Source: a bacterium (GTDB lineage Bacteria; Zhuqueibacterota; Zhuqueibacteria; Zhuqueibacterales; Geothermadaptataceae). Taken from it: a stretch of 40,788 nucleotides of DNA. This document shows, in pieces, positions 1 to 40,788 of this stretch. The position numbers and the translations under genes are program-made. The stretch lies in the NCBI GenBank assembly GCA_024275575.1, contig JAJRYV010000047.1, positions 1-40,788 on the forward strand. Direction: 5' to 3'. A model generated the notes under the pieces. It was not told the origin of the DNA and did no database searches. It saw only the letters and a list, made by a program, of their open reading frames with translations. Position 1 is the stretch's first letter. The number at the start of each line of letters is the position of its first letter.

Positions 1-15
1 CCCACCCTCAGGATT

Positions 16-132
16 TATCGCATAAAGCGATACCGGCATCATAAAAAATGCCGGCTGGGGGATGAAAATATGCCGTATATCGCACCTTCGGCGCTCAGGT
101 TCCGTCCCCGGATTATCCTATCCTCCGAAGGT
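16..132 (-). promoter_or_regulatory. Candidate structured leader RNA (unassigned class)
   Basis: The segment contains nested inverted repeats. ACCTTCGG (84-91) pairs with CCGAAGGT (125-132), CCGGCAT (33-39) pairs perfectly with ATGCCGG (48-54), and TATCGC (16-21) pairs with GCGATA (27-32). GGGGA at 58-62 can also pair with TCCCC at 105-109, which lies inside the 84-132 loop, so a pseudoknot is possible. I assign the minus strand because the region lies before the divergent edge of the window and no + strand gene starts until 347. I cannot match it to a named riboswitch class. It could instead be a terminator/attenuator cluster or the end of a leftward gene's control region. Confidence 0.4.
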
Positions 133-346
133 TGAGTAAACTAATAATCCGTAGAAATATATGTCAAGGTGCTAAGTTATGAATATACCATTTCGTGTGA
201 GGCAGAACATGAGTGGGAAGTGAATCAATGATCGTATTATTGCAGCAACCTGCATGTATCACCATACTGGCCTGGTTTCAAAAGATAAAAGATTCATCGT
301 TGGGGATATATTTCGGTAATATGGTAAAATTGCCAATGGGAACAAT
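133..346. other. Gap before the first gene, nothing assigned
   Basis: This is AT-leaning intergenic sequence between the folded element at the left edge and the first + strand gene. I see no convincing sigma70 promoter, terminator or small ORF. Only a weak GGGA run (338-341) precedes the ATG at 347. Confidence 0.5.
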
Positions 347-1567
347 ATGAACAAACATTTTCAAAGAAGAATAAAATTAATACTATTCAGCGTATTCATT
401 CTACTACCATGCACGCTCTTCCCAGCCGAAAAACCAACTCTCATCCTCGTCTCCTTCGACGGTTTCCGCTGGGATTATGCACAACGCGGTCTGACGCCCA
501 ATCTTGAATTTATGGCGCAAAGCGGCGTCAAAGCCAGCTCCCTTGAACCTGCGTTCCCCTCGAAAACGTTTCCAAACCACCTGAGCATCATAACCGGAAT
601 GTACCCTGAAAATCATGGTATAATCTACAATCAGATTGCTGACCCTTTCAGCGGCCGGCATTATGATATCGGCAACGATCCCTCCAACAAACAGGGCCGT
701 TGGTACCAGGGTGAGGCAATTTGGGAAACGTTGCAACGCCAGGGCGTCCGCACCGCTTCATATTTCTGGCCGGGATCGGAGATCGAAGTCGAAGAGCGCC
801 ACCCCGGTATTTTTGAGCGCTATCAGCACAACCGCCCTTATGAAGAACGTATCGACGGCGTATTGCGCTGGTTGCAATTACCTGAGGAAAAACGACCGCA
901 ATTCATCACCCTCTATTTTCACGAAACCGATTCTTTCGGGCATCAGTTCGGTCCTGACAGCCCGGAAATTAATATCGCCATTGCTCGCCTCGACACCATG
1001 CTCGGTCGGCTGTTTGCGGGATTAAAACAAATTGATCAATTTGCAACAACCAGCATCATCGTCGTTGCCGACCATGGCATGACCGCTATTGATACAAACC
1101 GGGTTGTGCGTGTTGATAAATTTCTCCATCGTGAAAAATACGAGACAATGGGTTATGGCCCGATGATCGGTATCAGGCCTGAAGCAGGTAGGATAAATGC
1201 TGTTTTCGAAAGGCTCAACAAACAGGAAGCGCGCTACAAGGTTTACAAAAGAGAAGATGTCCCGGCCTGGTTCCATTATTCCAAACACCCCTTTATCCCA
1301 CCGCTCATTCTCATCGCTGAAATGGGCTGGACGCTGACAACAGAACCGGTTGAACAATTAGGCAAAGGCAACCACGGTTATGACAATCACCACCTCGAGA
1401 TGCATGCCATATTTTTCGCCAGGGGGCCGGCATTCAAAAAAGGTTATCGCTGTGGTACTTTGCGTAATATCGACATATATCCAATGATCTGCCGGATTTT
1501 TAATGTCCTGCCTCGGCAAAATATCGATGGCAGTCTGGAGCGCATCGGCTTTATTTTGCAGGATTAA
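347..1567 (+). CDS. Ectonucleotide pyrophosphatase/phosphodiesterase family protein
   Basis: The 406-aa protein belongs to the NPP branch of the alkaline phosphatase superfamily, which hydrolyses phosphodiester or pyrophosphate bonds with two zinc ions. A basic N-terminus and hydrophobic stretch (about residues 8-26, ending near FPAEKP) look like a signal peptide, so it is probably periplasmic or secreted. The metal/nucleophile residues are all in place: D38 (SFDGF), the nucleophile T74 (KTFPNH), D195 and H199 (TDSFGH), D242-H243 (ADHG) and probably H353. The spacing between the first six equals that known for bacterial NPPs (36, 4, 47 and 1 residues). Length is normal. The substrate (nucleotide, phospholipid or other diester) cannot be read from the sequence. 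The start has only a weak Shine-Dalgarno sequence. Confidence 0.9.
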   Translation: MNKHFQRRIKLILFSVFILLPCTLFPAEKPTLILVSFDGFRWDYAQRGLTPNLEFMAQSGVKASSLEPAFPSKTFPNHLSIITGMYPENHGIIYNQIADPFSGRHYDIGNDPSNKQGRWYQGEAIWETLQRQGVRTASYFWPGSEIEVEERHPGIFERYQHNRPYEERIDGVLRWLQLPEEKRPQFITLYFHETDSFGHQFGPDSPEINIAIARLDTMLGRLFAGLKQIDQFATTSIIVVADHGMTAIDTNRVVRVDKFLHREKYETMGYGPMIGIRPEAGRINAVFERLNKQEARYKVYKREDVPAWFHYSKHPFIPPLILIAEMGWTLTTEPVEQLGKGNHGYDNHHLEMHAIFFARGPAFKKGYRCGTLRNIDIYPMICRIFNVLPRQNIDGSLERIGFILQD

Positions 1568-1606
1568 AATATGGAAACCGAAGCATTCCGGATGGACACT
1601 ATATAA

Positions 1607-1657
1607 AAAGCTTTGAACGCGGATTTGACGGGTTGAACGGATTTTCACAGATGCTGT
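1607..1657 (+). repeat. Dispersed intergenic element, copy A
   Basis: This segment starts with the palindrome AAAGCTTT, continues through a GGATTTGACGGG-like stretch and ends in TTTCACAGATG. It aligns with a second copy at 15260-15316 with a few small gaps: AAAGCTTTG, CGGATTT, TTTCACRGATG and CTGTC are shared in the same order. It lies in the gap between the NPP gene and the peptidase gene. No coding potential is apparent. Confidence 0.5.
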
Positions 1658-1693
1658 CCTTATAATTTTTATCAGTATTTTTAAGGAGAAATT

Positions 1694-3814
1694 ATGAAAA
1701 ATATCTGGCTCATCCTGATCGCTTTGCTTCTGCCCATTGACCCATCCCAAAATTTATTCTCACAAAGCACACCATTTTTAAGCGATACACAAATCCGTAA
1801 TTTAACCAATGAAATTTCCGGTGACCGCGCTTTCGAACATATTCGCTGGTTGACGCACTGGCATCGAAATTCGGGGATGGACGGTTATTTTAAAGCGGCC
1901 GATTATATCGTTGCGGCGGCAAAGGAAGCCGGATTACAAGATGTGCAGTTTATCGAGCAACCGTTATCACGGCCGGGTTACACGGCAAAGTCCGCCGAAT
2001 TGTGGATGCTTGAACCAGTCGAACTCAAACTCGCCGATATCGGTGACCATGCGCTTTATCTCGCCGATAACAGCCGCGACGCCGATATCACCGCCGAGCT
2101 GGTATGGATCGGTGATGCTTCGGAAAAAGCATTGGAGGACATCGACGTTGCCGGCAAAATTGTGCTCGTACGCGGCGGCCCCAGGATGGCGGTGCAGCGC
2201 GCTGTGTGGGATAAAGGCGCCGTCGGCGTGATCAGCTACGCCACCTCCGAAGGCCGCTCCATGCTCGATTTTCCCGATCAAATTGCCTGGACGCGTATCC
2301 CCAACTCCGACGACAGCACCAAAGCATCAACTTTTGCCTTTAATTTGCCACCCCGCAAGGGAGAAAAGTTGCGCCGGATTCTGCAGGCCGAATCCGAACA
2401 GGATTTTTTCGCCACCGGCAAACGCACAAAGGGCGGCCGTATTATCGTTAAGGCCAAAGTTGATGTTGACATCAGCGACGGCGCCGGACGCACCGGTTTT
2501 GTCGAAGGCTGGATTCGTGGCAGCAAATATCACGATCAGCAGATCGTGCTCACTGCCCATTTGCAGGAAGAGCAGGGTTCAGCCAATGACGACGGTAGCG
2601 GTTGCGGTAATTTGCTGGAAATCGCCCGGGTTTTCAATAAACTCATCAGTGAGGGGAAAATGGCGCCGCCGTTGCGCGATATCCGTTTTTGGTGGACGGA
2701 TGAAATTTATTCCGAATACCGCTATTTCCGCGATCATCCTACGGAGCCGAAAAAACTGCTCGCCAATTTGCATCAGGATATGACCGGTGCGCAGCAGTCG
2801 CTTGGCAGCCGCGTGCAGCATCTGATTTTTGCCCCATTGTCCATCACCAGTTATCTCGACGCGCTTTTTGAAAGCATTGGCACCTATGTTATTCAAAGTA
2901 ATAACGCCTTTTTATCGGCGAGCCGTTCCGGTCACGGGGCGAGGCCACACACGCAACCAATCTATTCCACCCGGGGCACGCGCGAAGGATTTTCGGCGGC
3001 GTTCGTCCCCTATTTTGGCGCTTCCGATTACATGTGTTTTATCGACGGCATTATCGGTGTGCCGGCGGTCGGTTTGATCAACTGGGATGATGATTATATT
3101 CACTCGTCAGACGACGATCTCGATAAAATCGATCAGACCCAGCTTGCCCGCAACAGTTTTATCGTCGCCGCGATGGCGCAATTTCTCGCGACTGCCGAGG
3201 CCGGTGATGTGCCGCGCCTTGCAAGCGAAACCTACTTGCGTGGCCGCCGCAGCCTCGACCGGGATCTGCACGCGGCGATGCAAGTCATTCAATCGAGCTC
3301 TGATGAGCAATCCTGGAAAGATGCCATGCTGCTTGTCGAGCAGGGCATTTTGCGGGAGAAAAAGGCGGTGCGATCGATTGCCGTTTTTGCACAGAAAAAT
3401 GCTGCGGCACAAAAAATATTGAAATCTTTCGTTCAGCGCTTGGATAATACGGCTAAAAATTTACGCGGTGATCTCAAAACCTTTTATAAAAATGTGCATG
3501 GAAGGTCTCCTGTAAAACTCAGTTATTCGGCTGAGGAAAAAGCGGCGATGAAACAAATTCCGGTGAATACAGATACGCTGGATGATTATTTTTCCAAACG
3601 CCGTAAAGTTCGTTTCCGCAGTGAACTACACGGTGTCATGCGGGCCGAGGTCTATAACTTCGTCGATGGCAAGCGCAGCTATTATGAGATTTACAAAGCC
3701 GTACGCGCCGAGGCGATGACTTTCGGCAAGTGGTACTATGGAGAAGTCAGTCTCGAAGGCGTCACCGGCCTGCTCGCTGCCGCAGTGGAGGCCGGAGCGC
3801 TGAAATTGAAGTGA
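1694..3814 (+). CDS. Secreted M28-family zinc metallopeptidase
   Basis: This 706-aa protein has a signal peptide (residues 1-24), then a protease-associated (PA) type segment around 130-190 (VAGKIVLVRGG), then an M28 aminopeptidase-like core. Core landmarks are TAHLQ (H289), ANDDGSG (D299), WWTDEIYSE (D336-E337), NLHQDMTG (D362) and a late YIHSSDDDLDKID. These match the order of the two-zinc ligands in M28 peptidases. Two details differ from the usual pattern: HxD reads HxQ and the EE pair reads DE. Beyond the core is a long C-terminal helical region, about 200 residues, that I cannot name. AAGGAG at 1681-1686 sets the start. It probably degrades peptides in the periplasm or outside the cell. 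Confidence 0.85.
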   Translation: MKNIWLILIALLLPIDPSQNLFSQSTPFLSDTQIRNLTNEISGDRAFEHIRWLTHWHRNSGMDGYFKAADYIVAAAKEAGLQDVQFIEQPLSRPGYTAKSAELWMLEPVELKLADIGDHALYLADNSRDADITAELVWIGDASEKALEDIDVAGKIVLVRGGPRMAVQRAVWDKGAVGVISYATSEGRSMLDFPDQIAWTRIPNSDDSTKASTFAFNLPPRKGEKLRRILQAESEQDFFATGKRTKGGRIIVKAKVDVDISDGAGRTGFVEGWIRGSKYHDQQIVLTAHLQEEQGSANDDGSGCGNLLEIARVFNKLISEGKMAPPLRDIRFWWTDEIYSEYRYFRDHPTEPKKLLANLHQDMTGAQQSLGSRVQHLIFAPLSITSYLDALFESIGTYVIQSNNAFLSASRSGHGARPHTQPIYSTRGTREGFSAAFVPYFGASDYMCFIDGIIGVPAVGLINWDDDYIHSSDDDLDKIDQTQLARNSFIVAAMAQFLATAEAGDVPRLASETYLRGRRSLDRDLHAAMQVIQSSSDEQSWKDAMLLVEQGILREKKAVRSIAVFAQKNAAAQKILKSFVQRLDNTAKNLRGDLKTFYKNVHGRSPVKLSYSAEEKAAMKQIPVNTDTLDDYFSKRRKVRFRSELHGVMRAEVYNFVDGKRSYYEIYKAVRAEAMTFGKWYYGEVSLEGVTGLLAAAVEAGALKLK

Positions 3815-3943
3815 GACAATGAAAAGAATGAATGTGTGATAGGGCTTGGGCTGTTTTTAGAACTCATTGTTGGAGAACCCCGGCACTGTGTAAATGCGCT
3901 GCACGCTTTTGCTGAATTAAAACTATATTCCTGCGGAGAATGC

Positions 3944-4831
3944 ATGTCAAAAATTTTGTTGATCGACGCCAGTCCCTATATTTTTCGCGCCTATTATTCC
4001 ATCCCGGACAGCATGAAGGATGCTGAGGGCAAGTCCTGCAATGCCATTTATGGTTTTATCAATTTTCTTTTTCAGGCAATTTCACGGGCAAAACCGGAAT
4101 ATATTGCCATCGCTTTCGACGACAAACCTGGCAGCTCATTTCGCCATGAGTTATACCCGGCCTATAAACAACATCGCGACCCTGTGCCGGAAGCCCTTTC
4201 AGCGCAGTTTTCCCTGTGCCTCTATGGCGCGGAAAACCTCGGATTGCCGATTTTTGTGGAAACCGGTTATGAAGCAGACGACCTCATCGGTACGCTGGCA
4301 GGGCAATTGCGCGGATTTAACCGGGAAATTTGCATTGTTTCCAGCGATAAAGATTTAACGCAACTGATTAAACCGGGCGATACTTTTTGGGATTTTGCCC
4401 GCAACCGGCGGCTCGATGAAGTTGGTGTCAAAACCCACTTTGGCGTGCGTCCTGATCAAATCGTTGATTATCTCGCACTCATGGGAGATCAGGTCGATAA
4501 CATCCCCGGCGTGCCCGGCGTCGGCCCCAAAACTGCGGTGGCACTGCTGCAGCAGTTTGGGAATCTGGAAAATGTTTTTGCGAGTCTCGATGAAGTGGTG
4601 ACGCTGAAAATCCGCGGCGCCAAAAGTATGAAATCGAAGCTGAAAGAGAATCGTGAGCTGGCGTTTTTATCGCAAAAACTGGCACGCATCGCTACCGATG
4701 CACCGGTCAATCCCTCGCTGGATTCTCTCGCCTGCCGCCCGGTTCGCTCTCAGGCGCTGGACGATATGTTTGATTTCTTAAATTTCGGCAATGCGCTGCG
4801 CTCGCGAATCACTCAACTGGAAAAAATGTAA
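3944..4831 (+). CDS. Standalone 5'-3' exonuclease (PolA N-terminal domain type)
   Basis: The 295-aa protein covers the 5' nuclease (FEN-like) domain only, with no polymerase part. Acidic metal-binding residues are present: D8 (LIDAS), D59-D60 (AFDDKPG), E110, D112 and D113 (YEADD), D135 and D137 (SSDKD), and D182 and D185 (GDQVDNIPG). A helix-hairpin-helix runs through PGVPGVGPKTAVALL. The family removes RNA primers or flaps from branched DNA. I chose the ATG at 3944, preceded by GGAG at 3934-3937, because the homologous region begins exactly there; an upstream in-frame start at 3836 would add 36 unrelated residues. The next gene, another nuclease, begins 22 bases after the stop. Confidence 0.92.
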   Translation: MSKILLIDASPYIFRAYYSIPDSMKDAEGKSCNAIYGFINFLFQAISRAKPEYIAIAFDDKPGSSFRHELYPAYKQHRDPVPEALSAQFSLCLYGAENLGLPIFVETGYEADDLIGTLAGQLRGFNREICIVSSDKDLTQLIKPGDTFWDFARNRRLDEVGVKTHFGVRPDQIVDYLALMGDQVDNIPGVPGVGPKTAVALLQQFGNLENVFASLDEVVTLKIRGAKSMKSKLKENRELAFLSQKLARIATDAPVNPSLDSLACRPVRSQALDDMFDFLNFGNALRSRITQLEKM

Positions 4832-4853
4832 GGCAAAAAAGCAGGAGGTTTTG

Positions 4854-5207
4854 ATGCAGGAGAATCTTTTTCATTACCGCGCCAAAGTCCGCAGTGTTTA
4901 TGACGGTGATACCTGTCGTGTCGATATCGATCTCGGACTCGGCACCTGGGTGCATAACGAAAGCATTCGTCTGTTCCGCATCAACGCGCCAGAAGTGCGC
5001 GGAGCACAGCGGCAAAAAGGGCTGAAATCCCGCGATTACCTGCGTGATTTGATCGATGGCAAAGAAATAATGCTGCAAACTGTACGGGATAAAAAAGGCA
5101 AATACGGGCGCTATCTCGGCGAAATTTGGCTGCAGATCGAGGGTGAGTATAAATGTGTGAATGATCTGCTCGTCGAAAATGGATTTGCGGATTATAAGGA
5201 ATATTAG
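4854..5207 (+). CDS. Thermonuclease (SNase-like) family nuclease
   Basis: The 117-aa protein has the staphylococcal-nuclease OB fold signature: YDGDT (D19), IRLFRINAPEVRG (R39, E47) and GKYGRYLGE (R86). These line up with the known catalytic residues D21, R35, E43 and R87. The position equivalent to D40, a calcium ligand, is asparagine (N44), giving an INAPE variant. No signal peptide is visible, so it is probably cytoplasmic. The very good AGGAGG at 4843-4848 fixes the ATG at 4854; an upstream in-frame start at 4791 lies inside the preceding gene. It is likely co-transcribed with the 5'-3' exonuclease. Confidence 0.88.
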   Translation: MQENLFHYRAKVRSVYDGDTCRVDIDLGLGTWVHNESIRLFRINAPEVRGAQRQKGLKSRDYLRDLIDGKEIMLQTVRDKKGKYGRYLGEIWLQIEGEYKCVNDLLVENGFADYKEY

Positions 5208-5293
5208 ATCAGTGAAAATCCTGAAAATCTGCAAAGCCTGTTCGTCATACCTGACTGTCAAAGAATAACTGAATAAGGATAACTTGCTGTTTT

Positions 5294-6154
5294 ATGAAAT
5301 ACGCCGTCATCTCCGACATTCATGCGAATATTTATGCCCTTGAGGCCGTTTTAAACGATCTCGAAAAACGCCGTGTCGATCAGATCGTCGTCAATGGCGA
5401 CCTGGTCAATCGCGGGCCGGGAAACCTGGCAGTGCTCGAACGGCTGCAGCAACTGGATTGTGTTTTCATCATGGGCAATCATGACGATCTCATCCGCTTG
5501 TGGTCGACGCGTGACCCGCAATTACCGGCGCAATGGCTCGATGATCCATTTTGGGCGGCGATCGATTATACAGTGAAAGAGATCGCCGACGCCGGCTGGA
5601 TCGATTTTCTCGCCACCATGAAAATGGAACACCGCATCGAGCTGCAAGACCTGCCACAAATCCTCATCACTCACGGCAGCCCGCGTCACTACCGCGATGG
5701 TTATGCCCCCTATTCACCACCGGAGATGTTTGCGCATGTCGTAGCGAATTTTCCGACAGATATTTACATCGGCTCGCACACACACCGGCCGTGGCAGATG
5801 GAATTGCATGACAAGACCTTTCTCAATACCGGCGCGGTGGGTACGCCATTCAACCGCAAGCCACAGGCGCAGTATCTCATTCTTGAGAATTGTGAATCAC
5901 TGTGGCATTTTGAGTTTTGCCAGGTTGATTACGACCGGCAAGCGGCGCTGGCGGCATTTTCCGGCAACGGTTTTCTCGAAAATGGCGGTGTCAGCGGCAC
6001 TATTTTTTATCAGGAGTTAAAATACAGCCGGCCGATTTTCGATCCATTCTGGCGCTGGGCAGAGAAGGAAAAAATTGCCAAAGACTGGCAAGCCTGGGAA
6101 ACATTTCTCGCAGCGTTTCCGAATATGCTCTGCCATGCTGAGGTTTCCGACTAA
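5294..6154 (+). CDS. Calcineurin-like metallophosphoesterase
   Basis: This 286-aa cytoplasmic-type protein belongs to the YfcE/PrpE-like metallophosphoesterases. Motifs in order are SDIHAN (D8, H10), NGDLVNRGP (D36), MGNHDD (N62, H63), LITHGSP and GSHTHRP, followed by NTGAVGTPFNRKP. This is the complete two-metal active site. Members cleave phosphodiesters or phosphomonoesters of small molecules such as dinucleoside polyphosphates; the substrate here is unknown. It follows the nuclease gene after an 86-base gap. Confidence 0.9.
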   Translation: MKYAVISDIHANIYALEAVLNDLEKRRVDQIVVNGDLVNRGPGNLAVLERLQQLDCVFIMGNHDDLIRLWSTRDPQLPAQWLDDPFWAAIDYTVKEIADAGWIDFLATMKMEHRIELQDLPQILITHGSPRHYRDGYAPYSPPEMFAHVVANFPTDIYIGSHTHRPWQMELHDKTFLNTGAVGTPFNRKPQAQYLILENCESLWHFEFCQVDYDRQAALAAFSGNGFLENGGVSGTIFYQELKYSRPIFDPFWRWAEKEKIAKDWQAWETFLAAFPNMLCHAEVSD

Positions 6155-6189
6155 CAACGCAAAATAAACCCAACATTTCCATATTTGAG

Positions 6190-6693
6190 TTAATCCGCTT
6201 CAGTCGATATTTTGCCGGTATTCTCCTCTGCCGATGATCCTGCTTCTTTATCCCCTGGCATCGCATTTGAATTATCCGCCCCAAACTTCATCCCCGGCAA
6301 ATCTTCCACTTCCATCAGCAAGGTGCGGTTGAAAAACGGATACAGGTCCTGCATTAATTGCCCTTTTTCATCCAGCAGCGTGATGATCTTCAATTGCGCA
6401 AATTCCGCCATAACCGTGGTTGCATCTTCCCCTTTGCCGATACGTAATTTTTTCTGTTTAACATTGAAAGGTTTGAGTGTCGCCGCTTTCAGGGTGAATG
6501 ATTCTCCGGTATCCTCATGGGTAAAATTGATCTCCATCAGTCCTTTGACCATGCTGGTAAACAGGTAACCGACCTGCATGCTGTTATCGAGCTCAACTTC
6601 ACATTGGATATGAAGTTGCGAGATATGTTCACCATCAGGGTTTTTATCCTCAGCCGGCCAGTATTTTTTAATCATCGTATTGTGAAAAGTCAT
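6190..6693 (-). CDS. Hypothetical protein, minus strand
   Basis: The 167-aa product has no family I recognise. It starts MTFHNTMIKKYWP and has alternating polar/hydrophobic stretches (LHIQCEVELDN, LMEINFTHED, LKIITLLDE) that suggest a beta-rich soluble domain of about 130 residues. A low-complexity acidic tail rich in Ser, Glu, Asp and Ala follows. There is no signal peptide or membrane segment. I chose the ATG at 6691-6693 because AGGAAA lies just upstream on this strand; an earlier in-frame start at 6747 would add 18 residues. It is convergent with the metallophosphoesterase and divergent from the EamA transporter, so it has its own promoter, probably within 6694-6887. Confidence 0.6.
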   Translation of the reverse strand: MTFHNTMIKKYWPAEDKNPDGEHISQLHIQCEVELDNSMQVGYLFTSMVKGLMEINFTHEDTGESFTLKAATLKPFNVKQKKLRIGKGEDATTVMAEFAQLKIITLLDEKGQLMQDLYPFFNRTLLMEVEDLPGMKFGADNSNAMPGDKEAGSSAEENTGKISTEAD

Positions 6694-6887
6694 GAACTGT
6701 TTCCTTTTTGCAAGATTGAAAAGCGATAAAAATTGAATTGCCCGCATGAATTTTTATGCGTAGTTTGTCTCCTTGAAATCTGTGCAGGCGGGAGGCCATT
6801 TTACAAAATACACACCAGCTTTGCAAGAAGAAGTTGTGACAATAATTGTGAGCTGATTTTACTTTTAAACGGTGAATCAGAATTCGA

Positions 6888-7874
6888 ATGTGTCAATTGA
6901 ACTCGGTCACAATTTCGTTGCCGTTTACTGCATTACCAAGAAAACGAGATTTCGTGAAACGATTAGACGCTATCACTGCCAAAATAAAACCCTTCAAACT
7001 GATCCTCGCTTTTATCGCAATTTATCTCATCTGGGGATCAACATATCTCGCCATCCGTTTCGCCATCGAAACGCTGCCGCCGTTTTCCATGGCGGGCATT
7101 CGTTTTCTGCTGGCCGGTAGCGGCATTTACTGGGTGTTGCGCTGGAAAGGCATTCCTCCGCCAACACACGGCGAGTGGCGCGACATGTCGATTATCGGCG
7201 CTTTTCTTTTTCTCGGCGGCAATGGCGGCGTGGTCTGGGCGGAACAATTCGTGCCATCGGGCTTAACCTCGCTGCTCATCGCCACAGTGGCGCTATGGAT
7301 GGTGCTGCTCGATTGGCTTTGGAAAAAAAATCCGCGACCGCAGCCGCAGGCAATGCTGGGAATTATACTCGGATTGTTTGGCATTATCTTTTTGGTGGAC
7401 CCCTTTGAAATCAGTAGCGAACAGGTACATCTCATCGGTGCAGCTGTCGTGATTTTGTCATCTTTTTTATGGGCGCTGGGTTCTATTTTTGCGCGCACGG
7501 CACGCATTTCCAGTTCCATATTTATGGTGTCGGCGGTGGAAATGCTGGCCGGTGGGTTTTTGCTGCTGGTCTTAGGCGGGGTGACAGGCGAATGGCAGCA
7601 ATTCCAGTTTGCCGGAATTTCAACGACTTCTGTCCTGGCTTTCACTTATCTCATCGCTTTTGGATCGATCATCGGTATCACTTCGTATGCCTATATTTTA
7701 CAAAAAGTCACGCCGGATAAGGCCTCGACCTATGCGTTCGTCAACCCGGTGGTGGCGGTGTTTTTGGGCTGGCTTTTGGCCGATGAAATCGTCAATTTAA
7801 AAATGGTTCTGGCAACAGGTGTGATCATCGTTGCCGTGGTGCTGGTCATTCGGGCGAAAGCAAAAAAATTATGA
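6888..7874 (+). CDS. EamA/DMT-family transporter
   Basis: The 328-aa membrane protein has about ten hydrophobic segments in two repeats (EamA domains), the usual size and layout of drug/metabolite transporters of the YedA/RhaT type. The first helix carries the typical LIWGSTYLAIR motif and the second repeat has FLWALGSIFAR and ALVNPVVAVFLGWLL-like text near the end (FVNPVVAVFLGWLL). Members export amino acids or other small metabolites; the substrate is unknown. The start is uncertain: no Shine-Dalgarno precedes 6888, and a GTG at 6954 would begin closer to the first helix, as in most homologues. The end overlaps the convergent gene by six bases. Confidence 0.88.
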   Translation: MCQLNSVTISLPFTALPRKRDFVKRLDAITAKIKPFKLILAFIAIYLIWGSTYLAIRFAIETLPPFSMAGIRFLLAGSGIYWVLRWKGIPPPTHGEWRDMSIIGAFLFLGGNGGVVWAEQFVPSGLTSLLIATVALWMVLLDWLWKKNPRPQPQAMLGIILGLFGIIFLVDPFEISSEQVHLIGAAVVILSSFLWALGSIFARTARISSSIFMVSAVEMLAGGFLLLVLGGVTGEWQQFQFAGISTTSVLAFTYLIAFGSIIGITSYAYILQKVTPDKASTYAFVNPVVAVFLGWLLADEIVNLKMVLATGVIIVAVVLVIRAKAKKL

Positions 7875-9044
7875 CAGGGAAACGGATTTCACAACTTTTT
7901 TTATTTCGCTGTTGTGCTGCGCTGTTCCGGGTAAAACGGAGGCGGGCAGATCAACCACAGTGACAGGCAAATCATCTGCCGGCTGCTGCGGGATATTTTT
8001 GATGACGAGCGGTTTTTTGTGCAGGTGAATTTCCGGTTTTTCAAATAACATCAAAATTAATGCAGCGACCAGCAATTGCAGATATGTGGCCACGAAGCGC
8101 CAGTAACCCGCGGCCGGCACCAGCGATCCTGCGGGAATAAACCCCTCAAAAATATAGATAAACACCATTTCCGCGCCGCCGATGGCACCGGGTGTCGGCA
8201 CGACATTCAACAGCATGAAAACGAGCCATTGCAAGAGAAAAAATTCCATCAGATTGGGTGAGAATCCCAAGCCGAAAGCGATGGCGGTAAAAATACTGTA
8301 ACGTAAAACCGATTGCAGGGTCGCAAGCAAAGCATTGAACAGTAAAAACCGTTTTCCCCCTTTGGAAATTAGAACGCATGCAGTTTTAAAATCGAGCACC
8401 GCTTTTACCACCAGGCTGAAAATTTTATTATGCCACCATTTTAATTGGAAAAAGCGGGTGAAAAAATGCCGTACCCGGGTGAAAATCAGCGCTGCTCCGG
8501 CAACGAAAGCGACCACAGCAGCGATAATGAGATAATCTTGCAAATTCGTGGCGGAGGGCATATATTTACCGAGAATCTCAAACAGCCTGATATCTCCCGG
8601 AGGGAAAAAATACCAGCATACCGGGATTAAAATGGGGAAAAACAGATAATCCTCGACCGTGCCGATGAGCACCAGCGAAGTGGCCAAACCCGGACTGACG
8701 CCGCGCAGCGCTAGTATGCCTATTTTAGCGTATCCACCGCCTACGGCCGTCGGAGTGGTAATGGCAGCGACTTCGTTGGCGAGAATGGCTTCGGCAATAT
8801 CCCGCTTTCTCAGTTTTAAATCAAAAAACCGATTCCAGATACTGAGCCGCATGATGGAAAAGAGCCAGGGTGAGAGGGAAAAGAATAGCGCCAGCAGCAA
8901 CCATCCCGGATGCAATTCGAGGATTGAGAATAAACCCTGGTTTTCATTGGCCATCAGCGTATAGATGATGTTGCCGAATAAAGCGAGCGGAACGATGAAC
9001 AGGATGAGGCGAATGGCTCGCCGGATGAGCAGGTGAATGGTCAT
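7869..9044 (-). CDS. Lysylphosphatidylglycerol synthase TM/UPF0104 flippase-like protein
   Basis: The 391-aa polytopic membrane protein has the features of the UPF0104/LPG_synthase_TM family: a helix-rich N-terminus, the loop TPTAVGGGYAKIGILALRG and, in the second half, VPTPGAIGGAEMVFIY. There is no C-terminal lysyltransferase domain, so it is not MprF itself. Stand-alone members are usually thought to be lipid or glycolipid flippases or polymer regulators, but biochemical evidence is thin. The last 55 residues form a soluble tail. Its stop codon lies inside the last six bases of the oppositely oriented transporter gene. Confidence 0.85.
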   Translation of the reverse strand: MTIHLLIRRAIRLILFIVPLALFGNIIYTLMANENQGLFSILELHPGWLLLALFFSLSPWLFSIMRLSIWNRFFDLKLRKRDIAEAILANEVAAITTPTAVGGGYAKIGILALRGVSPGLATSLVLIGTVEDYLFFPILIPVCWYFFPPGDIRLFEILGKYMPSATNLQDYLIIAAVVAFVAGAALIFTRVRHFFTRFFQLKWWHNKIFSLVVKAVLDFKTACVLISKGGKRFLLFNALLATLQSVLRYSIFTAIAFGLGFSPNLMEFFLLQWLVFMLLNVVPTPGAIGGAEMVFIYIFEGFIPAGSLVPAAGYWRFVATYLQLLVAALILMLFEKPEIHLHKKPLVIKNIPQQPADDLPVTVVDLPASVLPGTAQHNSEIKKVVKSVSLS

Positions 9045-9350
9045 AAATGCGGTTCTCGTTTCAAGTGGAAAAATACCGGGACAGCAATGATGGTAGTTTA
9101 TTCATCGGACAATTTGCACTGAATTGTAGAGCCGGATGAGCAATTTATCCCATTAAATTTTAGCAACCGCTGTGAGCACTTTCATTTTTTGGCCAGGTGC
9201 AACGAATTTACCGGCTTCGCACAGTTTTCACACCGCAAGTGAAATAGCACTGGTTTCATCGCTTGACAAACAGAGGTGATTTTGATATATTAAGGCCGAT
9301 TGATTTTTAATCTATTTTATGAACGGGCTGCAGCGAAACTGGAACGGAAA
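9045..9350. other. Gap between divergent genes, carrying the folB promoter
   Basis: Bases 9045-9260 are non-coding with no obvious repeat. The promoter for the folate genes occupies 9263-9291. The predicted transcript start, near 9298, would give folB a leader of about 50 bases. A promoter for the minus-strand UPF0104 gene is expected here too, but I cannot point to one. Confidence 0.5.
9263..9291 (+). promoter_or_regulatory. Sigma70-type promoter for folB-folK
   Basis: TTGACA at 9263-9268 is followed, after exactly 17 bases, by TATATT at 9286-9291. The match to the housekeeping consensus is 6/6 and 5/6. It points at the folate genes and supports the internal ATG of folB at 9351, because a TTG at 9300 would be essentially leaderless. 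Confidence 0.75.
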
Positions 9351-9716
9351 ATGGCCGCAAATATCATCCGACTACGCAACATGGTTTTCCACGGCTACCA
9401 CGGTGTTTATCCCGCTGAAAGAGAAATCGGCCAGCGTTTCGAGGTCGATGTTGAAGTTTACCTCGATGATTTTCCCCAGGGTCAATCGGATTTGCTCCGC
9501 GATACCATCGATATGTATGAATTGCATAACGCGGTCCAGGAAATCATCATGCAAAAAAGATTTAAACTGATCGAAGCCCTGGCAGAACATGTTGCCGCTT
9601 CGCTCATCGAGCAGTTTGAAATTCAGGAAATTCTTGTTCGCATCAGAAAACCCTATTCACCGATCAAAGGAATTTCGGATGGAATTGAGGTTGAAATCGT
9701 GCGGAAAGCAGGATAA
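9351..9716 (+). CDS. folB: Dihydroneopterin aldolase
   Basis: The 121-aa protein is FolB, which converts 7,8-dihydroneopterin to 6-hydroxymethyl-7,8-dihydropterin and glycolaldehyde in folate synthesis. It shows the usual FHGYHGVYPAEREIGQRF start (glutamate of the pterin site), FKLIEALAE and the late IRKPYSPIKG carrying the catalytic lysine region. Length is normal. ATG 9351 follows a purine-rich GGAACGGAAA; the in-frame TTG at 9300 would add 17 unconserved residues. folK begins on the base after its stop. Confidence 0.93.
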   Translation: MAANIIRLRNMVFHGYHGVYPAEREIGQRFEVDVEVYLDDFPQGQSDLLRDTIDMYELHNAVQEIIMQKRFKLIEALAEHVAASLIEQFEIQEILVRIRKPYSPIKGISDGIEVEIVRKAG

Positions 9717-10211
9717 GTGGAACAGGTCGTTTGTTCCCTGGGTTCGAACCTGGGCGTGCGTGATCAAAATATTGCTGCAGCAATCTCGGCATTAAAAAGT
9801 TACGATATTTTTCACATCAAAACAGCACCGCTCTACGAAACCGCCCCGGTCGGTCTGACCGATCAGCCGTCATTTTTAAATACGGCCATTATTTTCAGGA
9901 GCGCAATTGCCGCGGCGGATTTGTTGGAAATCATGCTCGGGATCGAGCGTGGGCTGGGGCGCAGCCGACGGGTAAGATGGGGACCACGGACGATCGATAT
10001 TGATATTATTTTTTACGGCAGCGAAAGAATCGTACAGGAGCGGCTCACCATTCCGCATCCACGATTCGCGATGAGAAAATTTGTTCTGGTCCCGTTGTCT
10101 GATTTGATCCCCGGTTTTGTTCCACCGGGATTTTCTCAGCCCGTCGCCGGGCTGCTCCAGGCTTGCGGTGACGAATCGGATGTTCGATTGTATCGGGCAG
10201 AGACTGACTAA
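9717..10211 (+). CDS. folK: 6-hydroxymethyl-7,8-dihydropterin pyrophosphokinase
   Basis: The 164-aa protein is FolK, the ATP-dependent step after FolB. It shows SLGSNLG near the start, APLYETAPVG with FLNTA, the signature RRVRWGPRTIDIDIIFYG, and IPHPRFAMRKFVLVPL. The acidic pair in the DIDII motif binds the two magnesium ions. It starts with GTG immediately after the folB stop (no intergenic base), so translation is probably coupled. The bases GGGTTCGAACC near the start look like a tRNA T-loop but are coding. Confidence 0.94.
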   Translation: MEQVVCSLGSNLGVRDQNIAAAISALKSYDIFHIKTAPLYETAPVGLTDQPSFLNTAIIFRSAIAAADLLEIMLGIERGLGRSRRVRWGPRTIDIDIIFYGSERIVQERLTIPHPRFAMRKFVLVPLSDLIPGFVPPGFSQPVAGLLQACGDESDVRLYRAETD

Positions 10212-10242
10212 AACGCTATTCAAGCATCGACAAAGGATTTAA

Positions 10243-10875
10243 TTGAGACTCGAGTACATTGCCATCGAGGGTGTCATCGGTGCCGGCAAAACCAGCCTGG
10301 CAAAAAAACTCTGCGAAAAATATGATGCACGGCTCTTGTTGGAAGAGCATGAGGCGAACCCGTTTCTCTCCGATTTCTACAAAGATCAGCATCGTTATGC
10401 ATTTCAGACCCAGTTGTTTTTTCTTCTCAGCCGCTATCGCCAGCAGCAGGAAATCTCGCAACACGATCTTTTCCACAGCACCCTCGTTGCCGATTATATT
10501 TTTGCCAAAGATCGTATTTTTGCCTCGATTACCCTCGATGAACGGGAAATGGTTTTATACGATAAAATCGCCAGCCTGCTGGAACGCGATATTCAGGTGC
10601 CTGATCTCGTCGTCTATTTGCAATCGAGCACGCCGCGGCTGCTGGCAAACATCAGACGCCGCGGCCGCGATTATGAATCGGATATGTCTGAAGAATATAT
10701 CCGCAATTTGAACGAGGCTTACAACCAGTTTTTTTTCAATTACAAAACCTCGCCGTTGCTCGTCGTCAACTCCACCGAGATCGATTTCGTTAACAATGAG
10801 AATGATTTTGATGATTTGGTGGATCAACTCACGCGCCCGGTTGCGGGCGTGCAATATTATTCGCCTCAAAAATAG
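10243..10875 (+). CDS. Deoxynucleoside kinase (dNK family)
   Basis: The 210-aa protein phosphorylates deoxynucleosides for salvage; bacterial relatives act on deoxyadenosine or deoxyguanosine. It has the P-loop GVIGAGKTS (10-18), an EEHEANPFLSDFY-type lid region, the DYIFAKDRIFA stretch, an arginine-rich RLLANIRRRGRDYE lid and NEAYNQFF. It starts with TTG at 10243 behind AAAGGA (10232-10237), 31 bases after folK. This folB-folK-dNK order groups pterin and nucleotide supply. Exact base specificity cannot be told from the sequence. Confidence 0.9.
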   Translation: MRLEYIAIEGVIGAGKTSLAKKLCEKYDARLLLEEHEANPFLSDFYKDQHRYAFQTQLFFLLSRYRQQQEISQHDLFHSTLVADYIFAKDRIFASITLDEREMVLYDKIASLLERDIQVPDLVVYLQSSTPRLLANIRRRGRDYESDMSEEYIRNLNEAYNQFFFNYKTSPLLVVNSTEIDFVNNENDFDDLVDQLTRPVAGVQYYSPQK

Positions 10876-10884
10876 AAGTGCATC

Positions 10885-11082
10885 ATGTTATTTCGAATCC
10901 TTTTTTGGGCCTTCATTTTCTATTTGATTTATCGCGCCGTCAACAATTTTTTTAATCCGCCGCATAAAAACAACCCGGTTCGTGGCAAGGAAAAATCCGC
11001 TCCCCCCATCGTTCTCGGCGATTCCGATATCGAGGATATTTCCTTTCGCGAAATAAAGGATAAGAAAAAAGACCATAACTAA
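10885..11082 (+). CDS. Small single-pass membrane protein, DUF4834-like
   Basis: The 65-aa protein has one N-terminal transmembrane helix (about residues 3-20, LFRILFWAFIFYLIYRAV), then a charged soluble tail with DIEDISFREIKDKKKD. This resembles small DUF4834 proteins of Bacteroidota, which often neighbour folate/nucleotide genes, but the resemblance is by recall only. It starts nine bases after the kinase gene and probably belongs to the same transcript. Function is unknown. Confidence 0.65.
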   Translation: MLFRILFWAFIFYLIYRAVNNFFNPPHKNNPVRGKEKSAPPIVLGDSDIEDISFREIKDKKKDHN

Positions 11083-11157
11083 TTTCACTCTTGCCTGTTC
11101 ATCATTATCCCATAAATCATTTATTTCCAATAATCCGAGTTTAATTCGAGAGAAATT

Positions 11158-11541
11158 ATGCGAAAAACTATCCAAACGAAAAATGCACCGGCCGCTATTG
11201 GGCCTTATAGCCAGGGACTCGTTTTCCAGGGCGAGCTGCTCTACACAGCCGGGCAGATTCCCCTGGACCCGGCGAGCGGCAAATTGTTGAACGACAGCAT
11301 CGAAGAAGCGACGGAACGGGTGATGTACAATTTACAAGCGATTTTGCAAGCTGCAGGAAGCTCGCTGGCAAATGTGGTAAAAACAACAGTTTTCATGACC
11401 GATCTCGGTGAATTTTCCCGCATGAACGAAGTCTACGGGCGCTTTTTCAAAGATGAACCGCCGGCGCGTTCCGCCGTACAGGTCAGTGCTTTGCCGCTGG
11501 GCGCGCGTATAGAAATTGAAGCTGTTGCGCTGATTGGATAA
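11158..11541 (+). CDS. ridA: RidA family enamine/imine deaminase
   Basis: The 127-aa protein matches the RidA/YjgF/UK114 family throughout: IGPYSQGLVF near the start, LLYTAGQIPLDPASG, a mid-region NLQAILQAAGSSLANVVKTTVFMTD and the conserved PPARSAVQVSALPLGARIEIEAVA. The conserved arginine near residue 105 (ARS) binds the carboxylate of 2-aminoacrylate-type substrates. It detoxifies reactive enamines released by PLP enzymes. No signal peptide, cytoplasmic. Confidence 0.95.
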   Translation: MRKTIQTKNAPAAIGPYSQGLVFQGELLYTAGQIPLDPASGKLLNDSIEEATERVMYNLQAILQAAGSSLANVVKTTVFMTDLGEFSRMNEVYGRFFKDEPPARSAVQVSALPLGARIEIEAVALIG

Positions 11542-11623
11542 GCTTTTTAAACCGAGAAAAAATGATGACTAACACTGCTCAAATTCCCACTTTTTTTCTG
11601 GATTGTGCACCGGTGAACAGGTT

Positions 11624-12196
11624 ATGAAAATTAAAATGCTTCCCTGCTTTGGCTTTTTGTTTTTAAATCTGCTAACCGTTGTCGTTTTCCCACAGCAGCG
11701 GTCGCATTCATTTTTGCAGAATTATCACACCGGACGCTCATTCGTTTTGGTGGAATCCCATCGCGCCCAAAATCTGCAGCAGCAATTCAGTAAACGTGCC
11801 GATTCCACCGGAACAGCCCTGCAGCCACTGAAAACAAAAAGCCCAAAAGCTGCGCTGTGGCGGGCGATTTTTCTACCGGGTTGGGGACAGGTTTATAATG
11901 AAAAATATAAAAAAGCCGCTTTCGTTTTCGGGCTTGAGAGTTTTTTTATTCTGCGTGCCGTCGATTTCAACCAGCAAAAACAAAGCATTTACGATAAAGA
12001 TGAACGCGAGAAACTCGATCGCCGACGCAATGATGAAGTGTGGCGGTTGCTGGTCACGCGCTTGTTGAGTGTGCTAGATGCTTACGTCGACGCCCACCTC
12101 TTCGGCTTCGATGAATCACCGGATGTCGGTCTGATTGTCGATCCGGCAACCAGGATCAGGGGTGGTGGCGTGCTTTCACTCAAATGGAACTGGTGA
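11624..12196 (+). CDS. DUF5683-like membrane protein
   Basis: The 190-aa protein has a signal-like N-terminus (MKIKMLPCFGFLFLNLL), a linker and the motif ALWRAIFLPGWGQVYNEKYKKAAFVFG. That motif is typical of DUF5683/TM2-like proteins in the FCB group, followed by a second hydrophobic stretch and a charged helix. A C-terminal DAYVDAHLFGFDESPD segment follows. The start at 11624 follows ACAGG; the in-frame upstream start at 11603 adds only seven residues. Function is unknown. It is likely in the envelope and lies just before the next small envelope gene. Confidence 0.7.
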   Translation: MKIKMLPCFGFLFLNLLTVVVFPQQRSHSFLQNYHTGRSFVLVESHRAQNLQQQFSKRADSTGTALQPLKTKSPKAALWRAIFLPGWGQVYNEKYKKAAFVFGLESFFILRAVDFNQQKQSIYDKDEREKLDRRRNDEVWRLLVTRLLSVLDAYVDAHLFGFDESPDVGLIVDPATRIRGGGVLSLKWNW

Positions 12197-12206
12197 TCAA
12201 GTGCTG

Positions 12207-12632
12207 ATGATCAATAAAAACATGCAGATTAAACTTGTCGCTTTCCTGGTACTGGTTTTGTGTGTTTTGTTCATGCAAGTCCAGCCGGGCATTGGCGCTG
12301 AAGAGACGAAAGGGCCGGCTGATGAAAAAAAACAGACACAACCGGTTTCAAAAAAATTGCGCCTGCCGTTTCACATGGGGCAGGACAAATATCAGCATCT
12401 GACGCTGAGTGCATTTCTCGTCGCCGGACAGATGTTTTTGCTGCAGGAACAGGGCAAATTCTCACAAAACAGAGCAATGAGGGTTTCCATCGCTGCGACG
12501 GCGTTGCTGGGAATCGTCAAAGAAGGCTATGATTTTACCTCGAAAAAAGGGCACGCCAGCCTGCGTGATATGGCAGCGAACGCTGTGGGGATTTGCGTCG
12601 GGATTATTTTATTTTCAATTAATCAGGAATAG
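12207..12632 (+). CDS. Small envelope protein, YfiM/DUF2279-like
   Basis: The 141-aa protein begins with a hydrophobic signal/anchor segment (IKLVAFLVLVLCVLFMQV), a Lys/Gln-rich linker, then QDKYQHLTLSAFLVAGQMFL and VKEGYDFTSKKGHASLRDMAANAVG, ending in a hydrophobic helix. The DKxxH..EGYD..SL.D...N..G pattern resembles YfiM/DUF2279-type proteins. The ATG at 12207 lies ten bases after the previous stop, so the two genes are probably translated together. Function is unknown. Confidence 0.6.
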   Translation: MINKNMQIKLVAFLVLVLCVLFMQVQPGIGAEETKGPADEKKQTQPVSKKLRLPFHMGQDKYQHLTLSAFLVAGQMFLLQEQGKFSQNRAMRVSIAATALLGIVKEGYDFTSKKGHASLRDMAANAVGICVGIILFSINQE

Positions 12633-12642
12633 ATCAGCGATA

Positions 12643-14064
12643 ATGAATAAAAATAAAACCATTTGGGATGAGCTGGACAAACCACGCAGCAACTGCGGTG
12701 TGGTTGGCATTTACGGCAGCGAAGAAGCGGCAAAACTGGTCTATCTCAGCCTGTATTCGTTGCAGCACCGGGGACAGGAAAGCGCCGGCGCCGCCTCTTT
12801 TGACGGTAAAAAGTTTCATCGCCACGTGGGGATGGGACTGGTGGCCGATGTCTTCAACGACGAATCTATTTTTGATAAATTACCGGGTTCAATGGCCATT
12901 GGCCATAATCGTTACTCGACGACCGGTACGACACTAATCATCAACGCACAGCCGTTGCTGGCAAAATCGAAAAACGGGCTTATCGCTATTTCACACAACG
13001 GTAATCTGGTGAATGCGCGGCGTGTCCGTCACAATCTCGAAAATGAGGGCGCAATATTCCAGACCACCAGCGACACCGAAGTGATCATGCATTTACTCGC
13101 CCGCTCGCAGGCCGATAATATGCTCGACCGGTTGCGCGAAGTTTTCACCATTCTCAAAGGCGCCTATTCTTTGACCATTCTCACCGATGAGGCTATTTAC
13201 GGCCTGCGCGATCCCAAGGGATTTCGCCCGCTCTGCATCGGCAAGAAAGGGAAGACGTTAATTTTTGTCTCGGAAACCTGTGCCATCGATTTACTCGAGG
13301 GGCAATATGTGCGCGAAGTGGAAGCCGGGGAGATCGTCGTATTCGATAAAAACGGCATCAGCTCTCATAAATTGGGGGCGCCGCAGGAACGCACCGCTTG
13401 TATCTTTGAACATGTTTATTTCTCACGTCCGGACAGCAAGGTGTTTGATGAAAATGTTGACCGTGCGCGTCGCAAACTCGGCAAAAATCTGGCGTTGGAA
13501 AAACCCTGCGAGGCCGACATTGTTATTTCCGTGCCCGATAGCTCCAACACGGCCGCAATTGGATATAGCCGCCGTAGTAACATCAAATTTGAGCTCGGCT
13601 TTATTCGCAATCATTACATTGGCCGCACTTTCATTCAGCCAGGACAAAAATTGCGCGATTTCAACGTGCGGGTGAAATTCAATGTTGTGAAAGGGGTCAT
13701 CAACGGCCGTCGCGTCGTCGTTGTCGAAGATTCCATCGTGCGCGGCACAACGTTGCGCCAACTCACCCGCATGTTGCGAAAAGCCGGCGCGCGAGAAGTC
13801 CATATCCGCGTCACTTCGCCGCCGATCACCTCACCATGTTTCTACGGCATGGATTTTCCCACCCGCGAGGAACTTATCGCCAATGAAATGTCCACTCAAA
13901 AAATATGTGAATATCTCGGTGCTGATAGCCTGGAATATCTGTCCACAGAGGGTTTGTTGAAATCAGTACCGCATGACAGAGGTGGATATTGCACCGCATG
14001 TTTTACCGGCGAATACCCGATTTTGCCTGAAAAAATAAAAAATAAAAATGATTTGGAAGATTAA
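12643..14064 (+). CDS. purF: Amidophosphoribosyltransferase
   Basis: The 473-aa enzyme catalyses the first committed purine step, PRPP plus glutamine to phosphoribosylamine. A 17-residue propeptide precedes the nucleophile C18 (CGVVGIYG), as in the self-processing Bacillus-type enzymes. The glutaminase domain has LQHRGQESAG and GHNRYSTTG; the phosphoribosyltransferase domain has VVVVEDSIVRGTT as PRPP loop. Cysteines 253, 399, 450 and 453 match the four [4Fe-4S] ligands of the B. subtilis enzyme in order, with identical 146 and 3 spacings, so an iron-sulfur cluster is expected. ATG 12643 was chosen because the propeptide fits; an earlier in-frame start lies inside the previous gene. Confidence 0.96.
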   Translation: MNKNKTIWDELDKPRSNCGVVGIYGSEEAAKLVYLSLYSLQHRGQESAGAASFDGKKFHRHVGMGLVADVFNDESIFDKLPGSMAIGHNRYSTTGTTLIINAQPLLAKSKNGLIAISHNGNLVNARRVRHNLENEGAIFQTTSDTEVIMHLLARSQADNMLDRLREVFTILKGAYSLTILTDEAIYGLRDPKGFRPLCIGKKGKTLIFVSETCAIDLLEGQYVREVEAGEIVVFDKNGISSHKLGAPQERTACIFEHVYFSRPDSKVFDENVDRARRKLGKNLALEKPCEADIVISVPDSSNTAAIGYSRRSNIKFELGFIRNHYIGRTFIQPGQKLRDFNVRVKFNVVKGVINGRRVVVVEDSIVRGTTLRQLTRMLRKAGAREVHIRVTSPPITSPCFYGMDFPTREELIANEMSTQKICEYLGADSLEYLSTEGLLKSVPHDRGGYCTACFTGEYPILPEKIKNKNDLED

Positions 14065-14093
14065 CCTGCGGCTGACGATAGTCAGAACAGGTT
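14063..14093 (+). terminator. Hairpin at the purF stop, probable terminator
   Basis: AACCTG (14063-14068) pairs with CAGGTT (14088-14093), and an inner stem CTGAC/GTCAG (14072-14076/14081-14085) closes a GATA loop. It starts inside the purF stop codon. The run after it (TCGGTTTATC) is only modestly T-rich, so termination may be partial. Confidence 0.5.
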
Positions 14094-14222
14094 TCGGTTT
14101 ATCATGATAAAAGAATGAAAAGTGATTCTTTTCAATCTTTTCATCTCCATCCGGCCGATCATATCTGATGATTTTGACACTCCCCGACGACCCGCAAGAA
14201 ACCACAGGCAAAGGAATTGCAC

Positions 14223-15227
14223 ATGAGGAATGAAAGCGTGGAGAAATTTATCCCGCAGATCGCGATTTTCCCGACAAAAAGCCGCCCATTTATGGTGCGG
14301 CTCAGCAAACTTTTTGATTATCTTTTCGTTTTGCGACCGATGCTTTTTTTCCCGGTATGGACTGTTTATGCTGCCGGGTTTTTCGCCGCAAAACGGTTTT
14401 TGCCGCTGCAATTGCAGGTTGATAACAGCGGCTGGGGCCTGACCATCGGGATCGCCCTCACCTTGCTCATGGGCAGCGCTTTCATCTTGAATCAAATTGT
14501 CGACGCGCCTACCGATAGGCTGAATAAAAAACTCTTCCTCATCGCAGACGGCCACATCCCGCAACGTGCCGCTTTGCTGGAAACAGTTATCTTGGGGGTG
14601 CTGCCGCTGGCCATCGCAGCGATGTACAGCCTTGCGATGACAGTTTTGTTTATGGCCATCTATCTCATTACCGGAATTTTATACAGTCTGCCGGTTTTCA
14701 AGTGGAAAGACCGGCCCTGGCTTGGTCTTTGGGCGAATGCGTTGGGCGCTTTCCTGATTTTTACCGCCGGCTGGTGGATTAAAAATATTTCACTGGTCGA
14801 ACCGTTGCTGCACGCCGTTCCATACGCCGCGGCAGTGTCGGCCGTATATATTTTAACCACGGTTATCGATCAAAAAGGGGATGAAAAATTCGGCAAAAGA
14901 ACATTTGCGGTGTGTTACGGCTTGCAGACGGTCATCTGGACGGGGCTGGTATTTGAACTCGTGTCGCTGTTTTCGGCCTGGATGCTGAATGATCCATTGA
15001 TTTTCTATCCTGCCCTTTTTGCCCTGCCATTTTTTATGATCGCCACGCGCCGGCAGAGCTTACCGAATGTGATCCGCGCCATCAAATTCCCCATCCTTTT
15101 CCTGTCGATCGCGATCTGTTTCTTCCTGCCGAACTATCTCGTTTTGCTTGCCGTAACCTACTATGTATCAAAGTGGTATTATTATTATCGCTTCGGTCTG
15201 CACTATCCAAATCTGGAAGCCGGTTAG
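14223..15227 (+). CDS. UbiA-family prenyltransferase
   Basis: The 334-aa polytopic membrane protein has about eight or nine helices and both aspartate motifs of UbiA enzymes: NQIVDAPTD (canonical NDxxDxxxD with the second position Gln) and TTVIDQKGDEKFGKRTF (DxxGD). The family transfers isoprenyl chains to quinone, heme, chlorin or glycerol-phosphate acceptors; which one here is open. It lies immediately before a CDP-alcohol phosphatidyltransferase, so a lipid role is possible. AAAGG at 14210-14214 precedes ATG 14223. Confidence 0.88.
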   Translation: MRNESVEKFIPQIAIFPTKSRPFMVRLSKLFDYLFVLRPMLFFPVWTVYAAGFFAAKRFLPLQLQVDNSGWGLTIGIALTLLMGSAFILNQIVDAPTDRLNKKLFLIADGHIPQRAALLETVILGVLPLAIAAMYSLAMTVLFMAIYLITGILYSLPVFKWKDRPWLGLWANALGAFLIFTAGWWIKNISLVEPLLHAVPYAAAVSAVYILTTVIDQKGDEKFGKRTFAVCYGLQTVIWTGLVFELVSLFSAWMLNDPLIFYPALFALPFFMIATRRQSLPNVIRAIKFPILFLSIAICFFLPNYLVLLAVTYYVSKWYYYYRFGLHYPNLEAG

Positions 15228-15259
15228 CCTGATCCGTCCAATCCGCGCTCTGTTTTTGT

Positions 15260-15316
15260 AAAGCTTTGGATACGGATTTAGCAGATTGAGCGGGCTTTCA
15301 CGGATGCAGGACTGTC
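15260..15316 (+). repeat. Dispersed intergenic element, copy B
   Basis: The copy shares with copy A (1607-1657) the blocks AAAGCTTTG, CGGATTT, TTTCACGGATG and CTGTC in the same order. The left flank GATCCGTCCAATCCGCGCTC (15231-15250) is an imperfect reverse complement of the right arm around 15288-15305, so the whole could fold as an imperfect hairpin with the AAAGCTTT palindrome near its centre. It lies between the UbiA gene and pgsA. Confidence 0.5.
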
Positions 15317-15373
15317 GGCTTAAAACGCCAAAAAATTACGACAGAATAACCTGCGATCTATTTATCGCGAGAG

Positions 15374-15391
15374 AGACTAAACAGTTAGTCT
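15374..15391 (+). repeat. Perfect 7-bp hairpin upstream of pgsA
   Basis: AGACTAA (15374-15380) and TTAGTCT (15385-15391) form a perfect stem with an ACAG loop. No T-run follows, so it is not a typical terminator. It could be an operator half-site pair or a leader hairpin. Confidence 0.35.
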
Positions 15392-15549
15392 TAAACGTAA
15401 AATTATGTAATAAACGTGTATCATGGGGGAAGTTTTTAACAGTGGAGTTTCTGATAAAAAATCGTTACATTTTAAGGGTTTTATTTATAGCCAAACTATT
15501 CTACGGTTTTCGCAAACAGTAGCAAAGGTATTTTTATCCCGAGATAATT

Positions 15550-16098
15550 ATGAAAATTCACGGCAGAATTTTTACGATTTCAAACGTGCTCAGTTTTTCC
15601 CGCATCATCATCATCTGGCCGATTACGCATTACTTATTAAAAGGTACGCCTGAGGGAAATTTCACCGCATTCGTTTTAATGCTCATCGGCGCAGCAACTG
15701 ATTTTTTGGATGGTTTTCTCGCCCGCGCTTTGCACCAGGAAAGTGACATGGGGCGAATCATCGATCCGCTCGCAGATAAGATCGGGCTTGCTCTGCTGGG
15801 CATTGTTTTAACCAGAACACGCACACTCCCGGTCTGGTTTTTAGTCTTGATAATCGTGCGGGATTTAGCTATACTTTTACTTGGCTCAAAAATGATTGCC
15901 GGTGAAGATCGAATTCCGGAGAGCAACTGGTATGGCAAAACAGCAGTGGCCGGAATTGCCTGTGTGGTTATTTTTTACACCCTGGGCCTCACGCCCTTGA
16001 AAGAGATTGCTTTATTTTTGACCGTTATTCTTTTGCTCATCTCAATGGTTAGCTATCTGAAAATATATCATGATTTTAGACGTTCGGAATCCCGGTAG
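15550..16098 (+). CDS. pgsA: CDP-diacylglycerol-glycerol-3-phosphate phosphatidyltransferase
   Basis: The 182-aa membrane enzyme makes phosphatidylglycerol phosphate. It contains the full CDP-alcohol phosphotransferase signature between about residues 54 and 80: DFLDGFLAR, eight residues, then GRIIDPLAD, that is DxxDGxxAR...GxxxDxxxD. It has about five hydrophobic segments and normal length. The PgsA call rather than another CDP-alcohol transferase rests on size and the INxxxxxR-like start (ISNVLSFSRI), which I weight moderately. It lies downstream of a UbiA homologue and upstream of ftsY. Confidence 0.85.
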   Translation: MKIHGRIFTISNVLSFSRIIIIWPITHYLLKGTPEGNFTAFVLMLIGAATDFLDGFLARALHQESDMGRIIDPLADKIGLALLGIVLTRTRTLPVWFLVLIIVRDLAILLLGSKMIAGEDRIPESNWYGKTAVAGIACVVIFYTLGLTPLKEIALFLTVILLLISMVSYLKIYHDFRRSESR

Positions 16099-16151
16099 CC
16101 GGTCGATCGGCGGCATCGTTTGATTCAACAACAGGAAGGAATGAAAACCCA

Positions 16152-17075
16152 GTGGCCGGAATTTATCATAAATTAAAGACGGGTTTGACGAAAACCCGCT
16201 CCAATCTCGTCGACGGTATCTCCCGCGCGATGAGCGGGAAAAAACACCTCGATGATAGCATTTTTGATACCATCGAAGAGAAGCTCATCGAGTCAGACCT
16301 CGGTGTTGATACGACATTTGAAATGATGGAGGTTTTGCGCCGGCGTCTGAAAAAAAGCGAAAAACAGGATTTTGAAGCCATATTGTCAATACTTAAAGAA
16401 GAGCTGATCGGGCGCTTGTCGCGCGAATTGTCGGTGCAAGCAAATAATGGAACAGTTTCCACAAAGCCATGGATAATTCTCGTCACGGGGGTAAACGGCG
16501 TTGGCAAAACGACCTCGATCGGCAAAATTGCCCGAATGTACACGCAGGCGGGTAAAAAAGTAATCATCGGTGCGGCGGATACTTTCCGCGCTGCTGCTTC
16601 GCAACAGTTGGAAATCTGGGCTGAGCGTGCCGGCGCTGAAATCGTACGCAATCAGCATGGCGCCGACGCGGCCTCCATCGCTTTTGATACCGTCGTCGCT
16701 GCGGAAAATCGCGATGCTGATGTGGCGATCATCGATACCGCCGGGCGTTTACACAACCGCAGTAATTTGATGGAGGAGCTCCGTAAAATTCATCGCGTCA
16801 TCGGCAAGAAAATTGAAAACGCCCCGCACGAATCCCTGCTTGTACTGGATGCAACGATAGGTCAAAACGGGTTGCAACAGGCCGAGCAATTTCATCAGGT
16901 TGTGGGCCTGACCGGTATCATATTGACCAAGCTGGATGGTACGGCAAAAGGCGGTATCGTACTGCCGATTCAGGAACAACTGAATCTGCCGGTAAAATAT
17001 GTGGGCGTCGGTGAGCAATTGGATGATTTGCAGCCCTTCGAAGCGGCGGCTTATGTTGAGGCGTTGCTCGCATGA
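16152..17075 (+). CDS. ftsY: Signal recognition particle receptor FtsY
   Basis: The 307-aa GTPase is the membrane docking receptor for the SRP-ribosome complex. It has only the NG domain and no long acidic A domain. Motifs are GVNGVGKTTS (residues 113-122, G1), ADTFRAAASQQLE, DTAGRLHNRSNLMEEL (G3), TKLDGTAKGG (G4/G5) and the closing VGVGEQLDDLQPF. It starts with GTG at 16152, eleven bases after AGGAAGGA; an ATG at 16141 opens only a 12-codon out-of-frame ORF. The last four bases (ATGA) overlap the start of rimO. Confidence 0.96.
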   Translation: MAGIYHKLKTGLTKTRSNLVDGISRAMSGKKHLDDSIFDTIEEKLIESDLGVDTTFEMMEVLRRRLKKSEKQDFEAILSILKEELIGRLSRELSVQANNGTVSTKPWIILVTGVNGVGKTTSIGKIARMYTQAGKKVIIGAADTFRAAASQQLEIWAERAGAEIVRNQHGADAASIAFDTVVAAENRDADVAIIDTAGRLHNRSNLMEELRKIHRVIGKKIENAPHESLLVLDATIGQNGLQQAEQFHQVVGLTGIILTKLDGTAKGGIVLPIQEQLNLPVKYVGVGEQLDDLQPFEAAAYVEALLA

Positions 17076-18421
17076 AAATCCGCCTGATCACCCTGGGATG
17101 CCCTAAAAACCTCGTCGATTCCGAATTCATCGCCGGCGGGCTGCAAAAAAACGGCGTCGAATTCACTGATCATATCGATGATGCGGATGCGATTATCATC
17201 AACACCTGTGGTTTTATCGAATCAGCAAAAGAAGAGTCTATCGAGACGATATTGCAGGCTGTTGCCTTGAAAAATGAAGGCAAATGCCGCCAGGTGCTGG
17301 TCACCGGCTGCCTTTCCGAGCGCTACGGCTCCGAGCTGAAAAAAGAGATTCCGGAAATCGATGGCCTTTACGGCAACCGAGATTTGTCAAAAATATTGCG
17401 GGAAATGGCACGACAGCTTCATTTACGCACAGAATTGCTTGGTGAACGCCAGTTGCTGACGCCACGTCATTTTGCCTATTTAAAAATTTCTGAAGGCTGT
17501 GAGCATCCCTGTACATTTTGTGCCATTCCGGCGATTCGCGGCGCGCACAAAAGCAGGAAAATCGAAACGTTGGTGCAGGAAGCGGAACATCTCGCGCGCC
17601 GGGATGTGAAAGAACTGGTGCTCATCGCGCAGGATTCAACGCTCTATGGCGCTGATATTTATGGCGAAAAACGATTGCCGCATCTGCTCAAAGCACTCAA
17701 CGCGGTAGAAGGCATCGAATGGATTCGTCTGATGTACGCTTATCCCTATCATGTCACCGATTCACTGCTCGAGGCAATCGCCTCGCTGGATAAAGTTTGC
17801 TGCTATATCGACATGCCAGTGCAACACATCAACGACCGCATTCTCAAACGCATGGCGCGGCATGTGGACGGGAATTTTCAACGCGAACTCATCGAAAAAA
17901 TGCGTTCCCGGATTCCCGATCTGACATTGCGCACCTCTTTAATCGTTGGCTTCCCCGGTGAAAGCGAGGCGGAATTTCAACAGCTTTATGATTTTGTCGC
18001 CGAAGGGCATTTCGACCGCCTTGGAATTTTCACTTACTCGCATGAGGAAGGCACTCCGGCGACCCGCTTCGAAGATGATGTGCCTGATGCAATCAAACGC
18101 GAGCGACAAGACCTGCTCTATCAAATGCAGGCCGATGTTGCGGAGGAAAAGAACAGCCGTTTTAAAAACCGCAGTGTGAAAGTGCTCATCGATGAATTTG
18201 ATTCGATCGAAAATGTTTATTGCGGCCGCACTGCCGCCGACGCTCCGGAAATCGATAACGTCGTTAAAGTGACCGGTGAATGCCGGCCGGGGGAATTTTA
18301 TTCCGTGCACATCAGTGAGACGAGCGCATACGAAATGCATGCCGGTATCGATAGCGCCAACAGCGAGAAAAGCCGTTCGCCCGGTGGTCAAATTCACCTG
18401 CCCATTGCAAAAAAGAAATGA
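17072..18421 (+). CDS. rimO: Ribosomal protein S12 methylthiotransferase RimO
   Basis: The 449-aa radical-SAM enzyme adds a methylthio group to an aspartate of ribosomal protein S12. The N-terminal cluster cysteines are C10, C46 and C80; the radical-SAM CxxxCxxC is C143, C147 and C150 (ISEGCEHPCTFCAIP, typical of RimO rather than MiaB). A TRAM domain follows toward residue 430, then a short polar tail. Its start overlaps ftsY by four bases (ATGA), so the two are co-translated. Confidence 0.95.
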   Translation: MKIRLITLGCPKNLVDSEFIAGGLQKNGVEFTDHIDDADAIIINTCGFIESAKEESIETILQAVALKNEGKCRQVLVTGCLSERYGSELKKEIPEIDGLYGNRDLSKILREMARQLHLRTELLGERQLLTPRHFAYLKISEGCEHPCTFCAIPAIRGAHKSRKIETLVQEAEHLARRDVKELVLIAQDSTLYGADIYGEKRLPHLLKALNAVEGIEWIRLMYAYPYHVTDSLLEAIASLDKVCCYIDMPVQHINDRILKRMARHVDGNFQRELIEKMRSRIPDLTLRTSLIVGFPGESEAEFQQLYDFVAEGHFDRLGIFTYSHEEGTPATRFEDDVPDAIKRERQDLLYQMQADVAEEKNSRFKNRSVKVLIDEFDSIENVYCGRTAADAPEIDNVVKVTGECRPGEFYSVHISETSAYEMHAGIDSANSEKSRSPGGQIHLPIAKKK

Positions 18422-18428
18422 GGGTGTC

Positions 18429-19742
18429 ATGTTAAAAAAAACAAAATTTGTCGTTTTGTTGCTGCTCGTTTATTTTGTCGGTGGAAAATTACTTTATGCC
18501 CAGGTCGAGTTTGATCAAAAATCGATAACTTATCTGCCGTCATTTTATATCGATATCATCAGCTCGCGAGCCGAAAACGGCAATAACAAATTTACGCTTT
18601 ATTCAAAAATCCCGTTCGATGAAATTCAGTTTTTAAAATCGCAGCATGGTGGATTCAAGGCCACTTACGAAATGAGTATCACGATTTTTGATGATCACGA
18701 CTATCAGGTTGACGGCAAAATTTTTGAGCGGACGGTGACGGTCTCTGAATATGAGCAGACCAATGCTACTGATCTTTACGATGTTGTCCAGCGATCGTTT
18801 ATCATCAAACCCGGAAAGTATAAAGTCTTTGTGCAATTGGAAGACCTGGACAGCCACAAAATAGGGGTTTTTGAAGAAAAAATCGAGTTGCCGGATTATT
18901 CGAAAAAGCCACTGAGCATCAGTTCGATCCTGTTTTCAGAAAAAGTCCGGGTTGATTCTTCCGGCAACCTCATCCCGTTACCCCTGGTTGGCGTGCCGCG
19001 GATTGAAACCGGGAATTTATACGGTTTTTTCACCATCTATTCAAAAAACAATAAAGATTTTGAAGTTGAAGTCGTCGTGCGCAATATGCGCAATAAAAAA
19101 TTGTACAAAGATAAGCGGAAACTTGCATATCTGGGAGAAGAAACCGCTGTCGCAATTGCCATCCCCGATGCAAAATTATCACTGGGCACCTATAATTTTC
19201 AGATAAAAGTGAAGCAGGGCCGTGAACACGCTTCCTTGCACGAACAGTTTAAAATATACTGGCAGGGTTTGCCGCTTACCGGCATCGATCTCAAATCGGC
19301 TATCGAGCAAATGGATTTGATTGCCAGTCACAAAGATTTAAAAAAAATCTCAAAAGCGCCGCCGGCGTATCAGCGTGAGTTTTTCAAGCAATTCTGGAAG
19401 CAGTACGACCCGACTGCCGGAACGGATAAAAATGAATTGATGGATGAATATTACCGCCGTATTCAATATGCCAATGATAATTTCCGCGGCTTGCGCGAGG
19501 GTTGGAAAACAGACATGGGTACGGTGTATATCCTGCTCGGCGCCCCCGAAGAGGTGTTGCGGGAAATGTCGCCGCAATACATGACGTCGTTTTTTTCTAC
19601 GCGTCCGGTGAAAGCGCTGCAAATCTGGAAATATCACTCCCTCAACCGTTATTTTATCTTTGTCGATGAGAATGGTTTTGGCGACTACCGTCTCGATAAC
19701 CCGGCTGTTTTAAGTGAGTTTCGCAATACTTTTCGCTATTGA
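18429..19742 (+). CDS. GWxTD domain-containing secreted protein
   Basis: The 437-aa protein has a signal peptide (residues about 5-26, ending at YAQ). A long beta-rich region follows, about residues 30-300, with Ig-like text (ETGNLYGFFTIYSKNNKDFEVEV). The C-terminal domain carries LREGWKTDMGTVYILLGAPEEVLR, the defining GWxTD motif. This family is typical of Bacteroidota, Acidobacteriota and relatives, and its function is not known. The ATG 18429 follows GAGGGTG, which overlaps the rimO stop, so translation is coupled to ftsY-rimO. Probably periplasmic or outer-surface. Confidence 0.85.
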   Translation: MLKKTKFVVLLLLVYFVGGKLLYAQVEFDQKSITYLPSFYIDIISSRAENGNNKFTLYSKIPFDEIQFLKSQHGGFKATYEMSITIFDDHDYQVDGKIFERTVTVSEYEQTNATDLYDVVQRSFIIKPGKYKVFVQLEDLDSHKIGVFEEKIELPDYSKKPLSISSILFSEKVRVDSSGNLIPLPLVGVPRIETGNLYGFFTIYSKNNKDFEVEVVVRNMRNKKLYKDKRKLAYLGEETAVAIAIPDAKLSLGTYNFQIKVKQGREHASLHEQFKIYWQGLPLTGIDLKSAIEQMDLIASHKDLKKISKAPPAYQREFFKQFWKQYDPTAGTDKNELMDEYYRRIQYANDNFRGLREGWKTDMGTVYILLGAPEEVLREMSPQYMTSFFSTRPVKALQIWKYHSLNRYFIFVDENGFGDYRLDNPAVLSEFRNTFRY

Positions 19743-19760
19743 GTCTGCTATCCTTTATTA

Positions 19761-19792
19761 TTCTCGCAGAGCCGCAGTAGTGCAGAGAGAAA
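19761..19792 (+). repeat. Degenerate CGCAGAG-type intergenic element
   Basis: The stretch contains CGCAGAG, CCGCAG and TGCAGAGAGAA in short order, a pattern seen in dispersed elements of many environmental genomes. TTCTC (19761-19765) can also pair with GAGAA (19787-19791). Single copy in this window. Confidence 0.3.
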
Positions 19793-19881
19793 TAGTATAA
19801 AATATTTTAAAACAAAACGCTATGACTCGGTGAGATTTTTTTTATTCAAGTTTCACAGCGTATTTTTTGAGCTTACTTTAA

Positions 19882-20823
19882 ATGCACAATATCATAAAAC
19901 CACCACGCCTTAAACGCAACGCAACGATCGGTGTCATTTCACCCGCCAGCCCGGTGAAAGATGAACGGCTGCAACGGGGGATTGGTTATTTTGAAAGCCT
20001 GGGATATCGCATCGAGCTTGGCGAGCATGTGATGCGGTCTTCGACCTACCTCGCCGGTGCGGATGAGGAACGCCTTGCCGATTTGCATGCCATGTTCCGG
20101 CGGCCTGATATCGATGCCATTATGTGTGCGCGCGGCGGCTACGGCACACCGCGATTTCTCGATAAAATCGATTACCACTTGATCCGTAAAAATCCCAAAA
20201 TTTTTATCGGCTACAGCGATTTGACTGCCCTGCAACTGGCTCTTTTTCATAAAACCGGACTTGTGACTTTCTCCGGTCCGATGCTGGCCGTAGAATTTGC
20301 CGCTTAAGAAATCGATCCCGATACTGAAACCGCCTTTTGGCAAATGCTCGGCGAGGCACAGGCTTTTGGTGAAATGCGCCCCTTAAAGGGTAAAAAATAC
20401 CCCGTACTCTGTGCCGGAGAAAATAGCGGTTGCCTGCTCGGCGGCTGCCTCGCACTCATCAATAGCAGCCTGGGGACGGATTTTTTGCCGGATTTTTCCG
20501 GCTCGATTTTGCTCATCGAAGATATCGATGAAGCACCGATGCGTATCGATCGCTGTTTGGCACAGTTGCGAAACGCCGGTATTTTAACGCAGGTCAATGG
20601 TGTTATCTGCGGCCGATTCGCTGATTCTGAAAATGAGGAGGAGCGTGCCGGGCGCTGGCTGCAACAGACACTTGAGGATTATTTCAGCGAATTCGGCAAA
20701 CCGGTTTTGAATAAATTCGACTATGGCCACATCGGCCGGAAATATACCATGCCCATCGGCGTCAATGTTCGAGTTACTTCCAGCCCCGCAAAAGTCGAAA
20801 TTCTGGAAGCGGCGGTGCGTTGA
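19882..20823 (+). pseudogene. Peptidase S66 LD-carboxypeptidase, interrupted by an in-frame stop
   Basis: The reading frame is continuous in one phase from 19882 to 20823 except for a TAA at 20305-20307 (codon 142). Both halves match S66 murein LD-carboxypeptidases, which trim the terminal D-Ala of tetrapeptide stems. The catalytic triad survives: S112 in IGYSDLTAL, E213 in LLIEDIDEAP and H283 in DYGHIGRKYTMPIG, with positions near the known S115, E217 and H285. The 5' half ends at VEFAA and the 3' half resumes at EIDPDTE with no frameshift, so one base change from GAA, CAA or AAA explains it. Possible alternatives are sequencing error, recoding or reinitiation at ATG 20344. The stop separates Ser from Glu/His, so neither fragment alone should be active. 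Confidence 0.85.
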
Positions 20824-20826
20824 AAA

Positions 20827-21456
20827 ATGATTTCTGCAGATTATAAAATCGCTGTATTGATTTCCGGAGGCGGTTCCAATTTTAAAGCGATTCATCAGGC
20901 GATTAAGCAGGGAAAAATCAGCGGTCGCATCGCCTGTGTTATCAGCAGTAGCACACAAGCCGGCGGTGTGCAATATGCCCGGGAAAACGACTTGTCTCAT
21001 TTCGTTCCTGAAACGGAAACCTTAAAAGATGAGCGGGCATTTGCAACCTTTTTGCAGGAGAAATTAACCGTTGAAAAGGTTGCTCTTGTGGTTCTCGCCG
21101 GATTTCTGAAAAAAATTCCGGCAGCATTCATCGAATCATTTCCCGGTCATATTATCAATGTTCATCCGGCATTATTGCCGGCGTTCGGTGGCAAAGGCAT
21201 GTATGGCCGCCGTGTACATCAGGCGGTGATTGACTACGGCTGCAAAATCTCCGGTGCGACAGTGCATCTCGTCGGCAGTGAATATGACTCCGGCCCACCG
21301 ATCATGCAGAAAAGCGTGCCCGTTTTGACCGGTGATACGCCGGAAAGCCTGGCCGCCCGTGTTTTAAAGACCGAACATGAGATATTGCCGAAGGTCGTCG
21401 CCTGCTTTGCCAATAATCAAATTGAAATTACGGGGCGAAAGATAAAGATAACTTGA
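20827..21456 (+). CDS. purN: Phosphoribosylglycinamide formyltransferase
   Basis: The 209-aa enzyme transfers the formyl group of 10-formyltetrahydrofolate to GAR. It has the N-terminal ISGGGSNF phosphate loop, the catalytic segment INVHPALLPAFGGKGMYG (the N, H and surrounding loop) and SEYDSGPP carrying the catalytic aspartate. Length is normal. ATG 20827 lies three bases after the stop of the LD-carboxypeptidase gene, so it is probably on the same transcript. With purH downstream, this is a purine pair separate from purF. Confidence 0.95.
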   Translation: MISADYKIAVLISGGGSNFKAIHQAIKQGKISGRIACVISSSTQAGGVQYARENDLSHFVPETETLKDERAFATFLQEKLTVEKVALVVLAGFLKKIPAAFIESFPGHIINVHPALLPAFGGKGMYGRRVHQAVIDYGCKISGATVHLVGSEYDSGPPIMQKSVPVLTGDTPESLAARVLKTEHEILPKVVACFANNQIEITGRKIKIT

Positions 21457-21518
21457 TTCAAATCATCCAAACAGCTCCTTGCATCATTGCAAAATAAATT
21501 AATTGAAAAAATGAAAAC

Positions 21519-23093
21519 GTGAGTTATAGTATGAAACCAGCCCGAAACGCTTTAATCAGCGTCACCGACAAAACAGGAATCGTCGATTTTGCCGCTGCCC
21601 TGGTGGAGCAAAATATCCGCATTTTCTCAACCGGCGGTACGGCCAAAACATTGCTCGGTGCCGGTCTGCCGGTCACCAATATCGCTGATCTGACAGAATT
21701 TCCGGAAATTATGGACGGCCGGGTAAAAACGTTACATCCGAAAGTATTCGGTGGTATTCTTGCACGCCGCGAAAAAGATGAACATCTGCGTGAGGTAGAA
21801 TCTCACGAAATACCGTTGTTCGATTTCGTCATCATCAATTTGTACCGCTTCGCAGAAACTGTCGGCGAAGCAGGAGTATCTCGTGCTAAAGCACTGGAAA
21901 ATATCGATATCGGCGGTGTTACTCTGATTCGTGCTGCGGCGAAAAATCATAAAGATGTTGCCATAATTACCGTTCCCGATCAATATGAGCATGTGCTTGC
22001 CGAGTTAAAAAATAATGCGTTTGAATTAACAGCGACGACGAAAGAAAAACTCGCTGTGGCCGCGTTTGCCACAAGCGCGAATTATGATGCACAGATTTAC
22101 AAATATTTGTCCGAAACCTTAAATGGAACACAGGATTTCGCAGAACTCTATCTTCAACCGTATAAGAAAAAGGATGTGCTGCGTTACGGCGAAAATCCGC
22201 ATCAGAAAGCAGCGGTTTATGAAAATACCGGCGGTTGCTTTGGCGGAGTTCTAAGAGCACGGCAATTGCAGGGAAAAGCGCTTTCGTATAACAATTACAT
22301 GGATGGCGATGCAGCTTGGCTTATCGTGCGTTCTTTCGAAAAACCTGCTGCCGCGATCATTAAACATGCAAATCCCTGTGGGGTTGCAACCGCGGCCTCT
22401 CCGGCAGCGGCTTATCGCCGGGCGCTGGCAACGGATAGTATTTCGGCCTTTGGCGGCATCGTGAGTTTGAATCGCGATGTTGATGCAGTGACGGCAGTCG
22501 AAATTAGCAAAATATTTACGGAAGTCGTCATCGCACCCGGTTTTTCGCAAGAGGCGCGAAATATTTTGGCGGGCAGGAAGAATCTGCGTTTGCTGGAATT
22601 GCATGATTTTTATCATCTGCACGAAAAAGATGTTGAAATGCGCTGCATAACTGGCGGTATTCTCATTCAGGATAAAGATTTACCGGCCGATGAAACAGCC
22701 GGATTTGAAGTTGTGACGAAGCGGCAGCCGGATGAAAAAGAGTGGGCAAATTTACTTTTCGGCTGGAAAATCGTCCGTTGGGTAAAATCGAACGCGGTGA
22801 TTTATGTCAAAGATGAGCAGACTTTCGGCATCGGCGCCGGGCAGATGTCGCGGGTTGATTCGTCACGACTGGCGGTGGAAAAAGCTAAAATCGCCGGTTT
22901 GGCACTCACAGGCAGTACGGTTGCCTCGGATGCATTTTTCCCCTTTGCTGACGGTGTGGAAGCTGCGGCCAAAGCCGGCGCTACCGCAGTCATCCAGCCA
23001 GGCGGTTCTATCCGCGATGCAGAGGTAATCGCTGCTGCGGATCAATTCGAAATGACGATGGTGTTCACGAAAAAGCGTCATTTCCGGCATTAA
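21519..23093 (+). CDS. purH: Bifunctional AICAR formyltransferase/IMP cyclohydrolase
   Basis: The 524-aa protein carries out the last two purine steps. The N-terminal IMP cyclohydrolase (MGS-like) domain has [17 protein letters not shown] and [20 protein letters not shown]. The C-terminal AICAR transformylase domain has [25 protein letters not shown] (catalytic K and H region), [19 protein letters not shown] and [13 protein letters not shown]. It starts with GTG at 21519 or ATG at 21531, neither with a good Shine-Dalgarno; homologues would fit 21531 at least as well. It is full length. Confidence 0.95.
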
Positions 23094-23350
23094 CGGTTTG
23101 GTTGCTTATGACCGGGTTATCGTTCTCGGTTTTTTTTCACCGGGAATGCTGTGACCGGGTTAATGAAAACAAACGCTTGCGTGATGAAATCTTAAGCGAT
23201 TAAAAATAAAAATAATGAAAAAATATGTTTAAATTATATATTTATTTGATGTTTATGAAGTTTTATCTAAATTATCATCCTGCATGATGCTGGAGCATGC
23301 TGTAAATATCAATTTCAGAAGGTATAGAAACAGGAAAGTTGAGAGGAAGA
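23094..23350. promoter_or_regulatory. Gap before the rod operon, weak promoter and direct repeat
   Basis: TGACCGGGTTA occurs twice, at 23109-23119 and 23152-23162. The region 23200-23280 is very AT-rich. TTGATG at 23246-23251 with TAAATT at 23268-23273 (16-base spacing) is a possible weak promoter for mreB. GCATG/CATGC (23282-23286/23296-23300) form a short inverted repeat after it. Confidence 0.35.
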
Positions 23351-24382
23351 ATGGGATTTTCGCTGCAAAGTCTTATAACGAACGACATCGCCATTGATTT
23401 GGGCACCGCAAACACACTGGTTTATGTTCGCGGTCGGGGCATCATTATTCGTGAGCCCAGCATCGTCGCTGTTCGCAAACTGGATCAGGAGATCGTTGCC
23501 TATGGTAAAGAAGCCAAGGAGATGCAGGGGCGAACACCCGGGGAAATCACTACCGTACGGCCGCTGAAAGACGGGGTTATCGCTGACTTTGAACTGGCTG
23601 AAGCGATGATTCGACATTTTATCAAAAAAGTCGGCAATACCCATTTACGTCGCCCGCGGGTTGCCGTCTGTATTCCCTCCGGCATCACCGATGTTGAAAA
23701 GCGTGCTGTGCGAGATTCCTGCGAGCATGCCGGCGCCCGCGAAGTGCATTTGCTTGACGAACCGATGGCTGCCGCGATCGGTGTCGGTTTGCCGATCGAA
23801 GACCCGGTGGGCAGCATGGTCATCGACATCGGTGGCGGAACCACGGAAATTGCCGTCATTTCACTCTCGGGCATCGTCACCGATATTTCCATTCGCATCG
23901 GCGGTGACGAGATGAATGACGCGATCATCCAGCATTTTAAACGAAATTACAACCTGCTGGTGGGTGAAAATACTTCGGAGGATATCAAATGTACTTTGGG
24001 GTCTGCGGCGCCATATAACGAAGACGCGACGATGTCGGTTCGCGGACGTGATTTGGTTGCAGGTATTCCCAAGACGGTTGAGATTTCACAAAAAGAAGTG
24101 CAAGAGGCCTTGTCCGAAGCGGTCAATGCGATCGTTGACGCGACCAAATTATGTCTGGAACGCACGCCGCCGGAGCTCTCCTCGGATATCCTCGACCGCG
24201 GTATTGTTTTGTCGGGCGGCGGCGCCTTGCTTAAGGGTATCGATGAAAGATTACGGGAAGAAACCAGCCTGCCGATCGTCGTTGCAGAGGACCCGCTCAC
24301 CTGTGTCGTTCGTGGAACAGGCCGCGTGCTGGAAGATTTGCCCCACTATTCGAAAGTATTGAGTAAAGTGAGAAGATATTAA
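23351..24382 (+). CDS. mreB: Rod-shape-determining actin homologue MreB
   Basis: The 343-aa ATPase forms membrane-associated filaments that guide cell-wall elongation. Motifs are NDIAIDLGTANTLVYV (phosphate 1), VAVCIPSGITDVEKRAV, LLDEPMAAAIGVGLP, SMVIDIGGGTTEIAVISL (phosphate 2) and LSGGGALLKGIDE (adenosine). ATG 23351 follows GAGAGGAAGA. The in-frame TTG at 23339 is less likely. It leads the mreBCD-mrdA-rodA operon. Confidence 0.97.
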   Translation: MGFSLQSLITNDIAIDLGTANTLVYVRGRGIIIREPSIVAVRKLDQEIVAYGKEAKEMQGRTPGEITTVRPLKDGVIADFELAEAMIRHFIKKVGNTHLRRPRVAVCIPSGITDVEKRAVRDSCEHAGAREVHLLDEPMAAAIGVGLPIEDPVGSMVIDIGGGTTEIAVISLSGIVTDISIRIGGDEMNDAIIQHFKRNYNLLVGENTSEDIKCTLGSAAPYNEDATMSVRGRDLVAGIPKTVEISQKEVQEALSEAVNAIVDATKLCLERTPPELSSDILDRGIVLSGGGALLKGIDERLREETSLPIVVAEDPLTCVVRGTGRVLEDLPHYSKVLSKVRRY

Positions 24383-24415
24383 TACGGGATGATGAATTTG
24401 GTGAAAAATTAGGCG

Positions 24416-25243
24416 ATGCCGAAAGAACTCAAAGTTATTGATATCCAATATTTGTCGGTCACACGCAGCGAGTATTTTACATTTTTAATCTGTCTTGTTG
24501 TCTCCCTGTGTCTGATCTTTCTAAACGATAATCCGCAAATAAATAATGTGCGTGCGGCCGTTGTCGATAGTTGGGCGCACACATTACAAACCATTTCAAA
24601 ATACCGGTCGATGGCTGAAATGCGTGATGAATTGTCACGCTTGCGTCAGCGTACCAGTTATTTATTGCTGGAAAACAGCAATTTGCGCAATGCTGCGTTG
24701 GAAAATTATCGCCTGCGTGAAATGCTGAAATTCAAAGAATCGAGCGCTTACAAACTGATTGCCGCCAGCGTGATCGCCCGCGATCAGGATCAGCTGACAC
24801 GATCCGTAACCATCGACGCCGGCTCTGCGGACGGTGTGGCCAAAGGCGACCCGGTGATTCTTCCCGGGGGAATCGTTGGAAAAATCTTGCGCGCAGGGAA
24901 ATCGACCTCTATTGTTCAACTCATTTCAGACCACAGTTTTCGTGTTGCCTGTAAAATTCAGCGCAGCCGGGTCAACGGTATTTTTCAACATCGGGACAGC
25001 CGCACAAGCTTGTTGACGCAAGTGCCCAAAAACGCTGATGTGCGGGTCGGTGACGTCGTCGTCACCTCCGGTTACAGCCATGTTTTCCCGGCGGAAGTCT
25101 TGGTTGCCCGGGTTATCGCCACCAACTCAGACGCCCCCAGTTTATTTCAAATTATCGAGGTTGAACCCTTTGTCGATATCACCACCATCGAAGATGTTTT
25201 CATCGTAAAAAGGATGGAAATAAAATCTGCTGAAGAAAAATAA
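24416..25243 (+). CDS. mreC: Cell shape-determining protein MreC
   Basis: The 275-aa protein has a short cytoplasmic N-terminus, one transmembrane helix (about residues 19-36, YFTFLICLVVSLCLIFL), a helical/coiled-coil stretch to about residue 105, and a beta-rich periplasmic domain with DAGSADGVAKGDPV, GIVGKILRAG, SDHSFRVA and a late GDVVVTSGYSHVFPAEV. This is the usual MreC layout. It links the MreB filament to the periplasmic wall-synthesis enzymes. It starts 33 bases after mreB. Confidence 0.93.
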   Translation: MPKELKVIDIQYLSVTRSEYFTFLICLVVSLCLIFLNDNPQINNVRAAVVDSWAHTLQTISKYRSMAEMRDELSRLRQRTSYLLLENSNLRNAALENYRLREMLKFKESSAYKLIAASVIARDQDQLTRSVTIDAGSADGVAKGDPVILPGGIVGKILRAGKSTSIVQLISDHSFRVACKIQRSRVNGIFQHRDSRTSLLTQVPKNADVRVGDVVVTSGYSHVFPAEVLVARVIATNSDAPSLFQIIEVEPFVDITTIEDVFIVKRMEIKSAEEK

Positions 25244-25249
25244 TCGCGC

Positions 25250-25729
25250 ATGAAATACTTGTCTTATTCCTTGATTTTTATCGGTTTACTGATTGGGCAA
25301 ATCAGCCTGTTGTCCTTTTTCCCGGGCAACAGCCGCCCCGATATTCTATTGCTGGGTATCATCGTACTCGGCATGCGTGAAGGTGGCGTTCCCGCGATGA
25401 TTACAGCCTGTCTGGTGGGTTTTGTCAAAGATGCGTTTACGACTTCTTATATCGGTGCCAGCATGCTCGGACTCGTCGTCGCTGCGTTTATGGCTGGAAA
25501 TTATCGTCATATCCAGCTCAAACTTGGCACCCAGAGCAAACTGATTCTTTTCGCGCTCATCATCATCGTTTATGACTTTATCTATTACACGCTTTTTCAG
25601 ATCAAAGCCGAATTGCATATTTTTGATTTACTGATCAATTCTGTCTTGCCTGCAGCTTTTTATACCCTGCTCTTCGCGGGAATCGCTCATTTTCTTATTC
25701 CGCACGGGTTGCTGGGAACAAAAAAATGA
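25250..25729 (+). CDS. mreD: Rod shape-determining protein MreD
   Basis: The 159-aa protein consists of about five hydrophobic helices with RPDILLLGIIVLGMREG near the start and GFVKDAFTTSYIGASMLGLVVAAF in the middle, typical of MreD. It is an inner-membrane partner of MreC, RodA and PBP2. It begins six bases after mreC and overlaps mrdA by four bases (ATGA). Confidence 0.9.
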   Translation: MKYLSYSLIFIGLLIGQISLLSFFPGNSRPDILLLGIIVLGMREGGVPAMITACLVGFVKDAFTTSYIGASMLGLVVAAFMAGNYRHIQLKLGTQSKLILFALIIIVYDFIYYTLFQIKAELHIFDLLINSVLPAAFYTLLFAGIAHFLIPHGLLGTKK

Positions 25730-27513
25730 GACCGGGATTTTCACAGAACAATCGCCTGATTATCTTTCGTGTTTTTTTGATTTTGACTTTCTGCATGCTG
25801 CTCTTTCGCTATGCTTATGTTCAATTGATCCAGCAGGATATTTATTATCGGCAGAGTGAGCGCAACCGTATCCGGCCGATCACGCTGGTGCCGCCGCGCG
25901 GCATCGTGCGCGATCGCTACGAAGAAATCCTCGTCGATAATGTGCCTGGTTATTCCATTTACATCATCCCCAACGAATTGACCTCAGCGGATTCAGTGTT
26001 TGATTCCCTTGGGCAGTTGATCGGCAGGTCGCCGGACCAGCTTCGCAAGGTTTACAAGCGCGACCGTCGCGGTCGGTTTCAAAAAGTAAAAATCTGCCGC
26101 TATATCGATTTTGCTTCATTAGCGCAAATCGAAGAAAATAAACTCGATTTACCGGGTATCGTCTATGGCATCGAGCCGCGACGGTCCTATCCGGCGGGCG
26201 TTAAAGCACCGCATTTGTTCGGTTACCTCGGCGAAATTGACGAGAAAGGCCTGCAATCTGAAGAATTTGCCGAATATGAGCGCGGTGATATCATCGGAAA
26301 AGCGGGTATTGAACGTGTTTATGATAAAATTTTACAGGGGGAAAAGGGTTATCAGATTGTCGAAGTCGATGCGATGGGCCGGGAAATTGGCGTTCTCGAT
26401 CAGTTGCAATCGCAGGATCCCGTCCCCGGCCTGGAATTACACCTTTCCATCGATGCGGGTTTGCAGCGTTTTTTGGAGCAGAAAATGGATACCCTGCGAG
26501 GCGGGGCAGCAGTGCTCAATTGTCAAAATGGTGAAGTCGTGGCACTGGTCTCAAAACCTGGTTACAGTCCGGATTTGTTCGCCAGACCGATCACCCAAGA
26601 AGCATGGGCAAAATTGACGAGAGACCCGGCGAAACCCCTCTATGACCGTATGGTGCAAAGCGGTACAAATCCGGGTTCGACTTATAAACTCATCACCGCA
26701 ATCGCCGGATTGCAGGAAAATCTCATCAACCCGGATGAAAAAGTGTATTGCCCCGGCGTCTATCGTCTCGGCCGCCGGTTGTTTAAATGCTGGAAAGAAG
26801 CGGGGCATGGCAGTGTCAATTTGCAGCAGGCAATCGAACAGAGCTGTAATGTTTATTTTTATCGCATGGTGCAGAAAATCGGCCTTGAAAATTGGGCAAA
26901 ATACTCACGCCTGTTTCATTTCGGTGAAAAGACCGGGATCGATTTGACCCAGGAATACAGCGGTTCTGTCCCGGATAAAGCCTATTTTGACGAACGCTAC
27001 GGCGTCGGGAAATGGAGCAGGGGTTTGTTGCTGAATTTGACGGTCGGGCAGGGCGAATTGCTCGTGACCCCTTTGCAGATGGCTACATTTGCCTTGCTGA
27101 TCGCCAATCGCGGGGAAGGCTTTCGCCCGCATGTGAATCGACTGATTAAAAACCCCGAAACCGGTGAGGTCACATTATTTGAACCCCAGCCACTGTGCGT
27201 CAACGGTATTCGCGAAGCAGTATGGGATAAAGTGCATCAGGGCATGTATGACGTGGTCAATGGCGTGCATGGCACAGCCAAACGCGCCAACCCCCGGCGA
27301 ATGGGAATGAAAGTCGCTGGGAAAACCGGGACTGCACAAAACCCGCATGGTGATGACCATGCCTGGTTCATCGGTTTTGCCCCTTTTGATAATCCGAAAG
27401 TAGCGTTCTGCTTTTTTGTTGAAAATGGCGGCGGCGGCGGCGCCGTTGCCGCACCCATCGCCGGCAGCATGTTGCGTTATCTGCTTAGAGAAAAGAAAAT
27501 TAAACCAAATTGA
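25726..27513 (+). CDS. mrdA: Penicillin-binding protein 2 (peptidoglycan transpeptidase)
   Basis: The 595-aa class B PBP crosslinks lateral-wall peptidoglycan together with RodA. After one N-terminal membrane helix (about 14-33) comes the dimerization/pedestal region with PPRGIVRDRYEEILVDN. The transpeptidase domain has S318-xx-K321 (PGSTYKL), S373-x-N375 (SCN) and K533-T-G535 (GKTGTAQ), so the active site is intact. A run of five Gly codons (27427-27441) codes a glycine stretch before AVAAPIA. Its ATG overlaps the mreD stop. Confidence 0.96.
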   Translation: MRPGFSQNNRLIIFRVFLILTFCMLLFRYAYVQLIQQDIYYRQSERNRIRPITLVPPRGIVRDRYEEILVDNVPGYSIYIIPNELTSADSVFDSLGQLIGRSPDQLRKVYKRDRRGRFQKVKICRYIDFASLAQIEENKLDLPGIVYGIEPRRSYPAGVKAPHLFGYLGEIDEKGLQSEEFAEYERGDIIGKAGIERVYDKILQGEKGYQIVEVDAMGREIGVLDQLQSQDPVPGLELHLSIDAGLQRFLEQKMDTLRGGAAVLNCQNGEVVALVSKPGYSPDLFARPITQEAWAKLTRDPAKPLYDRMVQSGTNPGSTYKLITAIAGLQENLINPDEKVYCPGVYRLGRRLFKCWKEAGHGSVNLQQAIEQSCNVYFYRMVQKIGLENWAKYSRLFHFGEKTGIDLTQEYSGSVPDKAYFDERYGVGKWSRGLLLNLTVGQGELLVTPLQMATFALLIANRGEGFRPHVNRLIKNPETGEVTLFEPQPLCVNGIREAVWDKVHQGMYDVVNGVHGTAKRANPRRMGMKVAGKTGTAQNPHGDDHAWFIGFAPFDNPKVAFCFFVENGGGGGAVAAPIAGSMLRYLLREKKIKPN

Positions 27514-27522
27514 AGACAGGTT

Positions 27523-28749
27523 ATGCTCTGGGATCGTGAAGAACTAAAAAGGCCGGATTTTGTTTTACTGTTTGCTTTTGTGGGTTTGCTGCTCACCGGG
27601 TTATTGATTATTTATAGCGCCACCCATGGCGCCAATGCAGAAATCCGGAATAATTTCCCCAAACAGGCCGTGTGGATCGTTTCCGGCGTGCTGCTTTTAG
27701 CATTCCTCTCCTTGCTGCCGTTTAAATTTTTTCACGAGGCGGCGGTGCCATTTTATATCTTTTCAATTATTTTGCTCGTGGCGGTTCTGGTTATCGGCGA
27801 CGGAACCGGCGTCAAACGCTGGCTGGTTGTGGGTCCGTTGCGCCTGCAGCCATCGGAATTGGCAAAAATCGCCACACTTCTGCTGCTTGCAAAGTACGCG
27901 TCTGAAGGCAAGCGCGATTTTAAACAGATTAAAAATATCTCAGTGGCTTTCTTTCTGGTGTTGTTGCCGACTTTATTGATTATCAAACAGCCCGACCTGG
28001 GAACCGCGCTTGTTTTCATGGCGATGATTTTGCCGGTATTATTCTGGGCAGGACTCTCTCTGTTTATCGTCTTTCTGCTGATCGCCCCGCTGATCACACT
28101 GGCTTCCGCTTTTAATTTTTACAGTTTTTTTACCACGATAATTCTGATCGTCAGCGTCATGGTTGCCTCCGGCAGGGGAGCGAAAATCATCATTCCGAAT
28201 TTTCTCCTGAATATCGGCGTCGGGATCGTCACACCGATGTTGTGGAATCAATTGCACGGCTATCAGAAAAGCCGCATCCTTACTTTCATTGGCCTGGAAC
28301 AAGACCCGCGTGGGCTGGGTTATCAGGTTTTGCAATCCAAAGTGGCAATCGGTTCGGGGGGATTGTGGGGTAAAGGCTGGCTACAGGGTACCCAGACTCA
28401 CTTGCGCTTTCTACCGGAGCAACACACCGATTTCATCTTTTCGGTACTCGGTGAGGAGTTTGGTTTTATCGGCGTCTGTTTCGTCCTCGGGTTGTTCTTT
28501 ATTCTGTTGTGGCGGGCGTTAAATATTGCACAAACTTCAAAAAACAAATTTTCCAGCCTCATCGTCATCGGTGCTTGCACCATCATTGCGTTTCATGTTT
28601 GTGTAAACACGGGAATGACCGTCGGCATCATGCCGGTGACCGGCTTGCCGTTGCCGTTTTTAAGTTATGGAGGATCTTCTTTGCTGACCAATATTGTTCT
28701 CATCGGTTTGATCATCAACGCCGGTCGGCGGCGGTTTCAATACCTCTAA
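27523..28749 (+). CDS. rodA: SEDS-family peptidoglycan glycosyltransferase RodA
   Basis: The 408-aa polytopic protein polymerizes lipid II glycan strands. Around ten helices are visible, with GVKRWLVVGPLRLQPSELAK early, KQPDLGTALVFMAM in the middle, LPEQHTDFIFSVLGEEFGFIG and the C-terminal MPVTGLPLPFLSYGGSSL, all SEDS signatures. The catalytic aspartate is expected in the conserved loop near the QPDLGTA motif or the following one. It follows mrdA by nine bases and closes the operon. Confidence 0.95.
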   Translation: MLWDREELKRPDFVLLFAFVGLLLTGLLIIYSATHGANAEIRNNFPKQAVWIVSGVLLLAFLSLLPFKFFHEAAVPFYIFSIILLVAVLVIGDGTGVKRWLVVGPLRLQPSELAKIATLLLLAKYASEGKRDFKQIKNISVAFFLVLLPTLLIIKQPDLGTALVFMAMILPVLFWAGLSLFIVFLLIAPLITLASAFNFYSFFTTIILIVSVMVASGRGAKIIIPNFLLNIGVGIVTPMLWNQLHGYQKSRILTFIGLEQDPRGLGYQVLQSKVAIGSGGLWGKGWLQGTQTHLRFLPEQHTDFIFSVLGEEFGFIGVCFVLGLFFILLWRALNIAQTSKNKFSSLIVIGACTIIAFHVCVNTGMTVGIMPVTGLPLPFLSYGGSSLLTNIVLIGLIINAGRRRFQYL

Positions 28750-28982
28750 TGTTTGCTATGTTTGCATGAACAATCTTCAGGCCGGTCTCATTGCTGTGTA
28801 TCGATTCTCCCAATAAAACCCGCTGAGCTCGATTAAAACTCAAAATGCCATCCGGGAACCTGCCTTTTGTTTGATAAATCAGCCCGATTTTGTCCGGTTG
28901 AAATCGTACTTTTTGGGCTGCAAATACGAAAAGGCGAGAAAATAACATCTTGCTTTTTAAGTTGATTTGTGTTAAATTTAGA

Positions 28983-29008
28983 TTTAACATTAATTAAGCC
29001 ATGTTAAA
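28983..29008. promoter_or_regulatory. 8-bp inverted repeat, possible operator
   Basis: TTTAACAT (28983-28990) and ATGTTAAA (29001-29008) are perfect inverted repeats separated by ten bases, so the half-site centres lie 18 bases apart. The AT-rich, symmetric form suits a dimeric repressor or global regulator site. No regulator gene lies nearby. Confidence 0.35.
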
Positions 29009-29060
29009 AAATATCGATTTTATCGCATCGCTTCTTAAGCAATATCAAATTTGAGAATTA

Positions 29061-29108
29061 AGTTTTGTTCTCCAGGTTTATGGGGAGATCGGTTCAGAGA
29101 ACAAAATT
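29061..29108 (+). promoter_or_regulatory. Leader hairpin candidate
   Basis: TTTTGTTCTC (29063-29072) and GAGAACAAAA (29097-29106) form a perfect 10-bp stem, extendable by one G-T and one A-T pair, around a 24-base loop. It lies about 135 bases before the TPR lipoprotein start. It could be a leader RNA stem, a small RNA or an operator. It is not a rho-independent terminator because no T-run follows. Confidence 0.4.
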
Positions 29109-29243
29109 ATCGCAAAGTTTATTTTACAATTTATTAAAGATCAAAAATATTATCGATTTATTTATTATATTATAACACTTTGATTACAAAACCCGGGTAA
29201 TGCAAAGAATGGACAGTTGGAAATTTACATTAGGAGGGCGCTC

Positions 29244-30095
29244 ATGATGTATTTCTTGAATAAAAACCGCAGTCAGTCCACCATTTTAACGATACTCGTC
29301 TGGTTTAGCCTGTTTTCGGTTTTTACTGCATGTGGCGGCAGCAAAAAAAGTAATCTGCAAATCGATGATAATAAAGCGATCAACATCGATGAGCTTCTCG
29401 GTGTTAAGAGTGATGACCAGAAAACTGCTGTAGCCCAAAATCCTGAAGAAGCGGAAGTGTTGCGCCTGTTGGGAATTGAAGACTCGAGCTCTAATACCGG
29501 AGCAGATGTTTCCCAGACCGAGTCAGCAAACGAAAATGATGAACCCACGATCGACGATCTCAAATATGAGATGCAGGAACTGGAAGTTAAACTGGCACAA
29601 AAAGATAAAACGATTTCCGATTTGCAATCCAATCTCGCTCAAAAAGAAAGAATGTTGCAGCAGTTGCAAAGCGCTCCGGTTCAAACATCAACACCACCGA
29701 GGCTATCTTCCGGCACCTCAACCTATGGCAATTCATATCGGGCGCGCTACAGAGCAGCGCTGGATACTTATAACGCTCATCGCTACCGTGAGGCTATCGA
29801 TCAATTTTCTGCTTTGCTGACGGAGAATTCAAGTCATTCCCTCGCTGATAATTGTCAGTACTGGATTGGCGAATGTTATTACGGATTAGGAAATTACACC
29901 CAGGCGATCGCCGAGTTTGAGAAGGTCTATTCCTATTCAAAAAGTAATAAAATCGATGCTGCAATTTTAAAGTTGGGGTTATCATACAAAAAACTTGGTA
30001 ATGATGAAATGGCACGCTCTCAATTTGAACAACTCATTGCAAATTACCCGAAAAGCGAATACGTCAGCCTTGCGCGCCGATATTTGAACCCATAA
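29244..30095 (+). CDS. YbgF/CpoB-like TPR lipoprotein
   Basis: The 283-aa protein has a signal peptide ending in the lipobox FTAC (C30), an acidic low-complexity stretch, a coiled coil (roughly residues 100-150, ISDLQSNLAQKERML) and three TPR-like repeats from about residue 175 (YRAALDTYNAHRYREAIDQF, CQYWIGECYYGLGNYTQAIAEF, LKLGLSYKKLGNDEMARSQF). It is similar in layout to YbgF/CpoB of the Tol-Pal system, but no tol or pal genes lie here. TAGGAGGG at 29231-29238 precedes ATG 29244. Outer-membrane attachment is inferred. Confidence 0.85.
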   Translation: MMYFLNKNRSQSTILTILVWFSLFSVFTACGGSKKSNLQIDDNKAINIDELLGVKSDDQKTAVAQNPEEAEVLRLLGIEDSSSNTGADVSQTESANENDEPTIDDLKYEMQELEVKLAQKDKTISDLQSNLAQKERMLQQLQSAPVQTSTPPRLSSGTSTYGNSYRARYRAALDTYNAHRYREAIDQFSALLTENSSHSLADNCQYWIGECYYGLGNYTQAIAEFEKVYSYSKSNKIDAAILKLGLSYKKLGNDEMARSQFEQLIANYPKSEYVSLARRYLNP

Positions 30096-30169
30096 ATTTA
30101 TACCGTATGCATGAACTACTGTATGATCAATTTTTCAAATCGAGTAACTTGAGTTGTTGAATAGGAAAT

Positions 30170-31168
30170 ATGCCTGAATTACGAAAAGACCCGATAATTG
30201 GACGCTGGGTTATTATATCGACAGAACGTGGCCAACGCCCTTCCGACTGGCCTGGTGAAAGCAAGGAAAAGCTTGGTGGTTTTTGTCCGTTTTGCCCGGG
30301 TAATGAAGACAAAACACCACCGGAGATATTTTCAATCCGCCCCAAAAGTATGGAAGCAAACACAACGGGGTGGCAGTTGCGGGTTGTGCCAAATAAATTC
30401 CCTGCGTTGCAGATAGAAGGGGAGTTGCAACGAAGAGGGCGTGGCGTTTACGATTTGATGAACGGCATCGGCGCTCATGAGGTCATCATCGAAACGCCGG
30501 ATCACTACCGCGAATTTAATGATTATTCTATCGAACAAATCGAAAATGTGCTCCTGGCCTATCAGAGCCGCATTCTCGATCTGAAGAAAGATAAACGGTT
30601 TAAATATATTCTCATTTTCAAAAACCATGGCCGTTCTGCCGGTGCTTCTCTCGAACATTCGCATTCACAACTGATCGTCACACCCATCGTGCCCAAAAAT
30701 GTACTGGAAGAACTGGATGGCGCCAAAAGGCACTTTAATTTAAAAGAGCGCTGTATTTTTTGTGACATCATTCGACAGGAGATCGATTCGGACAAAAGAG
30801 TCGTAACTCAAACGGATAATTTCATTGCAATTACGCCGTTTGCGGCACGATTCCCTTATGAAGTCTGGATTTTACCGCAGGGCCATAGCTCGCATTTTGA
30901 AAATGTTGAAAGAAACCACTACACTGAATTGGCTGCAATGTTAAAAGATGTGCTCTCGAGACTCAGTAAAGCACTGGAAGCGCCGCCCTATAATTTTGTT
31001 ATTCATACATCGCCAATCCAGGATGGTGACTTGGATGAATATCACTGGCACATCGAAGTTATTCCGAAATTGACGAAAGTTGCCGGTTTTGAGTGGGGCT
31101 CCGGTTTTTATATCAATCCAACGCCGCCGGAGACCGCCTGTGCCCATTTACGCAAAGTAGGATTTTGA
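30170..31168 (+). CDS. galT: Galactose-1-phosphate uridylyltransferase (HIT superfamily)
   Basis: The 332-aa protein matches the GalT fold: MPELRKDPIIGRWVIIS, CPFCPGNED (first Zn cysteines), NKFPAL, AHEVIIETPDH, FKNHGRSAGASLEHSHSQLI and a second HIT half with CIFCDIIRQE and YHWHIEVIPKL. The active-site motif is HSHSQ rather than the usual HPHxQ; the catalytic histidine is retained. Normal reaction is exchange of UMP between UDP-glucose and galactose-1-phosphate. ADP-glucose phosphorylase-type activity in this superfamily is an alternative. It lies upstream of a glycogen-synthase-like gene, which is suggestive. Confidence 0.85.
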   Translation: MPELRKDPIIGRWVIISTERGQRPSDWPGESKEKLGGFCPFCPGNEDKTPPEIFSIRPKSMEANTTGWQLRVVPNKFPALQIEGELQRRGRGVYDLMNGIGAHEVIIETPDHYREFNDYSIEQIENVLLAYQSRILDLKKDKRFKYILIFKNHGRSAGASLEHSHSQLIVTPIVPKNVLEELDGAKRHFNLKERCIFCDIIRQEIDSDKRVVTQTDNFIAITPFAARFPYEVWILPQGHSSHFENVERNHYTELAAMLKDVLSRLSKALEAPPYNFVIHTSPIQDGDLDEYHWHIEVIPKLTKVAGFEWGSGFYINPTPPETACAHLRKVGF

Positions 31169-31256
31169 ATTTATATACGAAAAACACAGGCGATACAATA
31201 AATTCCTGTTTTAAAGCATTATGCAGTTGCAAATATAAAGGTAAGGTTTTTTCCTG

Positions 31257-32663
31257 ATGAAGGGTAAATATCGAATATTTTATATTACACCGGAGATTGC
31301 ACCATTTAACAGTTCGAGCGCAAACGCAACTATTTCAGGCACTCTCCCCAAGATTTTAAAAAACCTTGGCCACGATATTCGCGTGATGATGCCCAAGTAT
31401 GGTACTGTCAACGAGCGGAAATATGTCTTGCGCGACGTCATTCGACTGCGGGATATGCAGGTCGATTTTGCTGATAAATGCTTCAGTGTCAACGCCAAAT
31501 CGGCATTTTTGCCGGATTCGAAAGTACAAGTTTACTTTCTTGACCATGCCCTTTTTTCATCGCGCAACGGTAGCTATGGAGACCAACCGGGGAATTCCGC
31601 GCAACTTGTTGAAGTTGAACGCTTTCTGCTCTTCAATCATGGCTGTTTGCAGACCCTGCGCAGTTTGCACTGGCAACCCGATTTTATTCTCTGCAACGGC
31701 TGGCCGGCAATCTTTCTCCCATTGATTTTGCGACATCAATTGGTCGATGATGACTTTTTTAAAAATACGCGCATCATATTTTGTGACCATAACGACAGTA
31801 TTCAGCTTGAACTAAGCCTCGAGCAAATGAAAAATGCCGGCCTGCCGGCTGAGCATCTCAACGATTATCTGACCAGCGGCGAAAAAGTCGGCGTTTATAA
31901 TATCGCCAAGTCCGTCTGCGATGCTATCATCTATTCAACGCGGCAACCGAATGAAGATCAATTCGGTAAATTTGAGCAGTTTATTTCCCACGGCATCGAT
32001 TATCAGGACTGGAATCCTGCAGGTGATGAGAAAATCGCAGAAAAATTTTCCGTTGAAAACAGCCACCTGAAAATCGAAAACAAAAAGATCGTCTGCGATG
32101 ATTTCGACCTCGAATTTGATACGGAAATTCCCCTGATCTCACTTTTGGTTGATGATGAAGTTCAGGCTCAAAAACTCAACGATTTGATTGCGATTTTCAA
32201 ACAGCTACAAATGCAGGTGATCGTCATCAGTTCATCATCAGTGCGCACATTTGAAAATATGGGCAAGGAAATTACCGATTCAATCCGTTTGAAAGTCGAT
32301 CCCTCGGCAAAAGTGCGTCATCAAATTGTTGCCGGTACGGATATTTGCCTGCAGCTTGCGGAAGAAAGCGGAATTGTCGAAAGCCGGTTTTTACAAAATA
32401 TGAAATATGGAACGATCGGTATCATCCCCGAATCATCCATCGCCGGCTTCAAACCGGAAACCCATAAAATTTTGGAAAATCTTTCACTCTGGGGTAAATA
32501 CGATCTCAAAGCGATACAATCGTTGAAAAATGTTTTACTGCGTTTGTGCGATGATTATCGCAATCATGAGAAATGGCAACAAAACATGCAGGAAGCAATG
32601 AAAATTGATTTTTCGTTGATGAAAAGCGGAGAACAATATACCGAGCTTTTCGATTCATTATAA
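31257..32663 (+). CDS. Degenerate glycogen synthase-like (GT5) protein
   Basis: The 468-aa protein follows the GT-B layout of glycogen/starch synthases (GlgA) in its first half: FYITPEIAPFNSSS, LGHDIRVMMPKYGTV, VYFLDHALFSS and a late FISHGIDYQDWNP. However, the ADP-glucose-binding KTGGL segment reads NSSSANATISGTL, and the C-terminal donor-site loop (normally EPCGL-like) is replaced by PESSIAG. The C-terminal half is weakly conserved and short. I infer that it is not a normal glycogen synthase; it may be a divergent glycosyltransferase or a non-catalytic homologue. It ends 43 bases before a terminator. Confidence 0.75.
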   Translation: MKGKYRIFYITPEIAPFNSSSANATISGTLPKILKNLGHDIRVMMPKYGTVNERKYVLRDVIRLRDMQVDFADKCFSVNAKSAFLPDSKVQVYFLDHALFSSRNGSYGDQPGNSAQLVEVERFLLFNHGCLQTLRSLHWQPDFILCNGWPAIFLPLILRHQLVDDDFFKNTRIIFCDHNDSIQLELSLEQMKNAGLPAEHLNDYLTSGEKVGVYNIAKSVCDAIIYSTRQPNEDQFGKFEQFISHGIDYQDWNPAGDEKIAEKFSVENSHLKIENKKIVCDDFDLEFDTEIPLISLLVDDEVQAQKLNDLIAIFKQLQMQVIVISSSSVRTFENMGKEITDSIRLKVDPSAKVRHQIVAGTDICLQLAEESGIVESRFLQNMKYGTIGIIPESSIAGFKPETHKILENLSLWGKYDLKAIQSLKNVLLRLCDDYRNHEKWQQNMQEAMKIDFSLMKSGEQYTELFDSL

Positions 32664-32962
32664 TCGGATTATACGGATTTAAAGCTTTTGATTTCGAACT
32701 GAAATTAAACGTACAGCTGTTTCTATTTGGAGTGGTTGTGCGTTTTTTTTATGTCTCGTGCCGGCGGGGATGTTTCAGGAACGAACAATGTTTCTCAGTA
32801 TCACAATAGTCATCCAGTGTTTTTTTCAACATGACGTACATATGAGTAGTAGAATTTCGATAAAATAGGCGAATTCATAAAAAACCGCAACTTATGTTCT
32901 TTGGCACTACATTTGTATTGCGGTAGTCATCGAAAATTGAATTGATTTATAGCCAGGGTATT
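32664..32962. other. Gap with terminator and a third AAAGCTTT element
   Basis: AAAGCTTT at 32681-32688 is flanked by ACGGATTT as in the dispersed elements, then the terminator hairpin at 32707-32750. From about 32760 to 32940 I see no other supported signal. TACATTTG (32908-32915) fits the Bacteroidota -7 consensus TAnnTTTG, but no -33 TTTG sits at the right distance. Confidence 0.45.
32707..32750 (+). terminator. Rho-independent terminator after the GT5-like gene
   Basis: AAACGTACA (32707-32715) pairs with TGTGCGTTT (32737-32745), with one G-T pair and further G-T/G-C pairs inside the loop, and is directly followed by a run of T residues to 32750. It lies 43 bases downstream of the stop codon. 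Confidence 0.65.
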
Positions 32963-33673
32963 ATGGAAGGTTTAAATATTCAAATTGGCCGTGCAGGAGC
33001 GCGACGGGATATCGCGCTTTTAAAGGTCAGAGGTTACATCGACACACAAACATGTAGTGAAATGCATACCCAGATGACCAAAGTATTGCAAGAAGGGTTC
33101 CTGCATCTGATCGTCGACATGGGCAATGTCAATTATGTGAGCTCCGCCGGTTGGGGAGTTTTTGTCAGTGAAATAAAAAATATTCGCGAAAAAGGCGGCG
33201 ATTTGAAGATTGTTCAGATGTCGCCGGAAGTTTACGATGTTTTTGAGATGCTAGAATTCAACCGCATCCTCGAATGTTATGACACCATTGAAGAAGCAAT
33301 AGATGATTTTGATTTATCAATCGGGCTGGACATTACCAAAAGTATCTCCCGTTCTTACCGAGAGAGCAGTGGTGCACAAACTGTGACGGCAGAAAAATCG
33401 GCGGTTGTCGAACGGCCTAAAATTCAAAATCGCCCACCCGGAAGAACCGGTTACGCTAAAACCAAAACAGACCCAAAACTTCTTCCTCTCAGCGAAAAAG
33501 TACGGGCTCTCGTTATCGATGATCCTACCATCGACGTGTGGCGCATTCGCAAAGAATTGCGCACACCGCAGTATGGGGAAACCAAGATCGGCTTAGTCAA
33601 GATGTATAAGTTATTAAAAAAATTAAGCCTTGATACAAAAGAAAAACGTTATCGATTTTACCGCTCCCGGTAA
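32963..33673 (+). CDS. STAS-domain protein with C-terminal helical tail
   Basis: The 236-aa protein begins with a STAS domain (about residues 3-115): ALLKVRGYIDTQTCSEM, HLIVDMGNVNYVSSAGWGVF and FEMLEFNRILECYDTIEEAI. S60/S61 in VSSAGWG correspond to the phosphorylated serine of SpoIIAA-type anti-sigma antagonists. A Ser/Pro/Lys-rich linker follows (about 120-175), then a basic helical region of about 65 residues (KVRALVIDDPTIDVWRIRKELR, GLVKMYKLLKKL) resembling a winged helix. Partner-switching control is inferred. ATG 32963 follows CAGGG; the in-frame TTG at 32942 adds seven residues. It lies immediately before the polysaccharide genes. Confidence 0.8.
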   Translation: MEGLNIQIGRAGARRDIALLKVRGYIDTQTCSEMHTQMTKVLQEGFLHLIVDMGNVNYVSSAGWGVFVSEIKNIREKGGDLKIVQMSPEVYDVFEMLEFNRILECYDTIEEAIDDFDLSIGLDITKSISRSYRESSGAQTVTAEKSAVVERPKIQNRPPGRTGYAKTKTDPKLLPLSEKVRALVIDDPTIDVWRIRKELRTPQYGETKIGLVKMYKLLKKLSLDTKEKRYRFYRSR

Positions 33674-33759
33674 CCCGACATCTGTTGACCCGTAATTTTT
33701 TTTGTTGAACTGAGCTGTAATTACCGATACTAAAAAAAATGTGAAAAAAGGATTGCGAA

Positions 33760-34425
33760 ATGATTAGGGACAGATCTATTAAACGATTGGCGGCATTTTT
33801 GATGTTATCGATGATAACAACTACCCCCCTGAACTCACAAACGACTGGTATGGGTGATTTTCACAGCGGTGATGGCGTTCGTATCGTTGTCTGGCAGGAA
33901 CCCGGTTCAGAAAGTGCAAATATCGATGGTCTGAATATTTCAAATGATTATATCATCAATGATAACGGCTATATTTTACTACCGTTGGTCGGTGAAGTTC
34001 TCGTTCTCGGTCGCAGCGAGACAGAGCTTGCCGAATTCCTTCGGGAGCGCTACAGCTTATATGCTTCCGGTTTGCATTTCATCACTAAACCCCTCATCCG
34101 TGTCGCATTGCTCGGTGCGATCAATAAACCCGGATTGTATTTGGTAGAAAGTAACAGCAGTTTGTGGGAATTGCTCGGTGAGGCCGAAGGACCGGTGGCC
34201 GATGCGAACCTTGAGGAAATTTTCATCTCGCGCTCGGGAAAAATCATCGCTGAAGATTTACTCGAAAGAACAGAAAACGCTTATACATTGAAAGAGATGG
34301 GTGTTCAATCCGGCGATCAGGTGAGCGTAATGCACCACCGTGCGTTCAACTGGCGAACACTTCTAAGTTTCGGTTCTTTCCTGATTTCGGTCTCCAGCCT
34401 GGCCATTCAAATTAACAGACAATAA
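33760..34425 (+). CDS. Polysaccharide export (Wza-like) protein
   Basis: The 221-aa protein has a signal-type N-terminus, a polysaccharide export domain (roughly 30-110: GDGVRIVVWQEPG, GYILLPLVGEVLVLGRSETELAEFL) and a SLBB-like domain (about 115-190: RVALLGAINKPGLYLVESNSSLWELLG, with SGDQVSVMH). It ends in a hydrophobic helix (TLLSFGSFLISVSSLAIQ). It lacks the long C-terminal part and the obvious lipobox of E. coli Wza, so it is probably a short periplasmic/outer-membrane export component. Next to a Wzc-type kinase. Confidence 0.88.
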   Translation: MIRDRSIKRLAAFLMLSMITTTPLNSQTTGMGDFHSGDGVRIVVWQEPGSESANIDGLNISNDYIINDNGYILLPLVGEVLVLGRSETELAEFLRERYSLYASGLHFITKPLIRVALLGAINKPGLYLVESNSSLWELLGEAEGPVADANLEEIFISRSGKIIAEDLLERTENAYTLKEMGVQSGDQVSVMHHRAFNWRTLLSFGSFLISVSSLAIQINRQ

Positions 34426-34465
34426 TCCGGACATTTTAAAACGCTTAGCGAACAGGTTTTGTTAA

Positions 34466-36817
34466 ATGGATGATTTTGTTTTTGAAGATGAAGAGTCTCA
34501 AAGTGAAGGTTCGATCGATATCACCCGGTTTTGGCGGGCAATCCTCAAAAAGTGGTGGTTATGGAGTCTGGTTACGATCATCGTTTCCATCCCTTGGATT
34601 CTTTATGTTAAAGCTGAAAAACCGATTTATAAAGCTACTGCTATCATTCAGTTCCAGGAATTTGACGGGCAAACCAATCAACAGGTATTACAATACCGAA
34701 GACAAAAATTTACCAGCCGTTCATTCGCAGAAGAAATCGTCAAGGAGATGGGGCTTGTTTTGGAGGTTGAGCCATATAAAAAAGATCAGCTACCCGTCCG
34801 GCAGGATATTTTTTCAGATTTTTCTACTTCCAGCCGACCGGTTACCGGCAGATACGTCATGCGGTTTCCCGGTGATGGAACGATGACGCTTTTCAAAATG
34901 CCCCCGGCGGATGAACCTGACATCCCGGAACAGAAACTTTACACGGGTTATATCCAGGATGCAGTGGATTCTCTGGTCTCTATCAACGGATTATATTTTA
35001 AACTGTCCGATAAACTGCCGGCTTTTTCCGATGAGGTTTTTTTTAATATCAATAATTTTCGCAATACCGTGGCTTCATTCCAGGATCGGGTTGAGTTAAA
35101 CTTCGGCCGCATGGGTGGCATCATGGAAGTTATTCTGCATGACCACGATCCGTTTCTCGTGGCGCCAATGACTAACCGGTTGGCAAAAATCTTCATCAGA
35201 GAGAGCGTGATCGTCGCTAAAGGCACCGAGGGCAAGTATGGTCAGGTCTTGCGTGAACGCCTTGCCAGCGCCGAAGAAAATATGCGTAAAGCTCAGGACG
35301 CACTAAGCCAGTACCGCGCTCTGCACGGCATGGATTTGACTGCGGAATTAAAGAAGCTGAATGATGATCTGGCCAGACGAAACGAGGCCTATGAAATTCT
35401 GCGCGATAATAATTTAGCATTAATGCAGTTGCGTGAGAAAATCAGAACCATCAATGGAAATAAACCGGCTGATCCTTCGGCATTGAACACCAATCTGCGT
35501 GATATCTATCATCAGGTCTTGGAATTACCGATTTTTGAACACGATGTCGATGCAAAACTGGCTCTCGGCAAGTTCGAACGCTATGAAAAAAAATATGATG
35601 ATCAGGTTCGAAACACCTCGGAAAAAAACAAACGCTCCATCGAGTTTGCTACGGAAATCCTGACTATTTTCAAAGAAATCGACGGTATTATCGAGGACAA
35701 ATTCAAAGAGAACAAAAAAGATCTGCGCAACCTCAATGAAAACATCAGTGTACTCAATCTGAAAGTTAAACGACATCCTCGTAAAATTGCTCAATATACG
35801 CGTTTGGAAGAAGATGAAAAGAATGCCCGGGCGATCTGGGAATCGCAAAAGAGCAGTTATGATAAATTTGCCTTGAATTCTGCGACCGAAAGCACCAAAA
35901 TTTCAATTATGGATGAGGCTATCCCACCCGATTTCCCCATTAATCGTAACAAGAAAGCCAAAGCAGCCGCCGGGGTTGCCGGTAGTTTTTTTCTCGGTAT
36001 CGTCATCGTCATCGTCATCGAATTTTTGGATAAATCTTTGAAAAGTGTCACCGATGTCAAAAACAACTTAAAAGTCAATGTCCTCGGTACAATCCCCGAT
36101 ATTGATTTTGAAGACCTGAACGAATTTCAGGATGACGAAAAAGCGCGGCTTATCGACAATCAGTTGGTGACCCATAATTATTCGCCGACGCCGATCGGTG
36201 AAGCCTATCGGTCGTTGCGCACGAGCATCATGTTTTCCAAAGCGACCGGACGCGTGCAAACGCTGGTGATTACCAGCATCGCACCGGGCGATGGCAAGTC
36301 GTTTACCGCGGCAAATCTCGCCATCACCATGGCGCAGCACAAAAGCAATACACTGCTGGTGGATACCGACTTGCGCCGTGGTGTTTTGCACAATACCTTC
36401 GGCATCCCGAAAGAACCGGGTTTCAGTACATATTTGACCAATAACCTGCCGATTCCGGAAGTCATTCAGGAAACGCATATTCCGAACCTGTCGGTCGTCA
36501 GTTGCGGCGCTCTGATTCCCAACCCATCGGAGCTTTTGGGCTCACACCAGATGAAACGTTTTCTCGACGAGGTGCGGCGCCGGTTCGATTTGATCATTTT
36601 TGATACGCCGCCATTAAATGCCGCAACAGACGCAGTGGTCATCGGCACACAGGTTGATGCCAATGTTCTCGTCATTCGTGCCGGCAAAACGCAGCGGGAT
36701 GTGGCCAAACAAAAAATGGAACTCTATCAACACGTGCCGGCAAAAATCATCGGAGCAATTCTAAACGGCGCTGGCGAAGAATACGCACACGAAGGTTACA
36801 GCTATTATCATTATTAA
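34466..36817 (+). CDS. Wzc-type polysaccharide co-polymerase/tyrosine kinase
   Basis: The 783-aa protein has a Wzz domain (first membrane helix about 34-50; a long coiled coil, about 265-460, extending into the periplasm; second helix about 495-520) and a C-terminal bacterial tyrosine kinase. Kinase motifs are Walker A PGDGKS (607-612), Walker A' LLVDTDLRRG (D633, D635) and Walker B LIIFDTPP (D713). The tail ends EEYAHEGYSYYHY with tyrosines 773, 778, 780, 781 and 783 as autophosphorylation sites. It controls chain length and export of polysaccharide with the Wza-like protein upstream. A six-base repeat (CGTCAT, 36001-36020) codes alternating Ile-Val in helix two. Confidence 0.93.
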   Translation: MDDFVFEDEESQSEGSIDITRFWRAILKKWWLWSLVTIIVSIPWILYVKAEKPIYKATAIIQFQEFDGQTNQQVLQYRRQKFTSRSFAEEIVKEMGLVLEVEPYKKDQLPVRQDIFSDFSTSSRPVTGRYVMRFPGDGTMTLFKMPPADEPDIPEQKLYTGYIQDAVDSLVSINGLYFKLSDKLPAFSDEVFFNINNFRNTVASFQDRVELNFGRMGGIMEVILHDHDPFLVAPMTNRLAKIFIRESVIVAKGTEGKYGQVLRERLASAEENMRKAQDALSQYRALHGMDLTAELKKLNDDLARRNEAYEILRDNNLALMQLREKIRTINGNKPADPSALNTNLRDIYHQVLELPIFEHDVDAKLALGKFERYEKKYDDQVRNTSEKNKRSIEFATEILTIFKEIDGIIEDKFKENKKDLRNLNENISVLNLKVKRHPRKIAQYTRLEEDEKNARAIWESQKSSYDKFALNSATESTKISIMDEAIPPDFPINRNKKAKAAAGVAGSFFLGIVIVIVIEFLDKSLKSVTDVKNNLKVNVLGTIPDIDFEDLNEFQDDEKARLIDNQLVTHNYSPTPIGEAYRSLRTSIMFSKATGRVQTLVITSIAPGDGKSFTAANLAITMAQHKSNTLLVDTDLRRGVLHNTFGIPKEPGFSTYLTNNLPIPEVIQETHIPNLSVVSCGALIPNPSELLGSHQMKRFLDEVRRRFDLIIFDTPPLNAATDAVVIGTQVDANVLVIRAGKTQRDVAKQKMELYQHVPAKIIGAILNGAGEEYAHEGYSYYHY
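36001..36020 (+). repeat. CGTCAT tandem repeat in the Wzc gene
   Basis: About three copies of a six-base unit code an Ile-Val alternation in the second membrane helix. The unit is a multiple of three, so copy-number change would not shift the frame. Confidence 0.6.
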
Positions 36818-36836
36818 AATCTGAAAGCGGAATAGG

Positions 36837-37790
36837 ATGAAGTATTTACTGACCGGCGGAGCTGGATTTATCGGATCACATTTCTGTGAGTATTTAATCA
36901 ATGAAGGCCATAAAGTCGTCGTTCTCGATAATTTTAACGATTATTATTCACCGCAAATCAAAAGGCAGAATATCGCCGGTTTTCAGGATCATCCACAAGT
37001 TGAAATTGTTGAAGGAGATATTTTAGACGGATCTTTGCTGGATCGCCTGTTCGATCGTCATTCGTTTGCCGTGATCGTGCATCTCGCGGCGCGTGCCGGC
37101 GTCAGGCCATCCCTCTCCCAGCCCATGCTGTATCAGCAGGTCAACATTCAGGGCACGATGGAGTTGCTCGAACGCGCCAAATCAGCAAAAACAGCCAAAT
37201 TTGTCATGGCTTCTTCTTCCTCGGTTTACGGTAATAATAAAAAGGTCCCTTTCTCAGAAGATGATCCGGTCGATCATCCAATTTCACCGTATGCCGCCAG
37301 TAAAAAAGCCTGCGAGCTGATCGGTTATACTTATCACCATTTATACAAAATGAACATCACGTGTCTGCGGTTTTTTACCGTTTACGGCCCGCGCCAACGC
37401 CCTGATATGGCGATACATAAATTTACGAATTTAATCGCCAAAGCAGAGCCGGTTCCTGTATATGGTGATGGGACGACACGAAGAGATTATACTTTTATCT
37501 CGGATATAATCGACGGTATTGCGAAGAGTGTGCAGCATTGTTCCGGTTATCATATTTACAATCTTGGCGAATCACGGACGATCGAATTACACGCACTGCT
37601 AAAACTGATTGAAGAGTCTTACGGGAAAGCGGCCGTCATCGACCGGCAGCCCATGCAGCCCGGCGATGTCAACTGTACTTATGCCGATATCTCAAGGGCC
37701 GGAAATGAAATCGGCTATGCGCCAAAAGTTGATATCCGTGACGGAGTCCCGGCGTTCATTGAATGGTTTAAACACCATCACGAAGACTGA
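36837..37790 (+). CDS. NAD-dependent nucleotide-sugar epimerase (UDP-glucuronate 4-epimerase type)
   Basis: The 317-aa short-chain dehydrogenase starts MKYLLTGGAGFIGSH with the NAD loop TGGAGFIG (6-13). It has VHLAARAGVRPSLSQP, the SSSSVYG strand and Y152-xxx-K156 (YAASK). The text AGVRPS and FFTVYGPRQRPDMAIHKF is typical of UDP-glucuronate 4-epimerases rather than plain GalE, but specificity is inferred. It would supply a galacturonate-type precursor for the neighbouring polysaccharide genes. Confidence 0.88.
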   Translation: MKYLLTGGAGFIGSHFCEYLINEGHKVVVLDNFNDYYSPQIKRQNIAGFQDHPQVEIVEGDILDGSLLDRLFDRHSFAVIVHLAARAGVRPSLSQPMLYQQVNIQGTMELLERAKSAKTAKFVMASSSSVYGNNKKVPFSEDDPVDHPISPYAASKKACELIGYTYHHLYKMNITCLRFFTVYGPRQRPDMAIHKFTNLIAKAEPVPVYGDGTTRRDYTFISDIIDGIAKSVQHCSGYHIYNLGESRTIELHALLKLIEESYGKAAVIDRQPMQPGDVNCTYADISRAGNEIGYAPKVDIRDGVPAFIEWFKHHHED

Positions 37791-37869
37791 TTTTTTCGTA
37801 TCTGTGCAGCGTGTGTCAGAGAAACGCTCCCTGAGTTTGCCGATGGGCGTGTTTCGGACAAGATGAGAA

Positions 37870-37898
37870 GATGCTGCCGCTTCGGCAGGCTCAGCATC
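37870..37898 (+). repeat. GC-rich palindrome between epimerase and sugar transferase genes
   Basis: GATGCTG (37870-37876) pairs with CAGCATC (37892-37898); alternatively CTGCCG/CGGCAG (37874-37879/37883-37888) form a tighter stem. The text CTTCGGCAGGCTCAGC resembles a widespread dispersed intergenic motif. It might also act as a transcription roadblock; no T-run follows. Confidence 0.45.
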
Positions 37899-37986
37899 CG
37901 CCTGGTGCGCTAAACAAAGACATTTTTTACCCTTTCCGGCATAATTAATTTGGCAGTAACAAAAATCATCAGGAGTAAAGACGACG

Positions 37987-39444
37987 ATGGTTCGAGAGAA
38001 GGAAGCTTTTCTCCGAAGCTTGATAAAAGTTTTCGATACACTTATAATACTGGTTTCGTTTTTTATTTCGTATTTTGTCAGTTTCTATTTACGGGAATTT
38101 TTCGGCCGTGGTGATATGGCCTTCGCACTTTCCGCCGATCTGCCCGGATTCCTCTATTTCGCTGAAAAAAACATCATCCTTTGGGTCAGTTATATCCCTG
38201 CCTGGATCATCGTCATGGGAACTCAGGGCATTTATCATGACATCCGAACCAAGAGTATCCCATCCCAGGCTTTTGCTGTCGTCAAAACCGCATTCATCAC
38301 AACTTTCGTTCTTGGCGCTGTCATCTTTCTATTCAAAATGATTCTCACCAGCCGTCTGTTCGTCGGCACTTATACCGGTGTGACGATCATTTTGCTCATC
38401 ATCGGCAAAATGTTTATTCACAACCTGTTGGCGATGCTGCATGAAAAGGGTTACAACGAGATCAATATTTTACTCGTGGGAACCGGCAAACGAGCGCGGC
38501 AATTTATCCGCTCGGTCAACCGCCATTCAAACTGGGGCTTGCGCATCGTTGGACTGGTGGATGATGACCACGGCATGTTCGGCAAAGAAATTGAGGGCTA
38601 TCGCGTGCTCGGGCGCATTCAGGACATCCCGTTTATTTTGCACCGTAAAGTGATCGACCGGGTGATTTTTGTCGTGCCGCGACTGTGGCTTAATCGCATT
38701 GATGAAGCCATTCTCGCCTGTGAACGTGAGGGCATCTCTACCAGTATTTCCATGGATTTGTATAACTTGCGCATCGCCAAAATCCGCCAGACGGATTTCA
38801 GCGGTTTCCCGTTGCTCGAATTCGAAACTTTTAGCGCCAAAGAATGGGAGCTTTTTCTCAAAAGATCATTCGATATCATTTTTTCCATATTCCTGCTGAT
38901 CGTGCTTTCACCGATCATGCTGATCATCGCGTTGACCATAAAGCTGACTTCTAAAGGCCCGATTCTCTTTAAACAGAGCCGCAGCGGGCTTAATGGCCGG
39001 CAATTTACACTTTACAAATTCCGGTCGATGATAGTGGGAGTAGAGGTGAAAAAACGTGAATTGATGCGCGCCAACGAGATGGACGGACCGGTTTTCAAAA
39101 TCAAACACGATCCGCGCATCACGGTGATCGGTCGCATTATCCGCAAAACCAGCATGGACGAATTGCCGCAGCTCTTCAATGTGCTCAAAGGTGATATGAG
39201 TATCGTCGGGCCACGGCCGCCACTACCGGTGGAAGTGGAGCTCTACCAACTCTGGCAGCGCCGTCGCCTGTCGCTGAAACCAGGATTAACCTGTATCTGG
39301 CAGGTCAGCGGCCGCAATAACATCAAGTTTGAACGCTGGATGGAAATGGACCTGGAATATATCGATAACTGGTCCCTTTGGCTGGATTTAAAAATCCTCT
39401 TTCGCACATTTTTTGTCGTGCTCACCGGCTATGGGGCAAGTTAA
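37987..39444 (+). CDS. Polyprenyl-phosphate sugar-1-phosphate transferase (WbaP-like)
   Basis: The 485-aa membrane protein has four or five N-terminal helices, a CoA-binding/Rossmann-like middle (NILLVGTGKRARQFI, about 160-240), and a C-terminal bacterial sugar transferase domain. That domain starts near KRSFDIIFSIFLLIVLSPIML and carries LTSKGPILFKQSRSGLNG, YKFRSMI, KIKHDPRITVIGR, SMDELPQLFNVLKGDMSIVGPRPP and GLTCIWQVSGRN. These enzymes load the first sugar on undecaprenyl phosphate and start repeat-unit synthesis. The exact sugar is unknown. ATG 37987 follows AGGAG (37971-37975). Confidence 0.93.
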   Translation: MVREKEAFLRSLIKVFDTLIILVSFFISYFVSFYLREFFGRGDMAFALSADLPGFLYFAEKNIILWVSYIPAWIIVMGTQGIYHDIRTKSIPSQAFAVVKTAFITTFVLGAVIFLFKMILTSRLFVGTYTGVTIILLIIGKMFIHNLLAMLHEKGYNEINILLVGTGKRARQFIRSVNRHSNWGLRIVGLVDDDHGMFGKEIEGYRVLGRIQDIPFILHRKVIDRVIFVVPRLWLNRIDEAILACEREGISTSISMDLYNLRIAKIRQTDFSGFPLLEFETFSAKEWELFLKRSFDIIFSIFLLIVLSPIMLIIALTIKLTSKGPILFKQSRSGLNGRQFTLYKFRSMIVGVEVKKRELMRANEMDGPVFKIKHDPRITVIGRIIRKTSMDELPQLFNVLKGDMSIVGPRPPLPVEVELYQLWQRRRLSLKPGLTCIWQVSGRNNIKFERWMEMDLEYIDNWSLWLDLKILFRTFFVVLTGYGAS

Positions 39445-39624
39445 ACCGCGTTGGCTTTTGGTGTCCGACCTGATCTGCTGCAATAGATTTGCTCCATTTG
39501 TCGAAAATTGTTTGGCTGGCAAATACTTGTCGGAATACATTTTTTTTGTTCATCATGTCGCACATGGACTGGTGCCAAGCGCAATTTTACATGCTGTAAT
39601 TTACATTTTTAACAGGATTTGAGA

Positions 39625-40788
39625 ATGAAAGTTTTAATGATCGCCCCACAACCTTTTTTTCAACCGCGCGGCACGCCGTTCAGCGTATTGCATCGTTGCA
39701 AAACCCTTTCAAAACTGGGTTATCAAATCGATTTGTTAACCTATCCCATCGGCGAAGATGTGGAAATTGAGAATGTCAATATCATTCGATCCTGGCCGGT
39801 GCCATTGATAAAAAACATTGCTGTCGGCCCCTCGAAACCCAAGATTTTTCTCGATATTTCTCTTTATGAAAAAGCCGTACGGCTGCTGAAAAAGAATAAT
39901 TACGACCTGTTGCACACGCACGAAGAAGCCGGTTTTATGGGTATCCGCCTGGCACGCAAATTCAATCTGTTGCATCTTTACGATATGCACAGCAGTTTGC
40001 CACAGCAGTTGAATAATTTTAAATTCACTAAATCAAAATTTTTGGTCGGCATGTTCGACAAACTGGAAAATGCCACCATCGAAAGCGCCGCCGCAGTGAT
40101 AACGATCTGCCCGGAATTATGGAATTACATCGCCGATCGTTACCCTGGAAAATTTAACAAGCTGATCGAAAATGTTGCCGACAACAGCACGGTTTTCGGC
40201 GAATATAAATCGGACCCAGATTTTAAACGCCAATGGAACATCAACGGTGAAAAACTGATTCTTTATACCGGAACTTTCGAGGCCTATCAGGGGCTCGAAT
40301 TGCTCATCCGGTCGAGCAAACATGTGCTGGCGGCTGAAAAAGAGGTTAAATTTCTCGTCGTCGGCGGCAAGCCGGAACAGGTTGAAGCCTCACGCCAACT
40401 CGCGGAACAGCAGGGCACTGCTGATCATTTCATCTTCACCGGCCAGCGTCCGCCGGAAGAAATCCCGGCGTTTATGGATATCGCCGATATCCTCGTCTCG
40501 CCACGTATCGAGGGCAACAATACGCCGTTGAAAATCTACTCTTATTTGCGTTCCGGTATTCCGGTCGTGGCGACACGCCACCTCACACACACGCAGGTTT
40601 TGAACGACGATGTCGCCCTGCTCACAGAGATCACCCCCGACGATTTCGGGCGCGGCATTCTCAAAGCGGTGCAGGATAAAGAGTATGTCAAATCCGTCGT
40701 TGCCAATGCGCAGGCGCTTTCCGATCGCGAATATAGCTATGAAGCATACATTAAAAAAACACAGGAAGTGTATCAATATCTCGAAGCG
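39625..40788 (+). CDS. GT4-family glycosyltransferase, partial at the right edge
   Basis: The frame is open for 388 codons and runs off the window without a stop. The N-terminus MKVLMIAPQPFFQPRGTPFS has the GT-B start. DLLHTHEEAGFMGIRLARK, LYDMHSSLPQQL and the donor-site part LILYTGTFEAYQGLELLI, HFIFTGQRPPEEIPAFM and SPRIEGNNTPLKIYSYLRSG follow, with PLKIYSYLRSGIPVVAT replacing the usual EPFG...EALA/G loop. No signal peptide. It extends the polysaccharide locus and likely adds a later sugar to the repeat unit. A weak GGATTTGAG precedes ATG 39625. Confidence 0.88.
   Translation, partial: MKVLMIAPQPFFQPRGTPFSVLHRCKTLSKLGYQIDLLTYPIGEDVEIENVNIIRSWPVPLIKNIAVGPSKPKIFLDISLYEKAVRLLKKNNYDLLHTHEEAGFMGIRLARKFNLLHLYDMHSSLPQQLNNFKFTKSKFLVGMFDKLENATIESAAAVITICPELWNYIADRYPGKFNKLIENVADNSTVFGEYKSDPDFKRQWNINGEKLILYTGTFEAYQGLELLIRSSKHVLAAEKEVKFLVVGGKPEQVEASRQLAEQQGTADHFIFTGQRPPEEIPAFMDIADILVSPRIEGNNTPLKIYSYLRSGIPVVATRHLTHTQVLNDDVALLTEITPDDFGRGILKAVQDKEYVKSVVANAQALSDREYSYEAYIKKTQEVYQYLEA

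Follow-up and report, generated by a model that had tools for sequence, protein, structure and literature searches.

A lone in-frame TAA in an otherwise complete S66 LD-carboxypeptidase gene may be a consensus base-call error

Introduction

A single in-frame TAA divides a bacterial S66 LD-carboxypeptidase gene, raising the question of whether the organism has lost the enzyme, makes it despite the stop, or carries a whole gene whose consensus sequence is wrong. The first-pass annotation had offered very recent loss, a sequencing or assembly error, or programmed readthrough. The first two still stand, since relatives have a sense codon at this position, the gene lacks other decay and similar stops recur in the assembly; the third is disfavoured. 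The window, meaning the whole stretch of DNA that was analysed, covers bases 1–40,788 of contig C20 (115,711 bases in length), part of a draft genome of 4.96 Mb in 144 contigs, 97.7% complete (hereafter G000); G001 and G002 denote genomes of the same genus.

Results

Domain architecture and neighbourhood of the interrupted gene

The gene and its neighbours are arranged as follows.

18276–19742 (+): GWxTD-domain protein, upstream neighbour, intact (order common to G001 and G002)
19882–20304 (+): N-terminal half of the S66 LD-carboxypeptidase (PF02016), with nucleophile Ser112 (translation, Pfam, alignment)
20305–20307 (+): in-frame TAA, codon 142, between the two Pfam domains (translation, alignment)
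20308–20823 (+): C-terminal half (PF17676), with Glu213, His283 and the terminal stop (translation, Pfam, alignment)
20827–21456 (+): PurN-type formyltransferase, downstream neighbour, intact (order common to G001 and G002)
21519–23093 (+): PurH (AICARFT/IMPCHase), intact (order common to relatives)

Translation of 19882–20823 (+) yields 141 amino acids, the TAA, a further 171 amino acids and the terminal stop in constant phase, and no frameshift was found within this frame, in agreement with the earlier description of one phase and a sole TAA at 20305–20307. The bases following the stop are GAA ATC, again as described. In the read-through product, PF02016 covers residues 16–132 (E 2e-43, 147.5 bits) and PF17676 covers residues 182–298 (E 5e-33, 114.6 bits), both above cut-off and in the same frame, with one TAA separating them. 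The read-through protein is 69% identical to its counterpart in G001 and 68% to that in G002, indicating that the S66 match is not due to chance. The interrupted frame is a two-domain S66 LD-carboxypeptidase, complete apart from one TAA; in the sequence as given, that TAA at codon 142 leaves no single uninterrupted S66 chain.

The protein resembles LdcA of peptidase family S66 (PDB 5z01/5z03, 1zl0, 1zrs, 6uuk) in both Pfam domains, the Ser-Glu-His triad and a near full-length alignment, and differs from it in the one TAA that lies between the domains in the assembly. The MccF microcin C immunity branch of S66 (PDB 3tla, 3gjz) belongs to the same fold and triad family, with profile hits to E 2e-54, and its solved structures also align along the protein; however, LdcA-type carboxypeptidases (6uuk, 5z01) head the profile hits, and no microcin genes were recognised at the locus. 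The enzyme would probably have the usual LdcA activity.

Genomic context is likewise LdcA-like, as the gene lies ~2.5 kb ahead of the MreB, MreC, PBP2 and RodA genes. The order GWxTD–S66–PurN–PurH–MreB is identical in G000, G001 and G002, and the PurN-type gene starts 3 bases past the S66 terminal stop. The cell-shape cluster itself (23339–28749) comprises MreB, MreC, a 159-aa protein in the MreD position, a PBP2-type transpeptidase and a RodA-type protein.

Conservation of the S66 gene among relatives

Alignment with 28 relatives (one genome per species, the nearest ~69% identical in the S66 protein) revealed that all 60 near-invariant columns are kept in G000, including the triad S112, E213 and H283, which is present in 29 of 29 aligned sequences. 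The earlier view of an LD-carboxypeptidase that is otherwise intact and retains its triad is upheld. A comparison with close relatives at this locus had also been proposed; it gave a sense codon at the codon-142 column in 28 of 28 aligned relatives, with no stop in any of them. The residue is Glu in G001, G003 and G005, Ala in G002, and Gly, Lys, Arg or others in farther relatives.

The G000 branch of the S66 tree (0.256) displays no acceleration relative to those of G001 (0.274) and G002 (0.270). Downstream of the TAA, private changes at otherwise invariant columns are likewise not in excess (1/39 in G000, 5/43 in G001 and 1/39 in G002). As the gene is otherwise without decay, the TAA must be of very recent origin if it exists at all. 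Searches for S66 matches returned one in the G000 genome and two in G001; neither a second copy nor a trace of one was found in G000.

Recurrence of isolated stops in the assembly

We compared genes of G001 with the DNA of G000, sampling 0.94 Mb of G001 and 76,288 aligned amino acids. Eight of 182 shared genes contained exactly one internal stop in G000 in a frame otherwise intact, among them genes for a UvrD helicase and a PMT_2 glycosyltransferase, and none of the eight had a second internal stop. In the reciprocal comparison of G000 genes with G001 DNA, an internal stop was found in about 1 of 197 (L308:607), the other rows of that list being discounted on reading as gene ends or weak alignments; the difference is significant (Fisher P 0.016). 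Internal stops are therefore more frequent in G000 than in a close relative, a pattern expected of spurious pseudogenes. The stops in the eight genes are TAA and TAG in differing contexts. A single isolated stop is not special to the S66 gene; it recurs across the G000 assembly.

Contig C20 itself holds further lesions. Against the colinear 84 kb of G001, a second in-frame TAA was located at C20:65228 in a PMT_2-family glycosyltransferase gene (64988–66670), where G001 and G002 have Glu, and a membrane protein gene at C20:49016–50001, which forms one frame in G001, probably shifts frame near 49843, where there is a run of seven T. The reverse comparison over the same stretch disclosed no clear internal stop in real G001 genes. 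Additional cases came from scoring 1.39 Mb of G000 for hexamer coding signal, followed by checks against relatives; a codon-usage scan alone was too noisy, and hexamer scoring together with comparison to relatives was required. These include a TAG in a UvrD/Rep helicase gene (C5:9087; L050:9085–9087, minus strand) at a residue that is Glu in 6 of 6 homologues compared, a single TAA in a prolyl oligopeptidase gene (C18:14598), a TAA in an ECF-sigma-like protein gene (C26:12051; Lys in close relatives), and three more single-stop genes (C64:13644, C65:8886 and C43:8140). The rpoB, rpoC and main EF-G genes are intact in G000, with scores like those of G001.

A bias of GAR to TAR, placing all extra stops at Glu, was considered and rejected: the residues replaced in seven other genes are 3 Glu, 2 Gln, 1 Lys and 1 Gly, and cases with Trp and Ser occur as well. 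One shared gene carries a stop in both genomes, at different positions: a TAG at C42:10819 in G000 (Trp in G001) and a TAA at L308:607 in G001 (Asp in G000), perhaps reflecting real parallel decay.

Consensus error or recent nonsense mutation

We favour, at a probability of roughly one half (0.52), the reading in which a wrong base call in the draft consensus created the TAA and the organism itself possesses an undivided, normal LdcA-type S66 carboxypeptidase. A technical origin of the S66 stop is suggested by several lines of evidence: isolated stops recur in G000 and hardly in G001 of the same genus; at the S66 column all 28 relatives have a sense codon, while the near-invariant columns are kept and the branch is not longer; contig C20 has a second stop and a frameshift in a stretch where G001 has no clear one; and the UvrD stop replaces a Glu conserved in every homologue compared. 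That none of the eight genes has a second stop fits substitution errors rather than a set of aged pseudogenes. Cooley and Wright (2024, PMC11017572) showed that spurious pseudogenes arise from low coverage and low read quality, and that too many internal stops are the sign of a poor assembly. The G000 genes are similar to those spurious pseudogenes in their isolated stops, intact frames and excess over a near relative, although that study drew on reads and on genomes 99.9% identical, whereas the comparison here uses the assembly consensus alone and a nearest genome ~69% identical in S66.

The main competitor, somewhat less probable and still a serious contender, is a nonsense mutation of very recent date, whether fixed or still segregating among strains, that inactivated the lineage's only S66 carboxypeptidase as one of several recent single-lesion pseudogenes. 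Such a loss would be too young to have left further decay, as observed. Interrupted genes tend towards lower conservation than random hits would give (mean identity 69.3% versus 75.4% overall, P=0.03; small numbers), which keeps real mutation open, and dispensable-looking types such as the prolyl oligopeptidase and the PMT_2 glycosyltransferase are among them. This lower conservation, together with the intact RNA polymerase and main EF-G genes, weakly favours tolerated real mutations. Since 3.9% of random substitutions create a stop, attributing all stops to errors would imply ~9 errors per 10,000 bases by arithmetic, a high rate given the 97.7% completeness of the genome, and one that counts against the error reading. 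Against a recent mutation, each interrupted gene has one internal stop only, the lesion mix is substitution-heavy (8 nonsense versus about 2 frameshift candidates), and G000, in which selection might have been relaxed by a second S66 gene as present in G001, shows no trace of one. We rank base-call error first because the evidence for real mutation is weak and the numbers are small.

Readthrough, split-chain and decoding alternatives

Explanations in which the TAA is real and the enzyme is made nonetheless fare far worse. Readthrough, in which part of the messages would yield the full-length S66 enzyme, could draw on the coding character and conservation kept by the frame past the TAA, and on the several other genes interrupted in a similar manner. 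We consider it very improbable: none of the 40 identified tRNAs (41 found by Rfam) has a stop-reading anticodon; no ordinary terminator is used more often here than TAA, which closes 138 of 290 long frames; the 100-base stretch starting at the S66 TAA is no more stably folded than its shuffled versions (z -0.13); the interrupted genes involve TAA, TAG and TGA in unrelated contexts; and a stop at the codon-142 column is absent from all aligned relatives. Neither a decoding tRNA nor a stimulatory context for programmed readthrough was thus detected among these tRNAs, in the downstream fold or as a context shared by interrupted genes, consistent with the first-pass remark that no obvious readthrough context follows the stop.

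Equally hard to credit is a split enzyme of two associating chains, one per domain, with the second produced by restart past the TAA. The stop does lie between the two Pfam domains, and conserved residues are kept in both halves. The first possible restart codon is the following.

20344–20346 (+): Met155, first possible restart codon past the TAA (translation, alignment)

No Shine-Dalgarno-like sequence precedes it, and a start there would omit the conserved T148, E149, F152 and W153, yet all four are preserved. None of the relatives listed has an internal stop in S66, and a substitution within the inter-domain stretch is unremarkable. Taken together, readthrough and a two-chain enzyme account for only a small share of the probability. 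We give next to no credence to an unrecognised ambiguous decoding of TAA and TAG, by which UvrD, the S66 peptidase and others would be made at a low level from interrupted genes.

Discussion

If the base-call error reading is correct, the organism would have a whole LdcA-type enzyme, whose Ser-Glu-His triad would cut the terminal D-amino acid off recycled murein tetrapeptides. The recurrence of isolated stops also calls for caution, as reads would be needed before any single-stop pseudogene or readthrough candidate of G000 is taken for gene loss or recoding. Should the stop instead be real, this lineage would have lost what is apparently the only S66 carboxypeptidase of its genome, encoded beside the cell-shape genes.
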